Source of the DNA: Bdellovibrionales bacterium RIFCSPHIGHO2_01_FULL_40_29 | GTDB taxonomy: Bacteria > Bdellovibrionota > Bdellovibrionia > Bdellovibrionales > Bdellovibrionaceae | DNA: 64,000 nt | Assembly: GCA_001771815.1 (NCBI GenBank) | Contig: MEPU01000004.1 | Location: 682,001 to 746,000 of the forward strand | Reading direction: 5' to 3' | Shown: piece after piece, positions 1 to 64,000 of the stretch | Position numbering within the stretch: position 1 is the stretch's first letter | Layout: each line of letters begins with the position of its first letter | Position numbers and translations under genes: made by a program | Notes under the pieces: generated by a model | What the model saw: the letters and a program-made list of their open reading frames with translations, nothing else | Told to the model about the DNA's origin: nothing | The model's database searches: none

Positions 1-541
1 TTGAAAAATCCACTGCCATTGGTACTTGTTTGTTCCACTCTATCCAATCCTTACTATTCCAAATAGTTGGATCCTCAATGTATTCGATATTTTTTGGAAG
101 CTGCTCTATCAATGTATTAAAAGCTTGAGGACTGAGCCGTGAATTGAAATCCAATCGAATTTTTAATTCTGGCATTTTTTGCAAATAAGAAATCAATTGT
201 GGAAAATGCTGATCGCCTTTGACTTTAATAGTCCCTTTTTTTGCGATCGTTTTGTAATCTGTCATTAACGTATTTATAGCAACTGGTCGTGAATCAATCA
301 GACAGATAGAATTTTTTCGAGCTTCTAAATCCCGTTGAGCCAATCTCAAGGCCTGTCGAAAAAGAGGGCCTTTCTGACGAATTTCTTCATCGACACTCAA
401 ATCACCCAAATGGGGCAGTGGTGATATGTCTGCCACGCCCCAATTTTTATTGGCATCTTCGATCTTGAGCAAACAACCAAAATGCGTCCCTGACCCGTCC
501 TGACGCACAAGTTGATATCGTGAATAAAAAATTGAACTCAA
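1..541 (-). CDS. menC: o-succinylbenzoate synthase, 3' end outside window
   Basis: Reading the minus strand from a TTG at 541 gives an open frame that runs out of the window, so the C-terminus is missing. MenC dehydrates SHCHC to o-succinylbenzoate in menaquinone synthesis. Visible enolase-superfamily landmarks are IKVKG (the lysine of the KxK region), then RLDFN, then YIEDP and AVDFS, which hold the metal-binding Asp/Glu residues in the usual order. The TTG overlaps the TGA of menA, so translational coupling is likely. The start is inferred from this overlap and from homologous N-terminal length. No typical Shine-Dalgarno site stands out. Confidence 0.82.
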   Translation of the reverse strand, partial: MSSIFYSRYQLVRQDGSGTHFGCLLKIEDANKNWGVADISPLPHLGDLSVDEEIRQKGPLFRQALRLAQRDLEARKNSICLIDSRPVAINTLMTDYKTIAKKGTIKVKGDQHFPQLISYLQKMPELKIRLDFNSRLSPQAFNTLIEQLPKNIEYIEDPTIWNSKDWIEWNKQVPMAVDFS

Positions 542-1416
542 ATTTGAAATCCAATCGCAATCAAAATACTAAATAATAATCCATAAGCAGAAGATAGTCC
601 TAAATACTTATTATACTGGGCACTCGGTTCCGTACGAAAAATTCGCTTCACTACAAAAAGTCCCAATGGAAATGAAAAAAGTGGAATGATATAAACCCAC
701 CACAATTTTTGATAAAGCCAGTAATAACCCATAATAAATGGCGCAAAACACAAAAATCCGATCCAAATTCGCCCACCTGTTTTACCTAGCCTGACGGCCA
801 ATGTTTTTTTAGAGACAACTCGATCCGTTTCAATATCACGAAGATTATTGATCGCAATCAAAATGGTGCTCAGAAAGCCAATCTGAAAACCCAAAACCAA
901 TGCGCGCTCATCCCAGGTTCCTGTGAGGAGATAATAAAGACCTCCAACAGCAACTAAACCGAAAAATAAAATAACAAAAAGATCTCCCAACCCTCGATAG
1001 GCTAGAGGAAATGGTCCGGAAGTGTATCCATAACCCATCAGCACAGAAACAATTCCAATGATCACAATGGGTAATCCGCCATGAATTACCAATGGAATAC
1101 CCAAAGCAACAGCGGCAGCAAAAAATCCAGTCGCCATCCACATGACTTGCTTGAAAGTAAAAAAACCATGTTGAGTCACACGCATAGGCCCAACTCTCTG
1201 ATCAGTATCGGCGCCCTTTTTAAAATCCATCGCATCATTGACAAAGTTAGTTCCAATTTGAATGCAAAAGCTTGAAAATAAAGCAAATACGACAATCCAC
1301 CACTGAACTTGATGGTACAAGCCATACACCATTCCGGTTGTAGCAATAATGGGAACCGCTGAGGCAGATAAGGTCTTCGGACGCGCTGCTAAAATCCAAG
1401 CTTTTGTTTTTGTCAT
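538..1416 (-). CDS. menA: 1,4-dihydroxy-2-naphthoate polyprenyltransferase
   Basis: A 292-residue UbiA-family membrane prenyltransferase that attaches the isoprenoid tail to DHNA to give demethylmenaquinone. The first Asp-rich motif is NDAMDFKKGAD (residues 60-70), and the following GPMRVTQHG stretch is typical of MenA rather than UbiA. The second motif is LRDIETDRVVSKKT around residue 192, a DxxxD-type site for Mg-pyrophosphate. About eight or nine hydrophobic helices fit the usual 290-300 residue length. It precedes menC on the same strand with overlapping stop and start codons, so the two form a menaquinone operon. Confidence 0.92.
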   Translation of the reverse strand: MTKTKAWILAARPKTLSASAVPIIATTGMVYGLYHQVQWWIVVFALFSSFCIQIGTNFVNDAMDFKKGADTDQRVGPMRVTQHGFFTFKQVMWMATGFFAAAVALGIPLVIHGGLPIVIIGIVSVLMGYGYTSGPFPLAYRGLGDLFVILFFGLVAVGGLYYLLTGTWDERALVLGFQIGFLSTILIAINNLRDIETDRVVSKKTLAVRLGKTGGRIWIGFLCFAPFIMGYYWLYQKLWWVYIIPLFSFPLGLFVVKRIFRTEPSAQYNKYLGLSSAYGLLFSILIAIGFQI

Positions 1417-1471
1417 GGGGACAGATTAACAAAAGTTTGCTAATCTGAGAAGGTTTCTTATAGGAGTTTCC

Positions 1472-2632
1472 ATGATGACATTAGCTGCTATTCTCGGTTT
1501 TTTGGCTGGCGGATCCATAATTGGTTTTGTGGTGTATTCTCGCCTTCGAATTGATATCCAAACGTGGAAAACGAAGTATGAGCTGACTTTGACTAGCAGC
1601 GAAGCCCAAAAGGCAGAAACCAGCACCATGCAAAATCAACTGACATTGCAATTTGAGAATTTGGCTCAGAAGATTTTTGACGAAAAATCTACGAAAATGA
1701 CAGATACAAATTTTCGTCAGTTGACCACATTATTAGACCCGCTCAAAGAGCGCATCAAAGATTTTGAAAAAAAAGTTGAGGACACCTACTCCACCGAGCG
1801 AGCCGAACGTGGTCACCTAAAAGGTGAAATTTCAAAATTGATGGAGTTGAATCAAACAATGTCCAAAGAAGCTCAGAATTTGGCTCTTGCCTTAAAAGGT
1901 GAAAATAAAACCCAGGGCAATTGGGGCGAAATGATTTTAGAAAATATTTTAGAACGCTCTGGACTTCGCAAGGGTGAGGAATTCTTTACTCAAGAAACGC
2001 TGCGCGGCCTTGGCGGAGAAATTCTTCGTCCTGACGTGATTGTTAAACTACCCGATGGAAAACATTTGATTGTGGATTCTAAAATGACTTTAACCGCCTA
2101 TGAGGCATCCGTATCAGCGCCAACAGAACAAGATCGCGAAAAATTTGGTATGGCTCATGTGGATTCATTGAAACGGCATGTCTCTGAATTATCTGATAAA
2201 AAATATCATCTGGCGGATCAAGTTATTTCACCTGACTTTGTTATGCTTTTTATGCCGCTGGAGCCCGCATTTGCTTTGGCTTTTAGATTGAAACCAGATT
2301 TATTTGAGACGGCTTGGGATCGAAACATTGCTATTGTCAGCCCCACGACTCTTCTTACAACGCTCAGAACAGTCGCTTCATTGTGGAAACAAGAACGCCA
2401 GCAGCGCAATGCGCTTGAAATTGCAAAACGTGGTGGCGAGCTTTATGACAAGTTTGCAGGAATTGTGAAAGATTTAGAGACTTTAGGCGATCGAATGAAT
2501 TCGGCTCAAAAAACTCATTCGGAAATCATGGGTAAAATTTCAACAGGTCGCGGAAACTTAATCACTCAGGTTGAAAAACTCAAAGAACTCGGCGCCAAAG
2601 CTGAAAAAACATTACCAACAATGATCGACTAG
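1472..2632 (+). CDS. rmuC: RmuC-family DNA recombination protein
   Basis: A 386-residue protein with one N-terminal membrane helix (about residues 3-22), a long charged coiled coil to about residue 135, and the RmuC core carrying GNWGEMILENILERSGL near residue 150 and LRPDVIVKLPDGKHLIVDSK near residue 190. The core belongs to the PD-(D/E)xK nuclease superfamily, and the DVIV..VDSK arrangement fits its active site. RmuC limits DNA inversions between short repeats in E. coli. Two ATG codons are adjacent at the start. The gene stands alone between the divergent menA and the convergent ABC gene, only 4 bases from the latter's stop. Confidence 0.88.
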   Translation: MMTLAAILGFLAGGSIIGFVVYSRLRIDIQTWKTKYELTLTSSEAQKAETSTMQNQLTLQFENLAQKIFDEKSTKMTDTNFRQLTTLLDPLKERIKDFEKKVEDTYSTERAERGHLKGEISKLMELNQTMSKEAQNLALALKGENKTQGNWGEMILENILERSGLRKGEEFFTQETLRGLGGEILRPDVIVKLPDGKHLIVDSKMTLTAYEASVSAPTEQDREKFGMAHVDSLKRHVSELSDKKYHLADQVISPDFVMLFMPLEPAFALAFRLKPDLFETAWDRNIAIVSPTTLLTTLRTVASLWKQERQQRNALEIAKRGGELYDKFAGIVKDLETLGDRMNSAQKTHSEIMGKISTGRGNLITQVEKLKELGAKAEKTLPTMID

Positions 2633-2636
2633 TCTT

Positions 2637-5600
2637 CTAAATAATCTGACCATTTTGCAGCTCGATGACCATGTCATATCCATCGAGCGTTGACAGCCGA
2701 TGGGCAATCGTAACCAATGTAATTCCCTCGAGTGAGTTACGAATAACTTTTTGAACCATAGCATCTGTTTCGACATCGACACTGGCTGTAGCCTCATCCA
2801 AGAATATAATTTTAACTTTCATCAAAAGAGCTCGCGCCAAGCAAATCAGTTGTCGCTGACCTTGTGAAAGATTAGCGCCACCCTCTGCAACTTTAAATTG
2901 AAGCTGATCCTGAAGTCGTCGTACAAAACCATCTAAAGAAACCTTCTTCAAAACGCTCCATATTTCATCATCAGTCACTTCATTGTAGCGATCTATATTG
3001 CTTCGCAAAGTTCCCATAAATAAATTTGGATCCTGAGGAATCACCGCCAAATTTTTCCTCAAAGTTTCTAGTGGCAAACGTTGTATAGAATGCCCACTCA
3101 TCAAAATATCACCAGATTCAATTTCAACAAAGCGATAGACTGTCTGAAAAATTGTAGATTTGCCTGACCCGGTCCGCCCGATCAAGCCTGCCCGAGCCCC
3201 CGAGGGAATTTTAAAACTGACATTTTTTAACACGAGCGGCAAATGATCAGCATAACGAACATTCACGTTCTTGAACTCTAAATCCCCTGTTGTCGGCCAC
3301 AACGGGGGCGCTGGCCTTAGATCTTTGGTTTGTTCGTTGGGTAATGACGAGTAGAACTTCAAACGCTCTACCGAGGTCATACGCGATTCCAAGTCAGAAA
3401 AAATACGCACACCCCAATTCAAATGACGCCAAAAATCCATGGCATACAAAGTCACAAGACCAGCAACCCCTGCCGTGATGAATCCCTTGTGACTGCTATA
3501 GACAATCATTAGTCCCGTGAGCACTGAAATTGTGGCTCCAATAATCGGGATGCGTGCCGAGAACCAACGATTCACCATATAGTGCGTGTAAAACATCTGT
3601 GCTGAATTTTTCAATTTCAAGTAGAACTGATTCATGGCCCATTCATTTTGATGAAACGCACGGATAACGTGCAAGCCCTGAACTGTTTCTTTAAAATGAG
3701 CATAACGTGGCGACCTGGCCAACGAATCCAATCTTTTGACCTCGCGAGCCACCCGTCGATAATCATTCTGAATACGATAATAGACCCAAAGCACTGGAAA
3801 AATAAAAAAAATGACCATCGGTAAAACAAAAACAATCAACAAAAACGAGCTCAAAACATGGAAAAAGGCGTGGATTGTGTGATCAAAGCTCCACTGCAAA
3901 TGCACATCGACCGATTCAACATCTCGGGAAAATCGTTGTAAAATTCTTCCAACCGGAGTGCTATCAAAAAAACGTATTCGTGTGAACATCACAGAATGCA
4001 GCATAGAATCATGAAAAAATATTCCAGCCTTAATACCTCGCGAAGTCCAAAAAGAATTGCTCATGTATGTCAGCAACATAGTCAGCAAGCCCAGCAACCC
4101 ATAAATTAAAATAATTTTCAATGGCTCTAATCCATCCATTCCATTGGATTGTGATAACCAAAATTTTTGAAGCATTGGAGTCGCAACAACTCCAATTGCC
4201 CCAAAAAGTAATCCAAAAAGAATCCAATTTCGCAAAGGACCCTGGCCCCCAAGAGCTTTGATATAATCCAAATACACCGATTTTTCAACCGCACCTACCG
4301 CACGATCTTCATCATCCGTAATTCGTGATTCGACTGATGCTAAAGTTGTGCTTGTGGATGTTTCCGCTTTAGTATTCAAATCTATTATTTTTTCTAAACT
4401 TTTATTGGATTCATGAGTTTGCAAAAATTTCTGAAAAGGTGCACACGTTTTTAAAAGATAATCATATGTTCCAATGAAGTGCTCACCCTCATTCAAAAAA
4501 AGAATTTGATCAAATTGAATCAATGATTCCAAACGATGCGTGACCATGATTCGAGTTTTGCTTTTCCATAAACCAAAAAGCAACCGATCACATAGCAAGG
4601 ATTCGGTTTGGGGGTCCACTGCGGACAAAGGATCATCCAGTAGCAGTATTTCCGCATCTGCATAGGCTGCACGCGCCAGCGATACGCGCTGCTTTTGACC
4701 ACCGGAAAGATTAACACCTTTCTCTCCGATCTCTGTCTCAAGACCTGCTGGCCAAGCATACAAGTCATACTCCAACACTGAGGCGTGCAAAATATCTTTT
4801 ATTTTTTGATCGTCATTAGCTTTGCCAAATAAAATATTCTCACGAAGTGATGAATTCACAATAAATGCATCTTGTGGAACATATGCTTGCTGAAGTGGTT
4901 GTTGAAATCGAATTTCTCCAGTTCGTAAACTCTCTTCAGAAAGGAGCAATTGCAAAATTGTTGTTTTTCCACTACCTACAGGACCAACAATGGCCAATGA
5001 TTGCCCTTGCTTGATATTCAAACTCAAATTCGTTAATAAATTTCTTTGATCTGGATAGGAAAATGAAGCCTGAGCTATTTCAATTAAATTGCTTTGCAGA
5101 TTAAAGTATTTTGAATGCTGAGGAACTTGTTCCGATTTTAAGAACTTAATAATTCGATCCGAACTGACCGCGACATTAATTAAACGACTCATGAACTTTG
5201 ACAGGCTTCCAAAGTGGTCTTCCATGATTGAAAATATTGAAATACATGTGAAGATCAGTGCGATATCAATCGATTGCCCTCGCAGAACATGAGTTAGCAA
5301 TGCGGCAAACAGCACAATCGAAGTGATTGAAGTGTAAATAAGTCCCCAAAGAATTTCAGATCGCGCCAATCGATACCGAAAATCCAACTCTTGACGACGC
5401 ACGTCTCCAACCTCATCAAGTACACTTTTTTCCCAGACAAAGTATTTTACAACACGGATAGCATTCATCACCTGAGTCATTAACGTCATTCGTTGATCAC
5501 GATAAGCCATCATCTGCTCTTCCAAATGCATAAAGCTTTTTGACAATTTCTGCGTCAATGGAACCAGGAAAATCATCACAAGCAATGCGACTGCGGCAGA

Positions 5601-6227
5601 CCAACCGATAAAGTAAAAAAGTGAAATCGTACATCCGACCAATAAAATCAACGCATTGGATAAGTCGATCGTCACAATGGATGAGTCCGCAATTGCATCC
5701 GAATCACTGCTCATGTAATTAACAATATCTCCGACTTGAAATTTATTCTTTGCAGACGACGATAATTTTAATGCATGCGAAAATATTTTTTTATTTACAA
5801 TATTCGTCGTGATTTGATTGAACTGCAGTGTGGTGTGAAAATAATGTTGAATAATAAGCCCATGGCCCCCACCACAAAGTCCAAACCCCAACGCAAAAAG
5901 AACCAACTCGATTAAATCCACTTGAGAAAAATGACCTTTTTGAAGTCGTGTTATAAATCCATGAACTAAAAACGGTGTTGAAAAAGCAAAAATACTGGCT
6001 GCAATTTGAAAAGCAACAGCTCGGCGAGTTGTTGGCCACGAAACCTTCGCCAGTGAACGTAAAAATTTCTTCCGATCATTCCAATCCAACTGGTCTTCAC
6101 GCCACGGAATAGATTCTGGATTTAAGTGAGCAGGTAAATCTAAACGATCTGACGCTTGAACAACGCGTGTTCTTCCAATTTGAATTAGGGCTTTGGATTT
6201 ACTGAAAAGGATGTCTGGAAAAGGCAT
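2637..6227 (-). CDS. Full-length ABCC (MRP)-type ABC exporter
   Basis: A 1196-residue single-chain exporter in the order TMD1-NBD1-linker-TMD2-NBD2. NBD1 has Walker A GPVGSGKTT (about 414), signature LSGGQKQR (about 506) and Walker B LLLDDPLSAVD. NBD2 has GRTGSGKST (about 1015), LSQGQRQL (about 1118) and IIFLDEATASVD. The Asp replacing the catalytic Glu after Walker B in NBD1, with a normal Glu in NBD2, is the asymmetric site pattern of the ABCC/MRP family. So is the GAVEKSVYLDYIKALGG linker before TMD2. Bacterial exporters are usually half-transporters, so this layout is unusual. It follows fliW closely (18 bases). The substrate cannot be read from sequence. Confidence 0.92.
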   Translation of the reverse strand: MPFPDILFSKSKALIQIGRTRVVQASDRLDLPAHLNPESIPWREDQLDWNDRKKFLRSLAKVSWPTTRRAVAFQIAASIFAFSTPFLVHGFITRLQKGHFSQVDLIELVLFALGFGLCGGGHGLIIQHYFHTTLQFNQITTNIVNKKIFSHALKLSSSAKNKFQVGDIVNYMSSDSDAIADSSIVTIDLSNALILLVGCTISLFYFIGWSAAVALLVMIFLVPLTQKLSKSFMHLEEQMMAYRDQRMTLMTQVMNAIRVVKYFVWEKSVLDEVGDVRRQELDFRYRLARSEILWGLIYTSITSIVLFAALLTHVLRGQSIDIALIFTCISIFSIMEDHFGSLSKFMSRLINVAVSSDRIIKFLKSEQVPQHSKYFNLQSNLIEIAQASFSYPDQRNLLTNLSLNIKQGQSLAIVGPVGSGKTTILQLLLSEESLRTGEIRFQQPLQQAYVPQDAFIVNSSLRENILFGKANDDQKIKDILHASVLEYDLYAWPAGLETEIGEKGVNLSGGQKQRVSLARAAYADAEILLLDDPLSAVDPQTESLLCDRLLFGLWKSKTRIMVTHRLESLIQFDQILFLNEGEHFIGTYDYLLKTCAPFQKFLQTHESNKSLEKIIDLNTKAETSTSTTLASVESRITDDEDRAVGAVEKSVYLDYIKALGGQGPLRNWILFGLLFGAIGVVATPMLQKFWLSQSNGMDGLEPLKIILIYGLLGLLTMLLTYMSNSFWTSRGIKAGIFFHDSMLHSVMFTRIRFFDSTPVGRILQRFSRDVESVDVHLQWSFDHTIHAFFHVLSSFLLIVFVLPMVIFFIFPVLWVYYRIQNDYRRVAREVKRLDSLARSPRYAHFKETVQGLHVIRAFHQNEWAMNQFYLKLKNSAQMFYTHYMVNRWFSARIPIIGATISVLTGLMIVYSSHKGFITAGVAGLVTLYAMDFWRHLNWGVRIFSDLESRMTSVERLKFYSSLPNEQTKDLRPAPPLWPTTGDLEFKNVNVRYADHLPLVLKNVSFKIPSGARAGLIGRTGSGKSTIFQTVYRFVEIESGDILMSGHSIQRLPLETLRKNLAVIPQDPNLFMGTLRSNIDRYNEVTDDEIWSVLKKVSLDGFVRRLQDQLQFKVAEGGANLSQGQRQLICLARALLMKVKIIFLDEATASVDVETDAMVQKVIRNSLEGITLVTIAHRLSTLDGYDMVIELQNGQII

Positions 6228-6245
6228 CCGACTAGAATCAATGAA

Positions 6246-6779
6246 TTACATTTCTTGGTCAACAGACCCTTTGTCAGAAATTTTAACAGCAATATCCAAC
6301 TGCCGACCCTGGCTCTTAATGGTCGACTGTGGAAACTGCACAACCCGACTTTGCAATTTTGTAAAAATAGGCTCTTTGATGGCCAAATGATTGTCTTGCA
6401 ACACGCATTGACGAGCAATCTTTGCAGTCTGATTAATAATAATCGGAGCTTTGATATTTGCAGTCATCTGAGTGGGATCATCTGGAATTGTTATAATATT
6501 AAAGAAAAATGCGGACTCCGTTGTTGCCAACTTCAAACCTTCGAGATCATTGCGATTTAAAGCGACACTGTACTTGTGACCAAAAATTTCTGGTTCTAAT
6601 ACGGGAAATGCTACAGTTGGCAATTCACAGCTTTGAAGCCATGCAAAGATGTCATCATGTGGATCATCAAGCAAAACGAATTCACGCAAATCCTTAAAGC
6701 CTAAAAGGCCTTCGGGGAAGGTTATAACGTCGTCGATTTTGAGCTCCACGAGTCCAAATCGAGATGTTTTTATAACCAC
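6246..6779 (-). CDS. fliW: Flagellar assembly factor FliW, CsrA antagonist
   Basis: A 177-residue FliW homologue: ITFPEGLLGFKDLREFVLL near the N-terminus is the family hallmark. In Bacillus and Campylobacter, FliW binds flagellin and sequesters CsrA, linking flagellin level to translation. The start is the GTG at 6779, preceded by GGAGG. An ATG two bases upstream in another frame opens only a three-codon ORF. Its position directly after csrA agrees with the known partnership. The C-terminal third is slightly longer than in Bacillus FliW. Confidence 0.93.
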   Translation of the reverse strand: MVIKTSRFGLVELKIDDVITFPEGLLGFKDLREFVLLDDPHDDIFAWLQSCELPTVAFPVLEPEIFGHKYSVALNRNDLEGLKLATTESAFFFNIITIPDDPTQMTANIKAPIIINQTAKIARQCVLQDNHLAIKEPIFTKLQSRVVQFPQSTIKSQGRQLDIAVKISDKGSVDQEM

Positions 6780-6780
6780 A

Positions 6781-6906
6781 TGACCTCCTGCTGATAATTA
6801 AGACATATCAAAGCTGCTTGATGGTTAATAAAATTCTGGACCTAAATCGAGGTCACTTCAATTTTTTTTTTAAATGACGCGGATGTTAAGAAAACGAATT
6901 TTAATT
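6781..6906 (-). promoter_or_regulatory. csrA-fliW intergenic region with dyad
   Basis: This 126-base spacer contains a long A-tract on the minus strand and a short dyad, GACCT-N6-AGGTC at 6839-6854. The tract precedes the dyad in transcript order, so it is not a normal intrinsic terminator. A GGAGG Shine-Dalgarno site lies just before fliW and includes a GGA trinucleotide of the kind CsrA binds, so translational feedback is possible but not shown. Confidence 0.35.
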
Positions 6907-7137
6907 TTATTCGGGCTTTAACAATTTAGAAACGTCTTTTATACGATCTGAACTGACTTGAACGGACTGTTCGTTCTGATCTTGAATCGCTAAATAAACT
7001 TCTTCACGGTGGATCTTAGTGTCCTTAGGAGCTTCAATTCCAAGACGGACTTGCTTACCCTTAATCTGAACAACTCGAATTTTGATGTGATCATCGATCG
7101 CAATCGACTCACCTAACTTCCTTGTAAGAACGAGCAT
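6907..7137 (-). CDS. csrA: Carbon storage regulator CsrA
   Basis: A 76-residue RNA-binding dimer that represses translation by covering GGA-containing leaders. The N-terminus MLVLTRKLGESIAI and the segment QVRLGIEAPKDTKIHREEVY match the family, including the RNA-contacting arginines at both ends of the fold. The C-terminal tail is about 15 residues longer than the 61-residue E. coli protein, as in FliW-regulated CsrA proteins. It sits between flgL and fliW in the flagellar block. Its leader holds a short hairpin and two GGA motifs, one being the ribosome-binding site. Confidence 0.96.
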   Translation of the reverse strand: MLVLTRKLGESIAIDDHIKIRVVQIKGKQVRLGIEAPKDTKIHREEVYLAIQDQNEQSVQVSSDRIKDVSKLLKPE

Positions 7138-7183
7138 GACGAAAACTCCTTTTCATCCGTGCATCAAATGGTGCACATACCAT

Positions 7184-7210
7184 ATATCGGTTTGATCGTG
7201 GCGGAAGTTA
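7184..7210 (-). promoter_or_regulatory. Possible sigma-28-type promoter before csrA
   Basis: On the minus strand, TAACTTCC and ACCGATAT are separated by 11 bases, compared with the flagellar sigma-28 consensus TAAAGTTT-N11-GCCGATAA. The -10 core CCGATA is exact while the -35 half is weak. The position in the flgL-csrA gap supports class 3 flagellar expression of csrA-fliW, but this rests on pattern matching only. Confidence 0.35.
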
Positions 7211-7220
7211 AATATTTGTT

Positions 7221-8300
7221 CTACCTCAGAAAGTCAAGAAGGCTCGCGCTCATTAACTTGCTTGAAGTTTCTAATGTGGACTTTAAAGTCGTGTCGGATT
7301 TGTTCAAATCTGTCATAACCTGAAATAAATCAGCATCTTCTAGATAAGAATTGTTAACTTTATTATCGACTATGGTCTTTTGAATGCCATCAGATGTAGC
7401 ATTTAGTTGATTAACGCGACCACCAACCTCGGCTCGCGCCAAATTGATTTGGCTCAACGCCTGGTCCAATGGCTCAAGTGCATCTTGAATGCCGTACTTA
7501 TCATTAGCCTTCAAGGCGACTTCTAGCCCCTGAAGAAGATTAAAAATATTAACACCCGTGCCACCTGTGACGGGATCATTTTTACCCAAACGCTGAACTC
7601 TTCCCACACTTGCTGGGCCTCGTGTTTCGATTCGATGCTCGTTTTGCTCTTCGTTTAAAAATTCGCGTTCTGCCTCGGAAACTTTATAATTCTGCAAGTC
7701 TTCAACACTTTGTGGAGTTTCCCGACTTGGCTTAATTGTTCCATCGCCGCCCAAACCCTTACCCAAGAAGACTTTATCTCCGGATAAATTCATGGCCACG
7801 AATTTTCCTTTGTTCGTTGCGATCTTAATTTCGCCATCATCGCCACTGTATTCTCCGTCATTGCCAAACGGACGCACCAATGTTTTATGACCACTGAATA
7901 AGTAACGATCCCCCACTTGGCGATTCGACATTTCAACAAGAGAATTGTAAATTTGCTCCACTTCAGCAGCAATCATTTCACGCGGAGTTCCGCCATTGGT
8001 ATCACTGGCGCCTTGAATTGCCAGTTCTTTTGCTCGAACAATATTCTCAGTCAACTGAGATAAAACAGCCTCTGTGGTTTCTAAGAATAATTTTGCTCCA
8101 TTTACTCCGCGATCAAACTGCTCTAAATTTTTATTCTCTGTACGATTGGCCAATACTTTTGCTGCACCAACTGGATCATCCGAAGGCTTAGTGATTTTTT
8201 TCCCAGAAGAGGCTTGATTCTGCAAAGTCGCCAATTCAGAACGGCTTTTCTGAATATTATTCAAAACTTGTGTTTGATTCATTTTATCAGTTACACGCAT
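7221..8300 (-). CDS. flgL: Flagellar hook-associated protein 3
   Basis: A 359-residue hook-filament junction protein, secreted through the flagellar export apparatus. The flagellin-type N-terminus includes RSELATLQNQASSGKKITKPSDDPVGA, and the C-terminus has the paired helix ending LETSSKLMSASLLDFLR, both needed for axial coiled-coil packing. Residues of about 140-250 form a variable middle. It lies 16 bases after flgK, the standard order. It resembles flagellin, but the length, the neighbour and the lack of a large hypervariable domain argue for FlgL. Confidence 0.92.
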   Translation of the reverse strand: MRVTDKMNQTQVLNNIQKSRSELATLQNQASSGKKITKPSDDPVGAAKVLANRTENKNLEQFDRGVNGAKLFLETTEAVLSQLTENIVRAKELAIQGASDTNGGTPREMIAAEVEQIYNSLVEMSNRQVGDRYLFSGHKTLVRPFGNDGEYSGDDGEIKIATNKGKFVAMNLSGDKVFLGKGLGGDGTIKPSRETPQSVEDLQNYKVSEAEREFLNEEQNEHRIETRGPASVGRVQRLGKNDPVTGGTGVNIFNLLQGLEVALKANDKYGIQDALEPLDQALSQINLARAEVGGRVNQLNATSDGIQKTIVDNKVNNSYLEDADLFQVMTDLNKSDTTLKSTLETSSKLMSASLLDFLR

Positions 8301-8316
8301 TGATAACGCCTATTCC

Positions 8317-9729
8317 TTACAATCTCTTCATGTTTAATACTGTATCAAACATTTCGTCAGCCATTTTTATTACTCGCGCAGAAGCCTCGAATGATTTCTG
8401 AAACTCGATCATCTTTGCCGCTTCTTCGTCTAAATTCACACCACTGATTCCTTCACGCATGTTTTTCAATTGGTCCACAATATTTTTTTGAGTTTCAAAC
8501 GTGCTATTCTCACGTTGAGTAAGAGTTCCTATTTGACCGACTTTAGCATTGTAAAAATCATCAAATGTATATTTTCCGTCTTCCATCAAAGGCTTAAACT
8601 GCAAAGAATGAATGACATTTGCGGTTGTATTATCACCGACAGAGTTTGGCTTCGCCGCAGCAGCAATAAGTCCTGTATCCTCTAGAATAGCCTGATTTAA
8701 TTTCAAATCTTGTATTACAAATTGACCGTCTTGTGGAATATCAAAAAGCAACTGCCCTTGCTTTCCATTGCGATCAAATCCTTCCATATGGGCTTTATTC
8801 ACTTCATTAGAAATATTATAAGATAATACTTCTAACTGATTCTTAATGTCGGAGACAATATTATCCCGGACATCAATCGCGCCACCAATACTACCGCGCT
8901 TAAACTGTTCCGTAATATCAACAACCATCCCACCTTTTGAAAGCTCAAATAACACTTGCATCTTATTATCTGCAGTTCGGCTAGTACGGAGTTGTTCATA
9001 GGATGTGCCCGCAACTAAAATTCCAGTCTTGCCAGCCGTGATATTCAACATGCCGGTTTTACTGTCTTCAGCATAGGTGATATCAACTTGATCCGCTAAC
9101 CTTTTAACCAACAAGTCGCGGCGATCACGTTCATCATTAGCAGCCGCTCCCGTATTTTCAACACTTAAAATTTTACTATTTAATCCTGCAATTTCTTTCG
9201 TCAACTCATTTACCTGTACAATGCCGCCCTCAACCTGTCTATTGAGTTCCGCCGTCAATCCATCGACTTGACGATCAACATCCTGAAAATTTTTAATTAA
9301 CCCTTGCGATGTATCGCGAACAACCGTTCGCGCAACAGCACTTTCGGGATTATTTGCAAGCTCTCTGAATGAATTAAAGAAATCTGTAATTGAACCATTC
9401 AAGCCTTTAACAGTTTGCTCGTTGAAAACACTTTCAATTTTTTGCAACCCCGTTGCTCGCCCTTCGGCAAATGCCAGGTTCGAACCTTCGCGCTCAATTT
9501 GCTTTTCTAACCAGGGATTATTCGTTCTTGATATTCCAGCGGCCATCGCTCCTGTACCAATGCGATGATTTCCCTCGCTCACGGCAGGATTTGTTTGAAT
9601 ATCAACACGTTGACGTGAATAACCCTCTGTTGCACGGTTTGCAATATTGTGAGACGTCGTTTGGAGCGCAGATTGATTGATCATCAACCCACGCTTACCT
9701 AAGTCTAACAAACCGTGAATCTTAGCCAT
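8317..9729 (-). CDS. flgK: Flagellar hook-associated protein 1
   Basis: A 470-residue junction protein that caps the hook before filament growth. The N-terminus shows the rod/hook family pattern GLMINQSALQTTSHNIANRATEGYSRQRVDIQT. The C-terminus, SGVNLDEEAAKMIEFQKSFEASARVIKMADEMFDTVLNM, is the characteristic FlgK terminal helix. It is secreted without a Sec signal. The gene overlaps the last base of flgN, consistent with co-translation of the secreted protein and its chaperone. Its length is on the short side for the family (about 450-550). Confidence 0.95.
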   Translation of the reverse strand: MAKIHGLLDLGKRGLMINQSALQTTSHNIANRATEGYSRQRVDIQTNPAVSEGNHRIGTGAMAAGISRTNNPWLEKQIEREGSNLAFAEGRATGLQKIESVFNEQTVKGLNGSITDFFNSFRELANNPESAVARTVVRDTSQGLIKNFQDVDRQVDGLTAELNRQVEGGIVQVNELTKEIAGLNSKILSVENTGAAANDERDRRDLLVKRLADQVDITYAEDSKTGMLNITAGKTGILVAGTSYEQLRTSRTADNKMQVLFELSKGGMVVDITEQFKRGSIGGAIDVRDNIVSDIKNQLEVLSYNISNEVNKAHMEGFDRNGKQGQLLFDIPQDGQFVIQDLKLNQAILEDTGLIAAAAKPNSVGDNTTANVIHSLQFKPLMEDGKYTFDDFYNAKVGQIGTLTQRENSTFETQKNIVDQLKNMREGISGVNLDEEAAKMIEFQKSFEASARVIKMADEMFDTVLNMKRL

Positions 9730-10235
9730 TAAGCTTCCTTACTTACAAAGTGTCCGGATTTATCTGGCCCCTGCTGGTAGCCACCTTTTTTCTTATATGT
9801 TTTTTGGCCCATCAAAGTTTCTTTTAAATTTTCCATCGCATTGCCAATAGTTTGAATTCCTGATTCAGCATACGTTGCATTATCCTTATTGATTTGCACC
9901 AATCTAGTTGTGACTATTTCTAAAGTGGAATGAATCGATCGCAGACGATCGCCCTCGCCCCCGCCGATTCGTTTTGAAATATCAAGCAAACGTGGCTGAA
10001 CAGCATCTGCTCCCACAATCTGTGCAAGCTCTGCCGCATAGTTTACACGCAATCCATCAAGACTACGAATTCGCATCAAGAGCTGTTCTTTGAGAACATT
10101 GTTTTCGTTTAATTTTTCCAGATTTGATTGGATCAGAAACTCTTTTTCTTTTCGGACGCAATCTAAAAGCATTCGATATTGCTTTGTCAGATCTTCTAAA
10201 TTTTTTACTAATTTATCAAAAATTTTTTGCTTCAT
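9729..10235 (-). CDS. flgN: FlgN-type flagellar export chaperone
   Basis: A 168-residue largely helical protein with an N-terminal coiled coil (KNLEDLTKQYRMLLDCVRKEKEFLIQ) typical of FlgN, the cytoplasmic chaperone for FlgK and FlgL. Sequence conservation in this family is low, so the call depends partly on position: immediately upstream of flgK and downstream of flgM. The C-terminal region KKKGGYQQGPDKSGHF is basic and probably disordered. Confidence 0.82.
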   Translation of the reverse strand: MKQKIFDKLVKNLEDLTKQYRMLLDCVRKEKEFLIQSNLEKLNENNVLKEQLLMRIRSLDGLRVNYAAELAQIVGADAVQPRLLDISKRIGGGEGDRLRSIHSTLEIVTTRLVQINKDNATYAESGIQTIGNAMENLKETLMGQKTYKKKGGYQQGPDKSGHFVSKEA

Positions 10236-10297
10236 TGTTTCGTCCTCATCCTTGAATACGAAAATGTGTTTCTAATTTAAATAATGACTCTCAGAGA

Positions 10298-10660
10298 TTA
10301 CTCGTTCGAAGTGCCCATCGACATCAATTGCTCATCAACCATTTTGTCAGCCACAGCCTTGGCGTCTACTTTGTATTTTCCTTCGTCAATGAGTTTGCGA
10401 AATTTATCAACTTTTGCCTGATCAACATCCGGAGAGGCTTTCGCTAAATCTTTGATTCGCTGAATGTCATGTGAACGTTCAGAAATATCAACTTTAACAG
10501 CATCATTTCCGCTGGCTGCAGCTAAATCTTTTAGCATGCCTGCCGCACCCACTTCACTTTGATTTTTCACGGCGCCAGTTTTATTTTTGTCTGATGCTTT
10601 ATCTAATTTGGAATCTGTTAAATTCAGATTCTGTCCGATTTTGTTGTGGGTAATTTTCAT
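10298..10660 (-). CDS. flgM: Anti-sigma-28 factor FlgM
   Basis: A 120-residue protein whose C-terminal half carries the FlgM pattern: VKVDISERSHDIQRIKDLAKAS, then VDKFRKLIDEGKYKVDAKAVADKMV. FlgM holds FliA inactive until it is exported through the completed hook-basal body. The ATG at 10660 is preferred over the GTG one codon upstream because a GGAGG lies six bases before it. Its presence implies that the organism uses sigma-28, supporting the sigma-28-like promoters noted elsewhere in the window. Confidence 0.88.
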   Translation of the reverse strand: MKITHNKIGQNLNLTDSKLDKASDKNKTGAVKNQSEVGAAGMLKDLAAASGNDAVKVDISERSHDIQRIKDLAKASPDVDQAKVDKFRKLIDEGKYKVDAKAVADKMVDEQLMSMGTSNE

Positions 10661-10712
10661 CACAAACCTCCAGCCTTAAATAAGTGTATCATACAGAGAC
10701 AAAAGGACCAAA

Positions 10713-11441
10713 TCATTCTGAGACACTGGGTTTAATAGTCCAAAACAAAGGGCTTGTTGAATCCAACCAACCCAACTGTTGTCCAGTCTTAATTTCGTCA
10801 CCCACAGACAGTTTTGCGGCACTTTGCACCTGCGAGCCTAGACCTGATCCACGTGTCAAAATGAGACTTTCAAGCCCATTATCGTGTTTAATGCGATACT
10901 GCATCTGATCCATCTCTAAGTACTTTTTATCTAGCAAAGTTCCAGCCCACGGACTTTTCAGTGCAACGGGTTTATTTTCTTTATTTTTTTCTGAGTCCTG
11001 AAAATCAAACTTGAGCTGAGTCACCAGACTAGACCCCTGAGAAGAGCCACCAACTGGAGGGACACGTAATGTCGTTAAATTGGCTTTATGATTCAGTTCA
11101 ATTGGTCCTTCTGGTTTTTGAATTTTGTCTTTCAATCCTAATTGAGTGCCATAACGTTCCATCAACTGATTGTGAATAAGATCTGCCAAGCCAAAACCAC
11201 CCGTTTTTCCCCAACTATCTGCATACTGATCATCTAACTGATCTTGAAATATTTTTTCTGCGTTATTTTTTTTAATAAATCCACTTTCATGAACAGTGGA
11301 TCGCATCTCTTTCATCATTTCGCGAATGAAATGTTTTTCGTACATTTCGGCAACTTCGCGAAATTTTTCTTCGGTTACCTGAGGCTTTTTATCCGCAAGA
11401 GGGGCCGATGTTAATGGATTGAGTTTACTGATCTCTGACAT
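10713..11441 (-). CDS. flgJ: FlgJ-type rod protein with degenerate M23-like tail
   Basis: A 242-residue protein. Residues of about 20-105 match the FlgJ rod-binding domain: FREVAEMYEKHFIREMMKEMRSTV and the later GGFGLADLIHNQL. The C-terminal half (about 160-240) resembles a LytM/M23 fold: a P-W-A-G-T start, the IKHDNGLES strand and GDEIKTGQQLGWLD. The zinc-binding histidines of active M23 enzymes, including the terminal HxH, are absent. Classical FlgJ carries a glucosaminidase there. The tail is therefore probably a binding or structural module, and another transglycosylase, perhaps the one at 16.3 kb, may clear peptidoglycan for the rod. Confidence 0.8.
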   Translation of the reverse strand: MSEISKLNPLTSAPLADKKPQVTEEKFREVAEMYEKHFIREMMKEMRSTVHESGFIKKNNAEKIFQDQLDDQYADSWGKTGGFGLADLIHNQLMERYGTQLGLKDKIQKPEGPIELNHKANLTTLRVPPVGGSSQGSSLVTQLKFDFQDSEKNKENKPVALKSPWAGTLLDKKYLEMDQMQYRIKHDNGLESLILTRGSGLGSQVQSAAKLSVGDEIKTGQQLGWLDSTSPLFWTIKPSVSE

Positions 11442-11692
11442 TTTTCAGATTTTCTTTCTTTTAAAAAAGTGAGAAGAGTTCTTTCTGTTCATTCCACATC
11501 CATGTGTGTTTCCTAAGTGCAAGCGACGACAACCGCAATCATCCTGATTTTTGACTGCTGCCGCTGATATGACAAAGCTTCCTGCGAAAGAATTTTTGAT
11601 ATCGATCAGCACCTGGACCATCCTTAGTGATGAAAAGTAAGAACCCCTCCCGATCTGGTCTTCATCCTTGAAGACCAAAATTAAATCATTAG
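11442..11692 (-). other. flgI-flgJ gap with hairpin
   Basis: A 251-base spacer breaks the otherwise tight flagellar run. A perfect hairpin, TGGTCTTC-N6-GAAGACCA (11656-11677), lies 16 bases after the flgI stop but has no U-tract in the transcript direction. It is better seen as an mRNA processing or stability element than as a terminator. A 77-codon open frame (11445-11678) opens with TTG and lacks a convincing ribosome-binding site. I do not accept it as a gene. Confidence 0.4.
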
Positions 11693-12697
11693 TTACATTG
11701 TTTCCAATTCGCCATGTAAAGCGCCAGCCGCTTTAACCGATTGCAAAATAGAAATTAAATCTTTTGGAGATACTCCTAATTTATTCAGCGCTTGCACCAA
11801 GTCACCAACATTGGCTCCGGCATCAAGTACAGTGACTTTATCATCGGCACTGATCGTTGCTTTTTTATTTTTATCCTCAGTCACTTTCAAAGATAAATTG
11901 CCATGACTAATTCCAACACGTGAAATTTTAACTTTTTCTCCGATCACAATTGTTCCTGTTTTTTCATTAATGAGAACACGTGCTCGCTGATCAGGATTGA
12001 TATCTATACTTTCAATTGTTGCCATCAACTCAACGCCTTTATTTTCAAAATTTGGAGGCGTAATAATATCTATTGTTCCTGCATCTTTAGCGCTGGCATA
12101 CAGCCCACCCAATTCTTTGTTGATGGTCAAAACTGTACGAGTCGCTGTCGTGAAATCTGGATTATGAAGTGTCATTCGAAACATTTTCTTTGTTGCGAAA
12201 TCAGCTTGAATATCGCGCTCTATCATCGCTCCATTTGGAATTCTACCGGCTGTTGTATGAATATCTTTTCCATCTCCCGTAATAGAAATTGCACCTTGTG
12301 CAACCGCAAAAATTTCATCATTTGCCGCACGCATTGGAGCTTGCAAAAGCGTTCCACCAACCAAGGATGTCGCATCACCAATGCTACTCACCGTCACATC
12401 CAAAGGATTTCCGGCTTTTGCAAATGCTGGCAAAGTTGCTGTTACAATAACAGCTGCAACATTCTTGCTTTGCAAATCAGCCCCTTCCAGTTTAACTCCT
12501 AATTTTTGAATCAACTGCGCAAACGATTTACTAGTAAATTCAGCTTGAGAATCACCCGTTCCCTTAAGCCCTACAACGAGTCCATAACCAATCAATTGAT
12601 TTTCTCGAACGCCGCGAATACTGGCAATATCTTTCAGTCGTGCTGCCGAAATTTCAAAAGACGACAACAAAAATATTCCAACAACAAGTTTCTTCAT
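11693..12697 (-). CDS. flgI: Flagellar P-ring protein
   Basis: A 334-residue periplasmic protein forming the ring around the rod in the peptidoglycan layer. It starts with a Sec signal (KLVVGIFLLSSFEISAA) followed by the canonical RLKDIASIRGVRENQLIGYGLVVGL. Conserved features along the protein include GTGDSQ, AQGAISITG and VVIGEKV-like strands, ending with VQALNKLGVSPKDLISILQS and KAAGALHGELE. Its start overlaps the last base of the flgH stop (TAATG). Length is slightly below that of E. coli FlgI. Confidence 0.97.
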   Translation of the reverse strand: MKKLVVGIFLLSSFEISAARLKDIASIRGVRENQLIGYGLVVGLKGTGDSQAEFTSKSFAQLIQKLGVKLEGADLQSKNVAAVIVTATLPAFAKAGNPLDVTVSSIGDATSLVGGTLLQAPMRAANDEIFAVAQGAISITGDGKDIHTTAGRIPNGAMIERDIQADFATKKMFRMTLHNPDFTTATRTVLTINKELGGLYASAKDAGTIDIITPPNFENKGVELMATIESIDINPDQRARVLINEKTGTIVIGEKVKISRVGISHGNLSLKVTEDKNKKATISADDKVTVLDAGANVGDLVQALNKLGVSPKDLISILQSVKAAGALHGELETM

Positions 12698-13542
12698 TAC
12701 TCGGTCCTTTTTATATGAATCACATCGAACTGTGCATCACGTAATTTATTTGAGCTGATGGCATTGTCATCGAAATCCTCAACACGAATTAAACCCGTGG
12801 CGATGACTTTGTAAGGTTTCTTTTTGATTGTCAGAAACTGCTGTCCACGGATTCTATACATTCCATCCTTGGTTTTCTCAACAATGCGTGACGGAATCGA
12901 TGCCACATCCTTAAGATCAACAACAGATTCTTTTTCAGGTTTTGGTGCTGGAGCTTTTTCAGCCTCTGCCGGCTGGCGCTTTGCAATTTCTTCAGCCGTT
13001 TCTGGATATTGTCCTGCAAAGGGATCATAATTCGGATCTGTTTTTGCCAACTCTTGCTCTTGACGAAACTTCTCTTCTTCAGCAAGACGCAGTTTTTCTT
13101 CTTCGGCTTGCTTATTTTCTTCCTCAGCCGCTAAACGCTGAGCATCCAGTTCTTTCATAAGATCTTGTATGACGGCCACTTTATTTTCAATCAATCGCAT
13201 CGCCGTGCCTTCAACTTTAATAGCAGTTGGATCCCCTTCATTGCGATGTTTATTCTGTGAAAAAAGATAACTCGTTTGACCTTCCATCACCCAAAGAGAA
13301 CCCGAAGAGGCTTGCAGTTCTGCTTCTTCTTCCATTGTTTGGCGAGTCATTCGTCGATAATTTCTATCCGACGGTGGCGCCATATTATTCATATCTGAAT
13401 ATTTCATCAGGGGTTCTGGCTCAGGAGCAGTCTCTTCAGCCACAGGCTCAACAGGAATATCCTGCTCTGGTTCTGGACCAGGCTTGGTCGCACAGTTTAA
13501 AATCACAATACTCAATAAAATTAAAAGCGTGTGTTTAAGCAT
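12697..13542 (-). CDS. flgH: Flagellar L-ring lipoprotein with charged insertion
   Basis: A 281-residue outer-membrane ring protein. The lipobox is VILNC (Cys17), followed by a Pro/Glu-rich spacer. Family landmarks are GSLWVMEGQTSYLFSQNKHRNEGDPTAIKV in the first half and the C-terminal YRIRGQQFLTIKKKPYKVIATGLIRVEDFDDNAISSNKLRDA. Between about residues 120 and 205, where FlgH normally has the Gly-rich beta region, lies a highly charged helix (repeated AEEE/LRLAEEEK) and a Pro/Lys segment. It overlaps flgA by TAATG. The assignment is secure from both ends and gene order. The insertion is odd. Confidence 0.9.
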   Translation of the reverse strand: MLKHTLLILLSIVILNCATKPGPEPEQDIPVEPVAEETAPEPEPLMKYSDMNNMAPPSDRNYRRMTRQTMEEEAELQASSGSLWVMEGQTSYLFSQNKHRNEGDPTAIKVEGTAMRLIENKVAVIQDLMKELDAQRLAAEEENKQAEEEKLRLAEEEKFRQEQELAKTDPNYDPFAGQYPETAEEIAKRQPAEAEKAPAPKPEKESVVDLKDVASIPSRIVEKTKDGMYRIRGQQFLTIKKKPYKVIATGLIRVEDFDDNAISSNKLRDAQFDVIHIKRTE

Positions 13543-14441
13543 TATTCAATCCTCACTAAACCTTTTTCAACAATTCGTGCAGCAACAATCTTTTGCGAAT
13601 CCATATTTTTAATTTTAATCACATCACCAATCGATCCCGATTCTTCGACTTGGGCAAAAATTGAAATTTCAAAAAATGCTTGTCCGGCAATAGCCTTGAC
13701 CATTTGCCCTTTTTTAAGAACCAGCTCTTTCTTCAAATCAGAATAATTAATAGTCTGTCCTGCGGACAGATAGCGGGCAGCTTGCATTCCCATCATATGC
13801 TCAGAGGAAACGATGACTTCTCGGGGATTCAGCAACTGACGTTTTTCAAGAGAAATTAAGTCCGAAGTGATCACATCTCCTGATTTCACTGCACGATTTA
13901 AAACGGGAACGTACTGGTATCGCTTGATCTCTCCAACAATCCAACCTTTTTTTTCATTTTGAAAAATAGATCGAATCGGAATCATGACTGACGTTTTAGT
14001 CAAATCAACATTTAAATCTAGTTCCCAATCTGAAGTCATGTTCATGGGTACCGAAGACACTTGAATTTGCAAATCACAATTTTCACACGATCGGGTAAGA
14101 TGATTTTTAATCTTTCGCTCGAGTTCCATGCGTGAAACAGCTTGACGACTTCGTAAAATTTTCATTTCTGAAGGCAAAAGAAATTTTGCTTTTAAGTTTC
14201 TCAGCTTACTTATAAGAACTTTCTTTTCAATTTTTGTTGTCGTCGCATCTCCGAGCTCAATATTTTTAAGCTGCGACGCCAATTCATCATGCATGTTCTT
14301 AGTTTCAATCACATCAAACGCCGTAATAACTGAACGTGGAGAAACTTCAATTGCTGATGGGAATACAATCTCAGCTGTTCGTTGAGCCACGCTCAGCAAT
14401 GGAAATAAAACAATCATAATTTGAGTTAAATATTTAATCAT
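13542..14441 (-). CDS. flgA: P-ring assembly chaperone FlgA
   Basis: A 299-residue periplasmic chaperone required for P-ring assembly. It has an N-terminal signal ending LLSVAQ. The C-terminal 140 residues form the SAF domain: PVLNRAVKSGDVITSDLISLEKR, then AARYLSAGQTINYSDLKKELVLKKGQMV, then KIKNMDSQKIVAARIVEKGLVRI. The N-terminal half is poorly conserved, as usual for FlgA. It overlaps flgG by four bases at its start and flgH by one base at its end. Confidence 0.93.
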   Translation of the reverse strand: MIKYLTQIMIVLFPLLSVAQRTAEIVFPSAIEVSPRSVITAFDVIETKNMHDELASQLKNIELGDATTTKIEKKVLISKLRNLKAKFLLPSEMKILRSRQAVSRMELERKIKNHLTRSCENCDLQIQVSSVPMNMTSDWELDLNVDLTKTSVMIPIRSIFQNEKKGWIVGEIKRYQYVPVLNRAVKSGDVITSDLISLEKRQLLNPREVIVSSEHMMGMQAARYLSAGQTINYSDLKKELVLKKGQMVKAIAGQAFFEISIFAQVEESGSIGDVIKIKNMDSQKIVAARIVEKGLVRIE

Positions 14442-15223
14442 TTGATATTTACCGCAGTTTGCATCATTTGATCGGATGTCTGAATAACTTTGGAATTGGT
14501 TTCATAGGCCCGCTGAGCCGTAATCATATTCACCATCTCATCAACAATATTCACATTGCTGCTTTCGATCTCGCCTTGTGATAGATACCCAGTCCCATTT
14601 GTTCCTGGACGAGCCGATGCTGGCTGACCACTGGATGCCGATGGTATAAAAAGATTTTTACCAACATTTTTTAAACCTGCTGGATTAATAAACTGAGCAA
14701 TATCGATTTGACCAATAATTTCAGGGGCCGCGTCCTTGGCGGTCAGTGAACGAACTTCTCCGGCTGGAGAAATTTCAAGAGCCATCGAAGTTTGCGGAAT
14801 CGTGATTTCGGGAATCAATACATTTCCATTTTTATCTACAATGCGTCCATTAGGATCTTTTTTAAATGATCCATCACGCGTAAATGCCATATCGCCGTCT
14901 GGAGTGCGAACTTGAAAAAAACCAGATCCTTCGATTTGCATATCCAATGGATTCTTTGTCACAACAACTTGACCCATAGAAAAATCTTTTTGCACAGCTG
15001 CCGTGCGAACACCCAATCCTGTTTGAACTCCTGTTGGAGTTACCGAATTAAGTCCGGAGGCTTGACCGGGTTCCTTCAAAGTATGGTAAACTAAATCTTC
15101 AAACTCAGCACGACTCTTTTTGAAACCCGCGGTGTTCACGTTGGCAATGTTATTGGCAATAACATCCATGTTATTCTGTTGCGCGACCATTCCCGTTGCG
15201 GCTGTATTTAAACTTTTAATCAT
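14438..15223 (-). CDS. flgG: Distal rod protein FlgG
   Basis: A 261-residue flagellar distal rod protein, the standard length. It begins MIKSLNTAATGMVAQQNNMDVIANNIANVNTAGFKK-like and ends in the expected SSNVNIVDEMVNMITAQRAYETNSKVIQTSDQMMQTAVNI-type helix. The middle FTRDGSFKKDPNGRIVDKNG is also diagnostic. It follows flgF by 10 bases and overlaps flgA by four, so the two rod proteins and the ring chaperone are co-expressed. Confidence 0.97.
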   Translation of the reverse strand: MIKSLNTAATGMVAQQNNMDVIANNIANVNTAGFKKSRAEFEDLVYHTLKEPGQASGLNSVTPTGVQTGLGVRTAAVQKDFSMGQVVVTKNPLDMQIEGSGFFQVRTPDGDMAFTRDGSFKKDPNGRIVDKNGNVLIPEITIPQTSMALEISPAGEVRSLTAKDAAPEIIGQIDIAQFINPAGLKNVGKNLFIPSASSGQPASARPGTNGTGYLSQGEIESSNVNIVDEMVNMITAQRAYETNSKVIQTSDQMMQTAVNIK

Positions 15224-15233
15224 CTAACTCCCC

Positions 15234-16052
15234 TTACCCTTTAACATTTCCAACAACGTTGATAAGTTTATCCGACATACTATCGTAGGCACTGATTGCC
15301 TTTTGAGTTCCCTCGAACACACGTTGGGCGGTTATCATTTCTGTCATTTCTTGAACAATATTGACGTTACTACCTTCGATAAAACCTTGTTTTAAACTGG
15401 GCACTTTAACGGATTCAATTTCAGGCGCCATATTTGATTTAAAACCAAAATAATTGCTCCCAATTTTTTGCATTGATTCTGGATTTTTAATATTTACCAG
15501 TGACAACTTACCCATATTTTTTTCACCATCAAAAACTTCTCCGCTGTCCGCAATGTAAACCTGCGAATTTCCCGAAAAGCGAACAGTGCGCTGCTCGGGG
15601 GCCGCAGCATTATCACCTTCAAGTAAAACGGCATGACCATCTTTTGTAACGAGCTGTCCGTTACCATCAATTGTAAAATTACCTGCACGAGTTAACCGAA
15701 CGCCAGCAGGTGTGCTGACTTCAAAAAAACCTGCGCCATCTATTGCAACATCTAGTTTTCCACCCGTGTGCTTCAAACTGCCCTGTTCAAAATTGGTATA
15801 CGTTCCAGAAGCATCGACAAAACCTTTATCTCCGCCGTTCATATCATAAAAACTTTCAATGGATGCCGGCACTCGAGGAACTTGAATGACTTCGGGTTGT
15901 TTTTCCATTGCTGTTAAATACTCGCTAAAAGTCTGTTGGTCGCGTTTGAATCCAGTTGTATTCACGTTCGCAATATTATTGGCGATCGTGTCGATCTTTG
16001 TTGTTTGAGCAAGTGCACCACTCAGCGCTGTGAAAATACCTTTTATACTCAT
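15234..16052 (-). CDS. flgF: Proximal rod protein FlgF
   Basis: A 272-residue rod protein of the FlgF/FlgG family with DTIANNIANVNTTGFKRD at the N-terminus, LDVAIDGAGFFEVSTPAGVRLTRAGNF in the middle and an EGSNVNIVQEMTEMITAQRVFEG tail. It differs from its neighbour FlgG by an extra stretch near residues 50-80 and precedes it, which is the usual flgF-flgG order. It is the first gene of the block. A ribosome-binding site AGGAG and a sigma-54 promoter lie directly upstream. Confidence 0.9.
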   Translation of the reverse strand: MSIKGIFTALSGALAQTTKIDTIANNIANVNTTGFKRDQQTFSEYLTAMEKQPEVIQVPRVPASIESFYDMNGGDKGFVDASGTYTNFEQGSLKHTGGKLDVAIDGAGFFEVSTPAGVRLTRAGNFTIDGNGQLVTKDGHAVLLEGDNAAAPEQRTVRFSGNSQVYIADSGEVFDGEKNMGKLSLVNIKNPESMQKIGSNYFGFKSNMAPEIESVKVPSLKQGFIEGSNVNIVQEMTEMITAQRVFEGTQKAISAYDSMSDKLINVVGNVKG

Positions 16053-16078
16053 TGGCTTTTCTCCTAGTTAAAACAAAA

Positions 16079-16094
16079 AGCAACCCAGGTGCCA
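16079..16094 (-). promoter_or_regulatory. Sigma-54 promoter of the flagellar operon
   Basis: On the minus strand the sequence is TGGCAC-CTGGG-TTGCT. It matches the sigma-54 consensus TGGCAC-N5-TTGC in both boxes, with GG and GC 12 bases apart as required. The predicted start site is near 16069, about 17 bases before flgF and directly ahead of its AGGAG. This implies RpoN plus an enhancer-binding protein activates the rod and ring genes, as in other hierarchical flagellar systems. Confidence 0.85.
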
Positions 16095-16106
16095 TCACGA
16101 CCACGA

Positions 16107-16122
16107 CCAGACACAAGTCTGG
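16107..16122. promoter_or_regulatory. Inverted repeat upstream of the sigma-54 promoter
   Basis: A perfect dyad, CCAGAC-ACAA-GTCTGG, lies 12 bases upstream of the -24 box and between the divergent flgF and transglycosylase genes. It has no U-tract in a useful direction, so it is not a terminator. It may be a protein-binding site acting on either gene. Confidence 0.4.
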
Positions 16123-16290
16123 CTAAAAAAATCTAGACTCATTTTCTTTGAATAGACGTCCGATAAGCTTTCTTCAGCACAGCGACCGAGGTCTAGGTCC
16201 TGTCAGAAGTTTGTCGTGATTCAGAAGCTCGACTGTCAAAAAAGTCCTCTCGACCAGAGTATAAAAACTTTGCGATACTTACAGAATAGA

Positions 16291-17244
16291 ATGAAAACAT
16301 TTGGCCTTAGTACTCTTCTTTTACTTTTTCTTGTCAGCCCCACCCATGCGGCCATTCCCACATCTGATTCAAATACAGCCACACTGACTTTGAAACAAAA
16401 ACTGAAACTATTAGAAAAAAAGCAAACGCACAAAACGGATCACTTTATTTTTGATCTGCCCGTCACTTACAATAAAAAAGTCAGTCAATGGATTTCATTT
16501 TTTCAATCTCGCGGAAAAAATTTCTTTCGCGATTGGCTCGAAAAATCAACAAAGTACATGCCGTTGCTCCAATCTGAATTGAAAAATGCAGGACTCCCTA
16601 CGGATTTAGCTTACATGGTTATGATCGAGAGCGGGTTTTCACCGCATGCGATCAGCACCGCATCAGCCGTTGGCCCATGGCAATTTATTGAATCCACCGG
16701 GAAAAATTATGGCCTTAAAAAAAATTCATGGCTGGATGAGCGCCGTGATCTCAAAAAAAGCACGCAAGCCGCTATTCGCTACTTAAAAGATTTAAACCGC
16801 GAATTTGGTTCGTGGTACTTAGTTGCTGCGAGCTACAATATGGGTGAAAATGGACTGCGACGCCAAATTAAAAAACATGGCACCCGAGACTATTGGGAAC
16901 TTGTTCGTCGAGGGGCCCTGCCTCAGGAAACACAAGACTACGTTCCAAAAATTTTAGCTGCTCTGATGATTGCCAAAGCTCCTAATCTGTACGGTTTCCG
17001 CAGTATCGACGCTCAATATCCCTTACAATATGAAACTGTTTGGGCACCAGCTGGCACCGATATCGATCAGTTAGCTGACCATCTGGGAATAACTCGCAAA
17101 GCCATGAAGGATTTAAATGCTGAATTGATCTTGGGATATATTCCCAAGCAAGTCGCTGGTCATCATATTCGCGTTCCCTTGGGATCAATGAGCGTCGCCC
17201 GTCAGTTTTTTAATGATCAAAATAAGAAATTTGCATTAGACTAA
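16291..17244 (+). CDS. MltD-like membrane-bound lytic transglycosylase
   Basis: Taken from the ATG at 16291, this is a 318-residue exported protein with a clear signal peptide (LSTLLLLFLVSPTHAA). A longer frame from 16216 would bury that signal. The SLT domain carries MIESGFSPHAISTASAVGPWQF, in which Glu113 is the expected catalytic acid, then ATGKNYGL-type and NMGENG motifs. A C-terminal segment, IDQLADHLGITRKAMKDLNAEL, resembles a single LysM. It cuts peptidoglycan glycan strands. It is divergent from the flagellar operon, so a role in rod insertion is possible, as are turnover or prey-wall roles. Confidence 0.85.
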   Translation: MKTFGLSTLLLLFLVSPTHAAIPTSDSNTATLTLKQKLKLLEKKQTHKTDHFIFDLPVTYNKKVSQWISFFQSRGKNFFRDWLEKSTKYMPLLQSELKNAGLPTDLAYMVMIESGFSPHAISTASAVGPWQFIESTGKNYGLKKNSWLDERRDLKKSTQAAIRYLKDLNREFGSWYLVAASYNMGENGLRRQIKKHGTRDYWELVRRGALPQETQDYVPKILAALMIAKAPNLYGFRSIDAQYPLQYETVWAPAGTDIDQLADHLGITRKAMKDLNAELILGYIPKQVAGHHIRVPLGSMSVARQFFNDQNKKFALD

Positions 17245-17248
17245 ATAC

Positions 17249-18439
17249 ATGGCGAACGAAATAACCCCTCAAAGATTGATCGTGCAAAAATATGGCGGAG
17301 CGACTCTGGCCACACCTGAAAAAATCAAACAGGTCGCTCGACGGATTCATCTCCTGCATAAAACGGGAACTCAAGTTGTTGTCGTTGTCAGCGCCATGGG
17401 GCAAACGACAAATCAATTGATTGAGCTGGCTAGGAATGTTTCGCCAAATCCTCATCTTCGTGAACTGGATATGCTTTTAACTGTTGGTGAACGCATCAGC
17501 ATGTCGCTTTTAAGTATGGCGCTGAATGATTTAGGTAGCCAGGCCATTAGCTTTACGGGAAGTCAGGCTGGAATTTTAACAAATGATTCACATGTTAATG
17601 CTTCGATCATAGACGTCAAAGCATTCCGAGTTGAACAAGCTTTAAAAGAAAATAAAATTGTAATCTTGGCTGGATTTCAAGGTGTCTCACCGGTGACAAA
17701 AGAAATAACAACATTGGGGCGTGGCGGATCAGACACTTCAGCGGTTGCGATGGCCGCATTTCTTAAAGCGGATCGTTGTGAAATTCTTAAGGATGTTGAT
17801 GCTGTGTATTCTGCGGATCCAAAAATCGTAAACACTGCAAAATCAATTCAGGAATTGCACTATGATCACCTTCTTGAAATGACGAAATGGGGCGCCAAAG
17901 TTTTACATCATAAATCTGTTGAAATGGCACAATTAAAAAATGTTCGACTCTATGTGGGCTCAGCAGAGGACGAAAAATCCAATGGCACCCTGATTAGTGA
18001 TTCACCAAAAATGGGGTCAAACCGTATCTTAGCCGTCAATTCTTATGGAACTGTGATTCATTTTTCCAATCAAAATAAAGAGACTCCTCCGCTAACTGAT
18101 TTTTATGCACTTTTGACAAAAAATCAAATTGGAGCACCAGAAATACTCTATTGTACCAACGAACAATTTTATATTTCAGGTCCAAAAGAAAATTTAGATC
18201 TTATTGAAAATTTTAATTTTTCTCATTCGAAGTTTACATTAATCGAAAAAACATTATGTTCTATTTCTGTCACATGCGCCTCATCACCGACTGAAGATAT
18301 TATTCAGCTTATCCAAGACAAACTCGATGCTGAAAATATCATTCCCATTCAAAAAATTCTTTCAAATAAAAATGTTAATTATATTTTTCAACAAAAAGAT
18401 AAAGCAGCAGTCGTTCAACTCTTGCACACACTCATTTAG
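17249..18439 (+). CDS. lysC: Aspartate kinase
   Basis: A 396-residue enzyme that phosphorylates aspartate, the first step towards lysine, threonine, methionine and diaminopimelate. The N-terminus has VQKYGGATLATPEKI, followed by VVSAMGQTTNQL, then LGRGGSDTSAVAMAA and the KDVDAVYSADPKIV active-site loop. Residues beyond about 265 form the ACT-type regulatory part, which is rather divergent and may have altered feedback control. It starts four bases after the transglycosylase stop. The next enzyme of the pathway, asd, lies about 19 kb away at 37.2 kb. Confidence 0.93.
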   Translation: MANEITPQRLIVQKYGGATLATPEKIKQVARRIHLLHKTGTQVVVVVSAMGQTTNQLIELARNVSPNPHLRELDMLLTVGERISMSLLSMALNDLGSQAISFTGSQAGILTNDSHVNASIIDVKAFRVEQALKENKIVILAGFQGVSPVTKEITTLGRGGSDTSAVAMAAFLKADRCEILKDVDAVYSADPKIVNTAKSIQELHYDHLLEMTKWGAKVLHHKSVEMAQLKNVRLYVGSAEDEKSNGTLISDSPKMGSNRILAVNSYGTVIHFSNQNKETPPLTDFYALLTKNQIGAPEILYCTNEQFYISGPKENLDLIENFNFSHSKFTLIEKTLCSISVTCASSPTEDIIQLIQDKLDAENIIPIQKILSNKNVNYIFQQKDKAAVVQLLHTLI

Positions 18440-18449
18440 AATCGGTGAC

Positions 18450-20342
18450 TCAGGGATTTTTTAAAAATGACATCTCATTGATATCGTATCGACGCTCTAC
18501 AATTTTAAATATGTCCTCATTCTTGCATCGAACCTGACTCGTTTGACATCTGGTGCCAGCCAACCCTCGAAGAACTCTTGATTTATTTCTTTCATTTAAA
18601 TCAGCACTTCCAATTTTTCCCGCTGAAGACTTTGCCTTCTTTGTTTTTCCAAATAAATTTCCCACAGATGATTTCATTTGATTGAACATTCCCAAAAAAC
18701 CTTTGTCTTCTTCTGATGCTCCACTTGGCTCAGCCATTGGATCCCCTGAAGAAACACCGCCCCCCGAAGACGCTGTCCCAGCCGCTCCGCCCTTGAGAAA
18801 TCCTTTTGACTCTGGATTGATCTCTGCAGAATCAAATTGCGGAGTCGTCTGACCCTGATTGAATCCACCCAAATCCATATTCAAATCTCCGTCATCATGA
18901 TATCCACCAACAGAACCATCGGCATCAACAGCACCGATCCCGCGTGATAAATCAGTACCCGGGAAATTGGCAGGCAAAGTTTTTTTAGCTGTAACACACC
19001 GACTATTTGTAGGTTCACGGAAACACTGACATTTCAATGAGTCATACTCTGCCGATCCAATCGTACAGTTTAAATTACCAGCACCAATACACCCCGGGAT
19101 TTGAGGTGTCGCTATGCAATTCAATACCGGTGGCAAACTATTACAATCGGGAACTCCTGCTGCCGGACCTGTTGTCGATAATTGACAGGCACATTTAGCG
19201 GCGGCCATTTGTGAATCATTCATTGCCATCAGTATGTTTCTGAGATGATTTGCTTTTTCTGGAGCCTCCAAAACGCATTTATTAACCGCTACTTCTATTG
19301 TATCTTTGTACTTAGCCTCATAACTTTTAATGTACTTGGTGTCCACAGAAGTCTCTGAATTTAGGGAAGGTTCTGCAAACTGCAAACAAAGATCAGAAAA
19401 TGTTTTTTCAGCTTCTAGACACGAAGTTTCACAACCACTCATATCCAAATCACATTGATCTTTAGCCGCATTCAGTAATTGAATGGCAGCACTTGTTATC
19501 AAACTTCCCCCGGCACACTGAAGCATGCTGCCCGTCCCCGCTTTACTTGATACTAAAGCCTGCGAGAATAATTTTATAAATTCAATCTTGTCTTTGTAAT
19601 CATCCTGTTGTTCGGCAATATCTTTCGAACATTGGGTTTTAGCTCGTTCACTTTCATCAACACATTTTTTAATTGCTATTTCGTGATCCTCGATACATTT
19701 TTTCAAAACAGGATTGGGCTCGCTGGATTCACTGGGATCTTTTGAAACAGGTAGCTTAGTTGTTGCCACGACAGGTTCATTTTTTGCAACCTCTTGCTTT
19801 GGCGGCGCTTGAGAACATTCTGTGAACTTACGTCCAATTTTAGAACTCGAACTGGGATGATGACAATAACAGTCGCCATCACGACCCCAGGCTTTCCATT
19901 CGAATTCAACCCAATTCACGTCCCCCTTTTTTAAGCCCGAATTGTAACTGGATAAGGCCGGATTATTTTTAACTTGATTGCAAAGATTTTTTTTATCATT
20001 CGCGTGACCACGGTAACAAAGATAAAACCCATGAGTGCCACTGCTACTTCGCAAACCTGAATCAACCAATCCATACTGAGGATTTCCTGGATTCAAAATT
20101 CGAAACCCAGGAGATTTAACTATTTTTGCGCACTTCACTTTGGCTTCGTTATCATTTTTTGCTGGAATACATTCTCCAGCCTGTGTTGGAAATTTTTGCC
20201 CAACGTAATCAAGCGCATTTGTGATGTAATTGACGTCAACCCCTTTACAGGGATCGTAAGCCTGCGCGAAGCTACCAACAAAAGTACTTAATAAAAAGAT
20301 ATTCAATAAGCAGTAGAACTTGATGGCAGTTCCTCTTCGCAT
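18450..20342 (-). CDS. Cys-rich secreted protein, second of a paralogous pair
   Basis: A 630-residue protein of unknown function. A signal peptide ends FVGSFAQA. A unique N-terminal domain of about 150 residues (CKGVDVNY...CYCHHP) precedes a region shared with the upstream paralogue: the KC/CV/AKTQCS cysteine pattern, CDLDMSGCETSC, NCTIGSAEYDSLKCQC, then a Gly-rich linker, FNQMKSSVGNLFGK, and a C-terminal domain with SQVRCKNEDIF and RRYDIN. The many cysteines suggest disulfide bonding outside the cytoplasm. It begins 10 bases after its paralogue stops, so the two are an operon. No known domain was recognised. Confidence 0.8.
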   Translation of the reverse strand: MRRGTAIKFYCLLNIFLLSTFVGSFAQAYDPCKGVDVNYITNALDYVGQKFPTQAGECIPAKNDNEAKVKCAKIVKSPGFRILNPGNPQYGLVDSGLRSSSGTHGFYLCYRGHANDKKNLCNQVKNNPALSSYNSGLKKGDVNWVEFEWKAWGRDGDCYCHHPSSSSKIGRKFTECSQAPPKQEVAKNEPVVATTKLPVSKDPSESSEPNPVLKKCIEDHEIAIKKCVDESERAKTQCSKDIAEQQDDYKDKIEFIKLFSQALVSSKAGTGSMLQCAGGSLITSAAIQLLNAAKDQCDLDMSGCETSCLEAEKTFSDLCLQFAEPSLNSETSVDTKYIKSYEAKYKDTIEVAVNKCVLEAPEKANHLRNILMAMNDSQMAAAKCACQLSTTGPAAGVPDCNSLPPVLNCIATPQIPGCIGAGNLNCTIGSAEYDSLKCQCFREPTNSRCVTAKKTLPANFPGTDLSRGIGAVDADGSVGGYHDDGDLNMDLGGFNQGQTTPQFDSAEINPESKGFLKGGAAGTASSGGGVSSGDPMAEPSGASEEDKGFLGMFNQMKSSVGNLFGKTKKAKSSAGKIGSADLNERNKSRVLRGLAGTRCQTSQVRCKNEDIFKIVERRYDINEMSFLKNP

Positions 20343-20352
20343 TGTAAATGCC

Positions 20353-22104
20353 TTATGGGGCTTTTATAAAAGTTGTACTGTTAATATCGTAACGCACATT
20401 CATAATCGAAAAAATATCTTCATTTTTACAACGAACCTGACTGCTCCGACATCCTGTGCTGGCCAAGCCACGCGGGCGCCATTTATCAAGATCGTATTTT
20501 AATCCCTGACCTCCGCCTTTTTTAAGACCAACTCCACCAGCATTTCCGGATTTACCACCGAATAAACTCCCAACAGAAGTTTTCACTTGATTAAATAATC
20601 CAGCAAGGCCACCTTCGCCCTCTTCACCTGCTGAGGCGCCAGACTCGCCGCCGCCGTCACCGGCACCACCAAATCCTCCAGCACCTCCGGCCCCTGCGCC
20701 GCCCTTACCAAAACCTTTTGAACCAGAACTATCAAGACTGCCATCCAAGGGAACTACTTTTTGTGGTTGATTAAATCCACCTAAGTTCATATTTCCACCA
20801 TCATCGCCGCCGCCACTTCCACCGCCGCCAGCTCCGACATCGACACCACCGTTGGCAGTATCAATACCTGGAAATGTTGAAACTGGAGTTGCCGCAGCTG
20901 TTCGACAAACTGATAATGAACTATCACGCGCACACTGGCACGGCGTAGACATATACTGAGCCGAACCCAAAGCACAATTACTTGCGGCATAAGGAACACA
21001 CGCCGCAGATCCATAAAGCCGCCCGCCCTCGACACAGTCAGCTGGATTAACAATGGAATCACAACTCGATGCACCCGAGGCAGATACTTTGCATTCACAA
21101 ATTTTTGCAGCTTGCGCCGCATTCGCCGCGCCGGTCATAATTTGATTGATAATACTTTTTTCTTTCTCCGCATCGATTTCACAAACTTGGACGCCATCGT
21201 TGTTAACTCGATTTACTTCCGTGATGACTTCTGAAATGCGTGCCATATCAGCCTCGCCCTCAGGGGTATTATCTGGTCGATTGTACTGGCGACATGTATT
21301 AAATATTATTGGCCCTTGTGATAATTCTGTAATTTTTTTGCATGAATTTTTACAAGCCTGAATATCAGCATCACAATTTTCTTTAAAAGCATTCATTCCA
21401 AATAATGCTGAAGTCCCCAATAGACTAGCCCGTGCACACTCAGAAGATGTGCCTTTACCAGCATTTTGATTTATCATAGCTCCACTGATGTTATCTGTAA
21501 AACCTTGCACAGCTTGCAAGTTCTCATCTTTAGATTCAACTTCGCTACATTGCGTCTTTGCGTGCTTTCCATCCATCACACAGCGCTCGGCCATATCTTT
21601 GTATTGCTGCAAACATTTTTCAAGCTCAGCATTATCTGTTGAAGCCGAAGCATTACTCGCTCCAACTGACTGTTCCGAATTTTTCTCAGCTTTTGCTGCC
21701 GGGGAATCTTTGGGACAAACACCCATATCTCCAGGGTCATCAACTCCTGATGGTACAGCGTAAGAACCATCCTTACATTTGCGGAGATTTTGATATGCAT
21801 TATCGGCTGAAGTACTTTGTGCTGTTGGAGATTGTTGTCTCTGACCACTCGGACGCTTTGCGCCAACTGGACGTCTTACTGGCGCCGGTCTTTTCGTAGT
21901 AGCTCTTGTTCTACTATTCTTAGGAGGTTCATAATATGGTGGCAGAACTTCGCCACCACTATACTGATTTTCCGGTGGCTTTTGATAATTGCGTCCTTCA
22001 TTTGAATAATAGGTTTGAGGTGTAGAACTAGATTTAGCAAAAAGATTTTGCGATATAAAAAATGTCGCACTCATTAATAGTAATAAAAATAGGAATTTAC
22101 TCAT
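20353..22104 (-). CDS. Cys-rich, Gly-rich secreted protein, first of a paralogous pair
   Basis: A 583-residue protein of unknown function with a signal peptide (FLFLLLLMSATFFISQNLFA), a Pro/Ser/Arg-rich stretch to about residue 105, then the Cys-rich core also found in its downstream paralogue: LEKCLQQYKDMAERC, AKTQCS, CDADIQACKNSC and NCALGSAQYMSTPCQC. A long Gly-rich segment follows, then FNQVKTSVGSLFGG and the closing SQVRCKNEDIFSI and RYDIN. The low-complexity linker resembles those of surface proteins. A sigma-28-like -10 box, ACCGATAA, lies about 27 bases upstream. The location (periplasm, surface or secreted) is not resolved. Confidence 0.8.
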   Translation of the reverse strand: MSKFLFLLLLMSATFFISQNLFAKSSSTPQTYYSNEGRNYQKPPENQYSGGEVLPPYYEPPKNSRTRATTKRPAPVRRPVGAKRPSGQRQQSPTAQSTSADNAYQNLRKCKDGSYAVPSGVDDPGDMGVCPKDSPAAKAEKNSEQSVGASNASASTDNAELEKCLQQYKDMAERCVMDGKHAKTQCSEVESKDENLQAVQGFTDNISGAMINQNAGKGTSSECARASLLGTSALFGMNAFKENCDADIQACKNSCKKITELSQGPIIFNTCRQYNRPDNTPEGEADMARISEVITEVNRVNNDGVQVCEIDAEKEKSIINQIMTGAANAAQAAKICECKVSASGASSCDSIVNPADCVEGGRLYGSAACVPYAASNCALGSAQYMSTPCQCARDSSLSVCRTAAATPVSTFPGIDTANGGVDVGAGGGGSGGGDDGGNMNLGGFNQPQKVVPLDGSLDSSGSKGFGKGGAGAGGAGGFGGAGDGGGESGASAGEEGEGGLAGLFNQVKTSVGSLFGGKSGNAGGVGLKKGGGQGLKYDLDKWRPRGLASTGCRSSQVRCKNEDIFSIMNVRYDINSTTFIKAP

Positions 22105-22130
22105 ACAGTCATCCCCTTATATGATACTTC

Positions 22131-22158
22131 TTATCGGTATTCCCATTACTAGACTAAA
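22131..22158 (-). promoter_or_regulatory. Possible sigma-28-type promoter of the Cys-rich pair
   Basis: On the minus strand, TTTAGTCT and ACCGATAA are separated by 12 bases. The -10 box differs from GCCGATAA at only one position. The -35 half matches the consensus at about five of eight positions and the spacing is one base long, so the call is tentative. FlgM in this window shows that sigma-28 is likely present. Confidence 0.4.
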
Positions 22159-22255
22159 GAACTTACGTTTTAATTTCTCAGAATGAGACAAAATTCTTGG
22201 CTTTCGCAACAGAAACAAATACAGTCACCCAAAAACATCGCTAAAGGAATTTACT

Positions 22256-22753
22256 ATGACATCAGAATTAAAAAATTCATTCTTTGATTACACTGTGCAA
22301 TCGGCTTCAAAAAATAATTATGATCTTTCCCAACACAAAGGAAAAGTTGTATTGGCAGTCAATGTGGCTAGCAAATGTGGACTGACACCACAGTATGCTG
22401 GTTTAGAATCTTTATACAAAGAACTGGGTGGTAAAGACTTCGTTATTCTGGGATTTCCATGCAATCAATTTGGCGCCCAAGAACCCGGAACAAACGAAGA
22501 AATTCAAAGTTTCTGTTCGATGAATTATGGTGTTTCATTTCCCATTTTAGACAAGGTTGATGTGAACGGCAAAAACACAGCTCCTATTTATCAATTTATG
22601 AAATCCCAAGCTCCTGGAATTCTAGGAACCGAGGACATAAAATGGAACTTTGGTAAGTTTCTCATCGCTAAAGATGGACAGGTGATTAAACGTTATGCGC
22701 CCACAACCGAGCCAAAAGATCTCATTTCTGATATCAAATCGGCATTAGCCTAG
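22256..22753 (+). CDS. Glutathione peroxidase family protein
   Basis: A 165-residue thiol peroxidase of the GPx/BtuE type. It has VNVASKCGLTPQY with the peroxidatic Cys41, GFPCNQFGAQEPGTNEEI with the second conserved Cys and the Gln, and KWNFGKFLIAKDGQVIKRY with the catalytic Trp/Asn. It reduces hydrogen and lipid peroxides, and bacterial members often use thioredoxin rather than glutathione. The start is supported by AAAGGA eight bases upstream. No signal peptide is visible, so it is cytoplasmic. Confidence 0.93.
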   Translation: MTSELKNSFFDYTVQSASKNNYDLSQHKGKVVLAVNVASKCGLTPQYAGLESLYKELGGKDFVILGFPCNQFGAQEPGTNEEIQSFCSMNYGVSFPILDKVDVNGKNTAPIYQFMKSQAPGILGTEDIKWNFGKFLIAKDGQVIKRYAPTTEPKDLISDIKSALA

Positions 22754-22791
22754 TTTACCAAGCTCAAAACCCACAGTTTCTTGTACGAAAT

Positions 22792-22818
22792 AACCATGTC
22801 TCATAATGAGACATGGTT
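22792..22818 (+). terminator. Hairpin after the glutathione peroxidase gene
   Basis: A perfect 12-base stem, AACCATGTCTCA-TAA-TGAGACATGGTT, lies about 40 bases after the stop. The following TTCATTCTTG is only moderately U-rich, so termination may be weak. The perfect symmetry could equally be an operator for the next gene, which begins 37 bases later. Confidence 0.5.
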
Positions 22819-22854
22819 TCATTCTTGAATTAAAAAACCGTACTGAGGTGATTT

Positions 22855-23286
22855 ATGAAATCAATTTTACTATCTGCATTTTCTGCTATCGCGTTACTTG
22901 TTTCTCAAAATTTTGCAAACGCTACGGTATCCACTGTTTCAGATATCAAAAATCCAAACTTTGTTTGCTTTCATATCTCTAAATCAGAAGCCTTAGTTTT
23001 TAAAACGACAAATCCTCAGCGCATTTGGAAAACCCTGCAAGACCGAGAAGGCAAAATCAAAACATATAAGGCATTACAATTGGGTCTTTCAGAAATGGAT
23101 TTAACCAGTGACTTCAAAGCCATTGATACTTTTAAAGCCAATGTGACCAAAGATTACCAGCTTTTAGGATCATTCGAAGCACAACCTGACGGAGAAATAG
23201 CCCTGTCGGTCACATCAAATTACTTACCTGATGGAAGTCGTAGCAATATTACAGATCAATACAATTGTTCTCGAGTACGCAATTAA
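22855..23286 (+). CDS. Small secreted protein of unknown function
   Basis: A 143-residue protein with a typical signal peptide (SILLSAFSAIALLVSQNFANA), leaving about 118 mature residues. Two cysteines (near residues 42 and 139) bracket most of the mature domain and could form a disulfide, suggesting a periplasmic or secreted single-domain protein. A ribosome-binding site GAGGTGA precedes the ATG. I recognise no family. It is flanked by strong dyads on both sides, so it is probably a monocistronic transcript. Confidence 0.75.
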   Translation: MKSILLSAFSAIALLVSQNFANATVSTVSDIKNPNFVCFHISKSEALVFKTTNPQRIWKTLQDREGKIKTYKALQLGLSEMDLTSDFKAIDTFKANVTKDYQLLGSFEAQPDGEIALSVTSNYLPDGSRSNITDQYNCSRVRN

Positions 23287-23374
23287 AATGAACTGATCTC
23301 ATTTGCGGTTCTTTCAGTACAACTCCGTCCTCTAACTGTTTGGTATTTTAAATAAATCTTTCTTTTCGGACGGT

Positions 23375-23400
23375 ACTTCTGATTGTAAACAATCAGAAGT
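23375..23400. repeat. Perfect inverted repeat in the gap before recA's 3' end
   Basis: ACTTCTGATTG-TAAA-CAATCAGAAGT forms an 11-base perfect stem, 88 bases beyond the stop of the small secreted protein. Neither side has a U-tract, so it is not a clear terminator. The 254-base gap holding it otherwise shows only the recA terminator. A small RNA or protein-binding site is possible. Confidence 0.45.
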
Positions 23401-23481
23401 CACCAACGAACCACGTAACCTATTGGTTATATTTATCTTATAGAGGCGGAAGGTAATATTAAGAACCGCAAAAGACATCAG

Positions 23482-23514
23482 AAAAAAAAAGGCCGATCTT
23501 TCGATCAGCCTTTT
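23482..23514 (-). terminator. Rho-independent terminator of recA
   Basis: A 10-base stem with one G-U pair (AAGGCTGATC / GATCGGCCTT on the minus strand, loop GAAA) is followed by a run of T residues, about 25 bases after the recA stop. The plus side also has TTTT, so it may serve both directions. Confidence 0.88.
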
Positions 23515-23540
23515 CTATTATCTTTTTTCCGAATAAAAAA

Positions 23541-24704
23541 TCAGTTTAGTTTTTCTTTAGCTGCTGGAGCATCTTTAAGAGCTGTCGCAGTTTTCTTAGA
23601 TTTTTTCGGCATGTCCATTTCAACTGATGCTTCACCAACGACAGCATCCGACATATCATTCGTCATGAGTAACTGACCAATTCCATTTTTAGCTAAAATA
23701 GTTGTACGCAATTCTGCACAAACTGCTGGATTTGCTTTCAAGTATTCTTTGGCTTGATCACGGCCTTGTCCCATGCGCTCACCTTTATACGAATACCAAG
23801 ATCCCGATTTTTCAACAATATTTGCAGTTGTTGCTAAATCCAAGATATCACCTTCAGCAGAAATGCCTTCACCGTACATCAAATCGAATTCAACTTTTGT
23901 GAATGGTGGAGCCATTTTATTTTTCACAACTTTAACAGCTGTGCGATTTCCAACAACATCATCGCCATTCTTCAAAGCACCAACGCGACGAACATCCAAA
24001 CGAACAGAGGCATAGAATTTTAAAGCATTACCACCCGTTGTCGTTTCCGGATTTCCGAACATCACACCGATTTTCATACGAATCTGATTGATAAAAATAA
24101 CCAAAGTATTTGAACGACTGATAGCACCCGTTAATTTACGTAATGCTTGCGACATCAAACGAGCCTGCAAACCCATATGAGAATCACCCATGTCACCCTC
24201 GATCTCAGCGCGCGGAGTTAATGCTGCAACCGAATCGACAACCAAAACGTCAATAGCGCCAGAACGAACAAGAGTTTCTGTAATTTCTAAAGCTTGCTCA
24301 CCATTATCTGGCTGAGAGATCATAAGATCTTGAACATTAACACCTAATTTTTTTGCATAGTTAACATCTAATGCATGCTCAGCATCGATAAATGCAACAA
24401 CTCCACCGCTTTTTTGAGCTTGGGCAATTGCTGAAAGAGCCAAAGTTGTTTTACCAGAAGATTCTGGGCCAAAAATTTCAATGATACGACCTTTTGGCAA
24501 GCCGCCAATGCCCAGAGCAATATCTAAAGATAATGCGCCTGTTGAAATCACTTCAACATCTTTGATTAAAGAGTCACCCGCGTTTAAACGCATGATAGAA
24601 CCTTTACCAAATTGTTTTTCAATTGTACTGACAGCCAATTCCAATGCCTTCATTTTTTCGCCTTGGGCTTTTGTGTCTGCTGCTGTTGTTGTGTTGCTTG
24701 CCAT
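23541..24704 (-). CDS. recA: Recombinase A
   Basis: A 387-residue RecA that forms the filament on single-stranded DNA for homologous recombination and LexA cleavage. Landmarks are [12 protein letters not shown], Walker [52 protein letters not shown] (the L2 region) and [11 protein letters not shown] in the C-terminal domain. The ATG at 24704 is chosen because AAGGAG sits eight bases upstream. A TTG two codons earlier is too close to it. It lies 32 bases after pncC. No LexA/SOS box was identified. Confidence 0.97.
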
Positions 24705-24736
24705 TTTCAATCTCCTTGTGTGTCTCGTTTATTTTA

Positions 24737-25243
24737 CTATTCAATAAATTCAGTTAAATGTTTCACGGCCTCAGCGCAGGCCTGAAGCTGTATTTCTTTT
24801 CGCGCACCCTTAAAGTGATGTTCGAAAACTTGTGTTTCACGTTTCAAACCAGTGACTGCGATAAACACAGTTCCGACTGGCTTCTCGGGTGATCCACCTG
24901 CCGGACCCGCAATCCCCGTTATGGAAACAGCCAAACTGACTTCGAGTTGTTGTTGGCAACCTTCCGCCATTTGCTTTGCCGTCTCGGAGCTGACAGCCCC
25001 AACACGACTTAGCGTCTCTGGGCTCACATTCAAAAGTTTTACTTTCACTGAATTGGCGTAGCTGACGATAGATCCAAAAAAGATCTCCGAAACACCCGCA
25101 TGCAGCGTTAGAAAACTGGACAAAAGTCCGCCCGTACAGCTTTCAGAACAACCCAGCGTGATGTTCTTGTCACGAAGATCCTGGACCAGTTTTGCGGTCG
25201 AATCTACGAGCTGAATTTCTGAAGTATCTGTTTGAACTTTCAT
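24737..25243 (-). CDS. pncC: Nicotinamide-nucleotide amidase (CinA C-terminal domain)
   Basis: A stand-alone CinA C-terminal domain, about 168 residues from the ATG at 25243. It has LGCSESCTGGLLSS, VSEIFFGSIVSYAN, GAVSSETAKQMAEG and SITGIAGPAGGSPEKPVGTVFIA, all hallmarks of the PncC deamidase that converts nicotinamide mononucleotide to nicotinate mononucleotide. An open frame extends to 25312, overlapping pgpA, but no better start signal is seen there. The cinA/pncC-recA order is a common bacterial arrangement and suggests co-transcription. Confidence 0.9.
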   Translation of the reverse strand: MKVQTDTSEIQLVDSTAKLVQDLRDKNITLGCSESCTGGLLSSFLTLHAGVSEIFFGSIVSYANSVKVKLLNVSPETLSRVGAVSSETAKQMAEGCQQQLEVSLAVSITGIAGPAGGSPEKPVGTVFIAVTGLKRETQVFEHHFKGARKEIQLQACAEAVKHLTEFIE

Positions 25244-25272
25244 ATAATTTACATATGAAGATTGAACGTAAA

Positions 25273-25764
25273 TTAGTTGGTTGTCAAATTTGAAATTTGC
25301 ACACCGAGCCATGAAGTCTGGGTATAAACGGTTTGAAGTATCAAACTGCCAATTAATCCAGCAGCAATGTCATCAATCATAACACCAAGCCCTCCACCCA
25401 CCTTTTGATCCAACTGGCGAATCGGCGGAGGCTTAACAATGTCTAAAAATCTAAAAATCACAAATCCAAACACCAGGGATTGCCATGTTATCGGTAGCCA
25501 AGTCATCGTGATCAAAAATCCCACGACTTCATCAATAACAATCTCCTGAGAATCATGAGTCGTCGATTGAGCTTCATAGACCTGAGCCGCAGCAATTCCG
25601 AGTGCCACCAATAGAATAACCGAAGTCATATAAATCAAAGGTCCCGTTTGAGCCAACAACCACCAAAGCGGTATTGTCGCCACTGTCGCGACCGTTCCCG
25701 GGGCTTTTGAAACTCGACCAATGTTAAAAAATGTGGCGATCAGAATTAATATTTTTGTAATCAC
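25273..25764 (-). CDS. pgpA: Phosphatidylglycerophosphatase A
   Basis: An integral membrane phosphatase of about 163 residues that turns phosphatidylglycerophosphate into phosphatidylglycerol. Family marks are KAPGTVATVATIPLWWLL (the PGTxGS/T-like loop), EIVIDEVVGFLITM and FRFLDIVKPPPIRQLDQ with GGLGVMIDDIAAGL. The GTG at 25764 is preferred because it gives the normal length. The open frame continues to 25836 but would then abut the divergent methyltransferase ATG. The gene probably heads the pgpA-pncC-recA transcript. Confidence 0.9.
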   Translation of the reverse strand: MITKILILIATFFNIGRVSKAPGTVATVATIPLWWLLAQTGPLIYMTSVILLVALGIAAAQVYEAQSTTHDSQEIVIDEVVGFLITMTWLPITWQSLVFGFVIFRFLDIVKPPPIRQLDQKVGGGLGVMIDDIAAGLIGSLILQTVYTQTSWLGVQISNLTTN

Positions 25765-25836
25765 TGGGACTAGTTTAAGATGCGATTGATTTAGCAGACA
25801 ACTTAAATTTGCTATTCTTTTCGTACCGAGGAACAA

Positions 25837-26664
25837 ATGACTAAAAAATCAAGCTTAGCTGATGGATACATTCATGGATTCTCTTCAAATGAACAAGACC
25901 GTTTGTATCAACAAGCCCGCGTTCACGAAGAAATTATTTTTTCACAAATTGATTTTTCAAATCAAACGAATATTGTCGAAGTTGGTAGCGGTGTCGGAGC
26001 CCAAACCCAAATCATGCTGGAGAGATTTCCACATTTAAAAATCAATTGCATCGATGCCTCGGAAACCCAGGTCGATCGCGCTCGAAAAACATTGAAAGAT
26101 AAAATTTCCTCAGGACAAGTGCAAGTCAACGTGGGTGATGCGATGGACATGCCATTTCAAGATAATCAATTCGATGGCGCCTTTGTCTGTTGGCTTCTCG
26201 AGCATGTGCAAAATCCAATAGGAATTTTGAAAGAGATTAAACGCGTCCTCAAAGCAAACGGTGTGATTTATTGCAATGAGGTTTTTAATTCCACATTTTA
26301 TTGCCACCCTTATTCACCCTCAACTTTAAAGTACTGGTTTGAATTCAATGACTATCAGTATTCATTAAAAGGTGACCCCTTTGTTGGCGGCAAGTTAGCC
26401 AACTACCTTATGGCTGCAGGTTACCAGAATATATCCACCAAAGTTTTAACCCACCAATACGATAACCGCACTCCTAAAAAGCGCGCCCAGTTTATCGATT
26501 ACTGGGCGGGATTAATGCTGAGTGGAGCTGATAATTTAATTGCCACCGGCCGAGTTACCAGAGAACTTGTTGAAGAGATGCAAAAGGAATTCAATCAACT
26601 CAAAAAAGATGATGATTCCGTTATTTTTTACTCGTGGATTCTAGCCAAAGGCCAAGTTTTCTAA
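25837..26664 (+). CDS. Class I SAM-dependent methyltransferase
   Basis: A 275-residue methyltransferase of the UbiE/type-11 kind. Motif I is IVEVGSGVGAQTQIML, the acidic residue of motif II lies in NCIDASETQVDRA, and the later motifs are NVGDAMDMPFQDNQFDGAF and EIKRVLKANGVIY. The substrate cannot be predicted, and the C-terminal 100 residues may form the acceptor site. A GAGGA ribosome-binding site lies upstream of the ATG. It is a single gene, divergent from pgpA and convergent with the SPFH gene. Confidence 0.85.
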   Translation: MTKKSSLADGYIHGFSSNEQDRLYQQARVHEEIIFSQIDFSNQTNIVEVGSGVGAQTQIMLERFPHLKINCIDASETQVDRARKTLKDKISSGQVQVNVGDAMDMPFQDNQFDGAFVCWLLEHVQNPIGILKEIKRVLKANGVIYCNEVFNSTFYCHPYSPSTLKYWFEFNDYQYSLKGDPFVGGKLANYLMAAGYQNISTKVLTHQYDNRTPKKRAQFIDYWAGLMLSGADNLIATGRVTRELVEEMQKEFNQLKKDDDSVIFYSWILAKGQVF

Positions 26665-26672
26665 GCGCTAAA

Positions 26673-27611
26673 TTATCGCTTAGATTGCTCGATTCTGCTC
26701 AGAGCCATCATCTGTTTCATCGTGCTGTCGAGACCCTCATTCGAGCCATCCAAGAAGATCACATTTCCTTTACCATTTTCAGCAAAGTGTTTGATAGCAT
26801 CCGTCCACATTGAAAATAAAATAAATGATGTGTCCAGCCCAGCCGTTTTCATTTCTTCTGCAGCTTTACCCATACCCTTAGCCACTTCTTCACGAAATAG
26901 CGCAATACCTTCACCACGTAATTTAGAGGCAATTTTTTCAGCCTCTGCAGAAATTTTAATGGATAATCCATCTGCCTCAGCGGCTTTTGTTTTTCGAATC
27001 AAAAGGGCTTGAGCTTCATTCTCCGCCGCTGCACGCAAATTGCTAGAGGCCACAACTTGAGCCATCGATTGCATAATTGTTTCGTCAAAAGTGATGTCAT
27101 TCAATTGCAAATCAATCAGGTGATAACCCCAACTTTTCAAATCAGCATCCAAATTTTCTTTGACGGCTTCAGTGATGTCTCGGCGTAGTGCTAAAATTTC
27201 ATTCTGACGTTTGGTGGCAACAAATCCACGAACACTGCCTTCGACAGTGCGATTTAATGTCTGCATCAAGCTGCCAAAATCGATAAACTTAAACGCAACA
27301 CTTTTAATGGTCTCTTCTGTTTGATCAATGACCGAGTACAAAAGCATGGCTTTAAAATTCACATTGGCCTGATCGTTTGTGATCGCCTGAAACTGCAACT
27401 CAATAGACTGATTTTGAATTGAAATACGACGAAATACGATTTCTAAAAATGGGATCTTAAAGTTTAAACCCGGATACATCACACGGCGATACTTACCAAA
27501 CATGGTGATCACAGACACCGTGCCTTGTTGCACGGTTGTGATGGCTCCGCCAACAATAGCTATCACTAAAACAATGATCGTAACCCCAAAAAATCCAATA
27601 CCTTCGCTCAT
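26673..27611 (-). CDS. SPFH/Band 7 (stomatin-like) membrane protein
   Basis: A 312-residue protein with one N-terminal membrane helix (about residues 5-25), then the SPFH domain: TTVQQGTVSVITMFGKYRRVMYPGLNFKIPFLE. It ends with an Ala/Glu-rich coiled coil (AENEAQALLIRKTKAAEADGLS). Such proteins oligomerise on the membrane and organise proteases or other complexes. No NfeD-type partner is adjacent. The gene 16 bases upstream encodes a tail-anchored protein, making it a plausible partner by position only. Confidence 0.88.
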   Translation of the reverse strand: MSEGIGFFGVTIIVLVIAIVGGAITTVQQGTVSVITMFGKYRRVMYPGLNFKIPFLEIVFRRISIQNQSIELQFQAITNDQANVNFKAMLLYSVIDQTEETIKSVAFKFIDFGSLMQTLNRTVEGSVRGFVATKRQNEILALRRDITEAVKENLDADLKSWGYHLIDLQLNDITFDETIMQSMAQVVASSNLRAAAENEAQALLIRKTKAAEADGLSIKISAEAEKIASKLRGEGIALFREEVAKGMGKAAEEMKTAGLDTSFILFSMWTDAIKHFAENGKGNVIFLDGSNEGLDSTMKQMMALSRIEQSKR

Positions 27612-27627
27612 TAAAAATCTCCTTCGT

Positions 27628-28068
27628 TTATTTTTTAAACAAGTAAATAAAACTGATTACAATCATTCCAATCATCCAAGCACTTAAGAATATCGCCCAA
27701 GCTTGCTTCTTTCGATGGTGTCTCAATTGATCATGAACAAGATGCTGTTGATCTTCGAAATCTGAAACCATGGCCTGACTTGCTCCTGGGCGTTCGGTCT
27801 CAACCTTTAAGCCAAAAAGCTGGTCGAAGCTTAATTTTTGTTGGTCATCAGAAAATGTGATTTGAAAGTAGAAAATCTGACCCAAATAGGTATCCGTACG
27901 AAACTCGACTCGATTTACAATGTTAATTCCATCATTCATCATCGCAAGCTTCTCGGACTGTTCGTCCTTTGCAATTACAAATGGAATCTGGTTGTTTTTC
28001 AGCCACGCTGAAATACGATCGGCTTCTTGTGGAGTAAATGGGCCGTATTCGATTGATGTTCGTTCCAT
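27628..28068 (-). CDS. Tail-anchored protein upstream of the SPFH gene
   Basis: A 146-residue protein with a soluble N-terminal domain and a single C-terminal membrane helix (AWAIFLSAWMIGMIVISFIYLF) ending in KK. The N-terminal YGPFTPQEADRISAWLKNNQIPFVI is reminiscent of the DUF2007/ferredoxin-like signalling domains in which two residues precede an alpha-beta repeat, but this is only a resemblance. It is probably anchored with the domain in the cytoplasm. It shares a transcript with the SPFH gene (16-base gap). Confidence 0.72.
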   Translation of the reverse strand: MERTSIEYGPFTPQEADRISAWLKNNQIPFVIAKDEQSEKLAMMNDGINIVNRVEFRTDTYLGQIFYFQITFSDDQQKLSFDQLFGLKVETERPGASQAMVSDFEDQQHLVHDQLRHHRKKQAWAIFLSAWMIGMIVISFIYLFKK

Positions 28069-28169
28069 AATAGATTTCCTCGTTCATTGACAGGCCAAAA
28101 GTTAACACAGTTTATGGACGTATTCTTTCCCCCCCGAGTCAAAACTAAGATCTTGAATTTGCTCAGCTA

Positions 28170-28198
28170 TTGTCATTTGCATTGCTGTTGACTAAGAT
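28170..28198 (+). promoter_or_regulatory. Sigma-70-type promoter of alaS
   Basis: TTGTCA and TAAGAT are separated by 17 bases, a good vegetative promoter. The predicted start is around 28205, giving a leader of about 30 bases before the AGGAG and the alaS ATG. No T-box or other leader structure was seen. Confidence 0.6.
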
Positions 28199-28236
28199 AC
28201 TCAGATGGCCTTTGCAAGCAGGAGTATTGTCCCATG

Positions 28237-30915
28237 ATGAAGAGTTCTGAAATCCGTAATGAATTTATCAGCTATTTTAAAAAAAATAACCACACTCATG
28301 TGCCAAGTTCGAGCTTGATACCTGAGAATGATCCAACTCTGCTTTTTGCAAATGCCGGAATGAATCAGTTTAAAAATGCTTTTTTGGGATTGGAAAACCG
28401 CGGGTACACCCGAGCGGTCACGTCACAAAAATGCGTTCGTGCCGGCGGAAAACACAATGACTTAGACAATGTCGGCTTTACGGCTCGACATCATACTTTT
28501 TTTGAAATGCTCGGTAATTTTTCATTTGGAGATTATTTCAAAAAAGATGCTATTCATTACGCTTGGGAATTCCTCACAAAAGAATTAAAAATTCCAAAAG
28601 AAAAATTATATGTGACCTGCTACACAACCGATGATGAAGCGGCAGACATTTGGCACCAGCAAGAAGGCATTCCACGTGATCGTATTTTTCGCTTTGAAAA
28701 AGATAATTTTTGGCGCATGGGAGACGTTGGACCTTGTGGGCCGTGCACAGAAATTTTTTATGATCATGGAGCAAAGGCGGGCAAAGAAACCGATCCATTC
28801 AAAGGAATTGCTGCCGGAGAAGATCGCTTTGTTGAAATTTGGAATTTAGTTTTCATGCAGTTCTACGAAGAAGCTCCTGGAAAGCAGTCTTTATTACCAA
28901 AACCATCTGTAGACACTGGCGCAGGCTTTGAACGATTAGTTGCTGCCATTCAAGGAAAATTTGCTAACTATGATACAGATTTATTTGCACCGATGATCGA
29001 ACAAGCCTCACAATTGACCGGCCTGAAGTACGTTACCGATCCAGAAATTTTACGCACAGATATTAAAATTCGAGACCATGTGGCCGCAATGCGTGTTTTA
29101 GCCGATCATTGTCGTTCAACTTCATTTCTACTTGCTGATGGAGCCCTGCCCTCCAACGAAGGGCGTGGCTATGTCTTACGACGTATCATTCGTCGCGCCG
29201 TTCGCTATGGACGAAAGCTTTCAACCCAACATTCATTGCTTCCCATGATGAGCGAAACTTTAATTCAGCACATGAGCGATGCCTATCCAGAATTAAAAGT
29301 CAGAAAAGATTTTATTCTTTCAACGTTGAAAGACGAAGAGTCTCGGTTCTTGCAGACTTTGGATAATGGCAGTGCTATTTTACAAGATGAAATTAATAAA
29401 ATTAAAAAACAAAATCAAAAATTTGTAACTGGAGAAACAGCGTTTAAACTGTATGACACCTACGGATTTCCTCTTGATTTAACAGCCCTGATCGCTGCCG
29501 AACAAAATTTACAGGTCGATGAAGCTGGCTTTGAAAAAGTCATGACAGCATCAAAAGAAAAAGCCAAATCCACTTGGAAAGGCAAAGGACTTCAAACAGA
29601 TGAAAAACATCTGATTGAATTCACTCAAAAGCATGCCGACAAGAAAACAAAATTTGTTGGTTATAACCACTTAGAATCTTCAACTCAACTTGTTGGATTG
29701 TCGGATGGTTCTCATGAAGTCACATCATTAAAAGCTGGACAGTCCGGTTTTTGTATTTTAACGGAAACACCGTTTTATGCAGAGGGTGGAGGGCAAATTG
29801 CTGATTCTGGATTTATTACAACAACACATGCCAAAGCACGCGTGATCAATTGCAGTAAGGTTAATGATTTATTTATTCACCATCTCGAAGTCGATTCTGG
29901 CGAGCTCACATTAAATGAAGTGATTGCAACCAAGGTCGAAACTTCTCACCGACGACAAGTCGCGGCCAACCATTCATCAACCCATCTTATGCATGCGGCT
30001 CTTCGTAAAGTTTTAGGAACGCATGTCTCTCAAGCGGGATCATTGGTGGATAATTCAAAAACCCGATTTGACTTTACTCACACCAAACCATTGTCTTCAG
30101 AGGAAATTAAAAAAATTGATGCTCTGGTGAACGATGAAATTTCAAAAGCCTACCCCGTGGAAGCTACTTTAATGTCCCACCAAAAGGCGATCGAATCAGG
30201 AGCCATGGCTTTATTTGGCGAAAAATATGGCGACACCGTTCGCGTCTTAAAAATGGCCGATTTTTCAACTGAACTTTGTGGCGGAACTCACGTTAACAAC
30301 ATTTCAGAAATTCGAGCTTTTAAAATTATATCTGAATCCGGCGTCAGCGCTGGAGTCCGTCGCATCGAAGCGATTGCCGGCGATGCGGCCGTTCAGTATT
30401 TGATGAAGAACAATGACGAGCTTTTATCTGCTCGCCAAGCTGCTGGATTGGCTTTTGATAAACCAATGACAACTTGGATAGAAGAAAAAAAGGACGAGAT
30501 CAAAGATCTACAAAAACAAGTCAAAAAAGTTCAATCCAATCAAATTAATATCGACGATTTGGTTGCTAAAGGACATGTCTTCACCGCTACAAATGGCAGT
30601 GCCAAACTTGTGCTTGCAGATATTTCCTTGGATGATCGCGACATGCTGTCGCAAGTTGCCGATCAGATTAAAAATAAAATTCAAAATGGTATTGTCTTGG
30701 TTATTGGACAAGGTGATTCGACATTTCCTGTGATTGTTGCTGTCAGCAAAGATTTAACAAAGCAATTTCAAGCTGGTGGTTTATTAAAAGATTTTGCAGA
30801 GGTCCTTGGCGGCAAAGGTGGAGGCCGTCCTGATTTTGCTCAAGGAGCTGTTCCAACACGTGAAAAACTAAGTGATGCATTTGCCGCAATTCAGAAAAAA
30901 GTTTTAAATTCGTAA
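28237..30915 (+). CDS. alaS: Alanyl-tRNA synthetase
   Basis: An 892-residue class II synthetase charging tRNA-Ala. The N-terminal catalytic core has SSSLIPENDPTLLFANAGM, TARHHTFFEMLGNFSFGDYF and GAGFERL. The editing domain has HSSTHLMHAAL with the zinc ligands and CGGTHV, and the C-terminal C-Ala domain ends in GGKGGGRPDFAQGA. The full set of domains is present. Two ATG codons are adjacent, and the second (28237) is preferred from homologous N-termini beginning MKSSEIRN-like. It stands alone with its own promoter. Confidence 0.97.
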   Translation: MKSSEIRNEFISYFKKNNHTHVPSSSLIPENDPTLLFANAGMNQFKNAFLGLENRGYTRAVTSQKCVRAGGKHNDLDNVGFTARHHTFFEMLGNFSFGDYFKKDAIHYAWEFLTKELKIPKEKLYVTCYTTDDEAADIWHQQEGIPRDRIFRFEKDNFWRMGDVGPCGPCTEIFYDHGAKAGKETDPFKGIAAGEDRFVEIWNLVFMQFYEEAPGKQSLLPKPSVDTGAGFERLVAAIQGKFANYDTDLFAPMIEQASQLTGLKYVTDPEILRTDIKIRDHVAAMRVLADHCRSTSFLLADGALPSNEGRGYVLRRIIRRAVRYGRKLSTQHSLLPMMSETLIQHMSDAYPELKVRKDFILSTLKDEESRFLQTLDNGSAILQDEINKIKKQNQKFVTGETAFKLYDTYGFPLDLTALIAAEQNLQVDEAGFEKVMTASKEKAKSTWKGKGLQTDEKHLIEFTQKHADKKTKFVGYNHLESSTQLVGLSDGSHEVTSLKAGQSGFCILTETPFYAEGGGQIADSGFITTTHAKARVINCSKVNDLFIHHLEVDSGELTLNEVIATKVETSHRRQVAANHSSTHLMHAALRKVLGTHVSQAGSLVDNSKTRFDFTHTKPLSSEEIKKIDALVNDEISKAYPVEATLMSHQKAIESGAMALFGEKYGDTVRVLKMADFSTELCGGTHVNNISEIRAFKIISESGVSAGVRRIEAIAGDAAVQYLMKNNDELLSARQAAGLAFDKPMTTWIEEKKDEIKDLQKQVKKVQSNQINIDDLVAKGHVFTATNGSAKLVLADISLDDRDMLSQVADQIKNKIQNGIVLVIGQGDSTFPVIVAVSKDLTKQFQAGGLLKDFAEVLGGKGGGRPDFAQGAVPTREKLSDAFAAIQKKVLNS

Positions 30916-30926
30916 TTCATTAGGAC

Positions 30927-31526
30927 TCACTCGCAAACTAAGTTTGCGAGTTGAGAACTCAGGTGCTGAGTAAAGCCCTTCAATAAGTCACCTTCGGAAT
31001 CACAAAGATCTACCGAGTTGTTACCACAACTATCCGTTGCTGCACCTAAATCATACTGATTTGATTCTGTAATAATCTGTCCATATCCTGGTTTCATTAC
31101 CGCAGCACACACCTGATCCGGCTGATTAGAATCTTCTGCCTTGCAAACCGATGCTGAATTTAAAATCAACTGCAATTCATTTTTAAGACTTTCACTTAAA
31201 CAATAAAACTGACTGACACCGGTTGACTCAGACTTCACGCTAAAACTATTTGAAAGCCCGTTATTCTCAAACTGAAAAGAGTAAATTTGTTGTCCAACCA
31301 TAGAAAATGTTTTTCCATTGCGAACACTTTGTTCACTCACCTGCATGTAAAGTTGAATTTCTCGCAATCGCTCTGATGCTAAAGAAACTTTTGAGGAATC
31401 CCCCGTTGTCATCTGAGAATTTGTTGAAAGCGAATTAATTTCATCCATATGGGGTGGATTCTGACAATTTTGAAATGAAAATAAAATAAAAAAACCGACA
31501 ATAAAGGTTATCCAAAGTGGCTTCAT
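30927..31526 (-). CDS. Lipoprotein of unknown function
   Basis: A 199-residue exported lipoprotein. The signal sequence LWITFIVGFFILFSFQNC places the lipidated cysteine near residue 21. The mature part is Ser/Asn/Gln-rich with further cysteines (FYCLSES, VCKAEDS, VCAAVM, DSCGNNSVDLC), probably forming disulfides in the periplasm. Its ATG overlaps the TGA of the cyclic-nucleotide-domain gene, so the two are coupled. No family recognised. A 10-base hairpin at 30929-30951 overlaps its 3' end, close to the convergent alaS stop. Confidence 0.75.
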   Translation of the reverse strand: MKPLWITFIVGFFILFSFQNCQNPPHMDEINSLSTNSQMTTGDSSKVSLASERLREIQLYMQVSEQSVRNGKTFSMVGQQIYSFQFENNGLSNSFSVKSESTGVSQFYCLSESLKNELQLILNSASVCKAEDSNQPDQVCAAVMKPGYGQIITESNQYDLGAATDSCGNNSVDLCDSEGDLLKGFTQHLSSQLANLVCE

Positions 31527-32701
31527 GCGGCCTTCCGATCAACACCAGAGTTTGTATTTTGGCTAACGAGCTTGGCTCCGCATTCACTGCAAAACTTTGA
31601 ATTCAGAATCATAACCGCCTTGCAATCTGAACACTCTACACCATCTATAATTTTTTTCTTTTTGGGACCATCATCAATATCACTCATATCAATAAGGCCT
31701 TTTTCATTCCAACGATCGATCTCGCGAATAATTTTCCAAATATCTTGCTGCGTTTTAAATTCTTTGATTTCGAATTGAAGATGAACTTTCCCATCGGCAA
31801 TAGGTTTACGCTTACAGAACAAGCCTTTTCCTTCAAGAGATGTAAAGTGACCAGCTCCCAAATTAATTCCGTACTCTCCAAAAAATTCAACGACCTCGCC
31901 AAAATCTTTGGTGACAATTCCAAACTTATCTGCAGAAACACCTTCATAAGCTAGAATCAAAATACGTAAAACATTGTAATTAGATTCATCAAATTTTAAA
32001 AGTTCAGACTTACCACCTTTAAAATAGTAATACTGATAAAATTCAAAAAAAGATTCTAATGCATTGAGATCATGTAGCTCAAACCCTTGAATTTCATCCT
32101 TCGAGTTTGGATCATCCGGACTCTTACCATAAATATAATCTGCCAATTTCAATTTGACTAAAATCTGAGTTGCCTGCTCGAGACGCTTTAATGATTCACC
32201 AAAAATACGCTGCGAGTACTGACGCATTGTTTGCCAATCAATTTTCGCAGAAGCACCCTCTTTTAAACCCTTGTGATTAAGCACATGAAATATTGTTCCG
32301 AAGACTTTTGCAACAACATCTTCAGAGCATGCCGAAGGGTCTTTCTCGAAACGAGATGACTTCACTTCATTCATGGACCATTTTAATTTTTCACAGATAC
32401 CTTTAATGAAAGCTTTGTTGATCTGATGTAGTGAATCATACTGCTGTCGAAAGCTTTCCAGAGGAACTTCAACAACCTTGGTCTCATTCATGATGAGTCC
32501 CGAATAATTATAATTGGGAAGTCCAAGAATAACCAGGTCTGCAAAAACATATCCCGCCCCGACGGACATGACTTCCACATTTTTTTTATTCTTCTGAAGA
32601 CATAGGCTGATCTGGCCAGATTGAACAATCCAAACAGATTGGATTTTCTCTCCTTCTTTAAAAAGAAATTCACCTTTTTTTAAAACCCGCACGCCAGACA
32701 T
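31523..32701 (-). CDS. Cyclic-nucleotide-binding-domain protein with C-terminal zinc ribbon
   Basis: A 392-residue cytoplasmic protein. Residues of about 1-110 are a cNMP-binding fold: LKKGEFLFKEGEKIQSVWIVQSGQISL and VGAGYVFADLVILGL. The phosphate-binding cassette is poorly matched, so the ligand is uncertain. The middle 250 residues have no recognised enzyme motif, although residues of about 130-190 are helical and could be DNA-binding. The C-terminus has a zinc ribbon, CSDCKAVM...FCSECGAKL. Such fusions sense a signal and recruit a partner. Its stop overlaps a downstream lipoprotein start. Confidence 0.8.
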   Translation of the reverse strand: MSGVRVLKKGEFLFKEGEKIQSVWIVQSGQISLCLQKNKKNVEVMSVGAGYVFADLVILGLPNYNYSGLIMNETKVVEVPLESFRQQYDSLHQINKAFIKGICEKLKWSMNEVKSSRFEKDPSACSEDVVAKVFGTIFHVLNHKGLKEGASAKIDWQTMRQYSQRIFGESLKRLEQATQILVKLKLADYIYGKSPDDPNSKDEIQGFELHDLNALESFFEFYQYYYFKGGKSELLKFDESNYNVLRILILAYEGVSADKFGIVTKDFGEVVEFFGEYGINLGAGHFTSLEGKGLFCKRKPIADGKVHLQFEIKEFKTQQDIWKIIREIDRWNEKGLIDMSDIDDGPKKKKIIDGVECSDCKAVMILNSKFCSECGAKLVSQNTNSGVDRKAA

Positions 32702-32790
32702 AATTATAACTCCAGGTTGATGGTACCTTTTCGTCTAAAAGTGAAATGGTCTTAAGGAGTTATCGCGATTTTTTTAGAATACAGGCATAA
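32702..32790 (-). promoter_or_regulatory. Upstream region of the cNMP-domain gene
   Basis: A short A/T-rich region between the XRE terminator and the cNMP-domain ATG. It contains GTACCTTTTCGTC-like sequence and an A-tract, but no promoter match good enough to call. It presumably carries the promoter because the XRE transcript ends just before it. Confidence 0.3.
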
Positions 32791-32824
32791 TAACAGAAAA
32801 GCCGTATCATCTCGATACAGCTTT
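32791..32824 (-). terminator. Terminator of the XRE gene
   Basis: In the transcript, AAAGCTGTATC-GAGAT-GATACGGCTTT forms an 11-base stem with one G-U pair, followed by TCTGTTA after TTT. It lies 50 bases after the XRE stop. The U-tract is short and interrupted, so efficiency is uncertain. Confidence 0.65.
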
Positions 32825-32873
32825 CTTAATCAGATCTTTAAAAAAATACATTCAGCTCTTAGCTAGGCTATTT

Positions 32874-33206
32874 TTAATTTGCAGCAAGAGTGACTTGCGA
32901 GCCGGTCGTGGCTTCGCCATCCCCAGTTCCATAAAATTTTTCTTTCAACTCTTCTTGAACCTGGTCAATAGTCGTACTTAATAATACTTGAAACATCTGG
33001 TCTGGGCTAACAGCATACATTTGAGCTAATGTGCGAAGTGTATGAATTGGGGGTTGAGAAATACCACGCTCCCAATTAGATATAAACTGGGATGTGCTAT
33101 ATCCAAGTTTAGTTGCAACGTCTTTTTGTGAAAGATTGGCTTGGGTTCGCTTTTCTTTAAGAAATTTTGCTAATTTATTCAAATCTGCTTTCATATTATC
33201 CCACAT
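32874..33206 (-). CDS. XRE-family transcriptional regulator
   Basis: A 110-residue protein. Residues of about 12-70 form the XRE helix-turn-helix: FLKEKRTQANLSQKDVATKLGYSTSQFISNWERGISQPPIHTLRTLAQMY. The short C-terminal tail is acidic and lacks a sensor domain. The start is either this ATG or the ATG four codons later (33194). It is monocistronic, with intrinsic terminators on both sides. No adjacent toxin or phage gene was seen, so it looks like a chromosomal regulator of unknown target. Confidence 0.88.
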   Translation of the reverse strand: MWDNMKADLNKLAKFLKEKRTQANLSQKDVATKLGYSTSQFISNWERGISQPPIHTLRTLAQMYAVSPDQMFQVLLSTTIDQVQEELKEKFYGTGDGEATTGSQVTLAAN

Positions 33207-33293
33207 TCCATGTTTATAAATTCAACCTCATTTAAAATTAACATTTTTTTAACAATTTGCCAGTTTTTATTAAAAAATTGTTAAACTAAATGC

Positions 33294-33325
33294 AAAAAAA
33301 AAGAGGGAGTCTAGGACTCCCTCTT
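33294..33325 (-). terminator. Terminator of the truA-rplM-rpsI transcript
   Basis: A perfect 11-base stem, AAGAGGGAGTC-CTA-GACTCCCTCTT, lies 34 bases after the rpsI stop and is followed on the minus strand by an uninterrupted run of T residues. A textbook intrinsic terminator. Confidence 0.95.
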
Positions 33326-33358
33326 TTAAACATGTTTTTTGACAAATAATTCGAAGAA

Positions 33359-33760
33359 TTATCGCTTTGAGTACTGACCGCTTCGACGAGCTCCATGTTT
33401 GCCGTACTTTTTACGCTCAACCATACGTGGATCACGAGTCACGAATCCAGCTTTTTTCAATTCACCCTTAAACTCAGGGTTAAAAGCGATTAGGGCGCGA
33501 GTAACACCATGGCGAATTGCTCCAGCTTGGCCAGACTCACCACCACCAGTAACAACAACGCGAAGGTCGAATTTACCAGTTTGTAATAATAATTCGATCG
33601 GTTGCATGATCACCATTCGCGATTGCAAACGTGTTAAATAATCTTCGGCTTTTTTTCCATTGATAGAAACAACACCTTTACCTGGTTTCAGATAAACACG
33701 TGCAGAACTTGTTTTTCTTCGTCCAGTTGCATAATAAAATTTTTCAGCAGCAGCAGCCAT
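33359..33760 (-). CDS. rpsI: 30S ribosomal protein S9
   Basis: A 133-residue protein of the small subunit head. [20 protein letters not shown] at the N-terminus and the basic C-terminus [11 protein letters not shown], which reaches into the P site to touch tRNA, are diagnostic. [20 protein letters not shown] is also conserved. It follows rplM by 16 bases, the universal pair, and ends at a strong terminator. Confidence 0.98.
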
Positions 33761-33776
33761 TTTTCAATACCCTCTT

Positions 33777-34211
33777 TTAGTGTTTGATAACGTAAGCTTC
33801 AGGTTTTTGAGCTGCGTGTGGATGATCAGCACCAGCATAAACTTTTAACTTAGTGATTAATGAATAAGATAATTTGTTAACAGGTAACATACCTTTAACT
33901 GCATCTTGAATAAGAAATTCTGGATTATCATCGCGCATTTGAGCTGCTGTTTTTTCTTTCAATGATCCGAAAAAACGAGAATGGCGATAATATTTTTTCG
34001 CATTCCATTTGTTACCAGTCATTTCGATTTTGTCAGAATTAATGACAACAACGAATCCACCAGCATCTTGATTTGGTGTGAAAGTTGGTAAGTTTTTACC
34101 ACGCAAGATATTCGCAACGTGAGTCGCTAAGCGACCTAATTTTAAACCAGTGGCATCAACGATGAACCACTTACGGTCGGCTTCTTCTGTTTTAGCATTC
34201 CAAGTCTTCAT
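33777..34211 (-). CDS. rplM: 50S ribosomal protein L13
   Basis: A 144-residue early-assembly protein of the large subunit. WFIVDATGLKLGRLATHVANILRGK, GGFVVVINSDKIEMTGNKW and the KMLPVNKLS-like GMLPVNKLSYSLITKLKVYAG match the family. L13 and S9 are co-transcribed in most bacteria. The start ATG at 34211 matches homologous N-termini. It is 30 bases after truA. Confidence 0.98.
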   Translation of the reverse strand: MKTWNAKTEEADRKWFIVDATGLKLGRLATHVANILRGKNLPTFTPNQDAGGFVVVINSDKIEMTGNKWNAKKYYRHSRFFGSLKEKTAAQMRDDNPEFLIQDAVKGMLPVNKLSYSLITKLKVYAGADHPHAAQKPEAYVIKH

Positions 34212-34241
34212 AATTACTCCGAAAATAGATGAAAGAGTGTT

Positions 34242-35027
34242 TTAAAGTTCGCGGCACTCATTGTCAAGGTCCTGAGGATAGTAAACTTTGAATAAATAAA
34301 GACCCTGAGGTTCCGCCGCAGGACCGGCAAATTTTCGATCCTTTAAATCAATGATTCGTTTCATCTCAGTTGCAGGCAGGTCGTTCTGTTCTAAAAATAG
34401 CTGTGTTCCCACGATATTTCGAACCATTTGCTTCAAAAATCCCGACCCAGTGATTGAAAATTCAGCAGTCTGTCGATTTTTCCATCGCCAGTTTGCTTGA
34501 AAAATTTCCCTATTGGTCGATCTGACCTCTGTTCCGATGGACTGAAAACTCTTAAAGTCTTGAAATCCCAATAGAAACTGCGATGTCTGATTGAGATGAT
34601 CTAAATTTAATGGCCGCCGGACCCATCCTGCATATCTTGAAAGGACAGGGCTAGGCCGTTGCGCGTTAAAAATTAGGTATTTATATGTCTTCCGCTCGGC
34701 AGAAATTGTTGAATGAAAGCGCTCTGGCGCAATCCAAACCCGCTTCACAACAATAGAATCTGGTAAAAAACGACGAAGGGCCCAGGCCATGTCCCAATTT
34801 TTTCGCTCGATTAAATTATTAGAGGTATCAAAATGGCAAACCTGATTGAGCGCATGAACTCCAGCATCTGTACGACCCGAGGCCGAAAGCAAAATCTTAT
34901 GACCGAATAATTTCTCAAGAGCTTCCTCGAGAGTTTGGCAAACGCTGGGACGCTTCTCGTGATTCTGCTTCTGCCAACCACAAAAACCAGTCCCATCATA
35001 AGATACGATGAATTTTATTCGAGTCAT
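34242..35027 (-). CDS. truA: tRNA pseudouridine synthase A
   Basis: A 261-residue enzyme that makes pseudouridine at positions 38-40 of the tRNA anticodon arm. SASGRTDAGVHAL contains the catalytic Asp54. YDGTGFCGWQKQ near the N-terminus and SGSGFLKQMVRNIVGT in the C-terminal half are typical. It lies upstream of rplM-rpsI, an arrangement seen in many bacteria, and 13 bases after the CFI-box gene stop. Confidence 0.96.
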   Translation of the reverse strand: MTRIKFIVSYDGTGFCGWQKQNHEKRPSVCQTLEEALEKLFGHKILLSASGRTDAGVHALNQVCHFDTSNNLIERKNWDMAWALRRFLPDSIVVKRVWIAPERFHSTISAERKTYKYLIFNAQRPSPVLSRYAGWVRRPLNLDHLNQTSQFLLGFQDFKSFQSIGTEVRSTNREIFQANWRWKNRQTAEFSITGSGFLKQMVRNIVGTQLFLEQNDLPATEMKRIIDLKDRKFAGPAAEPQGLYLFKVYYPQDLDNECREL

Positions 35028-35040
35028 TTAAAGCCCACCC

Positions 35041-37164
35041 TTAAAAATCGAAAGAGAGGCCACCATTAACATAGCGGTTGATGAAAGTGAACTCGCCAGA
35101 ATCCACTTCGGTCATTTTATACTCGAGTGAAAACCATAAATTTCCAATTCCGTACTCTGAATTCAAATCAAAAGCTGTTTCCGCATTAAATTTTGCAAGA
35201 TTCACCAAAACTCCACCGGTTGCATAGAAACCAAAACCACCTGCGAAATTGGGTGTGGATTTGTCTTCACGCTTTTCGGCAAGTCCCACGTATGTCCCTC
35301 CGCCAGCAACATAGGGCGCAAACCACGGCCGAGCCGTCCACTGTAAACGATAGACCGCGCCCAAACTCATAGGCACTGTAACAAATATATACTTTTCATT
35401 GGCCTCGGGATTTAGGTCACCTGGAGACCCTGTTATCAAACGACCATGCCCATCCGCATACATCAATCCAACACCTGCCTGCAGGCCCAACATGTTTTTT
35501 TCGACCCAAGGAAAATATTCGTAATCATAGCTGATAATGAAATTTGATGCGTCTCCGTAAAAATCCTCAAAATACAATGTATTTTCACCCGTGGAAGCAC
35601 CTGATGAATCCAATGTCTGAACGACAATTGAAATATCTGGATGAGATGCTTGACCGAAACGAATGTGACCTGATTTATTTTTTAATCCGTACTCAACATT
35701 GTAAATATAGCTGCCATCTTTTTTAATCTTAACCAGGCCTTCAGCGGCACCGGGATGTTGAATTTTTTTGGTTCCGGATTCAATCTCTGCTCGCAGCTGA
35801 ACTGTTCCCAACAGCAAGACAACAATCAAAAACTTTTTGTTCCGAAGAAGAAATCGACTGACGTTTGTAAAAAGAATCATAAAACAAAGCGTGGCCAAAA
35901 GAGTCTCAAGAACTCCAAACTTCAATGCGCCCTTTGAAAAGAAAAGCAACGGATACAATGCCGCACGAGTCATCTTTTTTAAAAATCCATTCTTGGCGAT
36001 AATATTGGCTAAGGGCGGACTGTATGCGTAGTACATTTTGACAAACTTTCGACCAAGCGCATTTGTCAGTAAAAAATGATTTCGAAACTGCCGAAAGATT
36101 TCGACCTCGGGAGCCATGTCCGAACCAAAAGCTGCCGTGGAAATAAAACAATTTTTATCATCTAAAATTCCGACCACTTCCGAAGGAGTGGCGCACGTTT
36201 TGGTATCGTCATTGGCGGTTGTAAAATAATAAATATTTTGTGCCTTGTTCATATTTCCCATAATCAGGCAGGATTTTGTGTAATTTTCAAAACCTTCAGA
36301 CAATGCTGAATCAGAAATACCAAATGAACTGTCGTATAACTTAACTATCGGCTCGCTCGAATTATTTGCCACCTGCGCCGACGAAGCCGTATCGCCATTC
36401 ACTTTGAAAAAAACCAATCCATACCAAGCTGGCGCTCCTGTATCATTAGTGGGTGACGTGGCTGTTCCAGCAACGGCGAAACTTTCGATGAAAACCTTCT
36501 CATCACCAGGCTTCAAGACAAAACCGCAGGCTCCTTTTTGTGCTCCGGTACAGGAATCCGCATTATATGTTTGTCCATTTAATGCATCGTCTGTCGTGTT
36601 TAAATACTGGAATTTAATAGGAGCTCGAACTTTTTCGCCATCCTCGACAGTGCCATCCAAATCAAGATCGCTCTCGATAATCAGACCACGATCTTCAAAA
36701 TTCACAATGGTCCCTGCTGTCGGAACACATGATGAATCAAATGTGGTGTCCTTATCGCAAACAGCACCCCAAGTCGTTGTTAAGCTACCTGATGTTCCCG
36801 AAAATGTTCCACTATTGAGCACATCCGTTGATCCACCACCTGCTGTTTCTGTTTTCAAAGAAACGGTAACGTTATTTAATTCTGTGGATGATGTGAAATT
36901 CACCGTTATAATTAAGCTGGGATGAACACTTTTGAGATTGCAGGCTCGTGCCGGATTTGGAGTGCTATCGACACAGCTATTACATGTTTCTGATGTCGAA
37001 GTCGTCGTGCAGGCGCCAGCTATTCCACCATAAACTGTTGGAGGCGCTGTTCCTACGATAGGATCGCTATAGCTGACGCCACTGATAGAAGTGATTGTAA
37101 AAGTGGCGTGAGAAACCTGAGTCGTAACGAATATTAAAAAAAATAGAGAAGCAATTTGGCTCAC
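35041..37164 (-). CDS. CFI-box protein fused to an outer-membrane beta-barrel
   Basis: A 707-residue exported protein. Signal peptide VTTQVSHA, then a Cys-containing beta-rich ectodomain to about residue 335. At about 340 comes the CFI box: CFISTAAFGSDMAPEVEIFRQFRN, then YYAYSPPLANIIAK. One or two membrane helices follow (ALYPLLFFSKG, TLLATLCFMILFT). Next comes RNKKFLIVVLLLGTVQLRA, which looks like a second signal peptide, and a 250-residue domain of alternating aromatic strands ending in a final Phe, as in outer-membrane barrels. Either one fused protein or a processed precursor. Function unknown. Confidence 0.75.
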   Translation of the reverse strand: MSQIASLFFLIFVTTQVSHATFTITSISGVSYSDPIVGTAPPTVYGGIAGACTTTSTSETCNSCVDSTPNPARACNLKSVHPSLIITVNFTSSTELNNVTVSLKTETAGGGSTDVLNSGTFSGTSGSLTTTWGAVCDKDTTFDSSCVPTAGTIVNFEDRGLIIESDLDLDGTVEDGEKVRAPIKFQYLNTTDDALNGQTYNADSCTGAQKGACGFVLKPGDEKVFIESFAVAGTATSPTNDTGAPAWYGLVFFKVNGDTASSAQVANNSSEPIVKLYDSSFGISDSALSEGFENYTKSCLIMGNMNKAQNIYYFTTANDDTKTCATPSEVVGILDDKNCFISTAAFGSDMAPEVEIFRQFRNHFLLTNALGRKFVKMYYAYSPPLANIIAKNGFLKKMTRAALYPLLFFSKGALKFGVLETLLATLCFMILFTNVSRFLLRNKKFLIVVLLLGTVQLRAEIESGTKKIQHPGAAEGLVKIKKDGSYIYNVEYGLKNKSGHIRFGQASHPDISIVVQTLDSSGASTGENTLYFEDFYGDASNFIISYDYEYFPWVEKNMLGLQAGVGLMYADGHGRLITGSPGDLNPEANEKYIFVTVPMSLGAVYRLQWTARPWFAPYVAGGGTYVGLAEKREDKSTPNFAGGFGFYATGGVLVNLAKFNAETAFDLNSEYGIGNLWFSLEYKMTEVDSGEFTFINRYVNGGLSFDF

Positions 37165-37207
37165 ACTTAAATTGCAACATGACGAAACGTCGGTGTCTAG
37201 ATTTTAC

Positions 37208-38212
37208 TTATGAAAAGAGACGTTCCGCAATCTGCAGGCCATTTAAGGCCGCACCTTTTTTTAAATTGTCAGATACCACCCACATCAGCCAGCGCTTTTT
37301 ATTGTGCTTATCCTGATGAATCCGACCAACAAAAACGGGTTCTTCGCCCGAAACCTCAAGCGGCGTTGGATAGTCATCATCAACAACTGCCAAACCATCA
37401 AAATTTCCAAGAGCATTTGTAAAGTCAACTTTGCTGACTTCTTTTTTCAATGTGACCCAAACGGCCTCTGCATGAGAATTCAAAGCTGGAATACGTACCG
37501 TAAAGGCTGAAATGTTTAAATTGGGAAGATCTAAAATTTTAGCGCTCTCGTTCATAATTTTAGTTTCTTCTGTGCAAAATCCATCATCACCAAAGCTGCC
37601 TATTTGGGGAATACAGTTAAAAAGGATCTGCTTCGGAAATGCCTTAAAGGAATGATCGGCCTGATGAAAATTTTTAGTCTGATTGAGTAACTCGTCGTAT
37701 CCTGGCAATCCAGCACCGCTGACCGCTTGGTATGTGGAAACAGTAACGTCTTCAATTCCAAACAAATCTGACAATGGTTTTAATGGAACAACCAATTGAA
37801 TGGTTGAACAATTAGGATTGGCTATAATTTGCGGTTTTGATGATTCGTTGATTAAATTACCGTTCACCTCAGGTACCAAAAGCAACACGTCCGCATTCAT
37901 GCGAAAGGCATTCGAATTATCGATGGCAAAAGCTCCAGCCTTAACAGCTAGCGGAGCCCATTCTTTAGAGATGTCATCCCCCGACGAGAAGAAAACCATA
38001 TCCAATCCATCAAAACAATTTGGTTTTAAAACCTGCACTGTCCAAGTCTTGCCACCGACTTCTAGTTTCTGGCCTTCTGACTGGCTGCTGGCGAATGGGC
38101 GAAATTCGCTGATTGGCAAAGCATACTCTTCAAGAATATTAATAAACGTTTCACCAACAACTCCGGTTGCTCCGACTAGTCCAACTTTTAAAGGTTTTTT
38201 CCACGGCTTCAT
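37208..38212 (-). CDS. asd: Aspartate-semialdehyde dehydrogenase
   Basis: A 334-residue NADPH enzyme reducing aspartyl phosphate to the semialdehyde for lysine, diaminopimelate, threonine and methionine synthesis. It has VGLVGATGVVGETFI (nucleotide binding) and ANPNCSTIQLVVPLKPL with catalytic Cys135, then QAVSGAGLPGYDEL and RIPALNSHAEAVW. Its ATG overlaps the pssA TGA by four bases. lysC, the preceding enzyme, is encoded elsewhere (17.2 kb). Confidence 0.96.
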   Translation of the reverse strand: MKPWKKPLKVGLVGATGVVGETFINILEEYALPISEFRPFASSQSEGQKLEVGGKTWTVQVLKPNCFDGLDMVFFSSGDDISKEWAPLAVKAGAFAIDNSNAFRMNADVLLLVPEVNGNLINESSKPQIIANPNCSTIQLVVPLKPLSDLFGIEDVTVSTYQAVSGAGLPGYDELLNQTKNFHQADHSFKAFPKQILFNCIPQIGSFGDDGFCTEETKIMNESAKILDLPNLNISAFTVRIPALNSHAEAVWVTLKKEVSKVDFTNALGNFDGLAVVDDDYPTPLEVSGEEPVFVGRIHQDKHNKKRWLMWVVSDNLKKGAALNGLQIAERLFS

Positions 38213-39045
38213 GTGTCCTCTTCAGATTCTTCTTGCAAGTCAGTTTCGTTGGTTTCATTTGGAGCATAAACACTGGCTTTTATTTCTCGTTGTTTTTTGC
38301 CTAAACGCAATATTCCAAAAATAGCTCCCAGAAGCGCATACGAAAAGAACAGAATAAACAACATCAACTCGGGCCGAATGGCGACAATAAACAGAAGAAT
38401 AACTCCCATGATCAAATATTTAAACGGCAGTCGCTCTTTCAAATCTAAATCTTTAAATGAGCGATATCGAAAATTTGAAACCATGACGATTCCCAGCAGC
38501 ATCACCATAAATAATAAGCCACGGGCTTGCCATTCAACCAGCGGATCCCAACCCATATCTTCAAAAGCTAAATAAGCTGAGGCGACAATACCTGCCGCCA
38601 TTGGAATCGGAAGTCCTTGAAAGAAATTTTTCTCAACAACACCAACTTGAACATTGAATCGCGCCAAACGAAGGGCACCACAAGCTGCAAAAAGAAAACA
38701 AGCCAACCATCCCAATCGGCCAAATGGATTAAGCGCCCATTGAAACATCAATAATGAGGGCGCCAATCCAAAACTCACCAAATCACAAAGTGAATCATAC
38801 TCGGCACCAAATTTACTGGTTGCATGAGTCAGTCGAGCCAAGCGCCCATCTAACAAATCAAAGATAGCTGCAACAACAACGGCTATCGCCGCTATTTTAA
38901 ACTCACCTTTAATTGAATAAATAATAGAATAAAATCCGCTAAATAAATTTGCGGTGGTCACCAAATTCGGAAGTATATAAATATACATTCCAATTCGTTT
39001 TCCTGATTTCGAATAACCTTCAACTTGTCCGTTTAAATCTGCCAT
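38209..39045 (-). CDS. pssA: CDP-diacylglycerol-serine O-phosphatidyltransferase
   Basis: A 278-residue integral membrane enzyme that makes phosphatidylserine, the precursor of phosphatidylethanolamine. The CDP-alcohol phosphotransferase signature runs from Asp66: DGRLARLTHATSKFGAEYDS followed by LCD, fitting DGx2ARx8Gx3Dx3D. About eight hydrophobic helices and an acidic C-terminus (ESEEDT). Length and topology fit the type II (Bacillus-like) enzyme rather than the E. coli peripheral one. It overlaps asd and lies 9 bases after the kinase-like gene. Confidence 0.93.
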   Translation of the reverse strand: MADLNGQVEGYSKSGKRIGMYIYILPNLVTTANLFSGFYSIIYSIKGEFKIAAIAVVVAAIFDLLDGRLARLTHATSKFGAEYDSLCDLVSFGLAPSLLMFQWALNPFGRLGWLACFLFAACGALRLARFNVQVGVVEKNFFQGLPIPMAAGIVASAYLAFEDMGWDPLVEWQARGLLFMVMLLGIVMVSNFRYRSFKDLDLKERLPFKYLIMGVILLFIVAIRPELMLFILFFSYALLGAIFGILRLGKKQREIKASVYAPNETNETDLQEESEEDT

Positions 39046-39054
39046 AGCGAGAGA

Positions 39055-39720
39055 CTAATTAAAATATGAGAAAAAACCAAAGAAATAAAATAATATTGTT
39101 AAACCTATGCTGCTCAGGACTGGCATTGTGAAGTTGTCATCGATTTTAGCGATCGGGATAAGTTCAGCCAATGCCCCGACAAGCCCCCCCAAAAGAGTCA
39201 CCACTAAAACATGCTCAGGGACGTGATTGTATGTCAGAAACAATCCCGTCAGAATAGCACAAACAGCAAAGCCCGCCATAAACCCTTGCACTGATTTATG
39301 ACCAAAAATTTTGTCTTTTCCGTACTTGATACCAATGTAACTTGCAAAGGGATCTGCAAATGCCAGAAACAATAAACTGAGCGCAACGACACCTTCGTTA
39401 AAAAGTATAGCGACCAAGAGTACCCCGGTCAGAAGATATGTTGTGCCTGCCAATCGATTCAATTCCGTGCTGCGCATAATGGGACGCAAAAATTTTGTCA
39501 GTTTAAAATTCAATTGAGGATTTTTTTGGCGAAAAAAATCCACCGGAACAAAAAGTATCCATGCAATTGAAAGAAGCGTTATTTTGAGCCAGTAAATAGG
39601 AATGGCAACCCAACAAAAGAAAATGAAAAAAACGGCAGCCACATGCCACACTTTTCGTGCTACATGAAGATCTGATCTATTCTTAAAGCCGCTTGGCGTT
39701 ACATTTGTTTCTGTCATCAC
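39055..39720 (-). CDS. SEC59/DGK1-type lipid or polyprenol kinase-like protein
   Basis: A 221-residue membrane protein with six or seven helices. ARKVWHVAAVF near the N-terminus and RLAGTTYLLTG, FADPFASYIGIKYGKDKIFGHKSVQGFMAGF match the dolichol kinase/CTP-dependent diacylglycerol kinase/phytol kinase family, which includes the CDP-archaeol-synthase-like fold. Substrate unknown: undecaprenol, diacylglycerol or a related lipid are possible. Just before pssA, so a phospholipid role is likely. The start could be either of two adjacent ATGs. Confidence 0.8.
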   Translation of the reverse strand: MMTETNVTPSGFKNRSDLHVARKVWHVAAVFFIFFCWVAIPIYWLKITLLSIAWILFVPVDFFRQKNPQLNFKLTKFLRPIMRSTELNRLAGTTYLLTGVLLVAILFNEGVVALSLLFLAFADPFASYIGIKYGKDKIFGHKSVQGFMAGFAVCAILTGLFLTYNHVPEHVLVVTLLGGLVGALAELIPIAKIDDNFTMPVLSSIGLTILFYFFGFFSYFN

Positions 39721-39787
39721 GGTGCGCTGACCTTAAGTAATGACAGAATGCGTGTCTATCGAATTTAAGTTTTTTTTTCGCTTCGAG

Positions 39788-40312
39788 TTAAGAACCTGAC
39801 AAAATTTCTAGCGTTTGGACAACTTTTTGCCCATCTTTTAGGATTCCCTCAAGTGACAACTTATTTGCCCCTTTATTCAATTGAATGAAATCTGTTTTGA
39901 ATTTTGAATCTTCCAATCTAAAAATCTGCGCTTTAAAACCGTTGGTTTCATTTTTTACCCACAGCTGGTGCTTCTCTTTTAAATCGGCACAACTTGAAAG
40001 CTCTAACATCACCAGGTGCTGATCTGAATTGATTTTCAAATCTCCGGGAACACAGAAAATTTTGAGCGCTAATTTTTGCTCTTTTTTTCGAGAACTTGAG
40101 CTACCGACTGGTTCAAGTTTCTTACCATCAATATTTGCCGGTCCACGCTCAGCTCCAGAATTTGGATGTCGCTCAATAGGTTCCGTTAAAATTTGCGCCA
40201 AAGATTTAGACTTGGATTCCACGGGCTGCTCCATAAAACTAAATACCATGGCCCCCGTCAGCATCGTAAAAAAAAGAATGATTGTTTTGTTCTGTTGCCA
40301 AAATAAGCTCAC
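39788..40312 (-). CDS. Single-span envelope protein downstream of exbD
   Basis: A 174-residue protein with one N-terminal helix (TIILFFTMLTGAMVFSF), a disordered Ser/Pro/Lys linker (about 30-75) and a C-terminal periplasmic domain rich in beta strands (KIFCVPGDLKINSDQHLVMLELSSC) with two cysteines. The topology parallels TonB/TolA-like partners of ExbB-ExbD motors, but the TonB box-binding fold is not evident. It follows exbD by 69 bases on the same strand. Function unknown. Confidence 0.65.
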   Translation of the reverse strand: MSLFWQQNKTIILFFTMLTGAMVFSFMEQPVESKSKSLAQILTEPIERHPNSGAERGPANIDGKKLEPVGSSSSRKKEQKLALKIFCVPGDLKINSDQHLVMLELSSCADLKEKHQLWVKNETNGFKAQIFRLEDSKFKTDFIQLNKGANKLSLEGILKDGQKVVQTLEILSGS

Positions 40313-40381
40313 CCCTTTTCATCGGCGTGAACAGATCAATTATTTAGGACTAAGGGCGGATCGTATTGAGACAAACTAGAC

Positions 40382-40786
40382 TTATTTTTTATCGATACTG
40401 ATCGCAAACTTCTTCACGCCTGCACCCTTGACGATATCCAGAACCGAGACAACACGTCCATGCGGGACATCTTTATCCGCTGAAATAATCGCCTGGATGT
40501 CCGGATTTTTTTTCACTTCCTCAGTCGCTACAGCACTGACTTCCGAATCCTCTACCGTTTTCCCGTCTAGATTGATCTTTCCGTCCGGACTGAGTGTGAT
40601 ATTAAGCTTGCTGGGTACCGTGGCCTCGCCACTTGCTGCTTTAGGAAGGTTTATATTGATCGATGGTTTCATAATCATCGGAGCTGTTACCATGAATATG
40701 ATCAGAACCACTAAAATAACATCCACCATTGGAACAATGTTAATCTCGGCGATGACCTCGTCGCCAGAATCAGGTTTAAATGCCAT
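40382..40786 (-). CDS. ExbD/TolR family protein
   Basis: A 134-residue protein with one N-terminal helix (INIVPMVDVILVVLIIFMVTAPM) carrying the conserved membrane Asp22 that conducts protons, and a periplasmic domain ending ISADKDVPHGRVVSVLDIVKGAGVKKFAIS. It pairs with the ExbB/TolQ homologue ending four bases upstream. They use the proton gradient to energise outer-membrane transport or envelope constriction. ExbD and TolR cannot be separated here. Confidence 0.92.
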   Translation of the reverse strand: MAFKPDSGDEVIAEINIVPMVDVILVVLIIFMVTAPMIMKPSININLPKAASGEATVPSKLNITLSPDGKINLDGKTVEDSEVSAVATEEVKKNPDIQAIISADKDVPHGRVVSVLDIVKGAGVKKFAISIDKK

Positions 40787-40789
40787 GAT

Positions 40790-41419
40790 TTACAGACCTT
40801 TCTTTTTTCCGTAAGCCAGACCAAGCTCTTTCACGCTCTCGAGGCTTCCCATGATACCCTTAACTTTTCGAGTAAAATAATTATAAAAAATACCCGCTGG
40901 AATCGCGACAAACAAACCCGCAGCTGTTGCCACAAGCGCCACTGAAATACCCGCCATAACAGTTTGTTGTCCAGCATCAGTTGCCTGAGCTAAATCATTG
41001 AAGGCTTTCATGATACCCAAGACTGTTCCCAGCAATCCAATAAATGGAGCATTTGATGCTATTGTTGCCAAAACGGCTAAATATTTTTCTAAATCTGGTT
41101 TTTCAATGAGGATAAACGTGTTGAAAACCTCTTCGAAACCATTGAGTCCCGATTCCTTAATATGTTTCATCGACTGGTTGGCCGCGCGACCTTCAATGCT
41201 AGATGGATCCTTTGCCAGATCCTCAAAATCTTGTAATGAGTTTGTCTGCAGAGCCAATTTAATGCGAAGACGAATCCGCGAACTCTCTTCAGAGATGCGC
41301 TTAAGAGCCATGAATCGTTCAAAAATCATCCCTACTGACAGCACACTCATGATGATCAATATGATCAAAACAACTTGGTCGGCATAATGAGCAATGGCAA
41401 ATATTTTTTCAGCAAACAT
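40790..41419 (-). CDS. MotA/TolQ/ExbB family proton channel
   Basis: A 209-residue protein with three membrane helices, the cytoplasmic loop between the first and second being large. The family signature IASNAPFIGLLGTVLGIMKAFNDLAQA and GISVALVATAAGLFVAIPAGIFYN are clear. It forms the stator with the adjacent ExbD homologue. The gene starts a three-gene run exbB-exbD-174 aa protein and is divergent from the sulfatase-fold lipoprotein. No tonB or tolAB gene is in the window, so the pathway is unassigned. Confidence 0.92.
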   Translation of the reverse strand: MFAEKIFAIAHYADQVVLIILIIMSVLSVGMIFERFMALKRISEESSRIRLRIKLALQTNSLQDFEDLAKDPSSIEGRAANQSMKHIKESGLNGFEEVFNTFILIEKPDLEKYLAVLATIASNAPFIGLLGTVLGIMKAFNDLAQATDAGQQTVMAGISVALVATAAGLFVAIPAGIFYNYFTRKVKGIMGSLESVKELGLAYGKKKGL

Positions 41420-41471
41420 GATAGGCTCCTCTTTACTTTAAGCAGTGTTTCTAACAGTATGGATTCTGTTC

Positions 41472-43043
41472 ATGAAGCCGTCAAAACTGTCTTTAATTAA
41501 GGTCTGGATTTTTTCTGCTGCGCTGTTGGCCGGACTTTGGTCGCTGTCTTCGTGCCAAAAAAGAAAAGCCCCCTCGTTCATCATCATTGCCGTTGATCGA
41601 TTGGCATTTAATGCCTTTTCCTGCGGAGATGACAGACAAAACACACCGTCCGGACTGAATATTCTTTGCAAAGAGGGCATCCGTTTCACTCATGCCTACA
41701 CCACATCGCCCCAACCTGCGGCTGCAATGGCATCACTACTCACTGGACTTTATCCCATTCAACATCAGATTCACCGCACTTTTGATCGACTTAATCCCGA
41801 GGTGAAGACTCTCCAAGAAAAAGCGTCTTCGATGGGATATCGAACTTATTTCTATGGTGGCAGCCCGTCCTTGTTGCGAAAAACAGGCCTGTCTCATGGA
41901 TTTGATATTTTTGATGACACTTCATTTATTGAAAAAAAAACCTTTGCACTGGATTTTAAATATCAATCTGAAAAATTAATGGCGGCGATTCTGGATGACA
42001 AAACTAGCTTCACCTCAGTGATCTACAATTCGGAGCTGCGTTCATTAAATTCGGGGGAAAGTCAAATTTCAAGTCTTGAAAAACTAGATGAAAAATTTTT
42101 CAACTTTTTTATAGAATTAAAATCTCGAAATCTTTGGGATCACAATTATGTTATTGTTGTTGGTTTGCAGGGCGTTTCAGATTACAGCCGATTAAATGAA
42201 ACACCCTTTTCGAATTTAAATTCTGAAAACACCATGGTCAGTCTGTTTCTGAAGCCACCTCGAGTCAAAGGTGACGAGGGTGTCTCTTGGAAAGTCGACA
42301 CACCCATCAGCATTGCCGATCTTGGTCACAGCCTTTGGCGCACAATAACAGGAATAGAGAATCCAAATTCAGCACTGGATAATCCTCATTTTCCAATCCA
42401 TGACATCTCTGCAATCTGGCTCAATCAAAACAAAATGTTCAATTTGCCTGTCCGCCGCTTGTTGGTTGAATCTGCAGATACCTGGAAAAAACAGATCTCG
42501 GTGCGCTTTTCCATTCTATTTCGAAATCTCATCTTTATAGAAAACACAAAAAATAGTGTCTTCAACACTCTCACCGATGGATTAGAATCTATCGATATTG
42601 CTGCACAACAAAAATCATTTATGGATGATAACAGTGACCTCTTGGCAAAAATTCGCACGCAAAAAAACTTAGGTCGCTGGCAAACCTATATTTCAGAATG
42701 GACCGATTCCGTTCAGACCAATCGCGCTTACTGGTCGAAACCAAATTCTCGAGTTGAGCTTTTTACCGAGGAGCTCAATCGCTTAAAGAAAAAAGGCACT
42801 CCCGATCCGCTGTCGGCTCTGTTGGTTCGCCATCTTGTTCAAACAAAAAAGACTTCCGAGTTAAAGACTATAAAGCTTGGATCTATGCCTCCACGCGTGG
42901 CTATTATCTATGAAAAGCAGAAGGACTCATTCTATGAATTTGCCAAGCTTCATTCATTTAATTTAGCTCAAGAAAATTTATGGGGTATTTGGAAACCCAA
43001 TGAAACATGGATTTACTCGGACTTGATTTTAGAATACCAATAA
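41472..43043 (+). CDS. Sulfatase-fold lipoprotein lacking the catalytic signature
   Basis: From the ATG at 41472, a 523-residue lipoprotein (lipobox LSSC near residue 28) of the alkaline-phosphatase superfamily. PSFIIIAVDRLAFNA occupies the first metal strand and MASLLTGLYPIQHQIH the segment after the active site. In active sulfatases CxPSRASLLTG precedes it. Here the equivalent residues are P-A-A-A-M-A-S, so the modified cysteine and arginine are missing. It is therefore probably a non-enzymatic or altered relative. The C-terminal 200 residues are unique. Its 3' end overlaps the convergent gene by about 30 bases. Confidence 0.75.
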   Translation: MKPSKLSLIKVWIFSAALLAGLWSLSSCQKRKAPSFIIIAVDRLAFNAFSCGDDRQNTPSGLNILCKEGIRFTHAYTTSPQPAAAMASLLTGLYPIQHQIHRTFDRLNPEVKTLQEKASSMGYRTYFYGGSPSLLRKTGLSHGFDIFDDTSFIEKKTFALDFKYQSEKLMAAILDDKTSFTSVIYNSELRSLNSGESQISSLEKLDEKFFNFFIELKSRNLWDHNYVIVVGLQGVSDYSRLNETPFSNLNSENTMVSLFLKPPRVKGDEGVSWKVDTPISIADLGHSLWRTITGIENPNSALDNPHFPIHDISAIWLNQNKMFNLPVRRLLVESADTWKKQISVRFSILFRNLIFIENTKNSVFNTLTDGLESIDIAAQQKSFMDDNSDLLAKIRTQKNLGRWQTYISEWTDSVQTNRAYWSKPNSRVELFTEELNRLKKKGTPDPLSALLVRHLVQTKKTSELKTIKLGSMPPRVAIIYEKQKDSFYEFAKLHSFNLAQENLWGIWKPNETWIYSDLILEYQ

Positions 43044-43654
43044 GAACCGTTAACCGACTGATGACCAATACTCCATTGATCAGAGCCAGCAACAAGATTG
43101 AACTGAATTTGATTCTGATACACCGAAGACGCTACAAAAGTATTTTCTGAAAATCGCGTCGACCCACAACGCAATTCAATTTCACGCTCGACACCCAATA
43201 ATTCAATAGGCAACAAAGTTTGTCGATCCCGATCGGTTCCAACCGCTGTCAAAATACCTGTGGCTTGACCTTCAAGTTCATACAAATCAAATCGCCCCAC
43301 CGCACCCCATGCTAGTTCATTTTTACTACGCATTAGAATCAGACACTCGAAACCAACTGAAAAGAAATTTTTATTTTCAATCTTGTAAAAATAATCATGT
43401 GCCAAAAGTATGGCGACACGAACCTTATTTGCCAACTGAGTCAAATTCTCGGCAAAATCAAAAGGCGACGTCACTTCAATATCAGCTTGTGCTGTTGAAA
43501 GGAAATGAGAAACTTCATCAATAAATTTTTGATCATAATCTTGCGATCCCCATGAGCGCAGAAAAATAGTCAGCTGATCGTCCAACAATTGGTGAACACT
43601 TGTCGTTGGCATTTTGAGAAGCCCCTGATGAGAATGTGTTTCAATTCGCATCAC
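43013..43654 (-). CDS. Unknown protein at the end of the FHA operon
   Basis: A 213-residue protein without signal or membrane segment. The stretch ELAWGAVGRFDLYELEGQATGIL followed by LLPIELLGVEREIEL resembles the central strands of PP2C-like phosphatases (GDSR and LG segments), though the metal-binding aspartates are not evident, so this is a weak hint only. Its ATG overlaps the FHA protein stop by four bases, so it belongs to the operon. A phosphopeptide role would fit FHA neighbours. Function not established. Confidence 0.65.
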   Translation of the reverse strand: MMRIETHSHQGLLKMPTTSVHQLLDDQLTIFLRSWGSQDYDQKFIDEVSHFLSTAQADIEVTSPFDFAENLTQLANKVRVAILLAHDYFYKIENKNFFSVGFECLILMRSKNELAWGAVGRFDLYELEGQATGILTAVGTDRDRQTLLPIELLGVEREIELRCGSTRFSENTFVASSVYQNQIQFNLVAGSDQWSIGHQSVNGSYWYSKIKSE

Positions 43655-45645
43655 ATCACTCCATATTTTCGAAGTTTAATGATGGCTTTTTTATAATAAT
43701 CACCATCATCTAAGTCCATCTCGACAATTTTCTTCCATTTGTCTTTAGCCCCTTGGCGAGATTCAGAGTTTTCAACAATACCGTAGCTTTCATCAATAAC
43801 AGACTCTTGATACAAAACCATCATTTGTCGCCGCAATTCGGTTGTGTACGAATCAATCTTATCTTTAATTTTTTGATTGGTTGGATCATACACAAGAGCT
43901 TCACGAAGCGATAAAACGGATTCCTTCAGTTTGCCCTCTTGAAATAAAGTTTCTGCTTGAGCCATGCTTTTTTGAGTTTTTTCTTCAATTTTCTTTTCAA
44001 TAAATTCAATTCTGGATTTGGCTTTTCGTTTCAAATTTTTAGGATCTGCAAGCTGAGCATCTTTAACAATCTTATAGTGCTTGATCGCCTTAAAGGCATA
44101 CCCTTCATTTTGAATTTTTTCAGCTTTGGCAAAAAGTTTTTGAAGTTGCTCCACCTGCTCTTCGTAAGTTTGTTGTTCAGCTTCTTTAAGTTTTCGATCC
44201 ATTATTAATTTTTCGGCAGTTGATGTTAATCGAATATAATCCGCATTCGACGGATCAATGGTCGCAATTGGAATAAGACATTCCTTAAGCTTATCCATGT
44301 CGACTGAAGGTGAGATTAATTTTTCACATCGAGCCGCGACTTCAATAAACATCTTTCGTTGCTCTTCCTCTTCACGAATTCGTTTTTCATCTTCTTGCTG
44401 TTGGATAATCGTCAATAAACTTTGCTCAGCTTGAACTTGCATCGCTCGAGATTCTTTAAAACCGTTTGGCAACTCTTCATGAATTTTGCGTATTTTTTCT
44501 AATGCCAGATCAAATTTTTGCTGAGCCAACATTTGATCTGCAAGCGAATAAAGCTCTTTAATTTCTTCTTGCTTCCGTGGTGATAACTTTGTGTAAGCGT
44601 CTCCTTCATTTGTGACCGGCACAGGTGCCGTAGGCTCATCAAAAACCCCACCAAAATAGGCAGCTAAACCCAAAATTCCAATAATCAAGGTCGCCAACAT
44701 GGGCTTACTTAGATTCGCTAACCCTTTTTTAAGCGTCGCAGCAGGTGACTTCGTAAAACTATAAAACTGATTCTGATCGTTTTGCGGCGGAACCCCCGTA
44801 AAGGGACCACCCCCATCCATATCAAGCTGAGGTTGGTTTTCACCATCTACAACTTCTGGAATTTCCGTTGGCATATGCATTGGCCGCGGAACTTCATCAT
44901 CCACTTCAGACATTTCAAATGGAATGGACGGGATATCAATTTTTCCAATTTTAATTTTAAAATTTGGATCATGCAATTCAAAGTAAATTGTATTATCCAA
45001 TACTGTAATCGCATCACCACTTCGAAGTGGCTGCGGATCCGTTGACGAGACACTGGATCCATTTAAAAATGTTCCATTAACACTGCCTAAATCCAGAATT
45101 GTGAAAATTCCATTCACTTTATGAATCTCGAACTGTCGCCGACTCACGCGCTGATCTGGAATAACAATCTGACACGAAGGATCTCGACCGGCCACCCAAA
45201 GATCTCCGACCTCAAGGCGCAACATTTCAGTTACCTGATTCACTGAATTGACAAGTTTTATATAGGGAACCTGTGGAGCTGCGCCAACAACAGTCTTCGA
45301 AACTTCACTAAAATTAGCATCGCCTCGATCTGACGAGGCCATGTCCGAATCTGGCACATCCAATAGTTGAAATTCATAGGGCGGCACTTGAAAATTCTGA
45401 CCATGCTCAAGTGTTGTCTCTTCAATCTTTTGACCTAATGAAAAAATTTCTCCGAAACGTGAAATAGCCTGTAAAACCCAATGACCATCCATCCACTTCA
45501 GTTTGAAGTGCTCGCGGGAAATTCCCTTTTCGGCTTGAAGACGAATATCAGATCCTTCTTTTCGACCAGCAATATATTCTTTATCGGGATTAAGCTCGAT
45601 CTCGCTAATCAAAGCCCCACGAAGCAAAACCTTCAGTCGAGACAT
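43651..45645 (-). CDS. Double-FHA protein with membrane helix and TPR-like repeats
   Basis: From the ATG at 45645, a 664-residue protein. Two forkhead-associated domains are visible: GRKEGSDIRL...GISREHFKL at about residues 22-45, and AGRDPSCQIVI...VSRRQFEIH...DLGSVNGTFLNG near 150-200. A membrane helix (MLATLIIGILGLAAYFGG) follows at about 320, then a long charged helical region of TPR-like repeats (SLADQMLAQQKFDLALEKIRK; KAIKHYKIVKDAQ). FHA domains bind phosphothreonine. The start TAATG overlaps the preceding gene, so translation is coupled. Confidence 0.85.
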   Translation of the reverse strand: MSRLKVLLRGALISEIELNPDKEYIAGRKEGSDIRLQAEKGISREHFKLKWMDGHWVLQAISRFGEIFSLGQKIEETTLEHGQNFQVPPYEFQLLDVPDSDMASSDRGDANFSEVSKTVVGAAPQVPYIKLVNSVNQVTEMLRLEVGDLWVAGRDPSCQIVIPDQRVSRRQFEIHKVNGIFTILDLGSVNGTFLNGSSVSSTDPQPLRSGDAITVLDNTIYFELHDPNFKIKIGKIDIPSIPFEMSEVDDEVPRPMHMPTEIPEVVDGENQPQLDMDGGGPFTGVPPQNDQNQFYSFTKSPAATLKKGLANLSKPMLATLIIGILGLAAYFGGVFDEPTAPVPVTNEGDAYTKLSPRKQEEIKELYSLADQMLAQQKFDLALEKIRKIHEELPNGFKESRAMQVQAEQSLLTIIQQQEDEKRIREEEEQRKMFIEVAARCEKLISPSVDMDKLKECLIPIATIDPSNADYIRLTSTAEKLIMDRKLKEAEQQTYEEQVEQLQKLFAKAEKIQNEGYAFKAIKHYKIVKDAQLADPKNLKRKAKSRIEFIEKKIEEKTQKSMAQAETLFQEGKLKESVLSLREALVYDPTNQKIKDKIDSYTTELRRQMMVLYQESVIDESYGIVENSESRQGAKDKWKKIVEMDLDDGDYYKKAIIKLRKYGVM

Positions 45646-46706
45646 TAACGAATACCCTCGGCAGCAAGTTGGCATTTCTCGACCATATTCTTAGCCAAGA
45701 GGTACTTTTGATCATTGTTTCTACCCTGAAGCATATCCATAACTTGTCTGTACAATGATTCACACATACTAAAATTATGCTTCTGATAATTACTTTCTCC
45801 AAGTACTAATTTTGCTTGGACAAGTTCGTCAAACCGAACATTTGACAAATACAGGTGGCGACGCGCCAACGCATGGTCTGGAACTAAATTTAGCACCACT
45901 CGAAAAAAATCCTGTGCTCGTGCATAATTCCCAAGCTGAAAATCGCGCATTCCTTTAATAAAATTCTCTTCAGCTCTGGCAAATTGAGGTGATTTTCGAG
46001 CATCTCTATCCGCTTTCAACTTTTTCTGAAGTTCCTTTTCTTTTGTAGAATTCAAATTAACAGCAATCTCATCCTCGTACTTCAAGACAGGTTTTGCCTT
46101 GACCGCTTTTGGTTTCGAACGAGACTGGCTAAAATAAAATGCGAAGGCTCCAACAACAACAATAGCCAAAATCAATAATCGCATCTGACCTTGTTTAGCT
46201 TCGGCAGTTTTGCCTATTTGTGAACGCGGTTGAGATGCTGGTCCCTTTTGCAAAATTGGACCTGGCGGCATCGAAGACTGTTGAGAAACAGCTGTATTCT
46301 TAACCGTTGGTACAGAAGTGTTTGTTTTTGGATTGTGCAGTTTCAAATGAGGTTCTTTGGGAACCGAAACAACGGCTTGCCCCAGATCATATTGAAACTT
46401 TAACTCACAATCTCCAATTTGAAATATCGAATCATTCACCAACGCAGACTTCCAAGTGACTTCTCCGTGAACCATTAAAAAGTTTTTCTCACTGAGATTG
46501 CTGATTTCAAAGACATTTTGATTCAAATCAATTCTGGCATGAGATCGACTCACAAGTGGATCATTTAATAGAACAATATCGTTCTCGGGACCGCGGCCAA
46601 TTGTCAGCGGAGTTTTATGAAAATGAAATGACTGTCCCGCATGAGGTCCTTTAACCACATTGAGTTGAATTTTAATTTGTGTCGCCTGCTTAAGCGCTGC
46701 GGTCAT
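45645..46706 (-). CDS. FHA-domain protein with membrane helix and TPR
   Basis: A 353-residue protein. The FHA domain is near the N-terminus: TIGRGPENDIVLLNDPLVSRSHARIDL, with a less usual NLSEKNFLMVHGE in place of the SxNGT loop. A Pro/Gln-rich spacer precedes one membrane helix (LLILAIVVVGAFAFYF, about residue 175), and the C-terminal part carries TPR-like helices (RDFQLGNYARAQDFFRVVL; SNYQKHNFSMCESLYRQV). FHA lies on the opposite side of the membrane from the TPR part. Second of three FHA genes in the operon. Confidence 0.85.
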   Translation of the reverse strand: MTAALKQATQIKIQLNVVKGPHAGQSFHFHKTPLTIGRGPENDIVLLNDPLVSRSHARIDLNQNVFEISNLSEKNFLMVHGEVTWKSALVNDSIFQIGDCELKFQYDLGQAVVSVPKEPHLKLHNPKTNTSVPTVKNTAVSQQSSMPPGPILQKGPASQPRSQIGKTAEAKQGQMRLLILAIVVVGAFAFYFSQSRSKPKAVKAKPVLKYEDEIAVNLNSTKEKELQKKLKADRDARKSPQFARAEENFIKGMRDFQLGNYARAQDFFRVVLNLVPDHALARRHLYLSNVRFDELVQAKLVLGESNYQKHNFSMCESLYRQVMDMLQGRNNDQKYLLAKNMVEKCQLAAEGIR

Positions 46707-46715
46707 AAATCCTCA

Positions 46716-48392
46716 TCACATTGGGCTTTCCGCTTTGTTCAAAGTCATTAAATAATACTCTGGCTGACCATTTAAATCTAAAAATACCTGACACTGGATA
46801 TCACATTCAAACTGCGAAAATGGAATACGATCCCTATGTTTTTCATATGGAGACTGCGTCGCTCGGACAATCAGTGAATCCATATTCTGAACCAATGATG
46901 AATCACTCATAATTTGATACGACTGATTCACCAAGGCCTCGCGGTTCATTTGACAAATTTGTTCGAATGAAGTGTTCAGCGCAACAATCCGATTTTCAGC
47001 ACCAATCACGATCGCCGGCTGTGTGATCATCTCAACTAAATTATTATACTCTAAATCACGATTTTGCTGTGGCCTGACTTCCGCTGAAGAATCTGCTGAA
47101 TTCCAAGCTCGATTTAAAAGAGTGTTGATATGAGTCGTCAATTGCTGAATAGCCGGATAGTTAAAAAGAACTTCCGTGCGATCAGTCTTATCACGAAGTG
47201 CCTGATCTAACTGCTGATTCAAACTTTTCAAAGGGTACTCTATCAACCGAGAAAAGAGAAAAAACAGCATTAAACCCAGAACAGAAGCAAGAACTAATGT
47301 CTGCATAAATAAACTGATAACTCGTCCCTCATCAACATTCAGTGATGCAATATCATAATACACAACGGCATGATATTTTACCGTTGGCTCTCCGGTAGTT
47401 GGATCATAAACGCCAATGGGATAACTTGCTCCAATTGTTGTTCCATCAACTCTCCCAACTGTTGTGCGACTTTCCTTGAGGGCTTTTAGGATAAAAGAGC
47501 TGGATGCATCTCGACCTACTTTTTCACTGGGAGCCACAATATTTCCATCGGATTGCTGCACAATGAATGCGTCTTTGATGCCTTCTTCTTTTAAAGCATC
47601 ATTCACAGTTAAATTTCCAAACTGACCGGTTAATAACGCCTGTTCGTTGACTTTCGCCATGGCATGAGCCACAGATTTGGCTCTCTTCGTTCCTTCGATA
47701 AAGTTGGACTCATCTGTCAATATTGTCAGTGGAATAGTTGATAATAAGGTCACACCAAATATAAAAATCAAAATGAAACTCATCAAAACTTGCTTGAATG
47801 GAAACACTAAAGCCAAACGGTATACCGCCGGCATCAGAACTGTTTCAATAAACAGTTCTATCCTTTGCTGGAAACTGATTGACGGTGACTCGTCAACGCC
47901 GACAGCGTTGTAAATATTATTGTTCGGATCCTCAAACGACTGCGAGTACTGTTGCATTTGAAAAGCCGCCGATCCATTGTCCGGATAAGACGAATTCATC
48001 ATTGGAACTGGCGGTGGTGGCGGCATGAGGGCTTCAGTTGAGCCAGAAGAAAGTCTGGATGCTGGATTGATAACACGAGGTAAATTTTTAGGAGGACGAA
48101 TATCTGGCGTTGGAATTAAATCCATAATGATATCAAAAAGACTAATTTTATCACCGACTCGCATCAGAGAATTTTGAATTTTAATTCCATTAACAAAAGT
48201 TCCATTGCTGGATTTAAGATCAATGATAATAATTTTATCTTTGTACACATGAATTTCACAATGCTCTTTAGAAATTCCAACAGATTGCACCATGAAATCA
48301 CAGGAAGAACCACGGCCAAAAACATTCTTACCCAGTTTTAAATCAAAAATCTGGCCTACATTCGGGCCAGACAACATTCTAACTGACCACAT
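46716..48392 (-). CDS. FHA-sensor protein with HAMP- and PAS-like domains
   Basis: From the ATG at 48392, 558 residues. FHA domain at about 5-95: FGRGSSCDFMVQSVGISKEHCEIHV, LKSSNGTFVNG. A Pro-rich linker follows. First membrane helix VLMSFILIFIFGVTLLSTI is followed by a 120-residue extracytoplasmic sensor domain, then a second helix (LVLASVLGLMLFFLF), a HAMP-like linker and a PAS-like domain (QPAIVIGAENRIVALNTSF). There is no kinase or response output, so it is a sensor that likely relays through FHA binding. The start overlaps the DUF192 gene. Confidence 0.82.
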   Translation of the reverse strand: MWSVRMLSGPNVGQIFDLKLGKNVFGRGSSCDFMVQSVGISKEHCEIHVYKDKIIIIDLKSSNGTFVNGIKIQNSLMRVGDKISLFDIIMDLIPTPDIRPPKNLPRVINPASRLSSGSTEALMPPPPPVPMMNSSYPDNGSAAFQMQQYSQSFEDPNNNIYNAVGVDESPSISFQQRIELFIETVLMPAVYRLALVFPFKQVLMSFILIFIFGVTLLSTIPLTILTDESNFIEGTKRAKSVAHAMAKVNEQALLTGQFGNLTVNDALKEEGIKDAFIVQQSDGNIVAPSEKVGRDASSSFILKALKESRTTVGRVDGTTIGASYPIGVYDPTTGEPTVKYHAVVYYDIASLNVDEGRVISLFMQTLVLASVLGLMLFFLFSRLIEYPLKSLNQQLDQALRDKTDRTEVLFNYPAIQQLTTHINTLLNRAWNSADSSAEVRPQQNRDLEYNNLVEMITQPAIVIGAENRIVALNTSFEQICQMNREALVNQSYQIMSDSSLVQNMDSLIVRATQSPYEKHRDRIPFSQFECDIQCQVFLDLNGQPEYYLMTLNKAESPM

Positions 48393-48759
48393 AAAGTTGA
48401 TCTCCCACCTGTAGATTCTTTTCTTTTGCAAATCCTGCCGAGGTTTCAATAACCGATTGCGCCTTCCAATAAGGCCCTACCAGTCGAAACGGTGGTATCG
48501 AACTTACTATTTTCACAATCTCAAGTTTTCGATTTACAAAAATACAATCAATGGAAAACTTCATAAAAAAAGTGTGAATATTATTTGTTCTTTGAATCCA
48601 CATTGCCTGAGTTGAACTTAGACTTTTGCGACCAAGTAAACCTCGACCTCGTTGCCAAAAAGTTTCTGCCAGTTCAAAGTTTTCAATCAACAGCTCTGCT
48701 CCTGAATTGAAGTTGGATTGCGATGCTGCTGAAGATGTCTTGTAAAGTCGAGCCATCAC
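48379..48759 (-). CDS. DUF192 family protein
   Basis: A 126-residue protein of the DUF192 family: LAETFWQRGRGLLGRKSL, MWIQRTNNIHTFFMKFSIDCIFVNRKLEIVKIV, and VIETSAGFAKEKNLQVGDQLYV. The usual FWMKNT motif reads HTFFMKFS here. The function is uncharacterised in general. It overlaps tadC at its start and the FHA sensor gene at its end, so it sits inside a tightly coupled operon. Confidence 0.85.
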   Translation of the reverse strand: MMARLYKTSSAASQSNFNSGAELLIENFELAETFWQRGRGLLGRKSLSSTQAMWIQRTNNIHTFFMKFSIDCIFVNRKLEIVKIVSSIPPFRLVGPYWKAQSVIETSAGFAKEKNLQVGDQLYVVS

Positions 48760-49667
48760 ATCCCCCCGCCATACATGAATGAAACAGCAATAGGGCCAAG
48801 AACCATAATAAAAACTGCTGGCAAAATAAATAACATCAAAGGCAATAAAATCAGTTGCGAGGCCCGAGCACCAGCCTTTTCGGCACGAAGAAAACGCTCG
48901 AGACGCATTTGTATCGACTGATCTTTAAGGACCTGCGAAATACTGGCACCCGTCGCCTCTGCATCAACCAACACAGCAACAAAGCTGGTCATTTCTTGCA
49001 TATCCAGTCTCGCTGCCAATTCTTTAAGGGCATCCGCTTTCGAAGAACCAATTTTTATGTCTTTTAAAACAATCCGAAACTCTTCAGCAAGCACAGATTC
49101 TGTGCCTTCGGCTTTATCCACTATTTTTTGGATGGCACCGAAAAAATCCAATCCAGCCTCAACAGACAGAGCCAATAAATCAATAAAGAAAGGCATATCA
49201 ATACGCACACTTAATTCACGGTTTTTCTTAGTGGCCTTACAGTGCATCTCAGGCATAAAAAATCCAATCAATCCCAGTAATAAAACCAGAGCTGGCGGAA
49301 ATCCTAAGTCCAAAGAAAAATTCATCACAAATAGAAATAATGGAAAGGCAATTCCCAAAAATAATTGCAAACCAATAAACTCATCGACATTCAACTCGGC
49401 AGCCAAACCACCCACTTTAATTAAACGTTGAATTTTTTTTCTGTATTTTTCAGATTTGATGCGAACCGCGTGCTGTATCGTAAACTGATGAACCAATGGT
49501 CGGCATAAATTAATCACAGCATTCTTGGATTTGATCGGTTCAGTACCGCTTGCCCAGGAAAGTTGCTGCTCGCCCGGTCGCCCGGCAAGCATTGAAGACA
49601 CAAAAAGATAAACGGCTGCACCCGCTAGTATTAAGCCTGCAAATAGCATTAACTCTGCGCTACCCAT
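48756..49667 (-). CDS. tadC: Tad-type pilus assembly protein TadC-like
   Basis: A 303-residue membrane protein of the GspF/TadC family. N-terminal helix ELMLFAGLILAGAAVYLF, further helices at about 105-155, the family FIDLLALSVEAGLDFFGAI segment, then EEFRIVLKDIKIGSSKADALKELAARLD and a C-terminal pair of helices (ILLPLMLFILPAVFIMVLG). It is a scaffold of Tad/Flp pilus or related secretion systems. The ATG at 49667 is chosen because AGAGGA lies just before it. No tadA, tadB or flp gene is present in the window, which is unusual. Confidence 0.85.
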   Translation of the reverse strand: MGSAELMLFAGLILAGAAVYLFVSSMLAGRPGEQQLSWASGTEPIKSKNAVINLCRPLVHQFTIQHAVRIKSEKYRKKIQRLIKVGGLAAELNVDEFIGLQLFLGIAFPLFLFVMNFSLDLGFPPALVLLLGLIGFFMPEMHCKATKKNRELSVRIDMPFFIDLLALSVEAGLDFFGAIQKIVDKAEGTESVLAEEFRIVLKDIKIGSSKADALKELAARLDMQEMTSFVAVLVDAEATGASISQVLKDQSIQMRLERFLRAEKAGARASQLILLPLMLFILPAVFIMVLGPIAVSFMYGGGM

Positions 49668-49699
49668 TTTTCCTCTTTTCAAGTAGGACTAAGAAAACC

Positions 49700-50317
49700 A
49701 TGAAAAAAATTATTCTTGCTTCACAGTCACCTCGCCGATCAGAAATACTCAAAAAAGCGAAGTATGATTTTGTCTCAATCCCTACCCATGTATCGGAAAT
49801 CCCTGATAAAAACCTAAATCTGAATGAACAAATAATTGATATTGCCCGACGAAAATCTCAGTTTTGCCAAAACTTCATCCGCGACAAAAGTCTGGGTTTT
49901 GATTTTAAAGCTGAAAATTCTCTTATTCTGTCGGCCGACACGATGGTTTGCCTTAAAGAAAAAGCACTTGGAAAGCCTGATAGCGAATCCATGGCTTTTC
50001 AGTTTTTAAAAGAACTTTCTGCCAAAACTCATCAAGTGAAAACAGCCGTTGTGATGCTGGATTTAGCAACTCACGAGGAAGTGTCTCTTATTGAGACGAC
50101 AGATGTTACGTTCCGAGCTTTAACTGATGATGAGATTGCAGACTATATCAAAACAGGCGAACCTCTTGATAAAGCCGGAGCCTATGCCATTCAAGGGCTT
50201 GGCCGTAAATTTGTAAAAAACTATCATGGTGATTTTGATAATGTGGTCGGACTTCCCTTGCAAGCTATCGAAAAAGTATTCAAAATTAAATCATGGACTC
50301 TCAAGCGCCTTCCGTAA
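49700..50317 (+). CDS. maf: Maf-family nucleotide pyrophosphatase
   Basis: A 205-residue Maf/YhdE-type protein that hydrolyses dTTP, UTP or modified nucleotides and influences septum formation. ILASQSPRRSEILKK at the N-terminus and ILSADTMVCLKEKALGKP plus AGAYAIQGLGRKFVKNYHGDFDNVVGLP near the end are diagnostic. The ATG at 49700 gives the right N-terminus. An upstream open frame to 49550 is not used. It is the first gene of the maf-yggS-proC-divIVA run. Confidence 0.93.
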   Translation: MKKIILASQSPRRSEILKKAKYDFVSIPTHVSEIPDKNLNLNEQIIDIARRKSQFCQNFIRDKSLGFDFKAENSLILSADTMVCLKEKALGKPDSESMAFQFLKELSAKTHQVKTAVVMLDLATHEEVSLIETTDVTFRALTDDEIADYIKTGEPLDKAGAYAIQGLGRKFVKNYHGDFDNVVGLPLQAIEKVFKIKSWTLKRLP

Positions 50318-50970
50318 GATCTGACATTTTAAAAAAACTTAAACCGTCACAAAATCTTCTCGCCGTCAGTAAATTACAGCCCCCCGAAAAAATAAAACAT
50401 CTCTATTCTCAGGGACAAATCCATTTTGGCGAAAATTATGTTCAAGAAGCTCTCAAAAAAATAACTGAACTTTCATCATCAGCAATACAGTGGCATCTGA
50501 TCGGACCATTGCAAAAAAATAAAGTTAAACTTTTGAAAAATCATTTTGCCTATATTCATTCGGTTGATTCAATAGAGCTGGCTCAGCTTATTTCAGAAAA
50601 ATCATTGGAAGCTCAGCATCAACAAAAGTGCTTTTTGCAGGTCAATTTGTCAGGTGAAGAATCCAAATCTGGTTTTACAGAAGCTGAACTTTTTCAACAG
50701 TGGGAACAACTCAAAGCCTTGAAGGGGCTATGCATTGTTGGCCTGATGACTATGCCCCCATTAGAGAATGAACCTGAGAAAAACAGATCTTATTTTAGAA
50801 AACTAAAATCCATTGGTGATACACTTTCCTTAAGTGAATTTTCAATGGGTACAAGCCAAGATTACATTGTTGCGCTGGAAGAGGGCTCAACATGGATTCG
50901 CTTGGGCACATTACTATTTGGAGAACGAGAAACGACTCAGAAAACATCGAACGAATCGAGGATCCCATGA
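50293..50970 (+). CDS. yggS: YggS-family pyridoxal phosphate homeostasis protein
   Basis: A 225-residue PLP-binding protein. LLAVSKLQPPEKI carries the PLP-Schiff-base lysine, and FGENYVQEALKKI, WHLIGPLQKNKVKLLKN and FSMGTSQDYIVALEEGSTWIRLGTLLFG follow the family. It keeps PLP balanced and affects amino-acid metabolism. Its ATG overlaps Maf by 25 bases, and its stop overlaps proC (ATGA). The fusion-like overlaps indicate tight co-expression. Confidence 0.93.
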   Translation: MDSQAPSVRSDILKKLKPSQNLLAVSKLQPPEKIKHLYSQGQIHFGENYVQEALKKITELSSSAIQWHLIGPLQKNKVKLLKNHFAYIHSVDSIELAQLISEKSLEAQHQQKCFLQVNLSGEESKSGFTEAELFQQWEQLKALKGLCIVGLMTMPPLENEPEKNRSYFRKLKSIGDTLSLSEFSMGTSQDYIVALEEGSTWIRLGTLLFGERETTQKTSNESRIP

Positions 50971-51809
50971 CTAACCCATTACTGAAATCTATGAAAATCG
51001 GATTCATTGGAGCTGGGAATATGACCCAGACAATGATTAAAGGTATTCTTGAGTCCAAATTACTGCGTCCCGAACAAATTATTGTTTCCAATCGCACACC
51101 GGGAAAGCTTATTAAAGTCACTGAATTATTTCATGTGCAAACTCGTGATCACAATGAACAAGTTGTTGAAGAATGTGATGTCGTCATTTTAGCCATGAAA
51201 CCCCAAGATTTACCGGCTGCGGTTGAAGTATTTGCCAATCATTTTGAAAAACATCAAACGATTGTCTCATTAGCTGCTGGAATAAATTTAAAAGATTTAG
51301 AACGCTTGATCCCGATTGGACGCCTTGTGCGGGTGATGCCAAACACCCCTGCGGTGATTGGCCGCGGTGTGATTGGCTATTTAACACAAGACAATGATGA
51401 CAAAGAAATTGTCGCTGATTTGATGGAAGACTTATTTTCCAATCTTGGCGTTATGCTGCAGGTCGATACCGAAGATCAGTTTGATGCCTTGATGGTTTCC
51501 TGTTCAAGTGGAACGGGATTCGTATTTGAAATGATGATGTACTGGCAAGATTGGATTCAAGAGCGGGGCTTCAGCGATGAAGATTCAAAAAAAATGACAA
51601 TAGAAACTTTCCTGGGAGCATCTCTCCTTGCAGCTCAATCCGCAGGAATTGACATCGAAGAATTACAAGCCAGAGTGACTTCAAAAAAAGGGGTGACAGC
51701 GGCTGGATTAAACTCAATGCGAGAACTGGAAATCGAGCGCGCCTTACGAATTAGCTTTGAAAAAGCGTCGATGCGCTCCAAAGAATTGTCACTAAGCGGA
51801 AAACGGTAA
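50967..51809 (+). CDS. proC: Pyrroline-5-carboxylate reductase
   Basis: A 280-residue NADPH enzyme catalysing the last step of proline synthesis. KIGFIGAGNMTQTMIKGIL is the Rossmann motif, and VRVMPNTPAVIGRGVIGYL and VTSKKGVTAAGLNSMRE are family motifs. The ATG at 50967 overlaps the yggS TGA, so a longer frame from 50892 is not used. yggS-proC is a widely conserved pair. Confidence 0.94.
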   Translation: MTNPLLKSMKIGFIGAGNMTQTMIKGILESKLLRPEQIIVSNRTPGKLIKVTELFHVQTRDHNEQVVEECDVVILAMKPQDLPAAVEVFANHFEKHQTIVSLAAGINLKDLERLIPIGRLVRVMPNTPAVIGRGVIGYLTQDNDDKEIVADLMEDLFSNLGVMLQVDTEDQFDALMVSCSSGTGFVFEMMMYWQDWIQERGFSDEDSKKMTIETFLGASLLAAQSAGIDIEELQARVTSKKGVTAAGLNSMRELEIERALRISFEKASMRSKELSLSGKR

Positions 51810-51918
51810 CCCGCCTAAGGTCTAGATCTGGACTTTATAGTTTTTAAAGTTATTAGGTGGCTAGGCAAAAATATCCTATACTGAAGGCAGGCTCTCATTG
51901 TTCACGGAGGAACAATTC

Positions 51919-52404
51919 ATGAAACACTACCCTGCAGAAATTGCGCACAAGACTTTCGAAAAAAAAATGATGGGTTACGATCCAGATGACGTTTCTGATT
52001 TTTTAACAATCATTGCCGCACAAATGGAAGCCCTATTGCAAGAGAGATCTGCATTTCAAACAGCTCTGAAGGAAAAAGAATTGCAGCTCTTAGAATATAA
52101 AGATCGTGATCACGTTTTAAAAGCCACGATCACGAGCGCTTCTCAAATGGCAGAGAAAATGAGATCTGATGCTGAACGTGAAGCAAAATTGATTATCAAT
52201 GATGCCCAACAAAAAGCAGAAATGATCACGCGTGATGCAAAAGACTCATTAAAAAAATCCTATCAAGATGTGGCTGATTTGAAAAAAGCCAGAATGCAGT
52301 TTGAAGCCAATTTGAAAGCCATGGCTCAAGCCCACTTATCATTGCTTGAACAAGGCGAATCTTTTATGCCAAGAATGCGCTTGCCGGATTTAGATATTAA
52401 GTAG
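51919..52404 (+). CDS. divIVA: DivIVA-domain protein
   Basis: A 161-residue coiled-coil protein. PAEIAHKTFEKKMMGYDPDDVSDFL matches the DivIVA N-terminal lipid-binding domain, and the rest is charged helix. DivIVA recognises curved membrane and organises poles and division. It is rare in diderms but reported in Bdellovibrio. The ATG at 51919 follows GGAGG. A TTG at 51898 lacks such a site. It follows proC by 109 bases and ends in a strong terminator. Confidence 0.9.
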   Translation: MKHYPAEIAHKTFEKKMMGYDPDDVSDFLTIIAAQMEALLQERSAFQTALKEKELQLLEYKDRDHVLKATITSASQMAEKMRSDAEREAKLIINDAQQKAEMITRDAKDSLKKSYQDVADLKKARMQFEANLKAMAQAHLSLLEQGESFMPRMRLPDLDIK

Positions 52405-52440
52405 CAGCCTCTGCTGCTACTTTTTCTTCTTTTTCTTTTT
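52401..52440 (+). terminator. Terminator of divIVA
   Basis: GTAGCAGC-CTCT-GCTGCTAC forms an 8-base stem, starting with the divIVA stop codon, followed by TTTTTCTTCTTTTTC. It overlaps the end of the convergent gene, whose poly-lysine tail is encoded by the complement of this T-tract. Confidence 0.9.
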
Positions 52441-53598
52441 GATTTTTACTTTGTATTCTTTTTCGACTGTTTCCGGATTAACCACGGGCTTTGCTTTTAC
52501 TTTTGTCTTCGGTGGCGGTGGTGGCTCGGGAACCTCTTGATTCTGAGTTGAGGTCTCGACCTCTTCGACATATTCCTCTTTTGATGGAGTCACAGGTTTA
52601 AAATAGTCCTGATTAACTCCATCATTGACGTCTTCTTTGAATCCCTTTTCAGATGGGTCAACAGACACAGAATTCTTTTTATGTCGTCCACTTCCGTGAT
52701 GTTCTGACTCGTAAGATTGTGATGAACTGCCGCCAAATCCCCATGTCACTGCGGCCCCACCATGAAACCCTTCTGCAGAATTAGATCCAATAATTGTATA
52801 CCCTCCAAAAAAACGGAAAGCCAAAGATTCATCCAACCGATACTTCAGATAGAATTCAGAATCTGTTAAATTTGGATTGATACTGTAATATTTTTTACTG
52901 GTCGCATTGACTCGATTTGTGAGCGTTTCTCGATCGGTTGATTGAGTCGTTTTTTCATCATCTTTAATACTCATATATCCAATAACTGCACCGCCAACAG
53001 CAATTTTTTCAAATTGCCATTCAGCACCCGCAGCATAGGTCAACAAAGTGGATAGACCTTCCATGCGATAGTTGATTCCACCTTTGGCATAAGGAGTAAA
53101 TCCACCCCAACGAAATGCCGTTCCAAGTGATCCAATAATCTGACCAGCCCCATCGCTATTCAGTGCAGAGTCTGCCGTCACATCTACTTTTTCAACGGCG
53201 TGAATGTACTTTGTTTCCGCTGTAAGTTCCCAGGATTCGCTCTCAACAATGCGATAATCCGCTCCGAAGTGAACATGACTTAATGTCGAGTTTGTACGTG
53301 TCGCTAATGAATCTCGAGATTCCGTCGAATTCACGGCTACCCCCAGCAGAACTCCAAAATCTTGAATGAAGACATAACGAGCTTCAGTTAAGAAATTAAT
53401 CGTTTGAAGATGATATCCCGCAGGAAGAGCGGCCTTTGTGGCATCGGATTGAAAGTTTGCAGTTGATTTGAAGTAATCAACTGCAAGATCAATATCAAAG
53501 CGCCCCGAATCATAATGTTGAAACGGCGAGCTCGCAAAAGCCATTTCAGATAAAAGTGACAGTAAAACCAGAACAAGAATGATATTTAATTTTTTCAT
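52417..53598 (-). CDS. Secreted beta-barrel-like protein with Pro-rich tail
   Basis: A 393-residue protein with a signal peptide (LVLVLLSLLSEMAFA), then about 280 residues of alternating strands (FDIDLAVDYFKSTANF; SWELTAETKYIHAVEK; FHGGAAVTWGF) typical of outer-membrane barrels. The barrel part ends near VTWGFGGSSSQ. The remaining 100 residues are a Ser/Glu/Pro-rich tail ending in seven lysines. No family recognised. Convergent with divIVA, with a 12-base gap that is entirely terminator. Confidence 0.75.
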   Translation of the reverse strand: MKKLNIILVLVLLSLLSEMAFASSPFQHYDSGRFDIDLAVDYFKSTANFQSDATKAALPAGYHLQTINFLTEARYVFIQDFGVLLGVAVNSTESRDSLATRTNSTLSHVHFGADYRIVESESWELTAETKYIHAVEKVDVTADSALNSDGAGQIIGSLGTAFRWGGFTPYAKGGINYRMEGLSTLLTYAAGAEWQFEKIAVGGAVIGYMSIKDDEKTTQSTDRETLTNRVNATSKKYYSINPNLTDSEFYLKYRLDESLAFRFFGGYTIIGSNSAEGFHGGAAVTWGFGGSSSQSYESEHHGSGRHKKNSVSVDPSEKGFKEDVNDGVNQDYFKPVTPSKEEYVEEVETSTQNQEVPEPPPPPKTKVKAKPVVNPETVEKEYKVKIKKKKKKK

Positions 53599-53653
53599 AG
53601 CCTTTTAAGTGTAGCTGAGTTGAAATGAAAATGGAGCAGCCAAAGGTCGAGAT

Positions 53654-54904
53654 ATGAGCGAAAATAAAAAACCAAAAATTGCAATTTTTCTGACGGTCTT
53701 CATTTACTTGCTTGGATTTGGCATGATTATCCCTGTTATTCCCATCATCAGCGTTGAATATGGGGCCACGGCGTTTCAAACAGGACTGCTTTTGTCCATT
53801 TATTCGTTGATGCAGTTTGTTTTCTCGCCATTTTGGGGTCGACTGAGCGATCGGTATGGGCGTCGCCCCATTTTACTGATTTGTTTATTCGGTGAGATTT
53901 TCTCTTATCTCTTTTTTGCGCTCTCGCGGAATCTCGAGATGCTTTTTGTTGCTCGTTGCTTATCTGGTTTTTTTGGAGCCTCCATTTCAACGGCTTCGGC
54001 TTACATCTCTGATATCACACCTCTGAATGAACGCTCAAAAGGAATGGCTTTGATTGGTGCGGCATTTGGTCTTGGATTTCTTTTTGGACCAGCTCTCGGG
54101 GGTGGTCTTACACTTTGGGCAGAGAAAATTTCGACTGATCCCGTTTTTCGAACCAGCTTTAGTGCTTATTGGGTCTCATTTTTATGCCTGATCACATTTG
54201 TTTTTGCATTTGTCACATTGAAGGAAACTCTTAAAAAAGAAATTTCCCAACAAAATAAACTGACACGACTTCAAGCCGTTACAAAATATTTATCCGCCCC
54301 TATCATCGGCCCTTTGGTATTTATTTTCTTTTTATCATCATTTGCCATGTCCACAATGGAGGCCACTCTAGTCTTGTTTATGCGAGATAAATTTAACTGG
54401 GGCCTAACAGAAGTGAGCTTTGGATTTGCTTATGTTGGACTGATGATTGTTATAACCCAAGGTTTTCTAGTTCGACGACTTATTCCTAAATATGGAGAGC
54501 GAAATATTTTGCGCATCGGATTGATCTGCATGGCGCTTGGGTTTTGTGGAATTGCTGCGGCTCAATCCTTGGTTGCGATGGCTTTGACTCAAACCATTCT
54601 GGCTCTGGGAGTTGGATTTGTAAACCCCTCAACTTTAGGCTCCATTTCCCTACTCACACCAAGCAGTGAGCAGGGATCGGCCCAGGGAACAACTCAAAGT
54701 ATGGCCTCGCTGGGACGTATCATTGGCCCGGCCATGGGCGGCGCTCTGTATGGTTCATTGAATCAAGAATCACCATTTATTATGGCTGGATTGCTGATTC
54801 TGATTGGATTACTAGTGGTGATTGCCATTTTTAAAGAAATTCCCATTGCAGGTCTCGTTAAAGAGCCCTCAACACCGGCAAAGGCAGAAGCAAATGTTAA
54901 ATAA
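53654..54904 (+). CDS. MFS multidrug-type transporter
   Basis: A 416-residue 12-helix major facilitator. Motif A is GRLSDRYGRRPILL between helices 2 and 3, and motif C-like AFGLGFLFGPALGGGL in helix 5 marks the drug:H+ antiporter group. The second half repeats a GSAQGTTQSMASLGRIIGPAMGGALYG pattern. It most resembles the TetA/Bmr class. It is followed by a rhodanese gene whose ATG lies within its last codons. Confidence 0.88.
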   Translation: MSENKKPKIAIFLTVFIYLLGFGMIIPVIPIISVEYGATAFQTGLLLSIYSLMQFVFSPFWGRLSDRYGRRPILLICLFGEIFSYLFFALSRNLEMLFVARCLSGFFGASISTASAYISDITPLNERSKGMALIGAAFGLGFLFGPALGGGLTLWAEKISTDPVFRTSFSAYWVSFLCLITFVFAFVTLKETLKKEISQQNKLTRLQAVTKYLSAPIIGPLVFIFFLSSFAMSTMEATLVLFMRDKFNWGLTEVSFGFAYVGLMIVITQGFLVRRLIPKYGERNILRIGLICMALGFCGIAAAQSLVAMALTQTILALGVGFVNPSTLGSISLLTPSSEQGSAQGTTQSMASLGRIIGPAMGGALYGSLNQESPFIMAGLLILIGLLVVIAIFKEIPIAGLVKEPSTPAKAEANVK

Positions 54905-55226
54905 AATTGGCTTTTACCAGTTTGATAACCTGATTCAAAATAGAGTCCCATTTCTTTTTATAAATTTAGCAGTGGATATCTCGCCCTGGTACTCGTCCTT
55001 AGGAAAAATGCATTTGGAGAAAAGCCTATTTGCCACTGAACAGGCAGAACTGCTTCCGAAATTGCAATCACAACAGGTCACTCAGCACGCAGCTATTGTC
55101 CTGTTGTGCAATGATGGCTCGGTATCGATGCAAATTTTTGCCGAACTTGCTGAAAATGGTTATACAAACGTCTATGTGATTGATGGCGGCTATCAGCAAT
55201 TGATGACTGAAAGGTCTCAGGCTTGA
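54894..55226 (+). CDS. Rhodanese-like domain protein
   Basis: A 110-residue single rhodanese domain. IVLLCNDGSVSM carries the catalytic Cys of the CxxGxxS loop, and AELAENGYTNVYVIDGGYQQ completes the fold. It transfers sulfur from thiosulfate or persulfides, or acts as a sulfur carrier. The ATG overlaps the MFS stop by 11 bases, so it is translationally coupled. The ribosome-binding site is internal to the MFS gene. Substrate unknown. Confidence 0.8.
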   Translation: MLNKIGFYQFDNLIQNRVPFLFINLAVDISPWYSSLGKMHLEKSLFATEQAELLPKLQSQQVTQHAAIVLLCNDGSVSMQIFAELAENGYTNVYVIDGGYQQLMTERSQA

Positions 55227-55239
55227 TACTGTAGTCAGC

Positions 55240-57927
55240 ATGAAAACACTAGCTGATCGTTACAATCCACAGGACGTTGAAAATCGAATTTATAATTGGT
55301 GGGAAGAGTCTGGATATTTTAAATCTGCAGATCAATCCACAAAACCACCTTTTTCAATTATTTTACCCCCTCCAAACGTCACAGGATTTTTGCACCTTGG
55401 CCATGCGCTGGATCACACCATTCAAGATCTGATGATTCGCTGGAAACGCATGAGCGGATTCAATACTATGTGGCTACCTGGAACAGATCATGCCGGAATT
55501 GCCACACAGTCAGTTGTCGAAAAAGAGTTAAAAAAAACTAATGTCACACGCCACGCTCTTGGTCGCGAAAAGTTTGTTGAAAAAATTTGGGAGTGGAAAC
55601 ACGAATATGGCGATCGTATTTATGGTCAAATGCGCCGATTAGGTGATTCTTGTGATTGGGATCGCGCAACGTTCACATTAGATGCTGGCGTTTCTGAAGC
55701 TGTTCGAAAAGTTTTTGTTTCACTTTACAAAAAAAATTCTATTTATAAAGGCCTTCGCTTAGTCAATTGGAGTGGTCCACTCGAAACAGCAATTTCTGAT
55801 CTCGAAGTTGAACACAAACAGATCAAAGGATTTATTTATCACATTCAGTATCCAATTGATGGCACAAGTGATTTCTTGACGATCGCCACCACGCGGCCTG
55901 AAACAATGCTTGGGGATACTGCGGTTTGTGTGCATCCAGAAGATGAACGCTATCAAAGTCTGATTGGAAAAACGGTTACAATTCCACTGATCAATCGTCA
56001 GATAAAAATTATTGCAGATACGTATGTTGACCGTGAATTTGGATCAGGTGTTGTCAAAATCACACCAGCTCATGATTTTAACGATTACAAAATTGGTAAA
56101 ACTCATAAACTGGAATTCATCAATTTACTCACAAAAAAATGTGAAATGAATGAGAACGCAGGACCTTACAAGGGATTAAAAGTTGCAGATGCGCGCAAAA
56201 AAGTTCTAGAAGATCTCAAATCCTTGGGTTTATTAGTTAAAGAAGAACCGCATATTAACTCTGTTGGTCATTGCTCGCGCTCGGGCGCGGTTGTTGAACC
56301 CTTTTTATCTGAACAGTGGTTCATGAAAATGGAAGAGCTTGCAACTCCGGCAAAGCGAGTTGTTGAATCGGGCACCGTTCGTTTTGAACCTGAATCTTGG
56401 ACAAAAGTTTATTTGCACTGGATGAACAACATCGAGGACTGGTGCATTTCAAGACAATTGTGGTGGGGACATCGCATTCCTGCATGGTCCTGTACCGACT
56501 GCGAAAAAACAACTGTCAGCGAAACAGATCCAACGGCATGTGAACATTGTGGAAGTTCCAACATAAAACAAGACGAAGATGTCCTAGACACTTGGTTTAG
56601 TTCAGCGTTGTGGCCATTCTCAACAATGGGTTGGCCAAATGCAGAAACACATTCGGTTGAAACCCAAAAAACTTTCTATCCCACCAACTACCTTGTAACC
56701 GGTCATGATATTATTTTCTTTTGGGTCGCTCGAATGATCATGATGGGATTAGAGTTTAAAAAAGATGTTCCTTTCAGAACTGTGTATATCCATGGACTCG
56801 TTCGGGATAGTCAGGGTCGGAAGATGTCGAAATCTTTGGGAAACTCAGTCGATCCTATTGAAATGATCGAAAAATTTGGGGCTGATGCTCTTCGGTTCAG
56901 CTTTCTAGCTCACTTGTTTTCAGGTAAAGATTTTAAATTCAGCGAACAGCGTGTTGAAGGTTATCGCAATTTTATGAATAAAGTCTGGAATGCATCACGC
57001 TTTGTACTTACTAATTTACAAGATTTCAAAGCACCAGCCGAAGGCGTGAAAGCGATGCCGATAAAAACAGATCTTTCCGTATTTGATCAATGGATTATTT
57101 CAAAACTTGCTGACGTTGAAAGAAGTGTTCATGACTTCCTTGAAGCGGAGAGGTTTTCTGATGCGGCAACAACCTTGTACCAATTTATCTGGAATCAATT
57201 CTGCGACTGGTACATCGAGTTTACAAAACCAATTATGACTTCAGGTGCACCAGCTGAAAAACATGCCACTCAATTGGTTATGGCACAGGTACTCAATCGA
57301 ACAATTCGTTTACTGCATCCGTTTTGTCCATTCTTAACTGAAGAAATTTATGCAAATCTACCGATCAAAGGTGCTGCTTGTATCGTCGATCAATACCCGA
57401 CTGTCCAAAATGATAAAGATCTTTTAGCTTTTGCGAGCAAACAGGCTGAAATTGAAATTGATATCGTTAAAGAAGTGATTACAGCCATTCGAAATATCCG
57501 TGGTGAAAATCGCATTAGCCCTGCTGTGAAACTAAAAATTCGCCTCGGAGTCAGTCAAGCTGATGTTCAAAAAATTCTAAATCACAACCACTCAGCCATT
57601 ATGACTTTGGCGCGACTCGAAGCCATGGAGATTGGCGAAGATGGCAATATGATGAAATGTGCCGTGGCTCTAGTTGCCGTGGGTACAGTTCAAATCAAAG
57701 TGATTATTCCACTTGAAGGCCTGGTGGATTTCAATGAAGAAATTAAGCGCATTCAGAAGACCATTGAAAAACTCGAAAAAGATGTGTCCTTACTGAATGG
57801 CAAACTTTCTAATGAAAAATTTGTTCAGAATGCCGATGAAGATGTGATTGCTAACGATCGTATTCTGCTGCAGCAATCAAAAGAACAGGTTATTTCACTG
57901 AAAGACGCGCTCACTCGCTTTCAGTAA
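55240..57927 (+). CDS. valS: Valyl-tRNA synthetase
   Basis: An 895-residue class I synthetase charging tRNA-Val, with editing. HIGH-type HLGH at residues 52-55 (after PPPNVTGFL), GTDHAGIATQ nearby, TTRPETMLGDTAV of the CP1 editing domain, and GRKMSKSLGN near residue 528. A zinc-knuckle pair CTDC/CEHC (about residue 425) is present. The C-terminus is a coiled coil (KRIQKTIEKLEKDVSLLNG). Complete. Confidence 0.98.
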   Translation: MKTLADRYNPQDVENRIYNWWEESGYFKSADQSTKPPFSIILPPPNVTGFLHLGHALDHTIQDLMIRWKRMSGFNTMWLPGTDHAGIATQSVVEKELKKTNVTRHALGREKFVEKIWEWKHEYGDRIYGQMRRLGDSCDWDRATFTLDAGVSEAVRKVFVSLYKKNSIYKGLRLVNWSGPLETAISDLEVEHKQIKGFIYHIQYPIDGTSDFLTIATTRPETMLGDTAVCVHPEDERYQSLIGKTVTIPLINRQIKIIADTYVDREFGSGVVKITPAHDFNDYKIGKTHKLEFINLLTKKCEMNENAGPYKGLKVADARKKVLEDLKSLGLLVKEEPHINSVGHCSRSGAVVEPFLSEQWFMKMEELATPAKRVVESGTVRFEPESWTKVYLHWMNNIEDWCISRQLWWGHRIPAWSCTDCEKTTVSETDPTACEHCGSSNIKQDEDVLDTWFSSALWPFSTMGWPNAETHSVETQKTFYPTNYLVTGHDIIFFWVARMIMMGLEFKKDVPFRTVYIHGLVRDSQGRKMSKSLGNSVDPIEMIEKFGADALRFSFLAHLFSGKDFKFSEQRVEGYRNFMNKVWNASRFVLTNLQDFKAPAEGVKAMPIKTDLSVFDQWIISKLADVERSVHDFLEAERFSDAATTLYQFIWNQFCDWYIEFTKPIMTSGAPAEKHATQLVMAQVLNRTIRLLHPFCPFLTEEIYANLPIKGAACIVDQYPTVQNDKDLLAFASKQAEIEIDIVKEVITAIRNIRGENRISPAVKLKIRLGVSQADVQKILNHNHSAIMTLARLEAMEIGEDGNMMKCAVALVAVGTVQIKVIIPLEGLVDFNEEIKRIQKTIEKLEKDVSLLNGKLSNEKFVQNADEDVIANDRILLQQSKEQVISLKDALTRFQ

Positions 57928-57973
57928 GAAAATTTTATCTGTCTAGAATCCTGACATCTGGTTTTAAGTTCAA

Positions 57974-57998
57974 CCCTGGCGTAACCTCTGCGCCAGGG
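57974..57998 (+). promoter_or_regulatory. Hairpin covering the endonuclease ribosome-binding site
   Basis: CCCTGGCG-N9-CGCCAGGG forms a GC-rich 8-base stem ending 10 bases before the ATG. The right arm includes CAGGGG, the only purine-rich ribosome-binding candidate, so the stem could hide it. It has no U-tract, so it is not an intrinsic terminator for valS. Confidence 0.5.
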
Positions 57999-58008
57999 GA
58001 AAATCACT

Positions 58009-58803
58009 ATGAAAATCAGTTTTATTTTTTCATTACTTATCTTTTCATCGCAGGGGCAGGCGGCTGACATTTCTGAATTGTGCCTGAGCGAATTTGAAAA
58101 CACGCTCAATTTTTCACATCAAATTACTGAAAGACCCTCTCGCGAACTGACTGTTATCTCTTGGAACGCCCATAAGTACGGAGATCGAAATTATTTTACT
58201 GATTTAAAGAAGCTTTCCGCAGATGCCGATGTTCTGATGATTCAAGAGGCCATGCATTCCACGGGCTGGGAAAAAGCTTTTGCCTCGCACATGCCATTTT
58301 CATTTACTTTTTTTGAAAGCTTTTGCGATAAGGACAAGCAAGCAACCGGAGTTCAAAATGGAGCTCGTTACAAACTAGAAAATAATGTGAACTTAGTGTC
58401 GCCGGATACAGAACCTGTTTCATTTACTCCGAAAGTCAGTGGCGTTTCCCGCATCGATATCCCCGGTGAAGGCAGTGTTCTACTTATAAATACACATGCC
58501 ATGAACTTTAATACTGGAAAAAAATTCGAACGCCAAATTGACCAAGTTGCGAACTATATAGCTTCTCAGAATGGACGTGTTATTTGGGCAGGGGACTTTA
58601 ATACCTGGAATGCGTCTCGTAAGAAGTATCTGGATCAAAAAACTCAAGAGTTGGGCCTTATTCATGTGAAGCCATCAGATGATGATCGCTCATTGATCTT
58701 AGATCATATTTATGTTCGAGGTTTTCAAGTGATACGCGCCGAAATTCTTGATTATAAAACGTCGGACCACCGTCCGCTGCGGGCAATGCTTAAATTTCAA
58801 TAA
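58009..58803 (+). CDS. Exported endonuclease/exonuclease/phosphatase-family protein
   Basis: A 264-residue protein with a signal peptide (FSLLIFSSQGQAA). The EEP fold shows VISWNAHKYG, MIQEAMHST with the metal-binding Glu, VIWAGDFNTWNASRKK (catalytic Asp/Asn) and DHRPLRAML (Asp-His). It could cut DNA, RNA or phospholipids. Secretion suggests degradation of external nucleic acid or phosphoesters. It begins 81 bases after valS behind a hairpin. Confidence 0.85.
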   Translation: MKISFIFSLLIFSSQGQAADISELCLSEFENTLNFSHQITERPSRELTVISWNAHKYGDRNYFTDLKKLSADADVLMIQEAMHSTGWEKAFASHMPFSFTFFESFCDKDKQATGVQNGARYKLENNVNLVSPDTEPVSFTPKVSGVSRIDIPGEGSVLLINTHAMNFNTGKKFERQIDQVANYIASQNGRVIWAGDFNTWNASRKKYLDQKTQELGLIHVKPSDDDRSLILDHIYVRGFQVIRAEILDYKTSDHRPLRAMLKFQ

Positions 58804-58817
58804 TTTGAAGCAAGTGA

Positions 58818-59582
58818 TTACAGACACTGGCAATGGGATGTCGATGCATCTGTTTCAGTGCAACTGAAGGTCTTTTCGCCCTTGGATAGCGAAAATGATT
58901 GAACCTTGCCGCTTCTTTCGACCACGACAAGCTCTTCGCCCTCTTGATAGTAAATCCGACTGCCTTTTTCTTCTAAAGTTTCTTGGCCATCTGCTTTCAG
59001 AGAATTTAAAAAATCATCTGTGGGATCTGTAGCGACTTCCGTTGCTAACGGTTGTAACTCGGGCATACCTTGATCATTTAACTTATAAAGTTGAGCGCGC
59101 TTCACAGGACTACCGTTATCCAAATATTCAACTTCAGTTCGGATCCGCTTCATCGATCCATCCCCATATTTTAAGTCAGTCTGTGTCCAATCATCCATTT
59201 TAACCACAATCTCACCCAATGCTGGCCGAAGACTGTTGGTTAAATTTTCGAGCGAGGGCTCGACCTTTTCGGCGTCAACAGTGGATTGAAACCCCAAACA
59301 CACTCCCAGCTGCTGCAAGTGTTCTGAAAAAGTCGTCTCAATTTCTTCGATTTGCTCTACACTGGAGTCCTGAACAGATTTTTCTTTGAGAAGTTTGGTG
59401 CCCGAGGCTTGCTTTGCCATCACTTTATCATCTGCGGCTGGAGTTGCCGCCACTTCGGCAGAGTCTTCTTCTTCGGTGACCGTCACTGCTAAATCCAAGG
59501 GATGATCAGAGCGGTCACGCAAAAAGAAAAAAGCCATAATCAATAAAGTCACCGTTATGGCTAAATAATACTTAGATCGCAT
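58818..59582 (-). CDS. Membrane-anchored protein of unknown function
   Basis: A 254-residue protein with one N-terminal helix (YYLAITVTLLIMAFFFL), a disordered acidic Ala/Glu-rich region to about residue 75, then a mixed alpha/beta domain with cysteines (VCLGFQST; FSCTETDASTSHCQCL at the end) that may form disulfides. The final Cys cluster suggests a periplasmic location. No family recognised. It follows the oxygenase gene on the minus strand by 12 bases, so they may share a transcript. Confidence 0.7.
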   Translation of the reverse strand: MRSKYYLAITVTLLIMAFFFLRDRSDHPLDLAVTVTEEEDSAEVAATPAADDKVMAKQASGTKLLKEKSVQDSSVEQIEEIETTFSEHLQQLGVCLGFQSTVDAEKVEPSLENLTNSLRPALGEIVVKMDDWTQTDLKYGDGSMKRIRTEVEYLDNGSPVKRAQLYKLNDQGMPELQPLATEVATDPTDDFLNSLKADGQETLEEKGSRIYYQEGEELVVVERSGKVQSFSLSKGEKTFSCTETDASTSHCQCL

Positions 59583-59594
59583 ATGTATCAGATC

Positions 59595-60572
59595 TTACTT
59601 GATAAGACCGATTTCGCGCAATCTTTGCATTAAAAATTCGTGAGCTGTAATATCCGCGTACTTGGCGCCCGTTCCTCGACATGATGGCAAACAACTTAAA
59701 AGCGATTCTGGATGTGGATGCATAAAAAATGGCATTGAATACCGCGATTGATTTGTTCCATCTTGTGGATTCACCACTCGATGTGTGGTTGAAGGAATCA
59801 CATCATTGGTAATCCGAGCCAGCATATCGCCGGCATCGACAATCAAGGATCCATAATCACTTTCGACGTCCAACCATGTGCCATCACGATCTTTCAGCTG
59901 CAAACCCGATGTGGTTGCCGCTGGCAATATTGTGATAAAATTAATATCTTCATGAGCCGCCGCACGCACGCATCGTGGATCAACGCCTTCGGGAATCGGT
60001 GGATAATGTAAAAGTCTGTGAATCGAATTACCTTCGACAACCATTTTTTTAAAAAAGTCTTTTTCCACCTCTAATGGATATGACAAGGCTTCCATCATCT
60101 GAATACCCGCTGTTTCCAGCTGTTTAAATAACTTATCAAATAAAGGGCGAAATTCAGGAACGGTATCATCTGGCCAAATATTTTTGGGATAATACTTTGA
60201 AAAGGGATGCCCATCAGCCACTTCGCGACCGACGTGCCAAAACTCTTTTAAATCTTTAACCGGAGAATCCTTTGCGTGCTCTTTTCCAAAAGCGGTGTAA
60301 CCCCGTTGTCCGCCACCCAATTCAGATACATAAGATAATTTTTTCTTCTCTGGCAAGGCATAGAATTTTTCTAAAACTTGATACGCTTCTGTGAAGACAG
60401 ATGGTGCGATGTCATGATCTTTCAGAATAATGAAACCATACTCTTTAATTCCATGAAAAAGCTGATCAATGAATTTCACTTTATCAGTTTCAGACCCATG
60501 TAAATACGAACCTAAACTGAGAGTAGGCACTTTTCGTAGAGTTGAGTTTTGATTGGATGTGTTTTGTTGCAT
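59595..60572 (-). CDS. 2-oxoglutarate/Fe(II)-dependent dioxygenase of the IPNS family
   Basis: A 325-residue oxygenase of the isopenicillin-N-synthase/2OG-Fe(II) family. N-terminal DIOX_N domain: VPTLSLGSYL, GFIILKDHDI. The core has the iron triad His207-x-Asp209 (AAAHEDINFITIL) and His264 (STTHRVVNP), with Arg277-x-Ser279 (NQSRYSM) for 2-oxoglutarate. The substrate cannot be read. There is no biosynthetic cluster around it. Its start ATG follows AAGGAGATAACC. Confidence 0.9.
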   Translation of the reverse strand: MQQNTSNQNSTLRKVPTLSLGSYLHGSETDKVKFIDQLFHGIKEYGFIILKDHDIAPSVFTEAYQVLEKFYALPEKKKLSYVSELGGGQRGYTAFGKEHAKDSPVKDLKEFWHVGREVADGHPFSKYYPKNIWPDDTVPEFRPLFDKLFKQLETAGIQMMEALSYPLEVEKDFFKKMVVEGNSIHRLLHYPPIPEGVDPRCVRAAAHEDINFITILPAATTSGLQLKDRDGTWLDVESDYGSLIVDAGDMLARITNDVIPSTTHRVVNPQDGTNQSRYSMPFFMHPHPESLLSCLPSCRGTGAKYADITAHEFLMQRLREIGLIK

Positions 60573-60652
60573 TGGTTATCTCCTTGATTGATCGGCTTCA
60601 AGTAATTAACCATATCCGCTCTTTTTTCGCTAGAGCGAAAGCCTTTCAGAAA

Positions 60653-61381
60653 TCACAACTTACCATGCGAAAAGAGAATATTAAAAACAACGGCCTCGTC
60701 TTGAGATAAAAATTCGAAATGAATATCTCCGTCATACAGTCTAAAAGCATGTTTATTTCGATATGGTGACTCGATGGATTCAAAACCCTTATACACCAGT
60801 GGTCGTGGGTCTTGCTGAACCAATTGCTCGATGATTTTTTGAAGCTCTGATCGCCCTGAACGCTGGATCCAAATTTCTAAATTTTGCATGGCCTCTTTTG
60901 TAAATTGAACACGAACGTCTTTTTTATCGACAGTTTCTAACCAACCACCTTTGGCCTGAGGAACACTCTCAAACGCAGGAAGGTACGGCTTCACATCTAA
61001 AATGGGTGTCCCATCAACAAGATCAGCCCCGGCTAAAATCAAAATATTCTCGCGGATTTCAACCAATTCAACTAATGATAATCCGATAGGATTTGGACGA
61101 TGGGGTGAGCGTGTCGCAAACACTCCGATACTGGCCCCATTCAATCGCGGTGGATGAATCTTGGCGTGATATCGCGCGGAATTATTCAAGTGAAAAACAA
61201 ATTGCAACCACACATGCGAAAATCCATCCAACCCCTGAAGCGCTAACTCGGGTTGTAAATCTGAACGCAATGCCAATTCAGAATAAACTTTGACGATGCC
61301 AGATTGCCGAGGAACTCCGAATTTATCAGGATAACCTGATTTTAAAAATCCAATGGGCTCAAATGAAAAATTAGAACTCAA
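60653..61381 (-). CDS. trmO: tRNA (N6-threonylcarbamoyladenosine37) methyltransferase TrmO-like
   Basis: A 242-residue TsaA/TrmO-type SAM methyltransferase. FEPIGFLKSGYPDKFGVPRQ at the N-terminus, HVWLQFVFHL and FATRSPHRPNPIGLSLVEL are the family signature. The last of these binds SAM. The C-terminal domain (YKGFESIESPYRNKHAFRLYDGDIHFEFL) matches the longer TrmO subgroup. It modifies t6A37 of some tRNAs. Confidence 0.9.
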   Translation of the reverse strand: MSSNFSFEPIGFLKSGYPDKFGVPRQSGIVKVYSELALRSDLQPELALQGLDGFSHVWLQFVFHLNNSARYHAKIHPPRLNGASIGVFATRSPHRPNPIGLSLVELVEIRENILILAGADLVDGTPILDVKPYLPAFESVPQAKGGWLETVDKKDVRVQFTKEAMQNLEIWIQRSGRSELQKIIEQLVQQDPRPLVYKGFESIESPYRNKHAFRLYDGDIHFEFLSQDEAVVFNILFSHGKL

Positions 61382-61441
61382 TGTCGCTCCCTGGGTTCAG
61401 TCAAACCAGAGATATACTTGAAACTGCTAGCAGAAGTCCAT

Positions 61442-61481
61442 AAAAAGTCCTTCGGGGCTCGCATCACCCCGAAGCGCAGAC
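61442..61481 (-). terminator. Terminator of the Crp/Fnr-type gene
   Basis: Immediately after the regulator stop, the transcript forms a stem CTTCGGGG / CCCCGAAG, extended by an outer AGTC/GACT pair, followed by five T residues. Intrinsic terminator. Confidence 0.9.
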
Positions 61482-62207
61482 TTAAAAATTACCTGATTTT
61501 GCAGCTAAACCATCACGATCTAAAATAATAATTTCTTTTCCATTCAGATCAATAAGGCCTTCGTTCTTAAATTCCGTCAAATGACGAGACAACGATTCAT
61601 TGATCGTACTCGCCAATTGTGCCAACTCATTGCGAGTCAGTTTTAAATTCAAGGATGTTCCACCCCGTGGCGACGGCACACCAAAACGATCGCCCAGCAA
61701 CACCAGCTGATAAGCAATTCGCTCTTGCACGGACGCTAAGTAATGAAGCTGGCTCGTGATCTCATATGTTTTAATATCTAACACGGCTTGTTCCAAAATA
61801 TTGCGAACCAGTGGATGAGCATGCGTCAGCAACTGAGTGATCGATTCCCGTTTGTAAATCCACACTGTGGTTTTTCGAACGGCTTTGGCATACGCCTGAT
61901 TGGGCTGTCCAAAAACAAGTGACTTATAGCCAAAGACTTCTCCAGGAGAGACGATTTTCGTAACATACTCAGGAGACGTCGTCCGCCCTCGGCTGCGATT
62001 CCTATTTACAAAAAGTTTCACACATCCTGATTTTATTAAATAGAGTCCCTTAGTGGTGTCACCTTCTTTAAAAAGAGTTTCGCCCTCTTCAAAAGTAGCG
62101 ACTTCATAAGGAATATCTTGAAGCTGGTTGAAACGATTTGAATCCAGTTCTTCCATATCGAAATTGTGTCCAGTTGCTAGCTTTATAGTGTCTGTTGAGT
62201 TTGACAT
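61482..62207 (-). CDS. Crp/Fnr-family transcriptional regulator
   Basis: A 241-residue regulator. cNMP-binding domain: EEGETLFKEGDTTKGLYLIKSGCVKLFV and VSPGEVFGYKSLVFG. C-terminal winged helix-turn-helix: LTRNELAQLASTINESLSRHLTEFKNEGLIDL. The cysteine cluster of oxygen-sensing FNR is absent, so it is not an Fe-S sensor. A perfect inverted repeat (62234-62249) just upstream may be its own operator. The signal is unknown. Confidence 0.92.
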   Translation of the reverse strand: MSNSTDTIKLATGHNFDMEELDSNRFNQLQDIPYEVATFEEGETLFKEGDTTKGLYLIKSGCVKLFVNRNRSRGRTTSPEYVTKIVSPGEVFGYKSLVFGQPNQAYAKAVRKTTVWIYKRESITQLLTHAHPLVRNILEQAVLDIKTYEITSQLHYLASVQERIAYQLVLLGDRFGVPSPRGGTSLNLKLTRNELAQLASTINESLSRHLTEFKNEGLIDLNGKEIIILDRDGLAAKSGNF

Positions 62208-62525
62208 GTCTTACACCTTTCTTGGCTTAAATATGCCTATCCATAGGCAGGTTAATTAAGAGTGTTTATAAAGTACGCACCACCTATGCTCACATTTTAA
62301 TGAACTTACTATGTGCTTACAATGGATTAAGCATACTTTGTTATCACCCATAGACAGAATTTATCCCGCCTCGATTTGAAGCTAAACACAAAACGTACAA
62401 ATTAACTTATCTTAATACTTTCAATTAGTTAGATGACACTTCTGAGAATAAAAGCCCCAGGGAAATGTTTAATTTTGACAATCATTCCGAATTCATTTTT
62501 AGTCTCTAAAACAAAAGGAGTTCTT
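62208..62525. promoter_or_regulatory. Divergent intergenic region with operator-like dyad
   Basis: This 318-base gap lies between the Crp/Fnr regulator and the divergent S1/P1 nuclease gene. Besides the dyad listed separately, CCATAGACA at about 62347-62355 repeats one half-site with one mismatch, and the rest is A/T-rich. No promoter matched well enough to call. No further gene is seen. Confidence 0.45.
62234..62249. promoter_or_regulatory. Operator-like inverted repeat near the Crp/Fnr regulator
   Basis: TGCCTAT-CC-ATAGGCA is a perfect 7-base dyad, 27 bases upstream of the regulator ATG. The half-site is unlike E. coli CRP (TGTGA) or FNR (TTGAT). Its proximity suggests autoregulation by the adjacent regulator. 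Confidence 0.55.
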
Positions 62526-63617
62526 ATGAATTTGAACCTATTAAAACTTTCTACTGCTTTAGCCGTTGCGGCAACAAGCACTCCAAAATTAGCACAAGCC
62601 TGGGGTGGCCGCGGTCACGATTCTATCTGCGAAGCTGCAGTGTTTTTAGTCAAAAATCCAAATCTCAAGGAGTACCTTCAGAATAAACCTCATATCATGG
62701 GCCATCTTTGCAATGTGCCTGATGTGCATTGGAAATCCTTGTCTGATGATTCTAGAAAGTTTGGTGATCCGACTCACTTTATTGATGCAGAAATCCTGGG
62801 ACTAAAAATCACCCAAATTCCAACGGACTATCAAAAAATTGTCGACACCTACACCGGCTCCGAAAATAAATTCCAAGATGGTTCTAAAATCTTCTCGGTT
62901 CCTAAAGAGCTCGGCTCTGTATGGTGGCGCGCCGATCAATTCTATCGCCGCGCGATCGAAGAGGGCAAAAAAGCAAAATCATCTCCAACACCTACAGGCT
63001 CTAAAGAAGAACAAAACGAAACCCTGCCATACAACCAAGCCGTCTATCAAATGACAGTCAACATGGGGCTGATGGGCCATTTCGTTGGCGATGCCAGCCA
63101 ACCATTCCACAACACCACCGACTATGATGGCTATGCTGCAAATCACGGCGGAATTCATGCTTATTACGAAGATACTGCTGTTTCTTACTTTGACTCAGAC
63201 CTGGTATCTCAAATCACCAAACGGGCCCACAAAATGAAGTCGCCCTCATTTCTAAAACCAAAATCAGTGATCGAGAAAATGCGCCTCTTCAGCGAACTCT
63301 CTGCAAATGATATCAAATCAGTTCTGAAAGCAGATCCCATCATTAAACCATCACAATTAAAAATTGAAAAAGGTATGAGTTTAAAAACACCCGCTGAACG
63401 TCAACCAGGCTCTGTTGGGAATAAGCGATTTCAAAAATTGATCATCGATCAAATGGCCAGATCCAGCCTGATGCTGGCGCACCTCTGGGACAGCGCCTAC
63501 GAAGAAGCCGGTCAGCCCGTCGCAAAAGCTTACAAAAGCTATCGCTACCCACTAACTCCAGAATTTGTAATGCCAGATTATTTTGATACCCCAGTAGAGA
63601 TAATCAAAAAGAAGTGA
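62526..63617 (+). CDS. Exported S1/P1-type zinc-dependent nuclease
   Basis: A 363-residue protein from the ATG at 62526, which follows AAAAGGAG. An upstream frame from 62433 is rejected. The signal peptide ends KLAQA, leaving Trp as the first mature residue, as in S1/P1 nucleases and zinc-dependent phospholipase C, whose N-terminal Trp coordinates zinc. Metal ligands fit W-GGRGHD, DVHWKS, DPTHFIDAE, MGHFVGDASQPFHN. It would degrade single-stranded nucleic acid or phospholipids outside the cytoplasm. Confidence 0.87.
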   Translation: MNLNLLKLSTALAVAATSTPKLAQAWGGRGHDSICEAAVFLVKNPNLKEYLQNKPHIMGHLCNVPDVHWKSLSDDSRKFGDPTHFIDAEILGLKITQIPTDYQKIVDTYTGSENKFQDGSKIFSVPKELGSVWWRADQFYRRAIEEGKKAKSSPTPTGSKEEQNETLPYNQAVYQMTVNMGLMGHFVGDASQPFHNTTDYDGYAANHGGIHAYYEDTAVSYFDSDLVSQITKRAHKMKSPSFLKPKSVIEKMRLFSELSANDIKSVLKADPIIKPSQLKIEKGMSLKTPAERQPGSVGNKRFQKLIIDQMARSSLMLAHLWDSAYEEAGQPVAKAYKSYRYPLTPEFVMPDYFDTPVEIIKKK

Positions 63618-63682
63618 GAAACTGATCTCTCACAAGGTCCCAGCAGCCCTCAAAACATCAGATAATCCATAAGGAATATCTT

Positions 63683-64000
63683 TTATATTGCGAACTGCTG
63701 GGAAATTATAAACAGATCTAAATGCAGCTGCAGATTTTCTGGCTTCTTTGTGGTGCACCAACTTCTGCGAGTGAGTCTTTTAATATGACTTCGAAGCAGA
63801 GCACACTTATGATTCACAGCAAATAATGGATCAAACTTCTTCTTACTTAATTGTTCATGCAGCCGATCTTGATGACGCAGTTTCTCGGCTCGATTGTATT
63901 GCTCGTACTGAATATTTGGAAAATGAGCTTTTACAATCCTCTGATAACTTGGACTAGCATCTGATTTTATGATCTGCGGAAGAGCCACTAACTTTCCAAT
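63683..64000 (-). CDS. Transposase, C-terminal part (continues past window)
   Basis: The minus-strand frame is open to the window edge, so the 5' part is missing. The visible 105 residues read ...IIKSDASPSYQRIVKAHFPN..., where the Asp is placed like a DDE catalytic residue, and end FDPLFAVNHKCALLRSHIKRLTRRSWCTTKK, a pattern seen at the end of many IS transposases. The IS family is not settled, and no terminal inverted repeat was located after the stop. It may be a complete element or a remnant. Confidence 0.65.
   Translation of the reverse strand: MGKLVALPQIIKSDASPSYQRIVKAHFPNIQYEQYNRAEKLRHQDRLHEQLSKKKFDPLFAVNHKCALLRSHIKRLTRRSWCTTKKPENLQLHLDLFIISQQFAI

Follow-up and report, generated by a model that had tools for sequence, protein, structure and literature searches.

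A tadC-FHA operon of a Bdellovibrionales bacterium is one half of a split Tad pilus locus and encodes a predicted PP2C-fold pseudophosphatase

The operon analysed here and its role in predation are already known from Bdellovibrio bacteriovorus HD100, in which Bd0470-Bd0475 are the same six genes in the same order and with the same flanks, no difference in kind being seen between the two loci. Work with Tn mutants in B. bacteriovorus, where alone contact-dependent prey killing is known for an orthologous operon, has shown that mutants of Bd0470 (tadC) do not attach to, kill or round prey, and that Bd0474 mutants attach to prey, yet neither kill nor round it (PMC6561027). A two-hybrid assay has shown binding of the Bd0474 protein to the TPR protein Bd0075, and an interaction between Bd0473 and Bd0475 has been predicted with an ipTM of 0.604 (PMC12034629). 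In host-independent strains the expression of bd0470 falls along with that of the Tad operon (PMC3818213), and TadV, the dedicated prepilin peptidase, is reported to be absent from B. bacteriovorus (PMC5430801). Two studies of the operon left Bd0475 as a hypothetical protein, and neither its relation to PP2C phosphatases nor a contiguous form of the operon in relatives is described in them (PMC12034629, PMC6561027).

The Kil system of Myxococcus xanthus (kil clusters 1 and 2) combines a split Tad apparatus with one Tad ATPase, several FHA proteins and a role in predation, and its authors, who proposed FHA signalling and left the enzymes unnamed, place a Kil-like system in the Bdellovibrionales (PMC8460266). 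In the PpkA-Fha-PppA pathway of the T6SS, an FHA protein and a PP2C phosphatase are encoded with a contact-dependent machine, as is likewise the case here. Phosphopeptide recognition by the FHA domain of DgcB, an FHA-GGDEF protein from the same bacterial group (B. bacteriovorus), gates predation, and Bd3148 has been proposed as a candidate for the kinase that acts on this protein (PMC6733907). DgcB differs from the FHA proteins considered below in that it is a soluble cyclase encoded outside the Tad operon.

The window, that is, the whole stretch of DNA that was analysed, comprises 64,000 nucleotides (contig C4, positions 682001-746000) of a genome of 2.93 Mb assembled into 13 contigs, whose closest named relatives are MAGs of the Bdellovibrionaceae/Pseudobdellovibrionaceae. 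A first-pass annotation made from the sequence alone had reported six coupled minus-strand genes at 43013-49667; all six ORFs are present, joined by overlaps or short gaps, and Pfam agrees with the assignment of a TadC-like protein, a DUF192 protein and three large FHA proteins with four FHA domains in total. The gene for the Tad inner-membrane platform protein, tadC (48756..49667, minus strand as are the five that follow; 303 aa, T2SSF 5.9e-16), overlaps by 4 nt the DUF192 gene at the Bd0471 position (48379..48759; 5.5e-20), which occupies this place in nearly all of the loci read and which overlaps by 14 nt the gene of an FHA/PAS membrane protein at the Bd0472 position (46716..48392; FHA 1.4e-16). 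A gap of 9 nt leads to the gene of an FHA/TPR membrane protein at the Bd0473 position (45645..46706; FHA 5.2e-10), which shares 1 nt with that of a 664-aa 2xFHA/TPR membrane protein (43651..45645; FHA 6.3e-27, in two stretches), and this in turn shares 1 nt with the sixth gene, at the Bd0475 position (43013..43651; 212 aa). A hydropathy scan counts one TM segment in the FHA/TPR protein, one in the 2xFHA/TPR protein, two in the FHA/PAS protein and none in the DUF192 and sixth proteins. The FHA/PAS protein consists of an N-terminal FHA domain, two TM segments with an extracytoplasmic segment between them and a weak C-terminal PAS domain, and the FHA/TPR protein of an FHA domain, one TM segment and a C-terminal repeat region. 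Two neighbours lie outside the machine, in flanks that are conserved in the class: maf (49700..50317, plus strand), already recognized as the divergent neighbour, whose ATG is 32 bp from that of tadC, and a convergent sulfatase-like gene (41445..43043, plus strand; Sulfatase 1.7e-12), which overlaps the 3' end of the operon by 31 nt. A tolQ/tolR-type pair (40382-41419) and a gene for a 174-aa protein (39788-40312) are also located downstream, each in a position conserved in the class.

The operon is taken as the orthologue of Bd0470-Bd0475, with tadC corresponding to Bd0470 and the 2xFHA/TPR gene to Bd0474, because an HD100-like genome (G073) matches residues that have been published for HD100 proteins: its 2xFHA protein shows 12 of the 12 Bd0474 residues given in PMC12034629, and an ORF near 68 kb fits 13 of the 14 residues published for Bd0075. 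Identity between the proteins of the window and those of this genome ranges from 73% for TadC to 30% for the sixth gene, and a Bd0075 homologue (45% over 956 aa) is encoded in the genome to which the window belongs.

The first-pass annotation had found no tadA, tadB, flp or secretin gene, a statement which is correct within the window and does not extend to the genome, in which the Tad core sits on contig C13. Read at 407-427 kb of that contig were flp, TadE-like ORFs, rcpC (4.1e-17), rcpA, a gene for a 741-aa TadZ-TadA fusion that supplies a TadA-type ATPase (T2SSE 8.7e-59), tadB and then a gene for an RHS-repeat protein; the secretin and Flp1-like matches fall just under the Pfam cut-offs, though in the expected positions. 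This is the single Tad core of the genome, and the locus as read contains no tadC. A genome-wide T2SSF search returned two double-domain PilC/GspF-type genes, one tadB, on C13, and one tadC, that of the window, with no other single-domain T2SSF genes, so that the TadB and TadC pair is complete and the window holds the only tadC of the genome. The oddity implied earlier, a tadC without a Tad system, disappears, since the genome's one Tad core lacks exactly this gene. The window operon is one half of a split Tad pilus locus, complementary to the half on C13; the two do not form one contiguous locus, and tadC is not adjoined by an ordinary tad locus in this genome. An independent machine that operates without the Tad core was also considered, and is ruled out by the search that returned a single tadC together with the tadC-less core on C13.

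FHA-rich accessory proteins and a split Tad, which are found together in Kil, are also found together here. The gene content and the position of the split differ from those of Kil, and the kil FHA genes are likened to the present ones by description only. KilF has an N-terminal FHA domain, whereas in this genome the fusion partner of TadA is a ParA/MinD-type (TadZ) domain, and the N-terminal half of the TadZ-TadA protein showed no FHA domain, only ParA/MinD-type domains.

A search for the six-gene order in relatives established that it is not peculiar to the strain. The tadC profile has matches in 288 of 291 genomes of the phylum, and in locus regions read from 54 genomes the same gene order is found phylum-wide, down to protein identities of 22-25%; four named MAG loci have it whole, with maf and its neighbours on one side and, on the other, tolQR together with the sulfatase-like gene, and three more are cut by contig ends. 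Within the class of the window, the operon lies apart from the Tad core in 22 of 22 loci, the HD100-like genome included. Outside the class it is contiguous with Tad genes in 11 genomes from six families, where tadC, the DUF192 gene, the FHA/PAS, FHA/TPR and 2xFHA/TPR genes and the sixth gene are followed, all in one orientation, by pilin/TadE-size ORFs and rcpC-rcpA, most of these loci running on into tadZA and tadB. Two further genomes outside the class show this arrangement in part, and the loci of family f17 again have no link between the operon and the Tad core. Contiguous genes are the usual Tad arrangement, and because of this, and because the contiguous form is found in several families, we infer that it is ancestral. 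In two genomes of the same order (G029, on C33, and G275, on C2) tadZA is kept at 55-56% identity and the matches to tadC and 2xFHA are weak, a pattern which could reflect either assembly gaps or a tadC-less Tad that arose through loss of the second half.

These comparisons bear on two readings in which the FHA genes have no part in the pilus. That the operon came together by chance, or in this strain alone, and has no functional significance, as housekeeping genes in the flanks might suggest, can be given virtually no credence when the order is kept across the phylum under different flanks and is joined to the Tad core outside the class. The FHA and PP2C genes might instead serve another envelope machine (gliding, TolQR) and be merely co-located with tadC, given that tolQ/tolR occur in the class flanks, that the FHA domains of the operon weakly match GltG, and that the HD100 tadC and Bd0474 mutants fail at different stages, attachment and killing respectively (PMC6561027). 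Outside the class, however, the tolQR flank is absent and Tad core genes directly follow the FHA genes, and the TolQR-type cluster on C6 already has a separate FHA protein; service to another machine is accordingly regarded as very improbable.

The sixth gene, which had been labelled an unknown protein, proves on the combined evidence of profiles, AF2 and Foldseek to encode a protein of predicted PP2C fold. The window protein alone gave nothing usable against Pfam. Its 45 orthologues (25 class members and 20 from outside the class) are each encoded by the next ORF after the 2xFHA/TPR gene, mostly with an overlap of 1-4 nt; PP2C_2 is matched by 18 of the 45 (best 3.8e-12) and SpoIIE by 21 (with E up to 1), and the outgroup members carry the PP2C motifs NED, DGFGG, S/TDG and DN. 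When compared with the PDB, the family profile finds PP2C structures (tPphA 1.5e-17, T6SS PppA 9.4e-12); an HMM built from the outgroup only retrieves the window protein at 2.6e-6, with the best unrelated ORF at 2.9; and profile-profile comparison of class and outgroup gives a probability of 99.1. The AF2 model from the 45-sequence alignment has a pLDDT of 93.1 and a pTM of 0.90 (a model from five sequences, with a pLDDT of 46, was not used), and among the 50 Foldseek matches listed for it PP2C phosphatases lead throughout (tPphA 4.8e-9), T6SS PppA being among the structural matches, with TM-scores near 0.6 that fit a diverged PP2C member.

Of the 20 proteins from outside the class, 19 have the NED and DG aspartates, whereas none of the 25 class members does, and because of this complete absence the class protein, that of the window included, is predicted to be inactive and is probably a pseudophosphatase in which the metal-binding aspartates are mostly or all lost. 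Almost all of the class loci read nevertheless retain the gene as an intact ORF, and the sole dN/dS value obtained for it is low, at 0.075, with dS saturated, as a result of which dN/dS was mostly unusable. The idea that phosphatase loss tracks the splitting of the operon found no support, since the f17 loci are unlinked with mostly intact motifs and the f22 locus is contiguous with lost motifs. A search of open-licence papers, supplements excluded, for PP2C in Tad or Bdellovibrio contexts returned nothing relevant; judged by that literature the contiguous operon, the PP2C identity and the class-wide loss of catalytic residues are new, an earlier description being possible.

Conservation of the FHA sites was scored in 57 orthologues. 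In the FHA/PAS protein the site residues G, R, S, H and N are invariant (57/57), as are G, R and S in the FHA/TPR protein (57/57); in the second FHA domain of the 2xFHA/TPR protein G, R and S are invariant and the Asn is present in 55 of 57, and the first FHA domain of that protein is without the Asn. The residue set of a phosphothreonine reader (G-R, S, N) is therefore full in the FHA/PAS protein and near-full in the FHA/TPR protein and the second domain of the 2xFHA/TPR protein. Because the contact residues are largely invariant, it is more probable that the domains really read phosphothreonine than that their role is structural only. The structural alternative is that the FHA proteins are phospho-independent parts of the inner-membrane basal body of the Tad machine, comparable to YscD of the T3SS, which has an FHA-like domain, with the PP2C-fold protein serving as a structural adaptor. 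The Pfam family Yop-YscD_cpl matches all three FHA proteins too, their succession of FHA domain, TM segment and periplasmic domain is the layout of a ring protein, and the phosphatase ligands are lost both in the class and in the contiguous f22 locus; structure alone, however, would not demand (near-)invariant phosphothreonine-site residues, and most outgroup sixth-gene proteins retain the phosphatase motifs, so that the alternative, while it merits consideration, is judged unlikely. The other FHA proteins of the genome are one encoded beside TolQ/TolR-type genes in a gliding-like cluster (L024:3595-5613), an FHA-sigma54 activator (L024:17908-19161) and, as in B. bacteriovorus, an FHA-GGDEF protein, which is DgcB-like (L025:5026-5937).

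A genome-wide profile search for Ser/Thr kinases found one clear Hanks-type kinase (C4:563871, with a TM segment and a PEGA domain), the only PF00069 match over the Pfam cut-off, on the same contig as the operon and about 167 kb from it; one intact PP2C is encoded elsewhere in the genome. No kinase gene is present in the operon, nor was one found near it among the ten neighbour proteins checked in outgroup loci L109 and L110. In the HD100-like genome, too, a single kinase exceeds the cut-off; it lies at 3.06 Mb, near the place expected for Bd3148 from interpolated gene numbers. We hypothesize that the single Hanks kinase acts on the Tad module.

The reading that is considered likely is that the operon is half of a Tad/Kil-like predation pilus and carries an FHA/PP2C control module which links contact with prey to the assembly or firing of the pilus. 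The TadC of the window would pair with the TadB, TadZ-TadA ATPase, RcpA/RcpC and Flp pilins encoded on C13, and the three inner-membrane FHA proteins would present their FHA domains to the cytoplasm and their TPR/sensor domains to the periplasm. Prey contact would alter the phosphorylation, presumably by a Ser/Thr kinase, of a membrane or Tad component, and the FHA domains would read this mark and, via the periplasmic TPR/sensor domains, license Tad assembly or firing. In other lineages the PP2C relative would remove the mark; in the class it may act without catalysis, for example by docking to or shielding a phosphorylated partner, and a cycle there would need another phosphatase because the class protein is without metal ligands. 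Points against this reading are the lack of a kinase in the operon, the lost ligands, the first FHA domain without its Asn and the weak tadC matches in G029 and G275. It had been suggested earlier that the operon may encode an envelope machine, or a pilus module, under phospho-regulation; the pilus part of this suggestion is strengthened by the split Tad half and the contiguous relatives, and the phosphorylation part by the conserved FHA residues and the PP2C relationship, from which we infer that the pilus may be phospho-regulated.

A bolder proposal, which is offered tentatively and with somewhat more doubt than confidence, is that a Thr-phosphorylation switch, made up of the three membrane FHA proteins and a PP2C phosphatase, belongs to the Tad operon throughout the phylum, and that in the Bdellovibrio class its phosphatase is now a pseudophosphatase, the switch being protected or released by binding. 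If this were true, a reversible switch, analogous to the T6SS pathway, would have become binding-based in that class. The present system resembles that pathway and is not a member of it: the machine is a Tad pilus, the cluster contains no kinase and the phosphatase is predicted to be dead in the class. The results bear on how a predator senses contact with its prey and fires a Tad/Kil pilus, a question reduced to one kinase, four FHA domains, one (pseudo)phosphatase and one pilus because the FHA genes accompany the Tad operon, the sixth gene encodes a PP2C relative, and both genomes have a single Hanks kinase.

Two neighbouring genes may be recorded in addition. The gene that follows the PP2C gene in one f17 locus (L109:10642-11808) encodes a response-regulator receiver protein (2.5e-16), and other f17 loci have ORFs of similar size after the PP2C gene, so that a second signalling input is possible in this family. 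The RHS-repeat protein encoded directly after tadB on C13 (L023:7768-9459) shares 62% identity with the product of the ORF that takes the place of Bd0109 in the HD100-like genome, and 30% with that of the ORF which follows tadB in L110, a contiguous locus; because of these identities this gene, that of the hit locus, looks like an old member of the Tad operon.
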